64,000 nucleotides of DNA. It comes from Spinacia oleracea (Eukaryota; Streptophyta; Magnoliopsida; Caryophyllales; Amaranthaceae). Under the pieces are notes generated by a model that had not been told where the DNA came from, did not search any database, and saw only the letters and a program-made list of their open reading frames with translations. The stretch lies in the NCBI RefSeq assembly GCF_020520425.1, contig NC_079492.1, positions 144,057,861 through 144,121,860 of the forward strand. Direction: 5' to 3'. The translations under genes were made by a program, and so were the position numbers. Of the stretch, positions 1 to 64,000 are shown piece by piece. Numbering within the stretch: the stretch's first letter is position 1; each line of letters opens with the position of its first letter.

Positions 1-510
1 CCATACGAAGTATTATAAAGCATTAGAGATGAGTACTTTTTGCTAGCATGTGCCTGCAACATATTGAAAAGAAAATTGTCACAGTGGTGATGGTAGTTTT
101 GAGACTTTCTCCATACCGATTTGGTTATACGATATTATTGAAGTTTGACAACATTTGGTAGGTAAACTACATGGTGTCGAAGAGTTGAGCGAAAGTCTTA
201 ATTTGAAGCTTTCTAGAAATGTTGGTTTGTTTGGGTGTGAGAATTACACTACCGCACCATTATAATTAGAGGAGAACAAAAAGAAAAAAGAATAAAGAGG
301 TTATATGGGTTATGGTGCCATGGAAGAAGAGAAATAAGTGCAGAGGGAGAAGGGTGGGAGAAAAAAATGTAGACGGATCAAGGTTGTGATACCATGATAG
401 AGTTATGAGAAAACTTACTTGTATTGATGTTTGCAATAAAGAATACAACCCTAAGAATATTACAAAGTCAACGGTGATATCAATTGCTAAAATAAAAAGG
501 ATATTGTTTC
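1..510. other. No recognisable gene
   Basis: AT-rich sequence with only short chance reading frames. I see no domain, splice structure or terminal repeat. It lies just outside the left edge of the duplicated unit that starts near 511. Confidence 0.5.
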
Positions 511-589
511 AATAGGGCAACGTATAGGCAGCCAAAAATCAGGAGTGACGGCCATAATTCATCCCAAATCCCGAGTTTCAATCAAATAT

Positions 590-1160
590 TTCCTCCGTCC
601 CAAATTTATAGTCTTATTTAACTAAAAATACGAGTTTTAAGAAGAAGAAAAAAAATCAAATGTAATGTATGGGAAAATGAGAAAGTGCATGAGAAAGTGG
701 GAAAATGGAATATAATGTACTACCTCTGTTTCAGAAAGTTCTTTACACTTTGGAAAATGTGTCCAAAGTATAAAAACTTTGATCGTAAATTCTCACTATT
801 ATATACATCTGAACATTACATGTAAGATCTTGTCAGATTGGTCTCGGTATGTATTTTCAGAATATCAATTTTTTTAAATACGAAATTGGATATATTAATA
901 GTTAAATATTGCATTGGAGTTCGTGAAAATAGTAACTGTAAAGATTTTTTTGAAACGGGGGAAGTATGAGAAAGTGTAAAAAGTGGAATATAATGTATGA
1001 GAAAGTGTAAAAAGTGGATTATAGTGTACGAGAAAGTGTATGAAAAAGTGAAATAATATATGGGAATGTTGGAAAAGTAATTTTCAAATAAGAAAACAAG
1101 ACTATAAATTTGGGACGCCCGAAATAGGAAATAAGACTATAATTTTGGGACGGAGGGACT
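590..1160. mobile_element. Stowaway-type MITE, with a second one nested inside
   Basis: The ends are inverted repeats beginning CCTCCGTCCCAAA and closing TTTGGGACGGAGG. A second Stowaway of another subfamily (719-966) sits inside, with ends CTACCTCTGTTTCA and TGAAACGGGGGAAG next to TA. The outer copy appears to have landed in the first TA of a hAT element (1165-1968), because the hAT target duplication lies directly to its left. Confidence 0.75.
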
Positions 1161-1164
1161 GAAG

Positions 1165-1968
1165 TAGGGGTGAGCACAACAGGGTGCCTGTTAAAATTCA
1201 AGGAACCGGAACATGTTGCAACAAGTTCCTTAAAATGAGAACCGGAGTCGGAACCTGTTGCAACAGGTTCCTGAAAATGAGAATCGGAACCGGAACCTGT
1301 TGCCCTCTCATTTTAAATATTTAAATAAGTTATTGATATTTTATTGAAAAAGTAGCTATGGTTGTTTTATAGTTTGAGCTTAAGTTGTAATTCTATATTT
1401 ATATTTTTCAAAAATTAACTTGGATTTTTTTTGTATTTTGAGCATATGAACTATGGAATATATGGCTCAGTTCCTTATTTTGGGTACTCTATGTTAGAAT
1501 TAGTGTGTATATCAGTATATGGTACCCAACAGGGTACCCGTTCCAAAAAAATTGAGAATCGGAATCGGAACCTGTTGCAACATGTTCCCAAATTTCACTA
1601 CAAGAAATTTTACCATTAACGACGGAAAATCCCGTCGTGAAAGCCAATAATCGTTGATTAACGACGGGGTTTCCTGTCGCGAACCCGTCATAAAAGAGGG
1701 TCGTCGTTAATAGAAAATCCCGTCGTTAATCCGTCGTAAAAGACATTTACGACGGTTGTTCCCGTCTTTGTTTGGTTGTTAGCCCCATCGCAAAAGCTTT
1801 TTACGACGAAATTTTTGACCCGTCGTAATTAGGTTATCGTTAAAGATACAAATTCTTGTAGTGTAATTTGTTACTCGGAACTGAAACCTGTACAATAAGT
1901 TCCGATTCCGAAACCACATATTCCTAATAGGTTCCGATTCAAGTGATCCTGACTTTTTGCTCACCCTA
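1165..1968. mobile_element. Non-autonomous hAT element
   Basis: It starts TAGGGGTGAGCA and ends TGCTCACCCTA. The 8-bp target duplication TCAAATAT is found at 1969-1976 and at 582-589, left of the Stowaway that split the hAT's own first TA. The matching site of unit 2, near 16291, has no insertion. The interior repeats a motif around GGAACCTGTTGC, and a CACTA element lies within it. Confidence 0.8.
1596..1863. mobile_element. CACTA-type MITE nested in the hAT element
   Basis: The ends are CACTACAAGAAATT and AATTCTTGTAGTG, typical of CACTA (CMC) elements. The interior is rich in ACGACGG/CCGTCGT words. I could not find a clean 3-bp target duplication. There is no coding capacity. Confidence 0.8.
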
Positions 1969-1990
1969 TCAAATATGGCCACAATTTTAC

Positions 1991-2040
1991 CACGTGCTCA
2001 CATTTATTTTAGCACAACCTCTGTACAGTCCTATATATAC
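1991..2040 (+). promoter_or_regulatory. G-box and TATA box of bHLH copy 1
   Basis: CACGTG at 1991-1996 lies about 35 bp before CTATATATAC at 2031-2040. The same pair occurs at 16310-16359 in front of copy 2. The surrounding sequence is conserved too, including a downstream CT-rich leader. CACGTG is the classic bHLH binding site, so self- or cross-regulation is possible (inference). Confidence 0.6.
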
Positions 2041-2059
2041 ATAATACATACACAGTACC

Positions 2060-2131
2060 CTGTATTTACTTCACTCTTTCTCCAACATTACCTCAAATAC
2101 TCAAGCACTCGCTGGTTCGCTACTTTCTGTG
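2060..2131 (+). other. Probable non-coding first exon of bHLH copy 1
   Basis: A CT-rich leader follows the TATA box and ends at a possible donor G|GTTAGC (2131/2132) that copy 2 conserves. The partner acceptor is TTTGTAG|GAAA just before the ATG at 7173. This implies a 5' UTR intron of about 5.0 kb (2132-7168), against about 2.3 kb in copy 2. The start of transcription is a guess from the TATA box. Confidence 0.4.
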
Positions 2132-2477
2132 GTTAGCTTTCTCCCCCTTCCTACTAAAAGTTGTTATTTTTGAGGTTAATTACTACTTGTGCTAATGATT
2201 CTCGATATTTTCGCACACGTAAATACGTAATAACGTAATTACGGAGTGTTACTCCTACATGAAAGCATTAATCACATAAAATATAAAACTACATCATATT
2301 CATAAAATAACTGCGTAAACATTATAGATAATTACATAATACAGTTAATATATATGTAGTACTCTATTTTTAATGGATATATCTTCATGCAATATACGGA
2401 GAATTATTTAAGGGGCAACTATCAATTTTTGATGCCACTTCAGCCGTTCTGTTACTCCATAAAACAGAGATATTATG

Positions 2478-2688
2478 GGTTTTGGATCCTCTAGAGTTCT
2501 AAAATAACTCTACAAGGTAGAGTTTGAGCATATCAACCATTGAATGAAAAATCAATTGGTTTATATATTATCTTTCCAAAATTCTCCCTATTTTTTCTCA
2601 TCAATATGAGCCATTGATTTTAAAATGTATGGTTTAGATACAAATCTACCTTGTAGAGTTTTATTAAAACTCTAAAGGATCCGGACTC
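2478..2688. mobile_element. MULE-type MITE with a perfect 9-bp target duplication
   Basis: The ends contain inverted GGATCC and AACTCTA/TAGAGTT blocks. The flanks carry the exact 9-bp repeat GATATTATG (2469-2477 and 2689-2697), the size Mutator elements make. Unit 2 shows the uninserted site near 16730. A relative lies at 11046-11289. Confidence 0.85.
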
Positions 2689-2699
2689 GATATTATGTA

Positions 2700-3580
2700 T
2701 ATTAATTATGTAATGTTTTCAACAATGTCTCATTAAGTTCATGAGGCAAAAAGATTAAGGATGTGTGTACGTTAGCACACACGTTCTAATTAAGCTCCTC
2801 CTCCATTTAATTATAATTTGTATGGCGCTTATAACTCATTCGATTTGAAAATGGATTAAAAGAAATGTTAATGTATGTACACTCGGCTTGAGAATTATAC
2901 ATTTATCTATTCTATTTTTATTGATCGCTAATATTATATTTCGCATTTGAGTTTTTTATTTTATTTTATTTCCTTGAGGCCACTTTATTAACTACGGAGT
3001 ACTCATTTGCTATAATTCTACCAGCCCGTTTCTTGTGTGACGCGTTCATACACTATCGAATTTGATAATGTGACGCGTTCACACTAAAGGGGATATTTTA
3101 TGTGCGGCCTAGTAATAAATTATACACACATCTAGTGGCGAGGTCAGGGGGTGCCTGGGTAGGTCATGGCCCCCCTCCCCACTAAGAATTGCTTATATAA
3201 TTAATGTTGCAGGCAAAAACCTACTACGTAAAACTAAGCTAGATGATCGAGTTGGTAGCATGTATTTGGTTTTTTGATGTAGGTGTCATGAAGTCTAAGG
3301 TTCGATCCCCAACACTTCCCTTTCTTCATTTGTTTTATTTTTTTATTTTTAATGATTATAAGACATTTTGATATTATTCGAACAATATACAAACTATAAT
3401 AACTAAGATATAGATTGACTCCTAACAAAAAATTCCCGATTTCGCCCCTGCACACATCACTTGGACTAGTGGTAAAACACCTTGATACTTGATAGCATGA
3501 ACCTTAAGGTTGTGAATTGAAGGTTGTAGGTTCAAAACCCTTTGTCAATAATTTTTGACTTTTTATTTATTTAAGCAACA
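2700..3580. other. 5' UTR intron sequence with old hAT-like remnants
   Basis: This part aligns with 16780-18400 of unit 2. Around 3222-3320 and 3460-3545 lie short stretches with tRNA-like B-box words (GGTTCGATCC and GGTTCAAAACC). These could be SINE or other repeat remnants, but I cannot define their ends. Confidence 0.35.
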
Positions 3581-3583
3581 CAA

Positions 3584-3676
<93 letters not shown>

Positions 3677-3754
3677 TTTTTTTATTTTTTTTTTTTTTTT
3701 TATTTATTTATTTTTTTTTTTTTTTTTATTATTATTATTATTGTTGTTATTATT
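3584..3754. repeat. (TTA)n microsatellite with T-rich interruption
   Basis: About 90 bp of pure TTA repeats is followed by T runs and a second short TTA block. It lies in the long 5' UTR intron of bHLH copy 1 and is absent from copy 2. It would be length-polymorphic. Confidence 0.95.
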
Positions 3755-4001
3755 ATTATTTGGGAGTTACTACGTGTATATATATTGTTAAGAGTTACTA
3801 TGTATATTTGTCAAAAGTTATTTTTTTTTACAAAAAGTATATTGTTAAAATTTACTTTAGATGTTACTAACCGTATTAACAGTCCCAACCTTTTTCTTTA
3901 TATAATATACAGAACAATACAAAATATTAAATTTTACTAGTATTACTCTTTTTGAGTAATTTTTTTTAATGTTTTAGGAGTTACAACTTTTATTAATATG
4001 A

Positions 4002-4733
4002 GGGTGTTTGGTTAGGAGATGTTTGAAACAAAAAGAGTTATTTGGAGTGAATTAGAGATTTGACCTTTAAAATATATTAATTGGAGCGTTTGATCATGAG
4101 AGGTTTGTAAGAGAGTTTTGGGAGAAAAAAGCTCAATATAGGAGCTTTTTGCAATTACATATTTGAGAAAGTGAATAAAATAGATTATTTTTGGCCTACT
4201 ATTGCCTATAATTCCAACCACTACCAACCTTGGTACCCTACATTATTTCTCTCCTAAAAAAATTACTCACAAGTCACACTTCATTCTTCATTTCACCCTA
4301 TTCACAAGACTCGTTTTTTTTTGTTATAATTAATTTTATATAAGTACTTTAGAGCACTTGAAAACTATTGAAATTATGCTTGTGATATCATTAGTAATAT
4401 TTCTCTATTTGCAAATATATAATTTAAAATTTAAAATTAAGAATAATTTTTTTTTAAAATAAATATATTTTGTTTATTAAAAAATAAAGAGAAAATAATT
4501 AACACAATAAACTATGGAGTATAGTCTAATATTAATAAGAAATAAAGTATTTCATTGTCTTTAATGGTAATTTTACATATTAAATAGCTAATAACTAACA
4601 TTTTATTTACCAAACATTTTTACACAAACAACTAATTTAACCATCTAGTCAAACCAGATAATACAAACCGCTAACCGCTAACAAATAGTCAAACCATTTA
4701 CATCTAATATCTAATAGTTCCTAACCAAACAGG
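4002..4733. mobile_element. Probable Tourist/Harbinger-like MITE
   Basis: The ends are GGGTGTTTGGTTAGGAG and TTCCTAACCAAACAGGG, a near-perfect inverted repeat of the kind seen in PIF/Harbinger MITEs. I could not confirm a 3-bp target duplication. No coding region is present. Confidence 0.55.
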
Positions 4734-4739
4734 GACTAT

Positions 4740-5920
4740 GTTAAACATTGAGAGGTTTGTTTCATTTTTTGAAGTTTATCAACAAACCTTCTTATTGCTA
4801 CATAAAATTACAAACTCATAGGTTACTGAATTGTAACCGGTATGTGTGCAAATTATTGATGCCAAGTAGCTTGTTAAAATGGTGTTGGGTTTTCTTTGTT
4901 GGGTTTTCTTTGTAACCATGACTTAATACTTTGGATAGATTTGTCTATTTATGTTTAGGTTTGTTGTAAGAGGCCTTGTGTATTAATGATGTGACATAGG
5001 AATAAATCTCGAAAAGATTTGCACTATTGCTATTACTTTTAAATATCCTTACTTAAATATCGCACTGATAAAAAATATCACTGGGTGTAATTTGAGATGA
5101 AGGAAGTTCTAAATTTGTTATTTTTTATAGGGAAGAGAGTAGTTTGTTATCATATATTGCTCAGTACGTATACGGTTTACCCGGATGCATTGTGCACCCT
5201 TTCACATTCTCCCTTACATACAAGGAGAAAATGTGAAAAGGGCCAGTAATGAACATAAAACTATGAATGAACGTTGCATCCAGATTAGAGCTGAAAAACG
5301 TATAGCCTGGGATTGTGTTCATGTAGAATATAAACGGAATGGAAAACCTCAACACTAATCCAACCCGTTTAATAAACGTGTCGTGCCGTGTTGACCTGTT
5401 TAACTAATTATGTCAGAAACTCTTGACACTAATTTGTTTTTTCGTGTCCGCGTGTCGTGTTGGCGTGTTTGTTCAATAAAGTTGGATCCATATATTATAC
5501 AAGTTTATCACCAAATACATTGATTACTAGTTGTTTTTTCTTAGGCGGTTTAAGCCATGTTACTTTCGTTTTGAGAACCGCAACACTAACTAGACCCATT
5601 AAATTAAACGTGACGTATCGTGTTGACCCGTTTAATTAAACATGTCATAAATCCCTAATAATAACCCATTTTACTCAGTTCCAATTCGTATCGTATTATC
5701 GTGTCTTGTCATATTTTACCACTCTAAATATGATGTCCATATAATCCTATCAATTTTCAATTATTGTCTCGCGTAGTTATGCACAAGATATAATGATTGT
5801 CTTTTTTGACCAACTTGTTTGGTAACCAAGGGGCAAGCCAGGCAAGGTCCCCACAACATGTCAAATCTACAATAATGCCATTGCTTACCTTTTCAACACG
5901 GTGTACTTATAGAGATTTTT
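4740..5920. other. Intron sequence without a recognisable gene
   Basis: It contains a short direct duplication near 4888-4915. Around 5340-5740 lies a region rich in CGTGTCGTG and GTTGACC words that looks like an old repeat. I see no clean element ends or coding region. Confidence 0.4.
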
Positions 5921-5923
5921 TAA

Positions 5924-6240
5924 TACTCCATCCGTCCCTTAATAAACGCACCGCTTTTCTTTTTCGGCCGTCCCTTAATACTTGCACCACTTCTATAAAT
6001 GGAAATGTTTGTCAATATTATATTATTTCTCACACTTACCTACTACCCCTACTCCCTACAAAAAATCATTTAAAAATCCATACCCCCCACTCAATACTCT
6101 CCATCCCTTACACATTTCCACTAACTATATTAAAAAATACCTCACTATCAACTAACACCCATTAAATTAATAAGTCAATTCAAATGTCTTAAACTCCGCA
6201 CCGGTCAAACCGGTGCGAGTATTAAGGGACGGAGGGAGTA
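5924..6240. mobile_element. Stowaway MITE
   Basis: The ends are CTCCATCCGTCCCTTAATA and TATTAAGGGACGGAGGGAG, flanked by TA. It is non-coding and lies in the 5' UTR intron of bHLH copy 1. Confidence 0.85.
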
Positions 6241-6328
6241 TATATGTAGGGAGTAGGGAGTAATTGGAGTAAATGAGATTTTCCTGTAGATATCTTTAAA
6301 CAATACGTGAATAGATTAAATTAATTTG

Positions 6329-6645
6329 TACTCCCTCTGTATTTATTAATGGATACACTTGTCTTTTTCGGCTGTATTTATTTAAGAGATACACTTGTCA
6401 TTTTTAGTAACTTATCAATCCCACCATCTAATTAAATAATACATCTAATTTACTATATAACCCACCATCCTATTAAACAAATAATTTCAGAAACTCACCC
6501 AATCTTCACCCCCCAAAATGACATGGTCCCCACTTGTTTATTTATTATCCAACCCCACTTATTTTATTATTTTATTTCATTTAGTTTTTCTTCTTAATAT
6601 CCTTACCCGGCCAAGTGTAGCTCTTAAATAAATACAGAGGATGTA
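6329..6645. mobile_element. Stowaway MITE, second subfamily
   Basis: The ends are CTCCCTCTGTATTTATT and AAATAAATACAGAGGATG next to TA. It is the same subfamily as the elements at 19501-20148 and 31218-31499. Confidence 0.8.
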
Positions 6646-7172
6646 TGTACTCATTTCGTTCTCAAACGTTAGTTTTAGTTTGATTTTTTTTTCATAGTTT
6701 CAACTTAATATTCTATTCAAGACGAAGGAAACAAAATACCCACATAAATATTTTAAAATATATTTACTATTGTAATTTAAAATTTTAGAAATTTCTTTTC
6801 AATTATAAATAATTTCAAGATTTCAAACAAAACTAGCAGTCGCACGGATCGACGTATTGACTAACTTGACATAATTGTTGATCGACTAGTTAATCAGCTA
6901 GTTAGAGATGGAGTGGATTGGATTAGGTTTGGAGAAAAACATACTGGGTACTTACCAATGACAATCAATGGCGGTTCCTTGGTGGTCCCTCCGGACGAAA
7001 AAATCCATAGTGTATTTTTTAGTTCAGGCTCCACTCAAAATTAGAATATAATTGTATGAAACAAATATTACGGAGTATAATTTTTAATTGTTATACTGAC
7101 CCCAAATCGTAAATCTGTTCAAGATCCGCCACTGATATCAACTATATCGACGTACTCCATCTTTGTAGGAAA

Positions 7173-9462
7173 ATGGAAAAACAAGCATTTTCTACAATGG
7201 AAGAACTTCTAAGTGCTGCATTACATGGTGAGGACTTATGTTATCCTCTCCTTGGTAAAAGCAACACTTGGTATCCTGAATCTCAATGGGAACTCGAGTA
7301 CGACCTCGTCGATCAATTTATCACGTCACCGCCTTCTTATACTTCGAATGATAGCAGTGAAATAATAAGCCACAATGATTTCAACGACGACGACAACAAC
7401 AACAATGATGATGGAGGTGATAATGCAAGTACTGTCAAGATGTTGAAGACAACCCCAACTGGTGTTCAAGAACCCGACCGCCAATCGGAGAACAATAATA
7501 AGGAAGTGACTAAGAAGCAAGTTGTGAATGGAGGAGGAGGAGGTAAGAGGAAGAGAAAAAGGCAAGAAAGCCAAGTTCAAGATCACATCTTAGCTGAGAG
7601 AAAGCGTCGGGAAACACTTGCCCAATTGTTCATTTCTCTCTCAACTTTGATTCCTGGTCTTAAGAAGGTATGGAGTACTTCCTTTATGTTTCTCACTTTT
7701 GTATTTTGTTCCGTGTTTACTAGCTGCACTTATCTGACCATTAATATCTTCAATAGCGTATTAGTACCACTGTTTTAAAACGATCTTTATAATTACTATG
7801 TGAAATAATATTAAGACAAATGTGATAAATTGTGTGAAAATGTGGGTGAGTATAATAAAATATAGGTAAAGTAAGAGAGATAGTGTGAAAAAATGGTTGC
7901 CCTATAAAGATGGTTGTTGGCTGATCCGGCCCGAGGCTCGACCCGACCAGGCATGATAAATATCCGATCGGACATGAGCACGAAAAAAGCACGACCTGAC
8001 ACGAGCACGAAGTTGTGCGCTTTGGGCAGGACCTGAGCCGCATTTTTTTTTTGAAAAACACGACAAGACAGACCACGACTCGACCCGACACTCTTTTGAA
8101 CTTTTCAACCCGAATGCAGAGTGGGCTTGGCATGAGCTGGACCCGTTTAAACCCACAACCGGTGGGTTCGGCCCGACCCACAATAATCTTTAGTGCCATA
8201 TAAGAAAAAATGAATAAAGTAAGATAAAATGAGTAAAAGGATGTAAAGTTTTTGGGGTAAGAGAAGCGAGATGGTGCATTCCTATATCCAAATATAGTAT
8301 AAAGCGCAATGTAAATAATATTATGATATGGAGTAAAACGAATATTGTAAAAATCATTATAAAACGAAGATATGTAGTAATTGTTAATTAAAATTTTTAA
8401 AAATTTGTTGTTGTATATTTTGATGCAGATTGATAAAACCACAATCTTAGGAGAAGCGATCAAACACATGAAACACCTCCAAGAGAAAGTAAATGCACTC
8501 GAAACTTTGGCTGCTCAACAAAAGACTCTCAAGTCAATGGTGGTGGTCAAGAAATATCAATTGACAGTGGCTAATGACGACAACAACGATGATAATGATA
8601 ATGGTAGTAGGAACAATGCAATTAATTTTAACAACTCGATACCAGAAATTCAAGTTAAGACAACGGATGACACCCTTCTCTTAAAAGTACACTGTGAACA
8701 ACAAGAAAAGATTATGACCAAGTTATTTGATGTTGTTGTCAAACATCATATGAGCGTCGTAAATTGTGCCCTCATACCGTTTAAAAACCTTGCCCAAGAC
8801 ATTACCATTGTTACAAAGGTAAATTAATGAACAACTAACTACTACCTCCGTTTCAAAAATATCTTTACGCTTTTACAGTGGCGGATCTAGTGTATGGGAA
8901 GTGGGGTCACTTGACCCCACTTGGCCAAAAAAAATTGCATAATTTTAGTTAATTTTCGACTAATTCATTTTAAAAAGTACCTAATTTAGTTAATTTTTCA
9001 TTAATTTTGTAATAGTGACCCCACTTAGTACTATTTCTAGATCCGCCACTGCGCTTTTATAAATGTGTCCAAAAATCAAAACTTTGACCATAAATTCTCA
9101 CTATTATATCTAACAAAAAATTATCATGAAATATCTTGTTAGATTTATCTTGAAATGTATTTTATAAATATCAACTTTTTATAATTTTTTACCATACGAA
9201 ATTGGATATATTAACGGTCAAACGCATCGGAGTCCGTGCAAATAGTAAGTGTGAAGATCTTTTTGAAACGGAGGTAGTATATATTATTGACATACTTTTT
9301 TTTTCTTTTTGTTGTTGTAAATAACTACCTAATATATGCACTCACGTATGTAATTAATTAAACTTTACTACTTTTTATTTTATGCAGATGAAAGAGGGCT
9401 TCGACCTGGACGTGAAAGGTTTTGTTAGATCTATTCGATCCATCCTTCATCCGACTAGCTAG
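7173..9462 (+). CDS. bHLH transcription factor, subgroup IVa (copy 1)
   Basis: Three coding exons, 7173-7667, 8429-8818 and 9388-9462, join in phase 0 with GT-AG introns to give 319 residues. Residues about 133-190 form the bHLH domain. Its basic region DHILAERKRRE has the H-E-R residues that contact E-/G-boxes, the loop includes LIPGLKK, and intron 1 splits the domain before helix 2. Asp/Asn-rich spacers follow. The last ~95 residues form the ACT-like domain of this subgroup, ending DFVRSIR-like. The family acts in the nucleus as dimers. Subgroup IVa includes AtbHLH18/19/20/25 and the TSAR/TSARL regulators of triterpene saponin genes; the latter role here is inference. The ATG follows the acceptor of a probable 5' UTR intron. 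Copy 2 at 18777 is a close tandem duplicate. Confidence 0.9.
7907..8194. mobile_element. GC-rich hAT-like element in bHLH copy 1 intron 1
   Basis: Inverted ends AAGATGGTTGT and an imperfect copy near AATAATCTTT enclose a GC-rich interior of GGCCCGACCCG and GCACGACACG words. The flanks GCCCTATA and GCCATATA look like an 8-bp target duplication with one mismatch. A relative lies at 63612-64000. Copy 2 lacks it at this site. Confidence 0.6.
8843..9279. mobile_element. Stowaway MITE in bHLH copy 1 intron 2
   Basis: The ends are CTACCTCCGTTTCAAAA and TTTTGAAACGGAGGTAG next to TA. It is split by a hAT MITE at 8876-9051. The same subfamily occurs at 719-966, 45808-46066 and, as a fragment, at 22996-23155. 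Confidence 0.9.
8876..9051. mobile_element. hAT MITE with a perfect 8-bp target duplication
   Basis: 176 bp with ends CAGTGGCGGATCTAG and CTAGATCCGCCACTG. The flanking duplication CGCTTTTA (8868-8875 and 9052-9059) is exact, so insertion into the Stowaway is recent relative to it. It belongs to the same family as 16889-18068 and 59152-59295. Confidence 0.95.
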
Positions 9463-9654
9463 TCCCCGATTCCAAGCATCTGATGAGTGTAGGTTATGAT
9501 TCATAACTAGTTGCTCTTTGTATTGTCATTCGAAATATATTCAAATTGTTCATGTATTCTATATGCAAATCCGGGAATCTTATGGGTTTTTTATCTTCAT
9601 ATTTTTTCCGGATATTTCTACCCTTGTTCTTGTATTTGTTTTGATTTTGATGTG

Positions 9655-10520
9655 TGCAAAATTATGGGGGAAATATTATTTGATTGTCTCATTATTATTC
9701 GTGGGCGTATGCCTCTATTTATTAGACACCCTACATTTCGTAGGTTCCCTGAGTCCTGTAGAATTTTATATCATATCATATAACATAACTCTATCTATAT
9801 TCTACGTTATCCTCAACACCCTCCCGCAATCGTGACTTCAATTTCACGAACGTTGCGATTTGAAAGGTAAGAATATATATCTTCTACGTTAGCACCAGAT
9901 CGATCAATCAGATGAATTGGAACTTCTTTGTCTTTGTTGGAGTCGATACGCAAAACTCAGGCTTCTCTTGGCCTGAGTTTTCAGAGCAAAACCAAGCTCA
10001 AATGGGAGAAATTAAATCATATCATGCTCAATCTGTCATTGATTTTTCAGAGCAAAACCAAGCTCAAATCCTTCATTGGTTTTTCGAAGCAAACCCAAAA
10101 TCAAACTTATACTCGAATTCGACGTGATCTCAAATACGAGCTTTTCTTCAACATAAACCCATCGATTTTACAGGAATTGATCGTCTCTATACGTGAAACT
10201 CTAAACTATTAAACGCCAATTGCCTTGCTCACACACATCAGCCTATAAAAAAAACACATTAACCTTTTTTTTCCACTAATAGTACGTAGTATCACTTTGT
10301 GAAAATTACTCACTCCAAAAGAAAATAAAAAAGCATCAATACGATGCACAACAGAAGTTCATCAATAAATCCATATACAACCCGGATAATATTTATTGAT
10401 GGTCCTTAAAATCCCCCTAAGCTAGCTCTGATACCATGCTAAAATATGGAGGATGAATGTTATTTCATTGTCTCATATTATTCGTGGGCATATGCTTCTA
10501 TTTATATTACGATAAACAAA
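9655..10520 (-). mobile_element. TRIM-like LTR fossil behind bHLH copy 1
   Basis: A short LTR of about 164 bp (9655-9818, TGC...ACA) is followed by about 600 bp of non-coding interior. Next comes a primer-binding site complementary to initiator tRNA-Met (about 10426-10436, read on the - strand) and a second, decayed LTR from 10437. A purine tract lies beside the left LTR. It is a broken, non-coding miniature LTR element. Its orthologue in unit 2 (21283-22195) shows that insertion predates the segmental duplication. Confidence 0.65.
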
Positions 10521-11045
10521 TTACATATCAAATATTGCCACTTAGAGGTACAAGGTTCAAATCTTGCCTTCCTACATCAACTCAGAGTATTAATTACTTC
10601 CTTAACCTACGAAAACAGACTTCTTTGGCTTGTAGGGTCTGTCGACCTTACTTAATTTTATAAAATGAGTACTTTCTTTTTACTTTCGTTTGCCAACTCT
10701 ATGTTTTGTTTAATTAACACTTGCTCTAATGAATAAGAACCCGTAAGATTTTCTTTTAATAGAATTTTAACCAAGACTTGAATTGTTGAAGAGGACGGAT
10801 AGATAGGGAGAGAGGTAGAGGGGCGAGCAACTGATCACCATTAGACCTGATTATTGGATATGGTAGTTCAACGGGCATAGGGTTTGGATCAAGTTAATAT
10901 GTTTTTATTAGGCATGACTCTTACGGGATAAAGTCTTATGGCCAACATAGGGTTAAACTTATACAACTCATTGAAAATGGTCTAGGGACCAGTACGACTT
11001 GTCCGGACCACCCAGACCGTATGGACCTTCCGGAATGTCATTGTT
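10520..11045. other. Intergenic, no gene
   Basis: Contains short repeats and the start of an AT-rich block (from about 10968) that recurs at about 11800 and at 24285. No coding region is seen. Confidence 0.4.
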
Positions 11046-12360
11046 GGTTTTGGATCCACTATAGTTCTAAAATAACTCTACAAGGTAGAGTTTGAGCAAT
11101 ATCAACCGTACCATTGAATGAAAAATCAATGGCACATATATTATATTTTTGAAATCCCTATTTTTTCTCATCAATATCCACCTACTGATTTTTCCTTCCC
11201 ACTAATATGAGCCATTAATTTTAAAATGTATGATTGAGATACAAGTCTACCTTGTAGAGTTTTATTAAAACTCTAGAGAATCTGGACTCATATTGCTATC
11301 TCAACTTCCCAACAAATCAGCATTAACGCACAATCAATTCAAAATCTGTCCCAAGCGTTGATGTTTTAACAAGCCCAAGAGATTCATTGCTTTGACAATG
11401 ACAATGAAAACGTGGCAATTCATTTCTTTCATTGGCTACCGCATATTACAAATTCTTAGGTGCACCTAAACATGGCTAGGGGCTGGGTCCGGCCTTATCA
11501 CAAAGTGGCGGGCCGTGACCCAGCCTAGGGCCCTAAGCCAATTTTTTTGAAAAAGCATGATGATGCACGATATGACCCAGATTGCGAATTATGCTCAAAC
11601 ACGACGGCCAACCCGACCCGGTACGAGAGCATGCCGGTCTAGGCCGGGCATGGGCCCCATTTTTGAATTTTTTTGGACCATCTCGGACTCCTTGCCTTTA
11701 CAAGTGGGTTTGGCATGAAAGCCCGGCCCGACCCGGCCTTAGCCCTAGGTATCCTAATTTTTGAATAAAACATGCTTAAATATGCCTTAAATGAAAACCA
11801 AATTAATCTGTATGAAAATGGTCCAGTACAACTTGTCCGCACCGTCCAGTCCTTCCATAACAGGAATGCAAGTTGAAGGTTAAACTTGCGATTTCTACAA
11901 CGACCACCATTGCTATGATGCTATCCCAACAAATCAGCATTAATTAATAATTTAATACACAATCAATTCAAAATCTGTCCCAAGCATTTAATCTTTAACA
12001 AGCCCAAGAGATTCATTGCTTCGACAATAAAAACGTGGCAATTCATTTCTTTCGTTGGCTACCGCATATTACAAATTCTTATGTGCACCTAAACATGGCT
12101 AGGGGATGGGCCTGGCCATACCACGAAGTGGCGGGCCAGTGGGCCTAGCTTAGGCCAATTTTTTTGGAAAAGCATGACAATACACGACATGGCCCAGACC
12201 GCCAAAGCACGCTTAATTTATAAAATTAGGCTCGGCCAACTCGACCCGGTACGAGAGCAGGTCGGGCATGTGCCTCATTTTTTAAAATTTTTTGACCGTC
12301 TCAGACTCCCGTCTTTACAAGTGGGTTTGGCGTGGAAGCCCGGCCCGATCCGGCCCACCG
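10968..12360. repeat. Two tandem copies of a 0.6-kb intergenic block
   Basis: A block running from a GTCCAGTACAACTTGTCC-like word through CCCAAGAGATTCATTGCTT to a GC-rich GGCCC stretch occurs twice here (about 10968-11740 and 11800-12360). It occurs once in unit 2 (about 24285-24837). The first copy is interrupted by the MULE MITE at 11046-11289. Confidence 0.65.
11046..11289. mobile_element. MULE-type MITE, relative of 2478-2688
   Basis: It shares GGTTTTGGATCC at the left, the ACTCTACAAGGTAGAGTT interior palindrome and the GGACTC right end with the 2478 element. The target duplication is degraded, which suggests an older insertion. Confidence 0.75.
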
Positions 12361-12513
12361 CCATGCACCTTGAGCAAGTACCCAGGAAAAAAAAGGTTGA
12401 TTCACAGGTGATGAGCTTTAATTGAACAAGCAGAAGTGCTATAATGAGGTGTTCAATCAACAAATAATGAACTTCATTACTGATGAAATAACATCCAAAG
12501 CAAGATCAACTAC

Positions 12514-13127
12514 CTAACCTGTCTGAACTCTGAAAGCTTGATGCATAACATCATCATTTATAAACGGCCTTAACATCCACATCAAATGGTAACTCTCCAA
12601 TTCTGCACTTGATGATGTAAGACTCAACGATGAAACAATATTTTGCTGCATCGTGTAGTCTTGCTTTACCATGCTGTAAATTACTGCCATAAATGAAGCA
12701 CAACCAGCAGCATCAAGCTTTTGGGAAGCAATTACTTCTTCTTTTGAATCCTTAAACTCCATCTCTAATTGGTCATCGATCAGAGATTCAGAGTTGATTA
12801 TGCCTTTGGCTCGGTTTAAACAGTCTTGAAGGTTACCTAAACTTGTGTTCAGATGACTTACATTATTTGTGATATCACAAACATTTATACAACCAGCTTC
12901 AACGTACCCTATTAATTTCATTTGCTTTAATGATGCTCTTAATCAGCTCTGATGATTCATATATGATATATTGAAGGGCGTCGGAGAATGTCAAATGATT
13001 GCTGAAATCTGATGAATAACTTCCTTCCAACTTCCACCAACTCTTCAAACTTTATAACTCCCACCATAAACTCCGCCAGTACTTCCCTCACTTCATTCAT
13101 CATCAAGAGTGGGTAGTAGTTTTAGAT
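12514..13127 (-). pseudogene. Truncated copy of the unknown-function gene at 26718
   Basis: On the - strand it reads as a close copy of the protein encoded at 26718-27374. The shared central and C-terminal parts include YVEAGCIN, DITNNVSHLNTSLG and LRPFINDDVMHQA. The copy carries internal small deletions, a frame disruption near 12920-12965 and a changed C-terminus. It ends at about 13127, before the ATG of the intact gene, where unrelated LTR-like sequence begins. It therefore has no start codon, no 5' UTR exon and no promoter, and is a dead tandem duplicate. Confidence 0.85.
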
Positions 13128-15259
13128 TTAAATTATCATGTAAAACATTGATTTAATTTTTATGGATTTTAATGATGAATTATGGTTAGGGTTTTGATTA
13201 AACTCACATTATTAATTGATTAACATAATTAGATCTTGATTTTAATTATGATAATCAATTGCAATTTTCAGATTGGTTTATGAACTTTAAAGTTTCAATT
13301 TTTAATGGTTATATGCATGAAATTAATTAATATTCATGATATGGTTTTAAGTAATTAATTAGAATTAAAGTGATTTAAAACTTAATAATGTCGTTAGAAA
13401 TTTAATGAACACGAAGATTAATTTAAATTCATTTATTTCATGATAGGAGGTGATTTCTAGTTAATGGAAAGTGAATTACAAAGTAGCCCCTCTTAAGCTA
13501 CTTAGGTATTCAAGGTACATATAAGTCTAGGGCGACCCAATTTATTCATGTGAATACATGTTATGTTTATGTTGTTGTGATTCATGTTTACTTTGATTGT
13601 CCGATTCATGTTCGAGTATGTGAGCAAGCATGTTATTAATTATTATTTATGTTTGTTGAAGTTTATAACAAGCATGTTGTCCAAATATGTTTTATGCATG
13701 TATGGTTTATGCGCATGTAAACAAGTTATTTATGCTATTGTACGTAAAGTCTAGCATGCTATGAGCAAAGTCGTTCGTGTCATGTTGCACTATTTAGTAA
13801 CTACATGTGCTTAGTCAGTGCAGGGTATACCACTTCAGTAACCACATGTATAGGTATGCAATTTCAGTAACCACATATGTAGGGTATACATTAAGGAGTC
13901 ATATTGTCAATGTGAATTTAATTAGGAAACATTCCTGTCAAGTGCACAACCCGCATAATAACAGGCATGTCGTGGACTCACATGTAGAATCATGTTGAGA
14001 AGGAACAAATGAGTAATTCATTGGAGTCCATTGTGTCGTTCACAGTTCCTAAAAGATTTTAAAAGAAGCATTGTTTGGTTGTTCGTTTATTTGATTGTGC
14101 CGTGAGTCAGCTTTTAATAAAATACTAGTGTGTGATCCGGGCGTTGCTTTTAGTAGGGTTATTTTTTGTAAAAATGTGTCCATTTTTAAAAGATTGTATT
14201 TACATTTATATGAGAAAATATAACATACATTGTAGCTAGTTAAGATGGTAAGAAGTGAAACTTTAATCCATGAGGTTTGATGATCGATCCTTGTTACATG
14301 ATTTTTTTTTTTGTCAACATGTCATGATGCTTATTAGCGGTGACGTAGCGTAATAAGGTGGGGGTATACGTGACACATATACATTTTCATAAACGCCTTT
14401 TAATATATTAGTATAGATTAATAAACGTAAAGTGAAACCGAAATAAGCTTCAAAACTCTTGGAACATATGCACCTCGAGTATAAACAAGTGAAGTACGAG
14501 ACCGTAGGGAAGTTACTTCTAATTGGTGATACAAGACTTTGTATTGTTACTTTTATGCAGGGAATTCAGTCACAGATATGACACAAGTTTACTATTATTT
14601 CTTTAAGTGTTTGGTTGGCTCATAATTACACTCGTCCACTGGACATTTCTTTTTCAAGGACCCATTCAATGCTTATTCTAATTAATCTATATGTCAAGAG
14701 CCGTGTCTTGAGTCGAGTCTTGTCTTTATGATTAAATGTTTATTAATTGGCATCTGCATGTGCTTTCAATTATTGTTTTTGGAGTGAAGCATGTTAGTTA
14801 TAGAATTTACTTTAGCTTGTAGTACTCAACGTTTTGCTGATTACGTGCTACATGTCTTTTGGTCATGGCATAACCTTATGACATTCCATCGGTTGCACTT
14901 GCGTTGTTGGGGGTTAGATTTTTAATAAGCATGTTTCACAAAGGTGACTTGCATGTAAGCCAAATTATCTTTCAATATGGGAATGTTGAGAGAGTTTTTT
15001 ACTTGCATTGTTTTAAACTCTATTTTTATTTAGTCTAGACTATTATTATTCTTGGTTAATGGACAGTTTAAAATTGAATTTTCATTTGAGCCTATGTGGT
15101 TCAACTTGTAGTAGAGACCATTAAGTATTTAATATTTTGAATGTTAGTTATTTGTGCTGCGTAATCCTGATAATAGCCTAACGTTAATATTTTAGTAATT
15201 CCTTTATTTGAGTTGAAAAATAATGTTTATAAAAGCAGAGAATTATTAGGGTGTTACAC
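13128..15259. mobile_element. Possible LTR (solo) of a Ty3/gypsy-type element, fossil
   Basis: A 2.1-kb non-coding, T-rich block starts exactly where the pseudogene is cut and ends GGGTGTTACA at about 15250-15259, a common end for plant gypsy LTRs. No gag or pol similarity is seen. A Helitron lies inside it. The assignment is tentative and the left end is inferred only from the break in the pseudogene. Confidence 0.35.
14125..14417 (-). mobile_element. Small non-autonomous Helitron, both ends present
   Basis: Read on the - strand it begins TCTATACTAATATATTAA and ends CACACACTAG after a GC hairpin (GCAACGCCCGG). The flanking bases are A and T, as expected for Helitrons, which insert between A and T without target duplication. 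At 293 bp it cannot code for Rep/helicase. The same family ends occur at 18659, 52728 and 59325-60289. Confidence 0.8.
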
Positions 15260-15662
15260 ATACGTTCATAATAAAAAAATAATAATAAATAAAAAGAATT
15301 CGATTGCTAATTCCAGAAGATTTGCGAATCCTAATTACATTGATTCACCACTATCTAGATTGGTTTGGTTAATTTGCTAATAATTCCAATCACTATCATT
15401 CATAAATTTGAAGGAGATGGAAATGATCGATTGGTCGGTTATGGTCCTTATGGAAATAAATAATAATAATGTAGGAAGTTGGGGAATTGGGGGCGCTGGT
15501 GGGGAATTTTTCGAGCCGCACAAGAACCATTCTTGTACAAACTAATATTGGTCTCATTATAGACAATATCCTTCCCGTTAGACCATACGATGTTCTCTTT
15601 GGCTGGTGGCTCGTTCATGGTTGTCGTAGTGAGGCCAGAAAATCAGAATAAATTTTTAGGAA
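15260..15662. other. Spacer between duplication units, no gene
   Basis: Short AT-rich sequence without recognisable coding content or repeat ends. Confidence 0.4.
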
Positions 15663-16015
15663 AGACTGTCTAACGGTTAGATCACTTTATAGTTTATACA
15701 TGCACTTTAACTAATTAGTTAACCGCTGAAATCAATTAGCTAAGTTTGAAATTCAATTAGTTAAGTAACGAATTGAACCAATTAGTTATGCAACCGAACC
15801 TATTAGTTAAGCACTGAACCAATTAGTTAAACAATTAAACTGGTTAGTTAAGATTTTATGAGTTTTAGTTACTAATAAATTTGTTCGAAAATAATAATTA
15901 TTTGACTCATAATTTAACTATTTGTCTTTATATCTTACTATTTTGTTATTCAATTAGTTATATTTTACACTAGTTTAGTTAGTACCAAAAAAATGATCTA
16001 ACGATTAGACAGTCT
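15663..16015. mobile_element. MITE-like element with internal tandem repeats
   Basis: The ends AGACTGTCTAACGGTTAGAT and ATCTAACGATTAGACAGTCT are near-perfect inverted repeats of about 22 bp. The interior holds about seven degenerate copies of a 17-20-bp word around AACCAATTAGTTAAGC. No target duplication was established, so the superfamily is unknown. Confidence 0.75.
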
Positions 16016-16309
16016 TACACAAAAGCTTTTGGAAAATCAGAGAGGGAAAGATGAAGATCTGGAGAGGTGAAGTGGGGAGGGGGCTTAATCATTCATTCAT
16101 TCATCATAAACACGCATATATTTTTAGCGAATGCGACATCGATTAAAAAAACTCATTATTACTAGGTGAAAATATCATTTCATTTCCCAATCTCAACCAA
16201 ATGTCCACAGTCCACTCAATAGGGCACGTATAGGCATCCAAGAAATCAGGAGTGACGGCCATAGGCCCGTAATTCATCCCAAATCCCGAGTATATGGCCA
16301 CAATTTTAT

Positions 16310-16359
16310 CACGTGCTCACATTTATTTTAGCACAACCTCGGTACAGTCCTATATATAC
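16310..16359 (+). promoter_or_regulatory. G-box and TATA box of bHLH copy 2
   Basis: CACGTG (16310-16315) and CTATATATAC (16350-16359) are spaced as in copy 1. The leader behind them and the possible donor G|GTTAGC at 16456/16457 are conserved as well. The acceptor lies at 18771-18772, which gives a 2.3-kb 5' UTR intron. Confidence 0.6.
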
Positions 16360-16888
16360 ACTGATACACAGACAATAACATACTGTATTTACTTCACTCT
16401 TTCTCCAACATTACCTCAAATACTCAAGCACTCGCTCTAGTTCGCTACTTTCTGTGGTTAGCTTTCTTTCCCCTCCTACTAAGTTGCTATTTTCGAGCTT
16501 AAGTATTACTTGTGCTAATGATGTAATTACGGAATATTACTCCTACATGCAAGCATTGATCACATAAAATATTAAAATTACATTTTTTTAGAGGAAAAAC
16601 TACAACATAAAATAAAATAATTGCTACTCGATTCTTAATGGAAGTATCTTCATCCTATATACGGGAAATTATTGAAGGGGCAACTATTTATTTTTTATGC
16701 CACTTCAGCAGTTGTATTGTAAATTAGAGATATTATGTAATGTTTTCAACAACGTCTCATTAAATTTAAGAAGCAAATAATAAAGGGTGTGTAACTGTGT
16801 ATACGTTAACACACGTTCTAAATCCCTTCTTCATTTATAATTTGTATCGCGCTTATAATTCATTCGATCTAAAAATGATTAAAAGAAA

Positions 16889-18068
16889 CAGTGGCGGATC
16901 TAGGGGTGGACCTAGGTGGGCAAAGGTCCTCCCCATTATTCATAAAACATTTATATATGTAAAATAAAAATGTGTAGAAGTATTAGATTTAAATATGTGG
17001 TCGGGTTGGTGTAGTTCAGGCCCGGCTAAAGGGAGGTCTGGGCGGATCCATAGAACAAGGCCCCCAAAATTTTAGGGCCCATAAAACTTTGCTGGCTGAG
17101 TTAAAAATTAAAAAAAAGAAGGAAAAAAGCCCTTCCTTCTTCTCCATTCCCGTGAAACCTGAAACCGAATAAGTAAGCAATTATTCTCTATCCAACTTTC
17201 TACAATTTGATTTTCAACAAAATAATTAATTACATCTCCTAAAATTCCTCCATCCTTAATAAATCAACAATATTGTTGGAGAAACCTTTTAATTTCTTTT
17301 ACAATAAATTAATACAATCATTTTATTTTGACTACAAATACTTGCTGGCTCATGGGGAAAAATTCAAATTCTTAAAAGTTGGAAGAAAATTCTCATGAAA
17401 TTTGGTCTTTTCGCCCATGCTAAATTCTGCAGACCTGAAACTCCAAAACATATTGCCTCCCGAAATTAGAAATTGTGATTTTGATTATGAAAACATATTA
17501 AAAAAGGGTATAGTTGAAGTGTTTATTTTTATGTATGAAAAACGCCTTTAAATTTTCATTGGGGCCCAATTTTCTACTCAGCACAGGGCCTCTAGATTGT
17601 CGGAGCCGGCTCTGGTGTAGTTGGTAATTTTTTGCGTATAAGAGATCTACCAACTTGTACTGAAGTTACAGTTTCAAACATATATTATATTTTATACACA
17701 TATTGCACATGTATTATACAAAAATTGTACATATACTACATTGTATATGTTCATAAATTGAAACATGTAATATATTCTAAAATTGGTAGATCGCGTTGAA
17801 CTCACATGTTATCTTTCTCATTTTAACAAGCTAAAATAAGCTATATATATTCATATTCATATTTAAAAGAAACTTATGGATAAGTAATGTCAATTGAACA
17901 ATATTATTTAAACATAACTCCGTCCATTATCAAAATATAAATTTAGTTTTTGTTTGAGAACAAAGTATAGATCTAGTTTGTATTATGGTTATTGTAGCTA
18001 TTTTAAGGAAGTTAGTAAAAAAATTGATTTCTGATCTACCTAATAAAAAAATGTTGGATCCGCCATTG
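16889..18068. mobile_element. hAT element with a perfect 8-bp target duplication
   Basis: The ends are CAGTGGCGGATCTAG and GGATCCGCCATTG, with the exact duplication AAAAGAAA at 16881-16888 and 18069-18076. Unit 1 shows the empty site near 2860. Another hAT lies inside it at 17017-17614. No transposase reading frame is seen. Confidence 0.95.
17017..17614. mobile_element. Second hAT element nested in the first
   Basis: 598 bp, starting CAGGCCCGGCT and ending AGCCGGCTCTG, flanked by the exact 8-bp repeat GTGTAGTT (17009-17016 and 17615-17622). It is non-coding and younger than its host element. Confidence 0.93.
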
Positions 18069-18399
18069 AAAAGAAATGTTACTATATGTACATATATAGA
18101 TATTCTATTTTTATTGATTGTTTATATTATATTTCTCATTTGAATTTTTTTTCTTAATTTCCTCGAGGCCACTTTATTAACTACTCACTTGCTAATTAAA
18201 ATTCTAACAGCCTATCTCTTGTGTGACATGTTCATACACTATCAATTTGATGATGTGAACGTTTACAATAAAGCGGATATTTTATTTGCAGCTTAGTAGC
18301 AAATTGAGTTGCACAATAAATGTTGCATTTTGTTACACACACATCCAATGGAGGTCAGGGGATGTCTGGGTAGGTCATTCCCAATGCCCAAGCTCGGCC

Positions 18400-18659
18400 T
18401 AGCACTCGCGTGTTTGATATGTGTCCAGTCATACAACTCTCACACTTTCTCAAACAAGAGTTACACTCACACCCCAATTTAATAAACAAAGAGAATATGA
18501 TGAGTTTTTTCAATATGAGACTCACTTATTTTACACTCTTTCCTTTGTGTTTTCCAATAAAAACTTCCAACAATCATTTGATAAGGAGATGGAGTGACAT
18601 GTTCTATTGGCGTGTATACTATACGTTATTAGAAACGCTTATTAATATATTAGTATAGA
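18400..18659 (-). mobile_element. Helitron 5' end fragment
   Basis: On the - strand a Helitron start TCTATACTAATATATTAA begins at 18659 and is preceded by A. I could not find a convincing CTRR end with hairpin at the left side, so the left limit is a guess. It lies in the 5' UTR intron of bHLH copy 2. Confidence 0.5.
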
Positions 18660-18776
18660 TAGATTGTATAAATTACATTATATTGTTTAATTATTATACT
18701 GATCCCCGACCCCTATCATAAATCAAGATCCGCCACTGATATCAACTATATCGACGTACTCCATCTTTGTAGGAAA

Positions 18777-21075
18777 ATGGAAAAACAAGCACTTTCTACA
18801 ATGGAAGAACTTCTAAGTGCTGCATTACATGGTGAGGACTTATGTTATCCTCTCCTTGGTAAAAGCAACACTTGGTATCCTGAATCTCAATGGGAACTCG
18901 AGTACGACCTCGTCGATCAATTTATCACGTCACCGCCTTCTTATACTTCGAATGATAGCAGTGAAATAATAAGCCACGATGATTACGAGTTTTACGACAA
19001 CCACAACAACGATGATGGAAATGATAATGCAAGTACTGTGAAGATGTTGATGATTGAGAACCATAATAATAAGAAAGTGAGTGAGAAGCAAGCAGTGAAT
19101 GGAGGTAAGAGGAAGAGAAAAAGGAAAGAAAGCCAAGTTCAAGATCACATCTTAGCTGAGAGAAAGCGTCGGGAAACACTTGCCCAATTGTTCATTTCTC
19201 TCTCAACTTTGATTCCTGGTCTTAAGAAGGTACGGAGTACTTCTTTTAGGTTTCTCACTTTTGTATTTTGTTCTGTGTTTACTAGCTGCACTTATGTGAC
19301 CATTAATATCTTCAATAGCGTATTACTACCTCTGTTTTAAAACAATTTTTCTAAATACTTTTTGAACAAATGTTTTTGAACAATCTTTCTAATTAATTAA
19401 GACAAATGTTTTCCTAAAAAAAATATTAAGACAAATGTTTTTCCGTCTTAATGGTACAATTTCTTGTAGTGAAAGATTATTATGAAACAGAGGTATATAA
19501 TACTCCCTCTGTATTTAAATAGGAGTCACATATGGCCAGACACGGGTATTAAGGAATAATAGTTGAATAAAATAAAGTAATACTCCAGGTTGGGGTAAAT
19601 ATTTTAATCAAGTAAAACAAGTGGGGATCATTAAATTTTGAGGGGTGGGGGTTTCTAAAATGATTTTTTTTTTAATATGGTGGTGAGTCATAGGGTAAAT
19701 TAGATATAGTCAATTATTTAATTAGATGGTGGAGTAGAAAAGTACTCCCTCCGTCCCGGAATACTTGACCTGTTTTTCTTATCGGGCCGTCCCTTAATAC
19801 TTGACCTGTTTCTAAAAATGGAAATATTCTAACAATATTATATTATTTCTCACTCCACCCCTATTAACCCACCTACCCCCTACTCCATACAAAAAATAAT
19901 TAAAAATTCAACCCCTACCCTACCCTCCCCAACCCCACTCCTTTACACATTTCCCACTAACTACATTAAAATAATACCCCACTATCAACTACTTCCTATT
20001 AAATTAAATAAGTCAATTCAAGTCCCTTAAACTCTGTGCCGGTCAAACCGGGTCGAGTATTCCGGGACGGAGGGAGTAACTAAAACTGAAAGAGTGACTC
20101 CTAATAAAATACGGTCGGAAATGGTACTAATAAAATACGAAGGGAGCAATTACTAATTAAATTTTATAAAAATTTGTTGATGTATAATTTGATGCAGATT
20201 GATAAAACCTCGATCTTAAGAGGAGCAATCAAACACATGAAACACCTCCAAGAGAGAGTAAATGTACTTGAAAATTTGGGTGCTCAACAAAAGAATCTCA
20301 AGTCACTGGTGGTGGTCAAGAAATGTCAATTGACAGTGGATAATGACGACGACAACAACGATGATAATGGTTCCTTTTCAATAATTGATGATAATGGTAG
20401 TAGCAACGATGCAATTTATCTTAACAACTCGATACCAGAAATTCAAGTTAAGACAACGGATGACACTCTTCTATTAAGAGTACACTGTGAACAACAAAAG
20501 GATATTATGACCAAGTTATTTGATGTTGTTGTCAAACATCATATGAGCGTCGCTCATTGTGCCGTCATACCATTTACAAACCTAGCCATAGACATTACCA
20601 TTGTTACACAGGTAAATTAATGAACAACTATAACTACCTATATATTTCATCTGTTCTTTTTTAAATAACACAATTATTTAGGCACGTTTGCCAATATATG
20701 ATTTCAAACATTAATATCTTCAATTGTGGATAAATAAAAATTATAAAAAGTTGATATTTAAAAAATATTTGTTGAGACGAATCTAATAAAACCTCACACG
20801 ACTATGTTTTTTCTTATGTATAAATCACAAAAGAAGTCAAAAGAGCTTGTATAAATAGTGTCGAAAACTCAATTGTGTCATGTAAATAAGAACGGGGGAA
20901 GTATTATTGACATAGTTATTTTTTTTTTTTTTGTAAATAACTACTTAATATATGCTCACGTATGTAATTAATTAAACTTTACTACTTTTATTTTATGCAG
21001 ATGGAAGACGGCTTCAGCATGGATGTGAAAGATTTTGTTCGATCTATTCGATACATCCTCCATCCGGCTAGCTAG
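18777..21075 (+). CDS. bHLH transcription factor, subgroup IVa (copy 2)
   Basis: Coding exons 18777-19229, 20198-20611 and 21001-21075 give 313 residues, with introns in the same places and phases as copy 1. The first ~60 residues are nearly identical to copy 1. The Asp/Asn-rich spacers before the bHLH domain and before the ACT-like domain differ in length and sequence. The basic region DHILAERKRRE and the LIPGLKK loop are unchanged, so DNA contact should be the same. The ACT-like end reads MEDGFSMDVKDFVRSIR, closer to the family consensus than copy 1. Probable role: nuclear regulator binding E-/G-boxes, perhaps for jasmonate-linked or triterpene pathways (inference from the subgroup). A 5' UTR intron is likely. 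Confidence 0.9.
19501..20148. mobile_element. Two nested Stowaway MITEs in bHLH copy 2 intron 1
   Basis: The outer element has ends CTCCCTCTGTATTTAAATA and a degraded AATACGAAGGGAG. The inner one (19743-20078) has the near-perfect ends CTCCCTCCGTCCCGGAATAC and GTATTCCGGGACGGAGGGAG next to TA. Copy 1 lacks both. Confidence 0.85.
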
Positions 21076-21282
21076 TCCCAGATTCCAAGCAACTGAGTGT
21101 AGGTCATGATTTAACTTGTTGCTCTTTGTAATGTCATTCTAAATATATTCAAATAGTTAATGTATGATGTATGCAAATCCGGGCATCTTAATGGTTTTTG
21201 TCTTCCTCTTTTTTCTGGATATTTCTAGTTTTCTACCCTTGTTCTTGACCAAAATCTATGTATTTGTTATGATTTTGATGCG

Positions 21283-22195
21283 TGCTAAATTATGGGGGGA
21301 AATATTATTTGATTGTCTCATTATTATTCGTGGGCATATGCCTCTATTCATTACTCCGTATATACATTTTGTAGGTTCTCATATGATATTCTATCATTTA
21401 GGGTAACTACGTTATCCTCAACACCCTCTCGCAATCGTGAACGTTGCGATTAAAAAGGTAAAAATATCTTCTACGTTAGCAACAGATCAATCAGATGTAA
21501 ATCGATACGCAAAACTCAGCGATGTCAGCTTAAAAAATAAAATTTTAAAAAAAATCTCGAGTAGGAATACCATTCTTTTTGAATTTGCAATTTTTCTCTC
21601 TTGATGAAAACGTCTTTCTTTTCGAACTCATTAATTATCTCAACATAAATGGAAACGACTTACACGCGTAGTGAATTAAGAATGAAGCGATTCGCTAAAG
21701 TGAAGATTTTGGGAGTGAAGATTTTGGGGTGGACGAGAACAGTAAGCGTTCGCCAACGTACTTTGATAAACATAGCATTGCAAGCAAATAGGGCGGATAG
21801 CTTACTGTTTGTTTCTATTAGAGTTGCAAGCTTGTTGTGGTCAGTCCTAAAGGGAGAATCTTGATGCTTACTTGCTATATCTCCGCGTCCTTGCATTTTC
21901 TTTAGAAATCTCTTTCCCCTCCTCCTCCCCCCATTTTATCGTCCAAAACATGAGAGCTTAAGCGATTGGAAAGAAGTCACTATCGGTAAGGATAATATTT
22001 GTATATGGTCCTTAAGATCTCCCTAAGCTCTGATACCATGCTAAATTGTGTGGGAACAAGTATTATTTCATTCTCTCATATTTATTCATGGGCACATGTC
22101 TCTATTGATATTACAAAATAGATATCATAAGAGTTCCTAAGTTCTATGGACTTCTATCTCATATGATATTTTATCATTTATAATACCTACTTCTA
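21283..22195 (-). mobile_element. TRIM-like LTR fossil behind bHLH copy 2
   Basis: Orthologue of 9655-10520. The left LTR is about 21283-21423, followed by a non-coding interior. A primer-binding site complementary to initiator tRNA-Met lies just before the right LTR, which starts near 22039. The element is broken and non-coding. Its presence in both units dates it before the duplication. Confidence 0.65.
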
Positions 22196-22995
22196 CTAAC
22201 TAGGTTGTAAATCTAGTTGATTACTCCCACTACTATAATTTTAGTCACTAATGACCACTCAACAATGATTGGCCAAAAATCTCGCCGCAAATACCTTTTG
22301 CAACGGTGCTAACAACTAAATAAAATCGGGAACAACTGTCGCAAATGCGTGAGTAGTACGACGGGGTAACGATGAGATTTTCCATCAATGATGACCCCTT
22401 TTATGATGTGTTTGCAACAGGAAATCCCTTCACTATTGCCCTTTAGCGGTGAAACTTCCCGTCAGTAATGAAACAATTTCTTATAGGGTCCATTGACTGT
22501 TATGAATATGCAAACATCGATTAATTGTAAGAATCCTAGGCCAATGAAATATGCAAGAAATTATCCCCACTCACACAATCCTATACACATGAAAATGGTA
22601 ATGTACAACTTGTCTTATATTCCATTCAAAACACGAACGCATGCGTATTGTATACGTGTATTGTACGGGATGTCCTATCGCCATACTGATGGGCGATAAG
22701 GCTTTTTTTGGCTAAAAAGGGCACCTAAGGCTAATATGAATCATTAGTCCTAATTGACTATATTAAGCCAGTCGGCTTAACATAGTAGATAAAGTTACGT
22801 CAACCTTAAGGTCACATGTCGTTGTCCTACAAATCTTAAACCCTGTGACTACAACCAGCACATAAAGGAGAGAACGGCTCCAACACTGTTCTAATCCTCA
22901 ACCGGAACATGTATATTAATTACTCCATATATTTACAATATCAAATCAATAAGGTTTTGTCTCAAGTTCGAATCCCCACTTGTTGAGATAGAGTT
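22196..22995. other. Intergenic, possible CACTA remnant
   Basis: Around 22240-22490 a block with TTTCTTATAGGGTCC at its right edge and ACGACGG-like words recalls the CACTA MITE at 1596-1863, but its ends are degraded. I see no gene. Confidence 0.3.
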
Positions 22996-23330
22996 ATGTT
23001 GCTTTGTACTTCCTCCGTTTCTGAAAGTTCTTTACGCTTTGAAGTATGTGTCCAAAATATGAAAACTTTGACCGTAAATTCTCACCATTATATACATCAA
23101 AACGTTACATGTAAGATCTTTTTAAATTGGACTCGGTATGTATTTTCAGAACTTTTGCATACGGCGAGGCTCGAAGCCGAGACCTCCCTTAAGCGGCATC
23201 AAGTTGCTTACCACTTGAGCCAACTCTATATTGGTAGTTTGTAATTTGTATTGCCTCTTTAAGACTCTTTTACACACAAAAATATGAGCATTTCGATTTC
23301 GACCATTTACATTCATACACGCATGCATGT
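22996..23330. mobile_element. Stowaway fragment cut by a tRNA-like repeat
   Basis: A Stowaway start (CTTCCTCCGTTTCTGAAAG, about 23010) runs to about 23150 and stops. The sequence that follows, read on the - strand, has an A-box-like GGCTCAAGTGG and a B-box-like GCTTCGAGCC, suggesting a tRNA-derived repeat. The outer limits are uncertain. Confidence 0.45.
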
Positions 23331-23490
23331 TATAGAAGTTCATGTCAACAGTAAATATGCATGTAACTCAAACTTCCATCTCATTAATATTTGTTGCATA
23401 ACCACTTAACAAGTTATTAGGTCCAAAATATTCATTACTTGATCGACCAGTGTTTGCCCGCTAATGGGCCATAATAAATCACAAATTCTT

Positions 23491-23636
23491 TTTTTTTTTT
23501 TTTTGGGTGTACCATCCGGTTCACCCTTAGGGCTAATCCGGATTCGGGGCGAGTTCTGAGTGGATAGGTTCCATTCCCCTCCCAATTGTTGTTGCGGGGG
23601 ATCGAACACAGGTCCTCCCTACCAAGTTCAGCCTCA
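23491..23636 (-). mobile_element. Complete SINE with 13-bp target duplication
   Basis: On the - strand it begins TGAGGCTGAACTTGGTAGG, with an A-box-like stretch, then carries the B box GTTCGATCCCC. It has a tRNA-unrelated body of about 80 bp and ends in a run of A. The exact repeat ATCACAAATTCTT flanks it at 23478-23490 and 23637-23649. Both the polymerase III promoter boxes and the A tail fit a plant tRNA-derived SINE. The intact duplication suggests a fairly young insertion. Confidence 0.93.
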
Positions 23637-23649
23637 ATCACAAATTCTT

Positions 23650-24284
23650 ATTTATAAGTGGTGTACAATATATATAAAATACCGGAATTAAAGTTAACTC
23701 AAAATGCTTAAATATTACCCGTACGTATGTTAAAGTTATTGGTTTTTTGCGACAAAATTTTTCGTTTTAATAAAAAATATTTCTTTAAAATCACAAATAA
23801 TGTATAAAATTAATCATTTAACCCCATTTAAAATGTTTATCTATCAACTTATTTTTTTTATAAATATAAAAGTTAATAAAAAAATATTAAAAATATTAAA
23901 AATATATCGTAAAAGTTACAAAAAACTTGGTAAAAGTTATCTCGGTGTACAATAAATTTATTGTACACCTTGTGCGCACAAGACCTTTCGTATAAGGTAC
24001 TACCTTTCTTATTTAAGGTGTTAGCGAGCGTAGGCGGAATTAGAGGAGCTGGAGGATGTCATGGCCCTCTATACATTTAAAAATTAAATATGCATTATAA
24101 AACACATGTCTGGGTACTTTACTCATTTTTTTTGGGGGTTGGGGTGGGGGAGGATTCCTCCTTAAAAGTTATTTTTCTGGCTTAAAAGTTTCCTAATTGT
24201 GCTTAGCTCTAGGTATCCTAATTTTCGAATAAAACATGCTTAAATATGCCTAAAATAGTAAAATGGAAACTAAATTAATCTGTA
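23650..24284. other. Intergenic, no gene
   Basis: AT-rich sequence with A/T homopolymer stretches. No element ends or coding content were recognised. Confidence 0.4.
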
Positions 24285-24837
24285 TGAAAATGGTCCAGTA
24301 CAACTTGTCCGCACCGTCCGGTCCTTCCATAACAGGAATGCAAGTTGAAGGTTAAATTTTCGATTTCTACAACGACCACCATTGATATGATGCTATCCCA
24401 ACAAATAAGCATTAATAATTTAATACACAATCAATTCAAAATCTGTCCCAAGCATTAATCTTTAACAAGCCCAAGAGATTCATTGCTTTGACAATGAAAA
24501 CGTTCATGCATCCATTTCTTTCGTAGGGTACCCCCATACCACAAGTTCTTAAATGCACCTAAACATGGCTAGCGGCTGGAATGGCCCGAGGCCCGACCAC
24601 GAAATGGCGGGCCGTGGGCCAGGCCTGGGCCAAGCCTAGACCAACTTTTTTGGAAAAGCATTACAATGCACGACATAACCCGGCCGGTCAAATCACGCTA
24701 AATTTATAAAATTAGGCTCAAGCACAACAACCCATCCCAACCTGGAACGAGAGCATAACGATCTTGGCCGGTCATGGGCCCCATTTTTGAATTTGTTTGG
24801 ATTGTCTCTGACCCTCCCGACCTTTACAAGTGGGTTT
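24285..24837. repeat. Third copy of the 0.6-kb intergenic block
   Basis: Matches 11800-12330 of unit 1 almost base for base in its left part. It is cut at GTGGGTTT by the hAT element that follows and resumes at about 26556. Confidence 0.75.
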
Positions 24838-26555
24838 CAGACAAAACAAAATTATCCGAAAAACCTACCCGATCCGAAAAAATGGGTACCCGAACCGATA
24901 ACCCATGGGTACCCGAACCGATATGATTATCGGTTCGGGAACCTAATCCGAAATTCGGGGTATTAGATATGGTTACAGATATCGTTTTATACGAGTACTC
25001 GATAATGATCTAATAAGCCGTTTTTTTAAGTTTTTCTCAATTAAATTTTTTATTTTCCCAAGAGCTCAAATCCTAAATGTTAATACTATCAATGTATAAT
25101 TTAAGTAAAGGAATAATTACTTTAAATAATCCAACCTTTCAATTATTATCTAATAATCCAACCTTTACACCCCATTAACTTTTATTGCACCCAACCGGTG
25201 ACAAACCCGCTACAACAGGTCACCTATACGTGTGTCATGTTACCCTTCGTTATAATTTATTTATTTTAAAAAAAATTGAATTTTTTTCTTCCAAATATTT
25301 AGTTGACATTTTTATTTAAAAAAAATAATGTTAAGAAAAACAATCTCACCACAACATCAAAATTTAAACATTGTTCGGTCGTCTTCAACATTTACATAGC
25401 AACGCCAACGTCTACACAACAACATGGTCAACAACTTTGATAACAACAACGCTGCCCCTTTCTTTCTCCTCCCCTCTAACACACCTCTGCCACTACACGA
25501 ACCATCACTACACCTCTCCAAGCTCCACCACAACCATCTTCAGCGGTTCAGCCCCACCTACACTAGGAACACCAAGAACACCACAAGCCCCAATTTGATT
25601 TGTTTAAATATAAAAACTTTGATTTTCATATGCTAAATTTAATTAAGTTTAATTTATTTGAAATTAAACACCAATTACTCGAATTTATACCTAAATTCCA
25701 ACAAAAGTTGCTCGAAGGTTTCCCAAAATCATTAGAAACATTTTAAAATGTCTGGTTCAGTCATGACTTTCCGGTAGATCCTGGTTGCGCAAGTGTTGTG
25801 CGGCTAGGCTTGCTAGAGGCGATGAGTCCTGGTGGCTCAATTTCTGGAGTTAGGGCGTGATTCTGTGAATGGGGTTTGGGTGTTAATGGTGGTCGAAGAT
25901 GATGATGAAGGTGGGGGAGAGAGGGAGTTTTGATGGTGGGGTGGTGCTTCAAGGAGGCGATGGTTGGTTTTTCTAGTGTGGTTAGGCTTGCTGGCAAGAT
26001 CAAGAAGAGGAGGAAAGGGGGGATCAGAAGCTGGGTATACAGGAGAGATTAGGGAAGGTTATGGAGGAAGAAAGAAGTACTCCTTAAGAGGAAGGAAGTT
26101 GAAAAAAAATGTTTAAACAAAAAACTTAAAAGTTCGACCTTTTTAACCGGTTAGGTTTTTGGGTTCAATGAAAGTTAATGGGGGTGCTAAGGTTAGATTA
26201 TTAAGATAATAACCCAAAGGTTGAATTATTAACGGAAAATCGTCGAAAGGTTGGAATATTTAAAAGTAATTTTTCCTATTAGTAATGTGGTCAAATCATG
26301 TGTTAATGTTGGTATATGGTGTTGAATAATATTACAATGATCTAGTTATAAAGTCTATTTATTTTCAATTGAATATCATAACATGCATAACGGGTACTCG
26401 TTAACCGATCCGGAAGTTTGGGTACCCTAAGTACGGGTACCAGAACTTAACGGTTCGGTTCATGGATATCACATTTTGCATTATAGGTTTAGGTTATCGG
26501 TTACCCGATCCGATAATGACATTGGTTTGGGTACCCAACCCATGTTCACCCCTAG
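24838..26555. mobile_element. hAT element containing a MULE-like element
   Basis: Inserted in GTGGGTTT|GGCATGG relative to the empty site at about 12319-12335 of unit 1. The right end GTTCACCCCTA is a standard hAT end. The left end is altered but continues into the typical AAAATTATCCGAAAAACC. Subterminal GGGTACCCGAACCGATA words are repeated in both orientations. No transposase is seen. Confidence 0.75.
25110..26276. mobile_element. MULE-like element nested in the hAT
   Basis: Long inverted ends start GGAATAATTACTTTAAATA on the left and GGAAAAATTACTTTTAAATA on the complement of the right, continuing through CCAACCTTTC. The interior (about 25370-26100) has a different, GC-richer composition with short open frames on both strands, so it could be captured sequence. 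No parent gene was recognised. The possible 9-bp duplication (TTAAGTAAA/TATTAGTAA) is degraded. Confidence 0.65.
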
Positions 26556-26717
26556 GTTTGGCATGGTCCAGGCCCGTTCAGGCCTTGGCCCAAAGGCCGG
26601 CCCTGACTATGCCATCTTTAATTCAACAAGCAGAAGTGCTATAATAAGGTGTTCAATTAGCAAATGGTTACCTTCATAGAATCATAGGTAATGAAATAAC
26701 ATCCAAAGCAAGATAGA

Positions 26718-27374
26718 TTACCTAACCTGTTCCAAAGCTTGATGCATAACATCATCATTTATAAACGGCCTTAACATCCACATCAAATGGTAGCTCTCCA
26801 ATTCTGCACTTGTTGATGTAAGATTCAACGATGAAACAATATTTTCCTGCATCTTGTAGTCTTGCTTTACCATGCTGTAAATTACTGCCATAAATGAAGC
26901 ACAACCAACAGCATCAAGCTTTTTTCGGGAAGCAATTACTTCTTGTTCAGAATCCTTAATCTCCATCTCAAATTGGTCATCAACGTTAATAACTAAAGCA
27001 TTGCCTGCCTTATCTAAAAGAACTTCAAGTTCGTTGACTATACCTTTGGCTCGGTTTAAACAGTCTTGAAGGCCACCCAAACTCGTGTTCAGATGACTTA
27101 CATTATTTGTGATATCACAGGCATTTATGCAACCAGCTTCAACATATGCATTACCCCTCTTAGTTTCATTTGCTTTAATGATGCTCTTAATCAGCTCTGA
27201 TGACTCATATATTGAAGGGCGTCGGAGAATGTCAAGTGATTGCTGAAATCTGGTGAATAACTTCCTTCCAACTTCCACCAACTCTTCGAACTTTATAACT
27301 CCCACCATGAACTCCGCCAGTATTCCCCTCACTTCATCATCAAGATTGGGTATTGGTTTTCCTTCGCCTTTCAT
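26718..27374 (-). CDS. Plant protein of unknown function (DUF7795-like)
   Basis: One coding exon of 218 residues. The ATG lies one base after an acceptor TTTCCAG, so coding appears to start in exon 2 behind a 5' UTR exon near 30695-30850. The sequence is soluble and helical, with no signal peptide or membrane segment. Conserved-looking stretches are RRPSIYESSELIKSIIKANE, AYVEAGCINA and LRPFINDDVMHQA. I recall KANETKR...YVEAGCINA as typical of a land-plant family listed as DUF7795 or a mislabelled 'FAD-binding protein'. That identification is from memory and no FAD motif is visible. A truncated pseudogene copy lies at 12514-13127. Confidence 0.75.
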   Translation of the reverse strand: MKGEGKPIPNLDDEVRGILAEFMVGVIKFEELVEVGRKLFTRFQQSLDILRRPSIYESSELIKSIIKANETKRGNAYVEAGCINACDITNNVSHLNTSLGGLQDCLNRAKGIVNELEVLLDKAGNALVINVDDQFEMEIKDSEQEVIASRKKLDAVGCASFMAVIYSMVKQDYKMQENIVSSLNLTSTSAELESYHLMWMLRPFINDDVMHQALEQVR

Positions 27375-30300
27375 TCTGGAAAGCCACGTTAAATTATGTT
27401 GTACACCAAAAATAAGAAGTAATACGGAGTATAAAAACTCATACATCCAAATGCACACACTAAAATCTAGAGGAATAGAGTAATATTGCAAGAAAGTGGC
27501 AAATTCAGCATGTATAGCTATAGATTCACCTATCATTTTTAATATTAGAAAGCACATCAAGAACACCTATCTCTTGTCTCATATCAATCACAATAACAGT
27601 AAGAACATTCAAAATTACCATCTGCTAAAGACATCATATACATTCACTTATCAAAAGAGATACATGTACAAATACCACATTGAACAGGATTATTAGCAGA
27701 AACAAGGTATTTCGAAAAGCATAAATTTCTAATATACTGGAGTAATGAAACAGTACATCGTGAAACTAGAGGGGGTATCATCTCATCACAGGTCTTTATG
27801 TCTGGATTATCAAGATGAAGCAATTTGGTAACCTGTGTCAAATCATACAAAATCCAAATCCCTCAAAATCATAAAATGACAAATACAGTTTAAGCTTCCC
27901 TTTTCCCTCCCTTCTCCACCTTTTCACCTCAAATCTAAAATTAACATCAAATTATACAAAATTCAGCAAAAAATGGAAGATTAAAAAGATGTAATGCATG
28001 AATTCACATGCTACATATTACTCCTAAAGCAAGCAGCTACTATAACCTAAAGCAGCGACTAGCGAGTAGTAGACATATGGTCAGGTAGCTGGTAAATTCT
28101 TATTCCAGTTCAACATCATTGGTGCATTTGGCATTTTGCAAGAAGATTATGCAATGGCAACAGACTAACTAGCCTACCTTAGTCTTTTAGCTACAATAAT
28201 CACATGGATGATTACATCAGTGACTTATGCTCTGCAGATAGCATTTGCCCATGTGTCACTAATTTGAAAAAGTCAGGGCAATAACATCATTTCCAGGTTT
28301 CAAAACTGTCATCTCAGTGTTTTCAATGGCCTTTGATGTGGGGCAGAGGGAGTTCATGGTGGCATTAGGCTTTAACTTGAAAATTTTGAAACAGAATAGG
28401 TCACAGGCATGCAAAAATATGTCACTTGAGTCTTTCCTTTACTTTCTCAATATCAGTAGGAAGTTTTTTCACATCTTACTTTCGTTATCCTTCATATTTT
28501 TCTTATTGTGATAAACTCACCTTTGTCTTTTCTAATTTACAGCTGTCATTTGAAACAACTAAACAACTTGTGATGATCTATGACAAAAAATAACTAAACT
28601 CCCAAGTACGAAAGATGCCAGATAAAGTAAACACTATGACCATATTAACTCTGATAATTTACGGTAACTTCATATTCCTATCATTAGAATAAGAAGTTCC
28701 TCCCCAAAACAATAAACAGCTGGTAACCGGTTACTCCTTAGCTAATGCATGCAACTCTAGTGGCAGCACAAGTATCAAAACAAATTAAATCTTAAAAAAC
28801 ATACTGCAGGCTTCAATGATTCAACGATCACATCATTATAGCATAGTATGAAAGGACCGAAGGATGTATACATGAACAATAGGTTCATATCATAAATCTT
28901 TAAGGACATCAACATCAACATGCGACCCTCATTATCCAATTATCAAGTGAAAGAATCCATGAACTCATCATTACTTCACTGGTGGACAACGTACCAGCTG
29001 AGCCCAGCACCCTACCATCATGTACATAGCATGTTTCAGTTTGCACATATAATACCCTCATCGTTCAATCGTTGCAAAAAATTCAAGAGTCCATAATCGG
29101 ATATGTTAGAAGCTTGATGGGACTCATTAAAATTTGATACAATAAAATAGAAGAGGGAATAAGGAATGTTATCATTATAAGAAAATGAGATAATATATAG
29201 GAAAGTAATGATCTATGTGGATAAATGGTGAATCCAACTCTTTTTAAGAGTCTGGTAGAAAGCTTACAATATTTGACTGACACTTCATGGAGGATCCACG
29301 ACTTCTCGTTTGGCAGCGGCAAAGTGAATTAAGGGATATTGTGGTAGTGATTTTGTTAGAGATATTGATGATCGAAAGAGTACTACTGGTTTTGTGTTTC
29401 TACTGATGAGTATGTTCCGTAGAGCTCCAAAAAAATCAAAATATATTGCTACAGTTAAGGAGATTATAAAATGAGCTTCCATTACCACAAATGGGAACCA
29501 CTGAGATCATTACTTATAACAAGCCAGCTCTTGCTTTGGTCAAATATCCAACTTTTCAAGACTGAAGCAAATACATTGACAGATTTGACACCATGTTCCA
29601 TATGCAATGCACCGGAAGAAGAGAAATTAACTTGAAGTTTGTAAAGTCATTGGACCAAATTATTGTTATCTTTACGAAACCACTGTAGTATTGGTAATGT
29701 CAGAAAGTGAAGTTTAGGGGGGGGGGGGGAGAGGGAGGGGTGGTGTTGTTAAAAGTAGATTAAATTTACAAGTTGACAATTAAAAATAGTGAATCTTCTT
29801 TAACGAAGAGTAGAAATAATAAGAAACCGAAAGAATATATAGGAGAAATTATAAGTGTCCATATGAACAAAATAATCACAATAGGTTCTTTATTACGCTT
29901 CTATGAATGATCTAAGGTCCAAATGAATGAGCATCGTGATTGAATGTTCACTTAAGATATCTACAAATAGGAGTACAAATAAATATGATTCAATATTTAA
30001 CCTAACCTAATAATTGTCATAGTTAAGATCACATGATCAAAGGAGTAAGAATGTGTTTGCAGCATTTTTGCTTGTCGGTCTTTCCTTCACATGGTAACAT
30101 ACAATCAAAGTTCAAGCTAATAGCCTATAGACGACAACAAGTGAATGCTAGCTAGCTTTAGCTACTACTCCATAGTTGATTAATCATTACCAATAGAAGT
30201 TTCTATAAGCTATAGCATAAACATTTTCGATGCCTCTATCTTATTGAAGCATAGTGACTAAAAGAAGAACTAGGTTCGCACAAAAACATGATCAAATGTT

Positions 30301-30694
30301 GTCAAGCAACAAAACAAGTCCAGCAAATTTCAAGGAATTCCACAAAATACAAGCTCATCTACCATGGCCAGCACACATGCAACAACCTCATCAAAACCCC
30401 TTCATTTATAATAGATGACTGCCCAGAAGAAAATTCCCCCTTTTTTGAGCTTTGAGACGAACAATCACCCAATAGCCAAACAAGCCCTTAACCTTTCCTT
30501 GCTCTCATCGTCAGTTTTCCAATAATACCCACAAAAAAAAAAATCAATCATACAACACAATTGCAATGATTTCCATTATAAATTCATTTCATCTTCAGTT
30601 AATTATACTAGTTTTGACAATTTGAGGCAACAAGTTAATTGATTTCAACAAACATTAACATTTAGAAAAGAGAAAAATAATTAGGGTAGAGTAC
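27375..30694. other. Intron of the unknown-function gene
   Basis: A 3.3-kb gap lies between the acceptor at 27376 and the donor at 30694. Apart from a decayed Copia fragment (29290-29700) I see no further exon. A short G run occurs near 29718-29727. Confidence 0.45.
29290..29700 (+). mobile_element. Copia retroelement fragment, fossil
   Basis: Translated pieces resemble the RNase H region of Ty1/copia polyproteins (an RDIDDRKSTTGFVF-like motif followed by the downstream terminal part). It is short, much broken and without LTRs, and so looks old. It lies in the intron of the unknown-function gene. Confidence 0.7.
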
Positions 30695-30850
30695 CTTTTC
30701 AATCAGGAATGTGGGCAATGAGGGTGCATATGGGAGATGGCTCTGCCTGCGGCGGCGTTCCGGCGGTGCGGTCACCGGTGTGAGACCAGTTACCTGGGTC
30801 TTGTGGGAGTCGGCGAGTCGGTGGCTGGGGCCTGGGAGAGAGTTTTTTTT
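30695..30850 (-). other. Probable 5' UTR exon of the unknown-function gene
   Basis: On the - strand a GC-richer leader ends at the donor GAAAAG|GTACTC (30695/30694). It contains an ATG with an eight-codon open frame and its own stop, a small upstream ORF. The start of the exon is not defined. The main ORF begins in the next exon at 27374. Confidence 0.5.
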
Positions 30851-30969
30851 TCTTTGCGATTTACTGAAGCATAAACCGTTAGTCCGTTAGACCCAAGTTC
30901 GTTATCGGTTTTTACTTTTAAGTCCGTAACTTTTACTCCGTTCCTAAATCAACATCATTATTTGATAAC

Positions 30970-31568
30970 TACTCTCTCCGTCCAAAACTATAGTCCTGTT
31001 TTTTAAATCGAGCGTCCCAAAATTATAATCTTATTTATATTTTTAGCTATTAAATTCCCCACTTTCTCATGTACTGTATTAATTAAAAATGCATTGAAAA
31101 ACTAATCATGTACTATATTCCACTTTTTCTATGTACTATATTTTGTTTCTCATGTACTTTATTCAACTTTTCCATATAACTTAATCATCATTGGTAATTT
31201 ATTCCACTTTTTCATGTACTCCCTCCATATTTATTTAAGAGATACACTTGGTCGAACACGGGTATAAGAAAAAGAATTGAATGAAATAAAGTAATAAAAC
31301 AAGTGGGATTGAGTAGATATTTTAATAAGAAAAACAAGTGGGGACCATGTCATTTTAGGGAGTGTGGGTGGGGTGGAGTGTAGATATATTATTTAATTAG
31401 ATGGTGGGGTTGATAAGTTACTAAAATGGCATATGTATCTCTTAAATAAATACGGTCGGAAAAGGCAAGTGTATCCCTTAAATAAACACAGAGGGAGTAC
31501 TATATACCATTTTTTTAAAAACCGTATTTTTTGTCAAACGGGTCTATAAATATGGGATGGAGGGAGTA
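30970..31568. mobile_element. Two nested Stowaway MITEs upstream of the unknown-function gene
   Basis: The outer element starts CTCTCTCCGTCCAAAACTAT and ends ATATGGGATGGAGGGAG next to TA. The inner one (31218-31499) has ends CTCCCTCCATATTTATTTAA and AAACACAGAGGGAG, also next to TA. They begin about 120 bp upstream of the leader exon. Confidence 0.8.
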
Positions 31569-31832
31569 ATATTTTTTTGTAGCTTTTTTGTCCGTTCGTA
31601 AATCAACATCATTACATAGGATGACTTATTTATATAATTGTAGTTTTTTGTCCGTTTCTAAATCAACATCATTACATAGGATGACTAATTTATGTATGTT
31701 ATTTGGCAAAAGCTAATGGACGTTCCAGGACGTTAGATTACTTGTTACATTTATTAGTCTTTGTAAACACGGAGTAGAAACTAAAATGTTTGTGCAACTA
31801 AATAAATATTACTCATTCTCTCAATAAAATAA

Positions 31833-32094
31833 TATTTCCTCCGTCTTTTAATACTCGCAACGTTCCTTAGTTTCATGCATGCCAATGCAAAACTTTGATC
31901 ATTTATATCTTAAATTCTCTTTATGCAAAAATTATAAAAAGTTGATATTTTGAAAATACACATTGAAACGAATCTAACAAGATCTCACAAGACTATTTTT
32001 ATCTTATATAAAAGACACTAAGAATAGTCAAAGTAGATTATATGAATAGTGACAAAAGTCCAAACGTTGTAAGTATTAAAAGACGGAGGAAGTA
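31833..32094. mobile_element. Stowaway MITE
   Basis: The ends are TTCCTCCGTCTTTTAATAC and GTATTAAAAGACGGAGGAAG next to TA. Confidence 0.85.
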
Positions 32095-33011
32095 TTTTGT
32101 GAATTGAAACTAAAATATTTGTACAAAAAATAAATTAAAGTGAACATAGAAAATTGTAATACGTTAACAAACTAATTTCCTCGAATTGTACTGTGCTACA
32201 ACCGCATTATTTGACCATAGAAAATTATAATATGCCAACTGCATTGTTTGATTACACTCCCATGTCCCACGCATCAAACAAGGTTTAAACCAAAAACACA
32301 ATCTCCAATAATTTCCTTTAATTTTGATATTTGGTTTTCTAAATTTTTGGATCAAAATGCTTGATTTGAATGTGCTCTCATAGTCCCATCCAATGAGGAA
32401 ATGGTTACATTCATGGATTGAATTTAGATAATGTCTTTTACGGCGTATTTTTATACTCTTATTACTCCATTGACCCTAAATTGACTAACAGTTTGATACA
32501 TGGTCAAGAACTCAAGATATAGGTAGATGTCAACAGTCAAGACAACTTGACAGTTACTTCGATTGATCACGGTAAAACTCATACATCATGGTCATGATCG
32601 AGACTCGTGACTGACCAGATTATTATGCAAGACTCACAAATTCGCGTTTACAACCAAGAGAACACGGTTATGCCAATAAACCGGGAAAATGTAGCAACGT
32701 TTAATCATTCGATCCAAAAAATTATTCTCACGTTTACAACCAGAGAACATGCTCTGATACTTCCACCTGTTGTCTGTAAAAACCTCCCCAACAGACAGAA
32801 TACATCATGAAATATGATTGTTATGCAAAATTTGTTAATAAGACATCCTGTCGTATCCTAACTTCTAGCAGTATTGGGAAAAAATATCGCTATTTGCAAC
32901 TAGTGAGTAAACCTCTCTAATAATAATGATACACTTATTCTATGACAAAAGGTTGATGAAAATTCCATACCAAAAATCAGGATGGTAGAACTTAGAGATC
33001 GAAGAACACAA
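32095..33011. other. Intergenic region downstream of OXA1
   Basis: No gene or clear repeat is seen. It separates the 3' end of OXA1 from the promoter side of the unknown-function gene. Confidence 0.4.
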
Positions 33012-36000
33012 TCACCGTTTCTTGTTTTTCTTCTTCTGCTTCACTTGTCTCTCTAAACTTTTAAGCCGTTGACTAAGAACTGCAGATGATGACGTTGATG
33101 ATGATGACGATGTTGTTTTTCCATCGACAGGTTTTGCTTGATCAGCAGATGAGGATACGGGAGCAGGAATTTTTGGCCGAGAGGCTGCAGCTGCTTTTTT
33201 TATCGCTTCTAAGAGGGAGAAGGCAGGTGTGTTTTGTGCGGTGCCAGGGGGTGGCACCGGTATATTAGGGACTCCCAAGGCCTTTTTCAAACCAGGAATT
33301 TTAAGCACTGCAGATTTTAGATTCACAAACTTGTCACAAAAATTATGTCATGAGATCTGAGTTACATTCATTAATGTTAAATCCTAGAAACAGCTTTGGT
33401 ATTGTATCATTCTAACAAGATACTACGTAGATTATAATCCCTTCATCCGAAATTAATAGTCAAGTGTGCTATTTTCGGTGGTCCAGGAAAATATGTCACT
33501 TACTCCGTATCTCATTGTAATGGTTTATGACTTTATGATTGAATTTTCTAACATGTAACTGTTAAAATTAAGTGATGGGGTGATTGAAAGAAATAACCAA
33601 CTAGTATAAAGTACATTATGCCTATACGGTGGGCAGAAAAGCAGAATGCAGAACTTACCAGCTCCATATGTGAATGAGAAGATATTAGATGTAATCCAAT
33701 AACAAAATATAGCCTGCACAGACAAACATGAAAATTTAATACTCACATTTCCTACTAATGATGGATGATATGCACATAACAAAATATGGACATAAATGAA
33801 AAAGTGCGGTAGATGTCCACAGCCAGAGTGATTATATACCACAGCTTTAAACTTCTACAAATACTGTTAACATTTGAGTTTTAATTCATTATGTAGTTGC
33901 TTCTCGTCTAAAATAACTCACTATGCATGCCTTCAACCAAGCCCAACCTCCTGCACTACGCCTCCCGAATGCTCATACAGATGGCAGACAAAAATTTCTT
34001 TGATTGAAAAAAATAGAATATTCTTGTCCATTTTTACAAGCCGAAGATCAATATGAGTACATACACAGTACACATCTCGTAGATGTAAATGACCTAAAAA
34101 ACATGTATTACCCCATACCCACAAACTGCAGTGATTTTTGCAATTAACCCACGGCCATTTTCATAAGCCATTTTTAGAATTCAGTAAGGCAAGAAATGAA
34201 TACTCCACAAACGTACTTGCATACTACCATCGTAAGATTAAGTTATTTAACATGGAAATAACTCAGAACATGCCACTTGCCACTGAAGTGACCGGAAAAT
34301 GTATTGTTAAGAGCACAGTAATGCATTTAAAGCAAAGGAGCACAATATAAATGAAAAACATACATACAAAAAAACACGAACTGCCCGTTTGGTAGCCAGT
34401 CATAAATGATGTCAATGGGAATGAATTTGTATGTAAATTTGTAAAGAAAATCACTATCCATTCCTATGGTAATGCTAGTCCACTCAAAATTATCTACTTT
34501 TCTTCATAAATTCATTACCATCCATTACCATTTGGGTAGTGGTATTGGGTCGGAATGCAAATTTATGAAGAAAAACACCAAGTTTGAGATGAGGTTTCAT
34601 TACCAACGAAATTATGATTTCCATATATATGTTTATATTAGGAAATAGCCTTGTATAGTAAGCAATGTATAATTAGCTTAATTAGCTTAATTAGCTTCCT
34701 ACTTTCCTTATATTTATCCATAGATTACGCATATTGTTATGCACATAATTCTGTAAATAATTACTGATTAGTGTAATCAATAATAATCACGAACTGATTT
34801 CCTACATGGTATCCGTTAGATTAACCATCCTCTAAACCCAATCATCTTCCTCCTCCTCTCATTCCCTTCTCTCGCCGGTTCCCTTCCATTGCTGACAAAA
34901 CGAATTTTCACTCTGCCCTCACTGTCACCAATGTAAAATCCCTCATCCCCATCACATTGGACATGGAAACTGGTCAAAACCACTACTCTTTCTAAGGGTC
35001 AAGTAAGGGTGCATTCGATGCTTGAACACATAATACCTCCTACCGAGGCTACGAAAATTGCAGCGTACAAAGCTTCCAAAACCGCTACCCTTCTGGAAAC
35101 GACTCTCGACGCAGTCGTCCTACAATGGATATATGCATCAGTATCCATCCATCCTGACTTGGCAGAGAAAGTAAGCATTGCATGGCAGCGGGGTCGCTCA
35201 CATATTTCAGGATAACAGGAATTTGAGGGTCGCGTACCTTGAATCAGAATTCACCACCACCAAAATGGTGGAATTCTCCTCTTTTATCGCCTACTACAAC
35301 CGCCTGAAATCCCTAAGGTGGTCAGCTTGCCAACATCGGGGCTCCGGTCGATGTATACGCCACCTTGCGCGGTTATCTGAAGAATACACACACTTCTTCA
35401 CCATTATCCAGCACAAGGATAATTTGCCGTTATTTGGTGAAGTGTGCTCCAGGTTGAAACTTGAGGACACGACATCCAAGGAGATGGCTCGTGAATCAAG
35501 GTCGACGACGCTCCTTGTTGATGATGATTCATCCTCATAACCACCACAACACCATCATGGAGGTGATAATAGTTCTAATGGTCGTAATCCTGCTTATCAT
35601 GATACCCGTGATAATCGTAACAGCAGAAACAATCGCGGCAAGGGTACTCACAACAATTCCCACCGTAGTCGTGGCAATTACTCACAAACATTCACCAGTG
35701 GCCCAACCGCCTTACCCGCGTTGGCCATACCCTACCTGGCATCCCCAAACAGTGAGCCATGCCGCCTTGTCCCTACCCCACTGGATCGCGGCAACGTCCA
35801 CCAAAGCCAAATAGCAGTGGTAATGGTGGCATTCTTGACTCACGACCTTCTCATTCATAAGTGCAACTGACATATAAGCTGCTAAGCACACACTCTCTCT
35901 CCATCACACGTATGACAACCGGTACATGGACCTTGGCGGTACCCATGGATAAAAAATGCGGTATCAGTCACGGTCACGGAGTCTCAGTAACGGAAATGAT

Positions 36001-39000
36001 GCGTTAGTCGCGGACGGTGTAGTTGTTGTCGCGTAGGAATTTGAAATTTGAAAAAGAAGCCCCATATCAGCCCCACTCACTACCCACCCTAGTCCCCCTA
36101 CCCTAAACCGTATGCGTGACATAATCAAATGAATTCCTTTGTCTACCTTCTCTCTTGTTTTAGATCTGAAAATGGAGTTCTCTATTCTTTTTCAGTGGAG
36201 TTTCTCCATTTCTTTCCTTTTTCCCTTTCTTTTTGTCGAAAACATGGAAATTCGGCCGGAAACCGAGTAGATGTGAGGTTAATAACTTTTAATGCGGACA
36301 AAATTCGTTCGGATCGGTTGAACCGGCCGAGATCTCACCGTTTTTAAAAACACCTTTACAACTCGGGATATCTCGTATCGCCGGCCTCCAAAACCTAGTT
36401 AACTCAGGCGATACGAGTTAAATCGGGCGAGTTTTTACACCATGGCGCTACCTCTCACATGACTGCCAATACATGTACTCCTACGTTTATTTTAATTTGA
36501 GCAAAAATATTGATATAGTTGTTGGTACTTGGTAATAGTAGCACTTTTCCAATTCGCAACTATGGTAATACTTCTCTTACCCCGCCTAACCCCCTTTACA
36601 TCTCAAGAATGTATTACATGCTCCAAAACTCATCAAAAACCTTATTTTCGTCCACAAATGCACTAATTATAGTAATTTTTCCTACCTTCTTTTCGTCCAC
36701 AAATTCACTAATTATAGTAATTTTTCTTGTTGAGTTTAATCCTCCTGGGTCTCCTGTGAAGGATTTACAAAAAGGGAGCCGCCTAGTGAGGTGTGAGAGC
36801 ACAGGGGGAACTATACCCCATTTATGGCATTCTCGCCTAGGGCATCTCGGAAATGCGTACTTAGCTCTCTTTGTTGTAGTGATTTGCTTAAATGTGAAAA
36901 GGCTCGAACTTCATTGTATTCTTCTTATCCCCTGGGGAAGCACATTAAGTTGTCATTTCATGATTCTATGCCATTTATTACTATGCCTTTTGATATTATT
37001 CAAAGTGATTTATGAACAATTTCAACTACAATTTCATGATGGTTATTAAAATCGCGATTCAAATCTTAGAATCTTACGATTCAAATATGGTCTTGCAATT
37101 AGATTTACGATTTTACACTTTTTCCTTGACTAGCTAAAACCTCGTAAATTTGAATCATGTTCGAGAAAATTATTACTAGATAAACATAGTTAATTATTGC
37201 TTATTTAGCTATTGAACAAGTATATATATTTCAGTTATTAAGTTTTCACCTACTCCCTCCGTTCCGGAATACTCGCACCGCTTTCCTAGTAAAGTTGTCC
37301 CAAATTACTCGCACCGTTTCCTTAGTTTTAAAAAGCGCGCTTTTTTGCGCTTAAAGCTCGGAAGCTCAGAAGAAGCGCGACTTCCTAGCGCTTCGGTGCT
37401 TCTGCGCTTCCTAACGCAAAAGTTCTGCCAGCCGAAGCCTAGCGACATACAAGAAGCGCGCCTTCCTAGCGCTTCGATGCTTCTGCGCTTCCTAGCGCTT
37501 TTGCGCTTCTTGTAGTCTGGGCACATCATACCCTTCTTTTTTATAAAAAATAAAGCCACGTGACTCTAATCTTCTTTTTTAAAGTATGACGTGATTTCTT
37601 TTTTTTTGAAAAGCGAATATTTTGGAAGTTTTTGAAAACCCTAGTGCAATTTTCTCCCGTAGCTGGATTTCTCTAGCCTTCTCGCCGGATTTCTCCCGTC
37701 GGATTCTGAATTTTTCTTTCATCGTTTTGATTTCTCTTTTTTCATCTTTTCTTTCCATAGTTTCTGAACTTTTGAAAATTTATTACTTCTTTCCGGGTGC
37801 GCTTCGCCTACGAAAAGCGTGCGCTTTCGCTTTGCGCTTAAGCTCCAGGGCCATTTTGCGCTTCAGTGCGCTTTCCGCTTTATAAAACTAAGACCGTTTC
37901 TATAAATGGAAATTTTTTATTGATATTTTACTTACCTATGGACCCACCTACATCCCTACTCCCTAAAAAAACATTAAAAAGTGAATCATTTTCCACTATC
38001 TCTTTGAAAAATTGACACATTTTCCACCATCTATATTAAAAAAATACCCCCCTATCAACTACCATCAAATTAAATAATAAGTCTGTTACATCACATTAAA
38101 CTCTGTGCCGGTCAAACTGGTTCGAGTATTCCGGGACGGGGAAAGTACAATATAAACACTTTAAATGAAATTTGAGAATAAAATCTTGATTATACTTGTT
38201 CACGATTCGATTTTACGATTGAATTCTAAGAGTCCCTCCTGATTCAAAATAGAATCCCGATTTAATATAACCTTGGTAACATGGGCTTGACACTTAAACA
38301 TGCATATTTGTTATCAATTGACTGACGCTGACACTTAGCAAAACAAATTTGTATACAATACTAAGTTTGAGTAACACAGGCTAGAACCGAAGACGTTGAA
38401 TATTGGGGTGAAAGCAAAATATGATGGGAGGCAGCATGAAGGGAAGAGATCAAACTTTTTTCCACTCAGTACTCTTGCCTCCAATTTGCCATAATACTTA
38501 TAAACCTATGTTTTGACTTTTTGTACTATTCACTAATTAATTTTGACTTCTTTTACCTAATATATTTAAAAGAAAATTTAATTGTAAAATGCTATTAGAG
38601 TAATTTCTAATGCATAGTTTCAAATATAATTTTTTAAATTAATTTTACTAATAGATAATTAAAGAAAGTAATGGTCAAAGATGGATGTTGATAAGGATGC
38701 AAGTAACAATGCATCTACTGCGAAACGGAAGTAGTATAAAAAAAGCATCAACGCAATTCGGAGTTCCCTGCACCTTAAGAGCGCCTAGTGCAACAATAAA
38801 AAAATTGATACGCGCCTCAGATGTGCCTCTTTGAAATATCTCTTCCTAGAACACAATGAAGCATGACCCTAACGCCTTGTACCTAAGGCGCACTTTTTTA
38901 AAACCGTGGAGGCACCAGAAATTGATCTTGCTTTTCCAAAAAGTAGCATTTAAAATATGAACCAAAGTTGTTTTCAGCTCTCCATCATAGTACAGATAAT

Positions 39001-42000
39001 ACTTGTCTAAGGGTCCAACCGCTCATTTGATGTTCAACACTATTTTCAAGAAGACATAGAGCAGGCCGCTTGAGTTGTAGGAAAAGAACATTAAAGGACA
39101 GCAAGCAAGAACAAATGCAAGTATGCAACAACAGTGCATCTACCTGCACCTGTAATTCAAAAAGAAGAAGCCTCCCGAGGCAACTAGGCAAGGTCTCCAT
39201 AAACTAGTTATTCGAATTACTGCTCTACTTCAACTCTTCAAGAGTCAATCGTGCAACAAATTTCAAGAAGATTTACTTTATTCACCAGATTGCTAGAGAT
39301 GTATCTCAACCCAATGGTCAGACCGCTCAGACGGCCTTTCTTTGGACTAGGACTAATTTCAAAACAAAGGTGCAAGTCACTATCCTCACTAATCACCAGC
39401 CAACCAGACAAAACGATTTAAATCCCAAACATATATAATATAACTACATCAAATCCAATTGACAATTTTTTTAACAAAGTTAAGTGGAGAAAGTACCTGT
39501 GGAAAGTTCATGGTGAATGGAACAGTAAGAACTGCAAGCCCTCTTGAAAACTTTTTCATGGTGCTAGCAACAGGATTACCTTCCATACCTTCCTGCATAT
39601 TGAACTGACACAAGATAGAAGGGTACTAGTTAGTGAACAAAGACACAAAACAGAGTGTCACACAGATAATGCACATCAGAAGAGATAAGACATGCGTTGA
39701 ACATATACAAGCCTTGTACAAAACTCCAGGACAAAATTTACAGTTTAGAAAAATAAATGCCTACCTCCACAGTAATCAGAAAAGTCATTGCTGTCAAAAC
39801 AGGAAGGATATACCTAGCATCCGGAATTGACAGATCAGTAAACCAAAAAGCTCCACCATTTTTAAATGATGGAACCTTTTCTGCCATATTCGATATCTGC
39901 ATATATAGAGTTTGTCATAACTCATAAGTATATGTATTTCCCATAGCATGCACCACAAGAAAATATAAGAACTTTCAACTTACAGCTAAGAAAAAACTGA
40001 TGAAGACAGGACCTTGAATGAGAAGCCCCTTAAGCGGAGTAAATGGTGTAACACCATATCTGCATTTAATATATTATTAGCACATACACGCGGAAAACAC
40101 GAAAGTAAGGAATGCATTAGAAGCAGAAAAGTATCACCAACAGAAAAAACATGTAAATACATAAGTAATTTTGACTACCTTCCCAAACTCATACAAATTC
40201 ACTTACATACCTTTACATAAAGCTTATACAAGTAGTCTCAAATAATAAATGGCTCATCTTCTATGCTTACCTGCCAAGGAAAACTTCCTTTAAACTACTC
40301 CCTCTTTTCTCCTCCTCCACATTAATCCCTTTCCCCTCTGTAACCTCCCCCCCTCCCCCCGGCTCCCTAACCAAAACAGACACTGAGACACCATCCCTAT
40401 ACAAAGAACTAGAGCAGTACAGTGAACAATAGATTTGGAGTTTAAGCCATCTTGTGAACTTTTTAATCTTCATAGCATCCTTAACAATGTGAACGATTAA
40501 CTACAAGTCTATAACTAGTACAAGTACTTTCTCAAGTCAGAAATACTGATATGCAATACACACGACACGGCGGTACATAGTCTAGTTAAAAGTAATGCTG
40601 TGTACGCAGTGTACCTCTAGATATCTCCAAACCCTGCCCATGGAAAGAATCATACTGGGTTATTGTTGTTGTACATAATACTCACTCCAATATAAACCCA
40701 TCAATTTAAATTTTATTTAGCATTTAATATATGTAACCCCAAAAACCAATGTCATATCTCAAGTCTCAACTGTATGCAACACCAGTCCTAAGAACTAACT
40801 ACGTGTTCAAATGGGAGACAAAATAGATTTTGATGTTTTGCAATATATAATACCTAAAAAAAATGAACAAAATTATAAATCATGGGAAATTCCAAGTTAC
40901 ATGCCAAAAGGCAAATTTCACAACGCTTTGGTGAAAAATAATATACATGTACCTAAGAGACCTCAACCAGAAACTTCAAGTGCATATGAAATCCCTGAGC
41001 ATAGGGTCATATCAACCTGTAGAGTATGAAAAGTTGCCTATCTAAAGTAGGTCGTTGCTTAGTCCAATCTAGTAGACCCAAGGTCACACAATAAAGAACA
41101 TAATTAAGGGCTCTAAATGTTAGGAGTTTAAGTCAGAGTGTGACCTATGCAATTGGATAACCCAAAGCACACAACTTAAATCCCAAAAGTTAATATTCTA
41201 AATCAGGGCTCTAGGCATAAAATTCCCAGTACTTACAGAAATAATGCAAAGCCTTTTTTGTTTTAATCATACAGTTGATAGACAGGCATCTAAATTTGTT
41301 GAAATATTAAGGACATTCCCGCCATCCCTTCCCAACCTGCCCCTCAGACAAGTTTGTCTCCAGTTGATCGACAGCCACCTAGAGTTTATTCATCAGTGCT
41401 TCATGAAGTGCACATCATTCAGCTCCAGAGGTCCAACTTAAAGCACACTGTGAGAACAGCATGTGAAACTACAAAGTACAAATGAATAAAAACATGTCCA
41501 TAAGTTACACAGCTCCGGCAATCTGGAAGTCAGGATCTGTAACATTAGGTCCAGTCTAACCAATCTATTTAGAGACTATAGCCATTACGAAATAGCAATT
41601 TAAGCAGCTTGCTCTGACTCTGGCAGAGAGCCATAAATATATCCATTCAACAAGATAACAACGCATCACTATCTGACACAGCACATAACAAACATAGAAA
41701 TTCATATACTGATGCATGACTTACTCTTTGAATATCACATTCATCTTCTGTTTCCCTTCCATGACATTACCCTGTAGAGAAACACCAAAGACGCTTAGGG
41801 CTTATTGACCAGACACAAACCTAAAAATCAAGAAAGTCCCTAGAGCCAAGACAAAGTAATCCGGTATTGATAGTCTGATCTGAACAGAAGTCGTGGTAAA
41901 AATGTAATAATTCAAACAAATGAAAGAAAAAATAACAAAAAGAACAGTTAACAGTACCGAGGATTCCATCTCTGCCTTGATTTCCTCAAGACGTGGCCTC

Positions 42001-42801
42001 ATAAGCTGAAAATAACAAATGGTTTCATGTTACATGAAGTATAAGACATACTTTCACTTTGATGATAGGTGCATTAAGTGCTTATTAATGTTGCAACAAG
42101 AAGGCTAAAGATGGTGAAAAAAGTTTGGATGTCAATATATCAATACCGTCAACTTGGCGGTGGCTTTGAGCTGACTTATCAGGAACGGAACAGTCATCCC
42201 ACGAATCATTAAAGTCGTAAGAGCTATTGAAGCCCACCTATATCAATGACAAATTCCACATCAGAACTCCATCTAAGAAGTGTTCAAAACCAATAACGGA
42301 ACAAAGAAGAATCGTTTCAGATCATCACCAATTTAAACCAGTAAACGAGTGAACACTGTCAATCAAATACTGCAAAGCAGCAACTGGAATAGCAGAATCC
42401 GCAGCAGCAGTCGCGACTTCACTCAGAACAGGAGCCTGAGAAGCAACCGCCTCCACCGTGGAATCACTAATAACCCCAGCAACATCACTAATAAAACCAA
42501 CCTTCTCCGAATCTTCACCAATCGAAGTTGACATATATCTACGAAAACTAATACCCCCATTTCCATGTCCAGGGAAAAACGACCTCTGATGTTGAAATAA
42601 GCTACGGGTTGCCATGGAATTGTTGGTATAAGTCCCAAAAGACCTCCTTTGGGCTAAAAAATCATCGATTTTACTCCTTGACGATGGTGATTCATGTTTA
42701 TCATTGTTTTTATCATGGTCATGGGAAATGTAGCTAAAACTAGGATTGATTCGTTTAGCTAAAAGGGTAGCTCGAGTACAAACACTACGCCTATAAGCCA
42801 T
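33012..42801 (-). CDS. Mitochondrial inner-membrane insertase OXA1
   Basis: Nine coding exons: 42329-42801, 42147-42237, 41958-42005, 41725-41771, 39984-40059, 39765-39896, 39497-39604, 33659-33713 and 33012-33307. All use GT-AG and the phases close to 441 residues. The first ~155 residues are a Ser/Arg-rich mitochondrial presequence and linker. The YidC/Oxa1 core follows: WWASIALTTLMIRG, KATAKLT, GVTPFTPLKGLLIQGPVF, the membrane hairpin before MAEKVPSFKNGG, QEGMEGNP, and AIFCYWITSNIFSF. The tail ends KQKKKNKKR, the basic region that binds the mitoribosome in this family. It inserts mitochondrially made proteins such as Cox2 subunits into the inner membrane. Intron 8 (5.8 kb) is swollen by repeats. 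The start is the ATG at 42801. Confidence 0.95.
34630..37020 (+). mobile_element. Partial Copia element in OXA1 intron 8, fossil
   Basis: A 5' LTR of about 177 bp (34630-34806, TGTTTATATT...CCTACA) is followed by a TGGTATC primer-binding site. After that come stretches resembling Copia gag (about 34980-35820) and the pre-integrase/integrase region (about 36750-37015, HLWHSRLGHL). Non-element sequence seems to interrupt it around 35930-36480. The 3' half and 3' LTR are missing. It is broken in several places and inserted antisense to OXA1. Confidence 0.75.
37251..38147. mobile_element. Stowaway MITE split by a hAT-like element
   Basis: The ends are CTCCCTCCGTTCCGGAATAC and GTATTCCGGGACGGGGAAAG next to TA. 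Its centre is occupied by the element at 37321-37892. Both lie in OXA1 intron 8. Confidence 0.85.
37321..37892. mobile_element. hAT-like element with GCGCTT-rich interior
   Basis: The ends are CTTAGTTTTAAAAAGCG and CGCTTTATAAAACTAAG. The exact 8-bp duplication ACCGTTTC flanks it (37313-37320 and 37893-37900). The interior is packed with AGCGCTTC/GAAGCGC words, including a repeated block of about 35 bp (around 37385 and 37470). Around 37620-37790 lies sequence of different character (AAACCCTAG and CT-rich) that looks like a captured gene leader. Confidence 0.88.
38148..39496. other. Remainder of OXA1 intron 8
   Basis: Repetitive AT-rich sequence. A stretch near 38760-38910 with GCGCCTAGTGC and AAGGCGCACTTTTTTAAAAC looks like another old repeat. 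No exon is seen. Confidence 0.4.
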
Positions 42802-43230
42802 CTTCAATTATCAAAATTAAATTAAAAAAATCTCACTCTATCAATCAATCAATCAAACTTTCATATATCATCACCAAAATCAAAACCCTGAAATGATCAA
42901 ATCACCCACAAACAGAAAAATGAAATACATAAGTTAGCATCAATCATAAAAGTTCAGATCTTATAAATAAAAGTATAAAAACCCCACAAAATGTGAGAAT
43001 ATGAACTAGGGTTTAGGGTTTAAGGAAACCAAGTAATACAGGAAACTAACCTTTAGAGCACAGTTTGAGAGTGGAGGAGAGAGAAAATGAGTGTCGAAGA
43101 ATTGGGAAAAGTGTGGGCGCATGGAACATCGGCAAAGTAGAAGGAGGGAAGTGGGGCTGGCTGGCTGCGTGCGCTTTGATCTGCTGCAGCGAGACACCGT
43201 CCTCCTCCGGAATGTTGGCGGCGTATCTCG
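42802..43230 (-). other. OXA1 5' UTR with probable intron
   Basis: A donor AAAG|GTTAGT (43051/43050) and an acceptor TTTCAG|GGTTTT (about 42891) define a likely 5' UTR intron of about 160 bp. It contains AAACCCTAA-type words common in plant leaders. The transcription start is not resolved. Confidence 0.5.
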
Positions 43231-44380
43231 ATATATTTTTTTATCTTTTCTTATTTTTGGCAATTGTTAATTTGTTTATTTTCTCTTTAACGCAAATGTG
43301 AAAAGACGAGAACACCCAAACAAAATTACGAGTAGTAGCTCTCACGTTTTTTGTCAAATCGGTAGATCATGCATTTTTTTACGTATTTTTTAGAGCACTC
43401 TCACCGATACGAGGAGAAATCTTTGAAGTAAAAATTGATGACCTAAATAAGTTCACAACACCTCACCCGTGGAGAAAACTAAAAGAAATGATGTTTCAAC
43501 TAAAATAAGTCTTCGCTCATGAGCCATGTAAGCCTCTTAAGCATCAGAAGTTGTAAGGAAAAAAAACCAGGAAATTTATAGTGAAACATCCAGTTTCATT
43601 GCTAACGCAACGTTTTGGTGCTGAAAATCGAAAAAATAAATTAATTAATCAGACTGACATGGCGTGTCAATGCGTCCAATGGGAGCGTGTCATCGTGTCC
43701 CTGACAGCCTTCTTGACCAATCAATTATTTTTTCACTTTAAATTGTAATTTAAACATTTATAATGGCTATTTTTAAATATTAATAATTTTTACGTTTATA
43801 AATAGAGACCCTTTTTTATATATTTAGGCGCACTTTAAAAGATAAAGTTTCTCTCACTAAATCCTTATTTGATGACGTTTGGCATCGCCGTTGTTGTAAA
43901 CGAAAGTGTAGATAATAGAGTGTGATAATCAACACACCATTGTACTTTTATGTGAGATCTGACGAGTAATCATGCTAAAAGATATGAAAGCCTAGAGGCT
44001 AACTATTAACGTACGAAGGTGGTAGGTACACCGTACATGCAATTTCTTTGATGTATGATTAACTGATAATCTTATCATCATAAATTTTACGAAAAAGTAT
44101 TAAAAAAAATACACATTGTAAAATAAGGATATAAAGATTCTCCAACTTTTTTTTATAATTATTCATAATATATTTGGTTAGAAATCTATGATACCTACCA
44201 TATCTACACATCATCATTTTGCAACATTAATTTTCATTATTATAATGTCTTGAGATAAAATCAATATTGATATCATTTGATTCATTTCCAATTAAACATT
44301 ATTTGTTACCATATCAAATATGCATTCCATTATTTTAAGGTAAATCCATGCTCATTTTGTTGAAAATCATCATAGAGTTC
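43231..44380. other. Intergenic between OXA1 and the protease
   Basis: No gene or clear transposon was recognised. It serves as the promoter region for the two divergent genes. A TATA-like TTATAAGTAAA stands at 44381. Confidence 0.4.
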
Positions 44381-44432
44381 TTATAAGTAAATACATCCAT
44401 TCAATTCTCCCATCTCACAAGCATTCTTCAAC

Positions 44433-46768
44433 ATGTTTCCCAACATTCTCCTTATCACCACCATTTCCTTCTTGGCCTTCTCTTTGGCTTCCTCGTCCCC
44501 TAGCAAAGGCTTAATTGCACCTCTTATCCCACCCACTTCTCCCCGTTCACCGTTTTATATCGAAATACTCAAAGAAAACAACATATTAATAACAAAAAAT
44601 GTCACTCTAAATCGAACCCATTACATGAAGTGGCTCCTAACAAAATATTCACCAGACGAATTTAGTGAGGTTTATTTTCAAAAGGATGCAGGTTATCATG
44701 TAATGGACATGTACATGGGTGATCCAGCACAACTAGTGTACGGTATTTTCGACACAGGGAGCGATATTGTATGGATTCAATGCACGCGACAAACAGGACA
44801 AAAGAAATTTCCATACTATAAATATTCTAAGTCGGATACTTATAAAAATGTCCAATGTGATGATAAGCAGAAATGCAACACAGACAATACATACATCTTA
44901 GGTTGTAAATCGTTACCTAACAATTGTGAATTTAAGGCCACATATGGGGATGCTACTAGTGCTTTTGGTGTCATGGCTACTGATATTATCACATTCAAAC
45001 CAGAGTGGGAGATCTTCCATGATTTTATCTTTGGGTGCAGCTTAAAAAATAGCAATAGCATGATGGGCGTCATAGGTGAGTTTTCAACTGTTTCTACAAC
45101 TTATAGAAAATATTGGTTTGCATATTTTTTTTTTGTTGATTAATTAGCTTATTTAGTACTTTTACTGCATCATTTCTCTATACAAAAGGACTTGCACGCA
45201 TTATGTGTACAACAAATTTAGTGTATATAGTTTTTGGTAATTTCTAACGTATTTTGAGAACTTTTACCAAATTTTTGTCAACTTTTAACGTGTTTTAATC
45301 TATTAATTACTTTAATACATTATTTAAATACTAACTTTGACCATATTTGTTAACCATTAATACTATATAAACACGAAAAATCATCATTTTAAATTTTTAA
45401 TTGTTGCCGGGTTAAACTCATAGTTATTTCAAAAATTAACTAATAGTAATACATAATGATCACGTTTTTTTATTTATATACGATTTTTTAATAATATTAC
45501 GTTTAATTAAAATAGTGTTGGTTAAAGTTAATACTTTATCGGTTCCGGTTTGTCCATCTTTTGTGATTCATACGTACATAAGAAAAATTATAGTCATGTG
45601 AAATCTTGATAGATTCATATCGATATATATTTTCTAAATATCAATATCTTTATAATTTTTACTTATACATAATTTAAAATTTTAAGAGTCAAAGTCGCCA
45701 TGTATTTGGGAGGGTAAAAGTCATCGTGGTACAATATTTAGGGAATACAATAGTGTAAAAAGTTAAAATAATACCTCTAATGAAAAACAAATGAAGTATT
45801 TGAATTATACTACCTCCGTTTCAAATAGTTCTTTACGCTTTGGAAAATGTGTTCAAAGTATAAAAACTTTGATCGTAAATTCTTACAATTATATACATCA
45901 AAACGTTATATGTAAGATCTTGTTAGATTGGTCTCGGGATTTATTTCCAGAATATCAAATTTTTATAATTTTTTGACACACGAAATTGGATATATTAGTA
46001 GTCAAATATTGCATTGGAGTTCGTGCAAATAGTAACTGTAAAGATCTTTTTGAAACGGAGGTAGTAAGTAATTGATGGATCTAACATTAACCAATTTAGG
46101 TTCCATCATTTTTTTGTACAGGTGCATCTAATAGTGGCTACTCACTCCCAAAACAACTATATCCAAACGATCCCAAGTTTTCATATTGTATCTCCGACAA
46201 CTTGTCCAAAACAAGCGTAGTCAAGTTCGGCCCAGCTGCAAACTTAAGTGGTGGTACCCTAGACATGATAAAGAACCTTCACACTGGCTTCTACTACCTT
46301 GACGTGCTCGCCGTTAAAGTCAACGGGCAAGATATCGACGTAAGACCAGTAGTGTTTGAGATGTCTAACGACGGGTCAAAAGGTTTTGTGACAGACTCTG
46401 GTACCACCTTCTCAGGTTTAACCTCAGTAGCATTTGATGCATTGAAGAGGAAAATAGAGCAATTTCTTGGTCCTTCAAAAAAATACATGATTTTCGAGAT
46501 TTGTTATCCTACCTCGAGATTTGGACCATGGCCTTGGCAACATGCAAGACCAACCATTGGGCTAGAGGTCACTAATTTTACCTTAGAATTCGAGGAGATT
46601 AGAGTTTGGCAGTTAATCCCAAATTCTAATATGGAATGTTTGCAAATGATGAGGGTTATGTCAGGGTTATCTATACTTGGATTTGAGCAGCTTTTAAATG
46701 TTAATGTTGGACATGATCCTAATCATAACCTCATGTATTTAGAAAAGACCACTTGTGAAACTACTTAG
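44433..46768 (+). CDS. Secreted aspartic protease, nepenthesin/CDR1-like (A1 family)
   Basis: Exons 44433-45075 and 46122-46768 join in phase (G|GT) to give 429 residues. Residues 1-22 look like a signal peptide, followed by a short prosegment. The two catalytic motifs are DTGSD (Asp107) and DSGTT (Asp306). YGDATSAFG matches the flap region of plant atypical aspartic proteases (usually YGDGS), and paired cysteines follow. The C-terminal part ends LGFEQLLNVNVGHD, the variant of the usual LGNFQQQN motif. Expected role: endopeptidase of the apoplast or endomembrane system, with substrates unknown. The single intron lies between the two catalytic halves and holds a Stowaway MITE. A TATA-like box lies about 45 bp before the ATG. 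Confidence 0.88.
45808..46066. mobile_element. Stowaway MITE in the protease intron
   Basis: The ends CTACCTCCGTTTCAAATAG and TTTTTGAAACGGAGGTAG are flanked by TA. It lies only about 55 bp from the acceptor at 46121. Confidence 0.88.
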
Positions 46769-47495
46769 AATCCTTTAATGATGTATAAGAAGGTTTTTCA
46801 ATGGTTATAATAGAAATGTAGCCATTGTAGTTGTTTTTAGTTCCAATCCTTTCATTTTTCGAGACTAATTAATGTTATCTATTCGATTGTTTGACTATAA
46901 CATTTTCAAAAAGATAACTTTCTCTTTTTGAAATCATAATTAAGACAATTGTCTTTTTTAAAATTATTGTAGACTTATCTTATCCATTCGAGTTGTTTCC
47001 AAACCAAGTCCTCCAATTTAACGTCGTTAAAATCTTGTGAAGGAGTACTTTCTCTTATAGCCTTGTCATTAGCATCTTGTACGTGTATCTTTGGTGATTT
47101 GTCAAAGTATAGTCATTGTTAGATTTGTCTAAATTTGTAGTATCAAATTTCAATAATTTTTGCTAATGTATAATGGAGTAAGAGATGTGAAAGGTTGAAA
47201 TTATGTATTGGCAAACATAAAAGTTAAAATGTTGAAACTAAAAGTGAACGGATGAAATGTCATTCTATAATTGTATCAAATTTTGATGTTGTCACTTACA
47301 AGTTTAAAGTTTCATAGAAGGATTGAAAATTTCCAATCTATATGACTAAAGATCACAATTTTATTATAGACATCATTATTTTTCGTCTATTCTCGATCAA
47401 TGTATCCTGCACAATCACATGCAGCTAGAGTAAGTATTGCCCCTATGGCTCATTCGGACAGGAAAAAAAAAAGACTTAAGAAGTGAGTAAGAATC
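46769..47495. other. Convergent 3' flanks, no gene
   Basis: AT-rich spacer between the 3' ends of the protease and the lipid-transfer-like gene. Confidence 0.45.
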
Positions 47496-47864
47496 TTACA
47501 TAGAACAATTGAAGTCTCCATTGATAGGAGGAATTTTGATCTTCAACCCACACTGTTGAGGTATAGCAGAGATGACTGAACCATCAATCTGACCTATGAG
47601 TGGCAGTACAGACTCGAGACACTCGCAGACTCCTCGTCTTTGTTTCTTCTTCTTCCCATATTGCTTCCAAACATAGTTAGCACCTTGACAGCAAAAACTC
47701 GAGGGAGATGAATATTGCTTATTAAGGTAAGATAAACACGGTGATAGCTCGTTAATCACCTCATTACACGGAAGTGTATCTCCTCCCGTTTGTTCTTGGC
47801 TTATCACAGAGTTGTAGGAAAGCATTAAGAGAAGAGCTAGGAATATGATGATAAGGTGACTCAT
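47496..47864 (-). CDS. Non-specific lipid-transfer-like protein
   Basis: Single exon of 122 residues. Residues 1-22 are a hydrophobic signal peptide. The eight-cysteine motif is complete: C33, C43, CC58-59, C80-x-C82, C105 and C120, i.e. spacing 9, 14, 20, 1, 22 and 14, close to type I nsLTPs. Members bind fatty acids or lysolipids in a hydrophobic tunnel and act in the cell wall, in cutin or wax supply or in defence. It is unusual in having a very basic loop, GKKKKQRRG, between the CC and CxC pairs. There is no GPI-anchor tail. A TATA box (TATATTTAA on the - strand, 47924-47932) lies about 60 bp before the ATG. Confidence 0.88.
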   Translation of the reverse strand: MSHLIIIFLALLLMLSYNSVISQEQTGGDTLPCNEVINELSPCLSYLNKQYSSPSSFCCQGANYVWKQYGKKKKQRRGVCECLESVLPLIGQIDGSVISAIPQQCGLKIKIPPINGDFNCSM

Positions 47865-47939
47865 TTTTGTGTGTTTCAGAATTTTAACTCTGATGTTTGA
47901 TAGTTAAGTGTGTGTTTAAGGGTTTAAATATACAAGGTA

Positions 47940-48954
47940 ATTCCCTGATTTACTGATTGGAAGCATGTAGATTACATGACTTCATGATTTAAGGGGATTT
48001 GTTAGGTTTCTTAAGCCATTGTTTTTCGGTGTTTTACTGGTTCACACATTTTAAGTCTGGTTATCAGTTGAGTATAAGTGTTTAAAATACTGGAGAAGAA
48101 GAGCAGGGGTTAAGGGAACAGAAAACTGCAAACAGAGTAATAAAATGCAGAGGCAGCCTAAGAGTTACACTAACAGAACCCAAATAAAGGGGAAATTTGG
48201 GGTATAGAAGGACTTTTTGGTTGATGTACTAAGAAAACCTGCTACATGCTAGCTATGGACCTTATGTTTTTGAGACACGGCCACACGGGTAAATCTTTGT
48301 TCTTTTCCACCTGGTCAGGTCTGACTTTTCTAGTTTCTGGTCTGATCTGGTCTAGTCTGTTCTAAATGTTTTGTGTTAGTGTTTTTTGCTTTTTGTGGTC
48401 TAGGTCTGATTTTTCTGGTCTGATCTAATAAGCAATAAGAATATGTGCTGAGGAAAATTTGAGGCGTAGGAGTGAAACTTGAAGTATTAGGTACGCATTA
48501 GCCTTGTCAAAGTTTGAAGGTCCGACACTGGTACTTAAGATGATAAAAAGAGTCGAAGACATCATTTCTTGCTTGTCAGTGTATTGAATTTGATTATTTT
48601 TCCTTTGTTTTTGTTTTCTGAGGGGAAGGGAACTGATGAACCTTTGAACTATAACGATTAACGAGCTAATAAGAAAGATCACAGTTAAGGACTGAAAGGT
48701 ACATTGACAGATCGAGGTAAACAATAAGTATAACTGCTTTGAATAGCAGTGTTGTAATCTGATGAATACAATTTGTGTCTGTATAACAACTCCCAAAATT
48801 TTACTGCACAAAGATGCTCAATAACTCTTTTTTCTTTCTTTTTTTCTTCCTAATTCAGAGGAAAACTATGGTATATACAAGCAACAATTAATCAATAACC
48901 ATGATTCAGACAACAAGATAAAGAGATTTTAAAGGACGGACCAGATTGAATGCT
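47940..48954. other. Promoter side of the LTP-like gene and 3' flank of the RING exon
   Basis: Contains a repeated GGTCTGATCTGGTCTAG-like word (about 48316-48425). No gene was recognised. Confidence 0.4.
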
Positions 48955-49394
48955 CTAGCGACCACTACCAGCAACCCCAGAGGATGATTGAGGCGAGTTC
49001 CTACAAAGAGGGCAAGTAGCATTCATTCTAAGCCATTCATCAATACAGTCAGCATGGAAGTAGTGATTACATTCTGGTATAGACCTCAAAGCCTCTTTAG
49101 GCTGATACTCTGACAAGCATATAGGGCAGATGTTATCACTGGGTTTTGGGAGTCGTTTACTTTCTCCTAGTATGGTTTTTGGGTATGATTCTATGGTGGG
49201 AAGATCGAGGCCTAATGTTAGGATAATTGGTTGAGGGAATATTGAAGGTGAGGATTCAGTGTTTGTGTAACGACGAGTCTGATTACGACGAGCACTGACC
49301 CTGCTGCTGGTGTAGAATGTTAAACCAACAATGCATACAAGTCCTGGTATTCCTGCTCCTAGTATTAGGCCGTATTTGGCGCTTTTTGGCAAGC
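48955..49394 (-). CDS. Membrane-RING exon of an ATL20/21/22-like E3 ligase
   Basis: The exon begins after acceptor TTTTCAG and needs one base from the upstream exon (G|GC, Gly). It codes for 146 residues to the stop. It reads GLPKSAKYG, then a membrane span (about exon residues 10-28). Next comes the GLD motif ([12 protein letters not shown]) typical of ATL proteins, then a RING-H2 finger with C90-x2-C93, C109-x-H111-x2-H114-x2-C117 and C128-x2-C131. It would transfer ubiquitin from an E2 to targets at the plasma or endosomal membrane. Three ectodomain exons lie upstream on the same strand. The nearest intact one is 6.7 kb away. No other RING exon is found in the window. Confidence 0.9.
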
Positions 49395-49404
49395 CTGAAA
49401 ACAT

Positions 49405-52012
49405 GTAAATGAATGGTTAAGAGTTAAGAGCATAGTTCTTGAGGCTTTAATTATTGAGTTATCTCAGTTAGTAGAATTATTGTTGTAACAGAAACTGTGC
49501 CCCCGGAAACAGCTTCAAACTTGTACACAACACTTTTTCCCCCGGTTTCCTATGTTACTCGGACTCTTATTTCACCACAAATACCCACGTCCGTGTCAGA
49601 TTCTCGACACTTAGATATGGGTATGAACACTGCGACACTTCATATTGGACCAAAATCATGCAATTTTTTCACAAAATAGTCGTGTCGGACACTTGGACAC
49701 TTACCCGTATCCGATATGGATATCGGAGTCCAGGTAATATAGCTTGTTTCTACACACTCCAATTTTTTTACTCCTCACTTAGCAACTAACTAGTCTACAT
49801 GTGTAACGTGTCGTTCCCAAGTATGAAGTTTGTTTTGGAACGGACAGAGTACATGGTAAGTTACAGGTAATAGTCTCACATCAGGGCACAAGTCCGGGAC
49901 CCTGGACTTTCCTAAATTAGAAAGAGGTACTAACTTATAAAGCCCAATGCCCTACATCCACAATCCAAAAATCCAAAAGGCTTGTCTAGAATTGACCCCT
50001 CTCCATGACCTTTGGCTACCATTACTACCCTACAAATTTACAACTCTAAAAGGTCAAAAAATGCGTAATGGGTGTGAGTTGTGTAAAAAGACATGTAATG
50101 TAAGAAAACTAGAAAAGAGACAGGCACACAGAGGGGTTTCGGCACACTAAAAAGTGATTTTGGCACACCTACTTTGAAAGCACGTGAAATTGTGTTGTCC
50201 TGACATAAAGGTGTGCCAAAATCAGTTCCCCACGCAGAAGAATCTGATTTTTACAGTCATTTATTTTGGTATGTCTGGTGGGCCGGGCCGTTGTGGCTTG
50301 TGAGTATCGCACAAAATTTGACTCTCACAAGTCACAAGTAGTCACAAGAGTGACGAAACCAACTTTTGGAGTGGCAAAATCAATGCCTATAACAAGCATG
50401 TAAGGGGACATCGCATATGTTTCGACTTCAACATGGACACTATAAGAAGCGTACTGCGTACACATCCTCACATAGCTTTCGACCCTCAACATAAGCGTAC
50501 ACTTAAAAGGAGCAATGAGTTTCTAATTAAGAGTTTTACACTTGTACTCCATAGATACTCATTTCTATACTCCATACATGGTAAGAGCCAAGAAGTAGAT
50601 GTCAATTTCAGTGAGTCATGAGTTCATGACACATAAGAAAGCAAAATGACACCAATTAAAACGTTTAATACAGAAAGAAAACCTCCTCAGCCGACCTACC
50701 GTGACATACAAGTGAAGTGAAACTCATTTTACTAGAGCACATTAGTTGACATGTCCACATCTCAAAACCTACCAAGATAAGTTCATATTCCTTTTTTGTT
50801 TCAAAATTTAAAGGTTGCTAACCTAACAATGAATTTCTATAATCAAGGCCATGTCACTATACTCATTCACAATCTGAAATTAATATGACCTTTATTTTAC
50901 CATATTTGCGTAGTTTCTTTTTGCACAATAACCAATAAAGTGGGTAGGTGATTGAAGTTGCATAGTTTTGCCCATGTGATTAGAGAGGGGGAAATGTTAA
51001 AAAGAAAAAATGTTTTATAAACGGGGAAGAAAGGGTAATTACGACATTTTTCCCAAAAAAGTTACTATAAAGGAAAATGATCCAGCATTGTGAAACATCC
51101 AAAAAAAAAAAAATCAGCCACAGAGTATGTACTACGTAGAAGTAGAAGAGTATGTACTACGTAGAAGTAGCATGTATGAAAACTTAACTTCGTTTTAGAA
51201 AGATTCGCAATATCAAAACATATCAATTTCACACGAAACACCTAATGGAAATACATAAACTACTTTTTCCTGATTTGGATAAATGATTTAGCCATTTTTA
51301 ACAATCGTAATACTAGAGTCTACAGACTTACAGAGTAAGAGTTAAAAACAAATTTGTATTTTGGCAAACGCCAATTAGGGAAAATGGCCCATTGCAAACG
51401 CCAAAATTGACAACACCACCATAAAAATTTGACTTTTAGTCTTTGTTTTTCATATTCAAAGAGTTCGTTGCTGTTTTTTAAAGAAACCCGGAAGATTGTA
51501 GATGACTTTTGAAAACAACATGAGAGTTGGTATTGCTCTATGCATCATGTATTCATGTGAACAGAAACATACATATTTCCTACGACTACGTATGATAAGT
51601 GGAATTTCACATGATTTCACCAACCAAAACAACTCTACAGTCTTAGCAGTCTACACTCTCGCACTTTCTAGGAATTTTCACTTTTTATTCAGTATCACGC
51701 TAATCAAACAATCACTAAATAATTATCATTCTAAAGTTTTCACTAACATATAATGATCATTATTCATAACGTAACTTCAGAGTCAAAGCTAGCCCGTTAA
51801 CTTGGACAAAGCATAGTTTATACTCCACCCCCTAAATGAAGTCACTTTGACTTGCAAGCTCATAAAGAAATGGCTTTTTTATTGACCTAGAAGGTATACA
51901 GTTTATTTGGGAACAAAGGGAATAATATAAAGAAACGGTCCATAAGTACTTGAATGGGGTGATCGGTCTAGCTTGCTAGAGTCTGGTCAAACAATTTGTG
52001 GTGTTAGTGAAA
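49405..52012. other. Large intron or intergenic region, no exon seen
   Basis: Between the RING exon and the ectodomain copies. It holds a small foldback around 50130-50240 (GATTTTGGCACACCT with its reverse complement AGGTGTGCCAAAATC). Near 51124-51172 a word of about 26 bp containing GTATGTACTACGTAGAAGTA is duplicated in tandem. Confidence 0.45.
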
Positions 52013-52270
52013 TACTATCTCTGTCCCTTAATACTCGACCTGATTTGACTTTTTGCACTATTCACATAATTTACTTTGACCCTATTTTATTTATAGTATA
52101 TGAAAACAAATGTTAGCATAATATATTGTTGGCTTCATCTTAATATATATTTTCAAAATATTTATATTTTTATAAGTTTTTATAATATGTAGTTAAAGAA
52201 ATTGATGGTCAAACTTGCGCATTAGCAAGCGTGTCCGGTCAAAACAGGTTGAGTATTAAGGGACGGAGTA
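52013..52270. mobile_element. Stowaway MITE with duplicated right end
   Basis: It starts CTATCTCTGTCCCTTAATAC and ends GTATTAAGGGACGGAGTAAG. The right terminal word is repeated once more just outside, to about 52293. It lies in the RING-gene intron. Confidence 0.75.
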
Positions 52271-52727
52271 AGTATTAAGAGACGGAGTGAGTATTTTTTT
52301 AGCTAACATGAACCCAATTGCTCAAGATCTCGAATAAGACTGTAAGACTAATTAAGAGATCCCTACTCCCGGCCCTATTCCTCATATCAAACAGTAAAAA
52401 ACCATCTGAAAGTTAGTATGAACATTGAACCCTCTGGATTCCGACTCGAGTCTCGAGCTAAGTTAATGTCGCAAAGTGGGCATGTATAGCAACTTTTTTA
52501 GGTTTACACGTTCGTCTAGTTAATGCCACAACAATTTAAAGATAAAGTGCCCTTATATGCTATTCTGTTCCACCTATTGATACTTTGATAGCACTAATTC
52601 TAAAAGACTAAAATAAAGAATCAAGATGATACGGAAACCACCACAACCAACCACTTTTTGGTTTAAAACATTGTAATAATTGGTCCCTCTCCAAGGTTTT
52701 GTTCTGTTTGATTTATTTCAGATAAAA

Positions 52728-53175
52728 TTAGTGTGTCCCGGGCGTTGCCCCGGATTTTGACTTTTATTCAGATTTATTTGTTGTAAATATGTGTCCATGT
52801 ATATGATAGGTCGTCATAGAATTATGGGGTTACACACAAGATTAGTTGCCGATTAATAACCTTCCAAGCTGAAACTCCACGCTTTATTACCCCGAATGCA
52901 TGTAATATGTTCTATAAATATTCAACCACTTACTCGTTATTACGTTCTATTACCCTGAGTTTTTTTTTTTTAGGCTTAATCTAGAAAAGTAATAATTGTA
53001 CATTTATAAATTGAATAATCATTCCCTTTTTTGCATTCACTTCTATTCAATTTGTTGTTTATTGTAAAAAGATCATAAATATTTATATAGAATATATAAC
53101 ACAAGTTGTAGGTTGGTTAAGATGGTTGGACGTTGAACTTTTAACAAAGAGGTCTGGTGTTCGATCCTTGCAGAT
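52728..53175 (-). mobile_element. Helitron 3' part abutting the broken ectodomain copy
   Basis: On the - strand a Helitron 3' end (GC hairpin CCGGGGCAACGCCCGGG, then CACACTAA, followed by T) lies at 52728. Sequence to about 53170 resembles the interior of the small Helitron at 14125-14417 (GTTAAGATGGT and TTCGATCCTTG words). The 5' TC end is not found. Similarity stops where ectodomain copy C begins. Confidence 0.6.
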
Positions 53176-53821
53176 ACACATTACTCAAATCCATGGGATA
53201 ATACCCGTTCCTATAATCGTACCCGTACCCGTATTGCTTCTCAGGCCACCAAAACGCAGCGTTTACCCTGTCGATCATCTCACATTTCCACTCCCCTTCT
53301 CTCTCCAACATCTTCTCCTCGGCCGCGCGACCGAACGCGGCCACCACCGTGTAATTCCCGCCACTCATACACGAAACTACTGAAGTATCCCCGGGAAACA
53401 TGCTCATGTCCAGCGTCGTCCCATTCGTTCTAGAGCAGTTAAGGAAAGTGTAAGGTGATCCGTAAGGGTAGAACCTGAAAGAGTCTGGCCACCTATGGTT
53501 TAATTCAAGGACCCGTTTAGGGATGCAGCGATTCGGGTCGGATAACAAGAGGATTTGGTCCAGGTATGATATTTCCCCAACAATAAGGTGACCGGCGTCA
53601 CCTAGAGGAAAGAGTGTCTGACCGTCGGAGTTGCAAGTGAGGCCAAACCAGGGGAACCCGCACCTGGCGGTTTGGTTTTCGGGTACCCAAAATGGGAATT
53701 GGATCGGGTCATTTACGTTTTGGTTGCAATAGAAGGGAGAACAGAGTTCAACTGCTTGTAGGTGTTGTGTGAAGAGGAGGTTGAGGGTGAGGATAGAGAA
53801 AAGTAACGGAATTCCATGCAT
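53176..53821 (-). pseudogene. Ectodomain exon copy C of the ATL-like gene, 3'-truncated
   Basis: ATG at 53821, a signal peptide, then the same galacturonan-binding WAK-type (GUB_WAK_bind) ectodomain as copies A and B, starting LCSPFYCNQ. The frame stays open to DLSNV and then runs into Helitron-like sequence. It has therefore lost the last ~35 codons, including the CGDC...GGSCGL cysteine module and the splice donor. It cannot join the RING exon the way A and B can. Promoter-side similarity to copy B extends at least 400 bp upstream. It is the copy nearest to the RING exon and so may be the original first exon (inference). Confidence 0.85.
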
Positions 53822-53879
53822 ATTGAAATTTTGTCTACTTTTACTACCTTATTTGCACAAAATCGGTTCTATAGGGTTG

Positions 53880-54460
53880 TACCTTATGCATTCTGAGTTC
53901 TGAACTCAAAAATTGCGCAAGGAAGTGAGATTGGGTTATGGAATTCTGGTTATCTAATTGGTGGTAGTAGTTTTGGTGTATTTTGTCAAGGGTGATTAGT
54001 CTATGTACAAGTCATTTTCTTGGATAAGCATTAGTCCCATCTCAATACGTTTATTCGAGTTTTCAACATCTTGTACTCATGTTTCAACTATCGTTTTGTT
54101 CATCTCATTTCAGGGAAAAAAAGTTCTACTAAATTCAGATAATATAAGTTTCGGAAAAAATAAGGTTACCTAAATACAACTTATAACTAAAATGAGTTTG
54201 ATGAACTTAAAGAAGTTCAGATAAGATAAGTTTAGAAAAAATAAATGAAGGTAGGTGAATAGAACGCACTCCAAAAAAGTTACTTCATATTGTTTACCCC
54301 TCATACTCTCATAGTCCTTCGCAATGTACCGCAATAATTCAAAGATATAACACATTGATAGACTATTCCGTTCCACCTATTGCTACTGAAACCACTATAT
54401 AGTTATATAGCCACTATTTTTGTGGTTCCACAATCTACACCACTTTACTCCTATTACGGA
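53880..54460. other. Upstream flank of copy C
   Basis: Homologous to the upstream flanks of copies B (56890-57300) and A (58880-59100) for at least 400 bp. No separate gene. Confidence 0.6.
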
Positions 54461-54464
54461 TTTA

Positions 54465-55422
54465 GGGGGTGTTTGGTATGACATTTTTTAGCGCAAGAAA
54501 CGGAAACGAGTAACAATTGTCGTTACTTTTTGTTTGGTCAGTGATGGGAAGTAACAATTACCGTTTCTTGACGGTAACACATCCCCCCATTTTGTTTCTG
54601 CTCAAAAACCCAAGGAAACAAAAACCGTCTCCATTGGCTCAAACACTCATCAACCTGTCATTCATCTATCTTCATGACCATTTATCATCAACCTTTGATC
54701 ATCATCATCCACCATCAACATCATGATCAATTGAAACGGTTCAAGGGTTGCAGCATTTGATCATCATCATCCACCAACATCATCATTAACATCAACGGAT
54801 TTCTGGGTTATTTGAGATTGATCTGTTTGTTTTCATGATGATTGAACATGACGATTGATGGTCGCGATTTGATGTTGATGGTGGATGATGATGATTAACG
54901 GTTGTGATGATGGATGATGGTAATAGCTGATGACTTCGTGAGCCATGATCTGTTTTTGATGATCTGCTGTAATGATTTTGAGTTTTGATGGTCTGATGAT
55001 TTTGTCATTTTGATGATGAATAAAAGAAAAAAGAAAAAGATCAAAGAAGACGAAAAAGACAGAATTAATTGAAGAGAAAATAAAAATAAAAAAGAGTTTG
55101 CTTGTAGTTAGAGGAGAGAGACGTGTGAAATGGATGAGAGAGAATTGTAAGTGGAGGAATCTTGTGATTAACAGTACCAATGTTTTCATTTTTCTTTTTC
55201 CTTTTTTTTCAATTGAAAGAAATATGCATAATAAATGAAAGTAGTGTTTCCTTTCCATTCCTTTACTAATCATTCCAAACAAAAAGAAAGGGAATGTATT
55301 ATAATTGTTTCCATTCCATTATAATACCAAACAATCATTTAAGGTAACATTTTTTATTACCATTTCCCCTTCTTATCAAAATCCTTTCCATTCCATTTCC
55401 AGTGAACTTACCAAACACTCCC
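54465..55422. mobile_element. Harbinger/Tourist-like MITE with TTA target duplication
   Basis: The ends are GGGGGTGTTTGGTA and TACCAAACACTCCC, flanked by TTA at 54462-54464 and 55423-55425. 958 bp, with an ATCATCATC-rich interior. It separates copies B and C. Confidence 0.8.
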
Positions 55423-55678
55423 TTAGGGAGTACGTGAGTAATTGAGTAGTAATTAGTTCTTCCTCTATTAGTTTCATAATCACATGCTAGGATGCTACGA
55501 TTTATATTAAGTTGATCTAGAATAGTGGTCATTTCATAAATTTCACAAGTTTAACAATCGAACTTCCTTATAATCCTAAACAATACCCTTATTAGTACGA
55601 AGTATTGGAACATTAGACATGGCATTGAAAAAAGTTAAAAGAACAGATTTAAAAATATATTGGGACAATCTCTTAATA

Positions 55679-55935
55679 GTTACTCGCACCGTCTATTAAT
55701 GAAAACTCGCACCGTTTTGACTGGACACACTTGTCAATATACAACTTTGACCATCAATATCTTTAACTACATATTATAAAAACTTATAAAAATATTAATC
55801 TTTTGAAAATATATATTAAGATGAAACTAACAATATATTATATACTAACATTTATTTTCATACACTAAAAATAAAATCGGGTTAAAGTGAATTATGATAA
55901 TAGTGCAAAAAGTCAAAATAGTGCGAGTATGAAAG
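55679..55935. mobile_element. Probable Stowaway-like MITE
   Basis: Inverted GTTACTCGCACCGTCTATTA and AGTGCGAGTATGAAAG ends, with an interior similar to the 52013-52270 element (an ATATATTGTTAG-like stretch). Ends are degraded and limits approximate. Confidence 0.5.
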
Positions 55936-56089
55936 AAGAGAGAGAGAGAGTATTTAATTACTTGTAGTAATACAGGGTATTTACTCAAGACGCTTGAATA
56001 AACTCCCATTTTAAACAAACAAAAAAAAAACTCTCACAAAAATCGATCAAATGCAGTAAAAACAAACAAGGAAAAAGAGTGACACTCAC

Positions 56090-56864
56090 CGGAAGAAGAA
56101 GAGGCAGGAATGTAGCAAGCAACTTCGAGGCCCGAATCACCCACCAACCCACAAGACCCACCACGAACCATACAATCACCACAACCCGGAATATCCCAAC
56201 CCAGTTGCACAAACACATTACTCAAATCCATGGGATAATACCCATGCCTATCGTAATCGTACTCGTACTGCATCCCAGGCCCCCAAAACGCAACGTTTAC
56301 CCTCTCGATCATCTCACACTTCCACTCCCTTCCTCTCTCCAACATCTTCTCCTCGGCGGTGCTATCGAACGCCGCCACCACCGTGTAATTCCCGCCACTC
56401 ATACACGAAACTATTGAAGTATCCCCAGGAAGCATGCTCATTTCCAGCGTCGTTCCATTCGTTCTGGAGCAGTTAAGGAAAGTGTAAGGTGATTCGTAAG
56501 GGTAGAACCTGAAGGAGGAAGGCCACCTATGGTTTAATTCAATGACCCGTTTAGGGATACATTGATTCGGGTCGGATACTAAAAGGATTTGGTCCATGTA
56601 TGAAATTTCCCCAACAATAAGGTGACCGGCTTCACCAAGAGGAAAGAGGGTCTGACCGTCGGAGTTGCAAGAGAGGTCAAACCCGGGGAACCCGCACCTG
56701 GTGGTTTGATTTTCGGGTACCGAAAATGGGAATTGGATCGGGTCATTTGCGTGGTGGTTGCAAGAGAAGGGAGAACAGAGTTCTGCAACTGTTAGTAGGT
56801 GTTGTGGGAAGAGGAGGTTGAGGTTGAGGGTGATGATAGAGAAAATTAACGCTAATCTATTCAT
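56090..56864 (-). CDS. Ectodomain exon copy B of the ATL21-like gene
   Basis: ATG at 56864, 258 codons plus one base to the donor TTCCG|GTGAGT (56090/56089). It has a signal peptide of about 25 residues and then a GUB_WAK_bind domain (LCSPFSCN, DPIQFPF, RCGFPGF). A middle part with NCSRTNGTT glycosylation sites follows, and it ends with CGDCMVRGGSCGL and ACYIPASSSS. Its phase fits the RING exon (G|GC), giving a predicted 404-residue membrane E3 ligase if joined to 48955-49394 across a 6.7-kb intron. This layout is that of ATL20/21/22. A TATA-like CTATATAA (about 56911-56918) lies 50 bp upstream. This is the intact copy nearest to the RING exon, hence the best candidate for the expressed gene. 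Confidence 0.85.
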
Positions 56865-56889
56865 TATTGAAATCGTGTCTAATTATACG

Positions 56890-58070
56890 ACCTTATTTGA
56901 ACACGATCAGTTATATAGGATCCTATCTTTGCATTATTGAGTTCTGAACTCAAAATTGTGGATTTTTGGGGCAAGGGAAGTGAGATTGGGTTATGGAATT
57001 TTGGTTATATTATTGGTAGTTTTGGTTTATTTTGTCAAAGGTGATTAGTCAATGTGCAAGTCCTTTTCTTGGACAAGCATTAGTCCCCTCTCAATACGTT
57101 TATTTGAGTTTTCAACTTGATGTACATCAAAGCACTATTATATTCTCCTTTTTACCACTTATTTCGGAAAAAATAAGATCAATTAAGTTCAGATAATATA
57201 AGTTCATAAAATAACATGGCTATTCAAATGCAATTTATAAGTAAAACGAGTTATGAGAAGTTCAGATAATAGAAGATCAGAAGAAAAAAAATTGAACATC
57301 AGGTGAATAGGAGTAGAACGCATTCAAAGAAAGTTATTGTTTGCCCCTCGACTTCTTCACAATGTACCACAACAATTCAAAGATACAACATTCTTATAGG
57401 GCTACCAAAAGTCTGAAATTTTGTGGTTCCACAACACTATCACGGAATAGTACTAAATACTTCCTCCATTTGTTTCATAATCGTAGGCTACGACTTACTT
57501 CGTATATAAAGTTGATCCTAGAATAAATTGATCATTCTATAAATTTCGCAATAAAAATCAAACTTCTTTATAGCCCTATAATACCCTTATTAGTACACGA
57601 AGTATTGAACTACTCCGTATTAAACATTAAAACTGACCCAAAAGACCGGAACCAAAAATAAATGGCGTCCTTAAAATTTACTCCATCCTTTTTAAACAGT
57701 TTCATATACTATTTCCGGCCTACTTTTTAGCGAGTTATATTTTCATATTTTGTTAACTTCTACATTAAAATATTACATTCAAGGTCCCTACTCCGCGCGT
57801 AAGTTTATTATTTTTTCCGTTGAACCCACATATCCTCACAGTCAGTATATTTTTTCACAATAAATTATTTACCCAGTGCCAAACATTTCTAATAAATAAT
57901 TAAACATCCACCACTATTATTATTATTACAAGAAATCAACTCATCTTCCTTAACCTCTTGTGTCAATAAACATGTACTCCGAAACATGAGAAATATGATA
58001 AACATGAGACGTGTATCAGGTAGCAATTTCAGATAGCTGAATAAAAACAAACAAGGAAAAAGAGTGACAC
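56890..58070. other. Spacer between ectodomain copies A and B
   Basis: The part next to copy B matches the flanks of the other copies. The sequence following the copy A donor matches that following the copy B donor (GTGAGTGTCACTC and on). There is no RING or membrane-span coding sequence here, so copy A has no partner exon of its own. Confidence 0.6.
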
Positions 58071-58074
58071 TCAC

Positions 58075-58855
58075 CGGAAGAAGATGACGCAGGAATATAG
58101 CAAGCAACTTCAATGCCCGAATCACCCACCAACCCACAAGACCCGCCACGAAGTATACAATCCCCGCAACTCGGAATATCCCAACCCAATTGCACAAACA
58201 CATTACTCAAATCATCAATCGGGTAATACCCGTGCCGGTACTCATCCCCGTGTCTGTACTCATACCCGTACCGCATCTCCGGCCACCAAAACGCAGCGTT
58301 TACTCTCTCGATCACCTCACACTTCCTTTCCCCTCCTCTCTCCAACATCTTCGTCTCCGCCTCATGATCGAACGCGGCCACTACTGTATGATTGCTGCCA
58401 CTCATACACGAAATTACTGAAGTACCCATGGGAAGCACGCTCGGGTCTAGCTTCGTTCCTGAGCAATTAAGGTAAGTGTAAGTTGATTCCAGAGGTCCGA
58501 ACCTTAAAAGGGCAGGCCACGTATGGGTGAAGTCAAGGACCCGTTTAGGGATGCATTTTTTCGGGTCGGATACCCAGAGTAGTTGGTCTGGGTATGACAT
58601 ACCCTCAATAATCAGGTGACCGTGGCCGGAGTTGAGAGGAATGAGTGTTTGACCGTATGAGTTACAAGAGACGTCGAACCCGGGGTACCCGCACCTAGAG
58701 GTTTGGTTTTTGGGTACCCAAAATGGGAATTGGATCGGATCATATCTGTGTTGGTTGCAAGAGAAGGGAGAACAGAGTTCATTAGATGCTAAAAGGTGTT
58801 GTGAGAAGAGGAGGTTGAGGGTGAGGAGAGAGAAAATTAACGGAAATTTATTCAT
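58075..58855 (-). CDS. Ectodomain exon copy A of the ATL21-like gene
   Basis: ATG at 58855, 260 codons plus one base to the donor at 58075/58074, same phase as copy B. Signal peptide, then GUB_WAK_bind domain (LCSPFSCNQH, DPIQFPF, RCGYPGF) and the CGDCILRGGSCGL module before ACYIPASSSS. It is the most diverged copy, with HGDEYRHG-type repeats near the end of the middle part. It could splice to the RING exon to give 406 residues, skipping copies B and C. If it does not, read-through after the donor adds about 17 residues and yields a secreted protein without a membrane span. Confidence 0.75.
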
Positions 58856-59151
58856 ATTGGAATTGGTGGGGCGTTTACAACCTCACTTGGAACAGGAACT
58901 ATATGATCGTATGTCTGCTAATTTTTTGATTTTTGGCGCAAGGGAAGTGAGATTGAGTTGTGGGATTTTGGTTATTAATTGGTGGTAGTAGTTTTGGTTT
59001 ATTTTGTTAATGGTGATTAGTCAATTTACAAGTCGTTTTCTTGGACAAGCATTAGTCCAATAGCCCCGTCTCAATACGTTTATTTAAATTTTTCGTATTC
59101 TTGTGCTCATATTATATTTAAAGTATCCATTTTTATTATATCATTCACACG

Positions 59152-59295
59152 CAGTGGCAGACCTTGAACGGTTTTATGAGGGGGTCGGTAGAAAAAATTT
59201 AAGCAATGTACTATGTAATTATACAATTATACACAAATTTTTTTTTGGGGGGGCGTGACTAAAAATTTTCTAGCCACAACAAAGATCCGCCCCTG
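59152..59295. mobile_element. hAT MITE of the CAGTGGCGGA family
   Basis: The ends are CAGTGGCAGACC and GATCCGCCCCTG, with an AT-rich core. The target duplication is not clear. Relatives are at 8876-9051 and 16889-18068. Confidence 0.65.
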
Positions 59296-59324
59296 TAAAT
59301 CACACGTTGTCTCTGGACATCTTA

Positions 59325-60289
59325 TCTATTACTATATACGTAGTACTAAAAGAGACACCAGGAATGACACATGTCACTACCTGGTGCGATTTTTTCCCGC
59401 CAATTTTTTTTTTTTTTAACTTTTTTAAAAGATTTTACTTTGCATTTTTTTAGGAAACTAAGATAAAAATGAAATAAAATATAATTGAATTACCATCGAT
59501 AGAATATGCAGTTATTTTGTAAATATTATGTATTAATTAGATTCCTAATTAATAGCCTCATATCACGCTATTGTACAACAGATAGTTTGTATATATGTTG
59601 ATGTCCTTCATGTACCATCCCGCCACCAGATTGGTGATATTTTTACAAAAGGTCTTCCACGTGTACCTTTTAATGATTTTCCGGACAGTCTTAGCGTACG
59701 ACAATCTCCCACTTCGACTGCGGGGGTGTGATAGAATATGCAGTTATTTTGTAAATATTATGTATTAATTAGATTCCTAATTAATAGCCTCATATCACGC
59801 TATTGTACAACAGGTAGTTTGTATATATACTGACAATACACAATCAATGAAAATCAGGGGAATTATTTCTCACAACCACAAATGTAACTACGTAGTACAT
59901 GATATATTATTGGAGGAAAGATGAATCAATATAATTTTCTCCTTTACAATTTGATTTTATTTATGTATTGTTATAACTTTTAAATTAATTTATATAATAT
60001 TGAAGAATTGATTTCTAATGTTAGTCTAATAACAATACACAGTGAGTATATATGGATGTTAATTAAAATAATAATAAGTGGTAAGTATACAACTATATAA
60101 TCTTTAACTTTGTACTCCGTATTGTACTAATATGCATATTTAGCTTATTTTATACACTATAAGTTCATACTTTTGCATATATTCTTTTTACTTTCACGTT
60201 TTCCTTATATCACAAGTCTTTTATTTAGATACTATTGAAATAATAAAATATTTTAGTAATAACCGTACGTTGCACGGGACCTAATCTAG
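59325..60289 (+). mobile_element. Non-autonomous Helitron, 965 bp
   Basis: It starts TCTATTACTATATA after A. It ends with a hairpin (CCGTACGTTGCACGGG) and CTAG before T. No Rep/helicase is present. It carries an LTR-element remnant in its interior. Same family as 14125-14417. Confidence 0.8.
59499..59870 (+). mobile_element. Copia remnant inside the Helitron, fossil
   Basis: Two nearly identical LTR-like stretches (about 59499-59605 and 59731-59837, GATAGAATATGCAG start) flank a short piece. That piece resembles the last residues of a Copia polyprotein (a HVPSRHQIGDIFTKGLP-like end) and a purine tract. The internal region is almost wholly deleted. The close match of the two repeats suggests a fairly young insertion or a later exchange. 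The element is broken. Confidence 0.7.
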
Positions 60290-60295
60290 TATGAT

Positions 60296-60620
60296 TTATA
60301 AAATCTTGTTAAATTTAGGTGTTAAAAAAAATTGTCATGGTCAAGTTTATTGCTGACCTCCTGTTAATCGATTGTCATTAATACATAATGAAATACAAAA
60401 ACAAACAATTTGGTCTTATATGTACTCCAATATGTCTATTTCAATCAATTGTCATTTATTTAATGGATTAAGGTTCAGTAAAAGGATTTGGGCTATTTAG
60501 ATAAGGCATGATTTGTGACGGTGAAGCCCATTTATTTAGTTACTTGGTGATCCATAGCTAATCTCTTTTTACGGAGTACCATTTAGTCTTTCACTATACT
60601 GTGTCTTGTAATAATTAATA
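60296..60620. other. Intergenic, no gene
   Basis: AT-rich, without recognisable features. Confidence 0.4.
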
Positions 60621-63240
60621 TATAGATAGCTATGCAGTATGCACCCATCTATGCGTGTATATGCAATTAAGCGATCGTGTTTCTGGAAAAAAAATTACAT
60701 GCCTATTCTATATAAAATACCCATTTTCTCTCTCCTCTAACCTCTCACCATTTTCTGAATCATCAAAAACCTCTCACTCTCTCTCCTCCATTGATGTCAC
60801 TCCGTCTCTCTCCTCCCAAACAATCCAGCCTCCTCCCCTCCACTTTTCGTCGTCGCCGTCGATTTTCTCTAGCTACGACCAAACAACCGCGCCACCGCCT
60901 TCTCCGCCACCGACGCTAACGCCTTCTCCGAACATCGACGAACGCTTCTCCGAACGTCGTCGCTAACGCCAAAGAAACCTGGTATTATTTCTTTTCATTT
61001 TCATTTTTGTTTGTGTTTTTCTTTAGTTTAATTGCGTTTAAGTGTTAATATCCAAAATATATTAGTTCGAAATTAGTTATTTCGCCCATTTGTATTTAGA
61101 TCTGAATGTTTTTTTTGATTCCTTTAGATGGAGTAGTTCAATTAGTTGCGGTAAACTGGTATAATTTTTAATGTTTCGATTCTACTTTTTAACTTATTTT
61201 CTTTGATTGATTAAATTTCAGTTTCAGCAAAAATTATAATAGGAATTTCTGATTTCTGTAGATTAATTTTATTATTTGGATTTTGTTAGTTTCATTCTTC
61301 AATTCCAGTGAATTTTAGTGTTTCAGCCTTTAAGATCTATCACCTTGCATGTTTAATTTATAAAGTTCGATGTTCAGAATTGTAGAATGAACTACACATG
61401 GTAGCTTGATAATGTTGTTGTTGTTAGTATATTTTGGTTAGGATTGTCGTTCTTGGTGGTTGTGTTAGTTATTTCTGAATATTAATTCTGAATTTGTTAT
61501 GTTCAGTTTATAATTTATCATGTTCAACTTATACAAGACGATGTTCACAAATAATAACACTTTTGTGTGATGTTCATTTTCTCAAGTCTCATGTTCAACT
61601 TATAAAAAATTATGTCCAACTAAATTTAACTTATATAACTTATAAAGAATTATGTACAAAATCATGTCCAACTAAATTTAACATATAAAACTAATACTAC
61701 GTATATGTTAAATACGATTAGTTTACTAATATTGGTTCACTTTTTTTGTGAATACGATTAGCTTACTTACTTTCCTCTTGAAATGCAGACCTAAAAATAG
61801 TTAGCCGACAGTTAAAGGCCTTGGAAATGATGAACTCTACGAAAGTAATCTAGCTTCTGTGTGTAAGTTGTAAAGGTATATATGTCAAATGTTCCTGCTG
61901 TGTCTTTGAAATTTAATCATGTTCAGATTTTATAAGTAGATGTTCATTATTTTTAATGATCTGAAGTGGTGTTGTATAAAATTTGTCATGTTCAAATTGT
62001 AACCGTAGATGTTCAAATTAATATTGTTGATGAAATTAATAATAACAATATATTCAGTTTCTCAAGTCTCATGTTCAACTTATAAAGAATTTTATTCTAC
62101 TAAATTCAACTTATTAAACTATGATATGTTTATAAATAAGAACACTTTTGCATGATGTTCAGTTTTTCAAGTCTCATGTTCAACTTATAAAGAACCGTGT
62201 TCAACTAAGTTCAACCTATTAAAGAAATTAATGTGATTTGTATTGGAATTGAAATTTCAGGAGTTATAAAATTGTTGATGGCGTTTTCTTTGATAATATA
62301 CACTGAGAATTTTGTGTAAGGTAGTGGATGAGTGTAAGGATACTTTGTTTTTGGGTGTTTCCTCGTAAGATGAATATGACACTAAAAAGTGATCCCCATT
62401 TAGTTTATAATTTATCATGTTCAACTAAATTCAACCTATAAAACTATGATATGTTCAACTCTTTCGTGTGATGTTCAGTTTTTCAAGTCTTACGTTCAAT
62501 TTATACAAAATTATGTTCAGCTAAATTTAACTTATAAAACTAATATATATTCAAACTTTTGTGTGATGTTCAATTCAGTTTCTCAAGTCTCATGTTCAAT
62601 TTATAAAGAATTATGTACAGAGTCATGTTCAACTAAAATGCAAGCAGCAACAGTAAAAAGAAGATGTTTGTTATTCTTTACTAAAATATAAAAAGTGGCG
62701 TTGTCTAAATATTGTCATGTTCAGTTTATAATTTTTCATGTTCAACTTATAAAATATAAAATTTAATTTATAAAAGATGATGTTCAGAAATAAGAACACT
62801 TTTGTGTGATGTTCAGTTTCTCAAGTCTCATGTTCAATTAAATTCAACTTATTAATTAAACTATGATATTTTCATAAATAAGAACACTTTTGCGTGATGT
62901 TCAGTTTCTCAAGTCTTATGTTCAACTTATACAGAATAATGTTCAATTAAAAACATTATGATTTTCCTGCAGGAAGAAAAAGTTCAATAAGAATGCGACA
63001 ACAAAAGAAGAAGGCTGATTTAGAAATGGAAGATATGGTATTAAGAGAGGCTGTAAGAATTGAAGGCAGGAGCAACCAAAAAAGAATCTACAAATAAGTA
63101 AGAAAAAGAAAGAGAATAGAGATCGTTGTGGCGAAAAAAGTGGAAGCCGAAAGGAAGGAAGCTGAAAAATTAGAAGCCTAGAAAGAGAAGAGGCAACAAC
63201 CACTAAAATAGAGGATGGAGATAGAAAATAAATGTCATGT
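60621..63240 (+). repeat. Unidentified unit with CT-rich leader and ATGTTCA repeats
   Basis: It opens with a CT-rich, leader-like stretch and a Pro/Ser-rich open frame (60655-60963). Intron-like T-rich DNA follows, with plausible acceptors (GAAATGCAG at about 61780-61788 and CCTGCAG at about 62972). From 61498 to 63260 the word ATGTTCA occurs about 28 times within a degenerate repeat (CTCAAGTCTCATGTTCAACT and variants). A Lys/Glu-rich, coiled-coil-like but interrupted coding stretch lies at about 62975-63210. I do not recognise it. It could be a gene-derived transposon (Pack-MULE type) or a decayed gene. Confidence 0.45.
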
Positions 63241-63611
63241 TCATTTTCTGAACATGAATGTTCATTAAATTACTTTAAATGTCCATTTTTTTGTTCCTTA
63301 TGTGTGCTTCCAGCTTACTAAAATAATGAGATGTTTTTTTTTCTGGAAAACATGTGTAATAAAAAATTTAATTTTCTTTTTTTAAAATAAAGGAAACATA
63401 ATAATGCACTAAAAAAAGAAGGCTGAAACTACTAAAACGAAGCATTGAAGCTCATATGCATGTAGAATTGCATGCATAGCTATGCAGCCAAAAATTTGGG
63501 CTGTGTCTTGATCGCGCGCGTCCCAAGGCAAAAAAAAAAAAAAGTAAACATAAGAAATGCTATTGTAGTTTAAGTGTATAGTAGATGATGGAAAAGTCAT
63601 TGTATACCTAA
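63241..63611. other. Intergenic, no gene
   Basis: AT-rich sequence with an A run at about 63530. No coding content was recognised. Confidence 0.4.
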
Positions 63612-64000
63612 AGATGGCCGTGGGCCGGGCCGACCCGATGCCCAACCCGACCCGACACGAAAAAAGCACGGCCCGACACGAGCACGCAAAAAGCACGGCC
63701 CGGCACGGGCACGAAGTCGTGGGCTGTGGGTCGGGCCTGGGCCTTACTTCTTTGGAAAAAGCACGACAAGGCACGACACGACTCGACCCGACACGACAAA
63801 GTACGTTAAATTTAGTCAAATTAGCCTTAGGCATGACACGAAAGCACGTGGGCTTGGGCCGGGCCTGGGCCTTATTTTTAACTTTTCGGCCCGGCACGAC
63901 ACGAAACAACGTGGGCCTGGCGTGGGCCTGGCACGGTTAGGCCCACGACCCGTGGGCTCGCCACGAAGCACGGCCTGGCCCGGCCCACAACCATCTTTAT
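63612..64000. mobile_element. GC-rich hAT-like element reaching the window edge
   Basis: Starts AAGATGGCCGTGGGCC and ends GGCCCACAACCATCTTT a few bases before 64000. The interior is dense with GGCCCGACACG and GCACGACACG words. Related to 7907-8194, but longer and better preserved. The right flank is not visible. Confidence 0.65.

Follow-up and report, generated by a model that had tools for sequence, protein, structure and literature searches.

Introduction

The Arabidopsis receptor kinase LRK10L3 is described as using alternative first exons, so that its isoforms have distinct extracellular parts but the same membrane and kinase parts, with peptide support for both isoforms (PMC13136898). 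In Arabis alpina, the FLC orthologue PEP1 is reported to carry a tandem duplication of ~2 kb that covers the first exon, part of the promoter and part of the first intron, and to produce from it two transcripts that overlap and differ in their first exon (PMC7927791). Tandem variable first exons, each with its own promoter, are described upstream of common downstream exons in vertebrate UGT1 (PMC1885805), and tandem variable first exons with common downstream exons in the vertebrate protocadherin cluster (PMC3325998). In the ATL family of grapevine, GUB_WAK_bind and WAK_assoc are listed in individual proteins (PMC5133618). Among the matches listed in a search of the open-licence literature, none described first exons shared in this way for ATL or other RING ligases.

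Here, a window of 64,000 nucleotides of Spinacia oleracea DNA (contig NC_079492.1) was analyzed, in which three ectodomain exons precede one membrane-RING-H2 exon. We take the product to be of the ATL20/21/22 type, and like these ligases it combines a GUB_WAK_bind ectodomain, a putative membrane segment, a GLD motif and an ATL RING-H2; the locus differs from their usual layout of one ectodomain exon per RING exon, which is found in most C3/C2 paralogues. Whereas LRK10L3 encodes a kinase with two isoforms, a RING ligase with three first exons, two of them intact, is encoded here. PEP1 is a transcription factor gene with one duplication, whereas two rounds are proposed here and the exon would encode a secreted-side sensor. 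The proteins of UGT1 and the protocadherins are unrelated to those of the locus, and their clusters have many more first exons. Arabidopsis LRK10L1 has two isoforms, 1.1 and 1.2, that arise through alternative promoters of a single locus.

Results

Three ectodomain exons and a single membrane-RING exon

The preliminary description of the window had placed three tandem ectodomain exons upstream of one RING exon, and Pfam and tblastn searches confirmed that this layout is real. All features lie on the minus strand in the order A, B, C and RING exon. Ectodomain exon A (58855–58075) opens with an ATG and encodes a hydrophobic N-terminus, a GUB_WAK_bind domain and 12 cysteines before ending in phase 1 at the donor CCG|GTGAGT. 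Ectodomain exon B (56864–56090) has the same layout, 69% amino acid identity to A and an identical phase-1 donor. Copy C (53821–53141) is open for 226 amino acids and is 79% identical to B over the shared part, and the 3' end of its exon and the normal donor are missing. The membrane-RING exon (49394–48955) encodes a putative transmembrane segment, the GLD motif and an ATL-type RING-H2 followed by a stop.

GUB_WAK_bind was detected above the Pfam cut-off in A (E = 8e-12), B (1.5e-11) and C (1.7e-12). The WAK_assoc module, which follows GUB_WAK_bind in this type of ligase, stayed under the cut-off in both A (E = 0.083) and B (0.013); it was just under it in the C3 paralogue (1.6e-5) and above it in the C2 paralogue (1.4e-8). 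The RING exon matched zf-RING_2 (E = 3.3e-15) with the complete consensus C-x2-C-x15-C-x-H-x2-H-x2-C-x3-W-x6-C-P-x-C, and it holds both the GLD motif and the ATL RING-H2 spacing with P-x-C and C-x3-W, which we take to be marks of the family. By hydropathy alone, the N-termini are candidate signal peptides (12-residue Kyte-Doolittle mean 2.3–2.4) and the start of the RING exon carries the putative transmembrane segment (19-residue mean 2.1). The product would be expected to act as an E3 ligase, and the A and B ectodomains may differ in ligand.

The claim that the window holds only one RING exon was borne out: tblastn with the RING protein (E ≤ 10) returned the exon itself and short matches at E 0.45–8.8, with no convincing RING remnant between the copies in the window. 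Three of these matches, 9–21 residues long at E 2.2–6.8, fall in the B–C spacer; they were taken as chance and rejected as remnants. No second RING exon was detected in the two 10-kb flanks of the window (tblastn, 1e-3).

Splice sites and predicted fusions

A and B had been described as intact with donors in the same phase, and both frames proved open with the best-scoring GT in phase 1. The donors after 58075 and 56090 score 8/9 and are the top GT in the scanned 58855–58016 and 56864–56034, where the runner-up scores 7. The acceptor of the RING exon at 49394 ranked first, by a simple score, of the 161 [CT]AG sites between 56090 and 49000. Joined in silico, A plus RING gives 406 and B plus RING 404 amino acids, both open to the RING stop. 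The predicted splices to the RING exon would remove introns of 8.7 kb from A and 6.7 kb from B. Past the donor, A and B agree in all of the first 33 intron bases, against 75–77% in the remaining long matched blocks of the spacers; the 33-base identity may be a conversion tract. If the donors are read through, the frames of A and B run 18–19 more codons to stops at about 58016 and 56034, and the resulting tails diverge after about 11 residues.

The duplicated unit lacks a RING exon

The repeated unit of ~2 kb consists of the promoter flank, the ectodomain exon and the intron start, without the RING exon, indicating that first exons and not whole genes were duplicated. The 5' flanks are shared, with homology of B and C reaching about 57390/54352 and of A and B about 59092/57112. 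The 5' flank of B (56865–57390) is homologous to that of C (53822–54352; 75.5%), and the 5' flank of A (58856–59092) to that of B (within a 77.5% match); these flanks may have promoter activity. Downstream of A, a spacer block (57445–57607) is homologous to 55444–55607 downstream of B (76.6%), showing that the duplicated unit extends through the intron start. A further block downstream of C (52526–52596) is homologous to 54329–54397 (74.6%). It was considered as a trace of a fourth ectodomain copy and rejected, as it can be placed at the end of unit C and there is no ectodomain match there.

Copy C is indeed broken, as first described: its homology to B ends at 53168, where a dispersed repeat of ~430 bp (52737–53167) starts. 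Of 694 candidate places for this repeat in the genome, 40 were scored, itself and 39 others, and the best of the others is 96% identical. Use of C through the normal donor was rejected, since that donor is missing. C retains an in-frame cryptic phase-1 donor, AAT|GTGAGA, at codon 179 (7/9), so that it is broken, yet not provably silent.

Selection on the exons and dispersed RING copies

A and B remain stop-free with intact donors at a synonymous divergence of about 0.28–0.36 changes per site, and in neutral simulations both stayed stop-free in 2 of 3000 runs. Their dN/dS was 0.47 by NG86 (bootstrap 0.31–0.70) and higher, 0.63, by ML. Thus, A and B stayed coding under moderate constraint. The dN/dS interval for B versus C (0.39–1.16) includes 1.

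Against dispersed copies elsewhere, the RING exon gave a dN/dS of 0.32–0.41; this is at most suggestive of constraint on the exon, since the captured copies are themselves partly neutral. The dispersed copies were considered as retrocopies, which would prove the splice, and rejected, as all four carry 79 bp of the intron including the acceptor. They also carry about 24 bp of 3' flank. In copy L045, which was read over its whole length, there are a CACTACTAC terminus and internal repeats, and the other three match it at 98–99% over about 1.58 kb, flanks included. The dispersed RING-exon copies are transposon-captured DNA.

Paralogues and kinase loci in the same genome

Genome-wide, no other close ectodomain exon was found (28 of 28 candidates scored), nor any other close full RING exon save the transposon-captured copies (150 scored of 223 candidates). 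In the genome match lists, a RING match precedes the next ectodomain exon for 10 of the 11 paralogous ectodomain exons that are ATL-like, and both ectodomain–RING pairs that were checked share the same phase-1 junction. Seven of the ten paralogous ectodomain-to-RING spans measure 0.6–1.9 kb and three 4.1–7.7 kb; the predicted A and B introns are longer than those seven.

Stretches of LRK10L-like genes showed ectodomain to kinase exon ratios of 5:1, 2:1 and 3:2, and the one LRK10L-like ectodomain exon that was scanned carries GUB_WAK_bind. In the 5:1 array, at 115.67–115.68 Mb on contig 1, a phase-1 GTATG site lies close to the end of each ectodomain exon; of the five end donors, three score just 6/9, and other GTs in the frames of these three score higher.

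Discussion

On balance, the locus is probably a variable-first-exon cluster of an ATL20/21/22-type ligase, in which each promoter would drive its own ectodomain into the shared membrane-RING exon. Two rounds of tandem duplication would have multiplied a unit of ~2 kb comprising promoter flank, ectodomain exon and intron start and left the membrane-RING exon single. A transcript from promoter A or B would open with the ectodomain exon of that promoter. As a first exon does not require an acceptor, the donor would skip the downstream ectodomain exons and join the strong acceptor at 49394. The outcome would be ligases of 406 or 404 amino acids with different galacturonan-binding-type ectodomains and the same membrane-RING part, so that ligases differing in their sensors could plausibly come from a single locus. 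The question raised by the preliminary description, whether the arrangement is used or duplicate debris, moves toward use, because no RING trace was recognised in the duplicated unit, A and B are open under moderate constraint, and LRK10L3 offers a precedent at the peptide level.

That either A or B alone is spliced to the RING exon, with the other a silent or decaying duplicate like C, is rather unlikely but is to be taken seriously. C itself shows that copies decay at this locus, the constraint on A and B is only moderate, and the introns exceed most paralogous spans, a length that also speaks against the cluster; on the other hand, both A and B are stop-free with intact donors despite their synonymous divergence. 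A locus with one used copy and one younger relic would look much the same as a working cluster. It is improbable that A, B or both stay unspliced and give secreted ectodomains, acting as decoys or wall binders, with the RING exon supplied by a different copy. The frames do continue for 18–19 codons beyond the donor, and it is plausible that some GUB_WAK proteins lack a catalytic part, but A and B differ in the tails and agree fully in the donor and in 33 intron bases, a pattern more in keeping with selection on splicing than on the tail.

Tandem repeats are prone to misassembly, and the RING exons of A and B could have been lost or the copies misjoined; we regard this as very improbable, as homologous blocks follow in the same order in the A–B and B–C spacers and enclose no RING exon, the copies are only 63–79% identical in protein and thus too divergent to collapse easily, and among the genome-wide candidates scored there was neither another close ectodomain exon nor another close full RING exon outside the captured copies. 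Decay of the whole locus, with neither A nor B still joined to the RING exon, has hardly any probability either: C is broken and repeats have inserted in the intron and spacers, but A and B are open, their splice signals match the RING exon, and the RING consensus is complete.

If the variable-first-exon cluster is extended to the kinases, a broader and tentative proposal follows, which we hold below the reading of the locus itself. The GUB_WAK ectodomain exon may be a self-contained sensor cassette of promoter, exon and phase-1 donor that was multiplied before a single membrane-catalytic exon independently in RING ligases, at this locus, and in LRK10L kinases, in the 5:1 array, giving UGT1-like sensor repertoires with constant output.

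If the cluster is used, several cell-wall-type sensors would be coupled to one ubiquitin-ligase output, and this sensor diversity would be hidden from annotation that assumes one gene per catalytic domain. Variable-first-exon logic, peptide-backed for one plant receptor kinase, would then extend to E3 ligases, suggesting first-exon duplication as a general path to plant sensor diversity.

Organization of the locus

Three ectodomain exons, each with an ATG, a hydrophobic stretch in the hydropathy profile and a GUB_WAK_bind domain, lie in tandem on the minus strand of the window (C6:144057861-144121860): exon A at 58855-58075, exon B at 56864-56090 and copy C at 53821-53141, together with one exon on the same strand encoding a membrane segment, a GLD motif and an ATL-type RING-H2 (RING exon, 49394-48955). 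WAK_assoc stayed under the cut-off in A (E 0.083) and B (E 0.013), where it was only weakly seen. The phase-1 donor CCG|GTGAGT is identical in A and B and by simple scoring is the top GT of each exon (8/9 consensus positions), and in a simple pyrimidine scoring the RING acceptor ranks first among 161 [CT]AG sites. Both in silico fusions read open throughout, giving 406 aa for A+RING and 404 aa for B+RING, and the junctions placed by the preliminary description at 58075, 56090 and 49394 were exact. The homology of copy C ends at 53168, the start point of a ~430-bp element present in at least 39 other places (best other copy 96%; 40 of 694 candidates scored), and C has lost the end of the exon together with its normal donor and the opening stretch of the intron. 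A shortened C product would be possible because a cryptic phase-1 donor (7/9) remains at codon 179.

Two 104-bp direct repeats, 97-99% identical, were found upstream of exon A (59498-59833). By eye, an open frame resembling a lipid-transfer-protein (8-Cys) gene adjoins the RING exon downstream (47496-47903, minus strand).

The RING exon and its transposon-borne copies

The tblastn search with the RING protein returned, in the window, the exon itself and short matches only (E 0.45-8.8), of which three fall in the B-C spacer; the 10-kb flanks gave no RING match at 1e-3. Across the genome (894 Mb, 242 contigs), 148 matches were obtained from 150 of 223 candidates scored; the closest full-length ones listed were three transposon-borne copies (82-83%), followed by an ATL-like C3 cluster and a C2 gene (47-49%). 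The fourth transposon-borne copy (C1:42.28 Mb) is more damaged, and a match at C1:71.6 Mb, 61% over 72 residues, ranked behind the transposon-borne copies. The nearest other C6 match among those listed is ~456 kb off and covers the RING core only.

Window positions 49473-48931 are matched at 87-88% by four places (C6:92.39, C3:89.90, C6:112.91 and C1:42.28 Mb), the captured segment comprising 79 bp of intron including the acceptor, the whole RING exon and 24 bp past its end. The copy examined over its whole length (L045) carries a CACTACTAC end and internal repeats, features of CACTA transposons; the other three are 98-99% identical to it, and one frameshift is common to all four. A CACTA-like transposon has captured the RING exon and carried it to four places or more. 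As DNA captures that include intron and acceptor, these copies were rejected as evidence of splicing. The window exon compared with them gave dN/dS of 0.32-0.41 over 120-121 codons, in four mutually non-independent comparisons.

Origin of the layout

Homology between A and B spans 59092-58042 and 57112-56057 (77.5%) and that between B and C 57390-56205 and 54352-53168 (81.9%), with spacer blocks in conserved order (57607-57445/55607-55444 and 54397-54329/52596-52526). By these spans and ordered blocks, the duplicated unit is ~2 kb long and consists of 5' flank, ectodomain exon and intron start; the extra B-C distance would be inserted sequence. Neither the A-B nor the B-C spacer holds a recognisable RING exon. 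An older duplication of the whole gene, with RING exons lost early, may also have produced the arrangement, but it requires more steps. The three-ectodomain/one-RING layout is real, and is best explained by first-exon duplication.

An inverted pair of related sequences, 82-87% alike, has one member in the B-C spacer (55702-55946) and the other in the intron preceding the RING exon (52015-52257), and is probably a small transposon. Residues 176-213 of the exon B protein have a short 61% match at C1:53872935-53873063, perhaps another captured fragment.

Coding constraint on the ectodomain exons

NG86 dN/dS was 0.47 for A-B (bootstrap 0.31-0.70), 0.63 for A-C (0.39-0.97) and 0.64 for B-C (0.39-1.16, an interval that takes in 1). 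The corresponding values were 0.63, 0.70 and 0.73 by ML and 0.54, 0.61 and 0.79 by YN00, both methods lying above NG86 for A-B and B-C. All 6 gap runs between A and B keep the frame, which in a protein-based alignment shows no more than that the two frames can be aligned over their whole length. A and B were stop-free together in 2 of 3000 neutral simulation runs (substitutions only, 0.15 per site per branch, with today's A and B as starting sequences). Between A and B, the final 29 codons of the comparison are 91% alike and the first 33 intron bases 100%, reflecting either constraint or gene conversion.

Comparison with ATL-like and LRK10L-like loci

Eleven ATL-like ectodomain exons were considered (nine in C3:5.06-5.19 Mb, one at C3:8.57 Mb and one on C2). 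According to the match lists, a RING match precedes the next ectodomain exon for 10 of them; the eleventh has its next RING match in common with its neighbour. In the large cluster at C3:5.057-5.193 Mb, covered outside 5.125-5.135 and 5.155-5.185 Mb, ectodomain and RING matches differ in number; there are extra RING matches, several of them with no ectodomain exon nearby. Two paralogue pairs combine a phase-1 donor with a fitting acceptor, and a third (C2) has a phase-1 donor but no clear acceptor. Of ten paralogous ectodomain-to-RING spans, seven measure 0.6-1.9 kb and the other three 4.1, 7.0 and 7.7 kb, so introns of 6.7-8.7 kb at the A/B locus would be long, yet paralleled.

Four stretches with kinase matches were chosen by eye among 83 GUB_WAK_bind matches, as examples and not a survey. 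At C1:115670591-115682570, five tandem GUB_WAK ectodomain exons precede one LRK10L-like membrane-kinase part, with no kinase remnant between them. All five carry a phase-1 GTATG site near the end, two scoring 8/9 and three scoring 6/9 and outscored by other GTs of their frames; the membrane exon acceptor, TATTCAG|GG, suits phase 1 by eye. Three ectodomain exons, one (C5_e2) without a clear end donor, occur with two kinase exons at C5:20407536-20417351, and at C3:90864685-90869900 two lie ahead of a single kinase match that is truncated where the fetched stretch ends. The C2:18.44 Mb stretch has a kinase match of 50 residues only.

Three precedents are known. Alternative first exons of Arabidopsis LRK10L3, supported by peptides, join differing extracellular parts to one and the same membrane and kinase part, and its authors propose diverse signals feeding a common core (PMC13136898). 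PEP1 originated in a ~2-kb first-exon duplication, the same kind as at the spinach locus (PMC7927791), and UGT1 is the classic case of variable first exons (PMC1885805). On the sequence features of the spinach locus, we lean slightly towards use of the RING exon in common by A and B as the best explanation. The arrangement would then be of a known kind, that of variable first exons, here in an E3 ligase.
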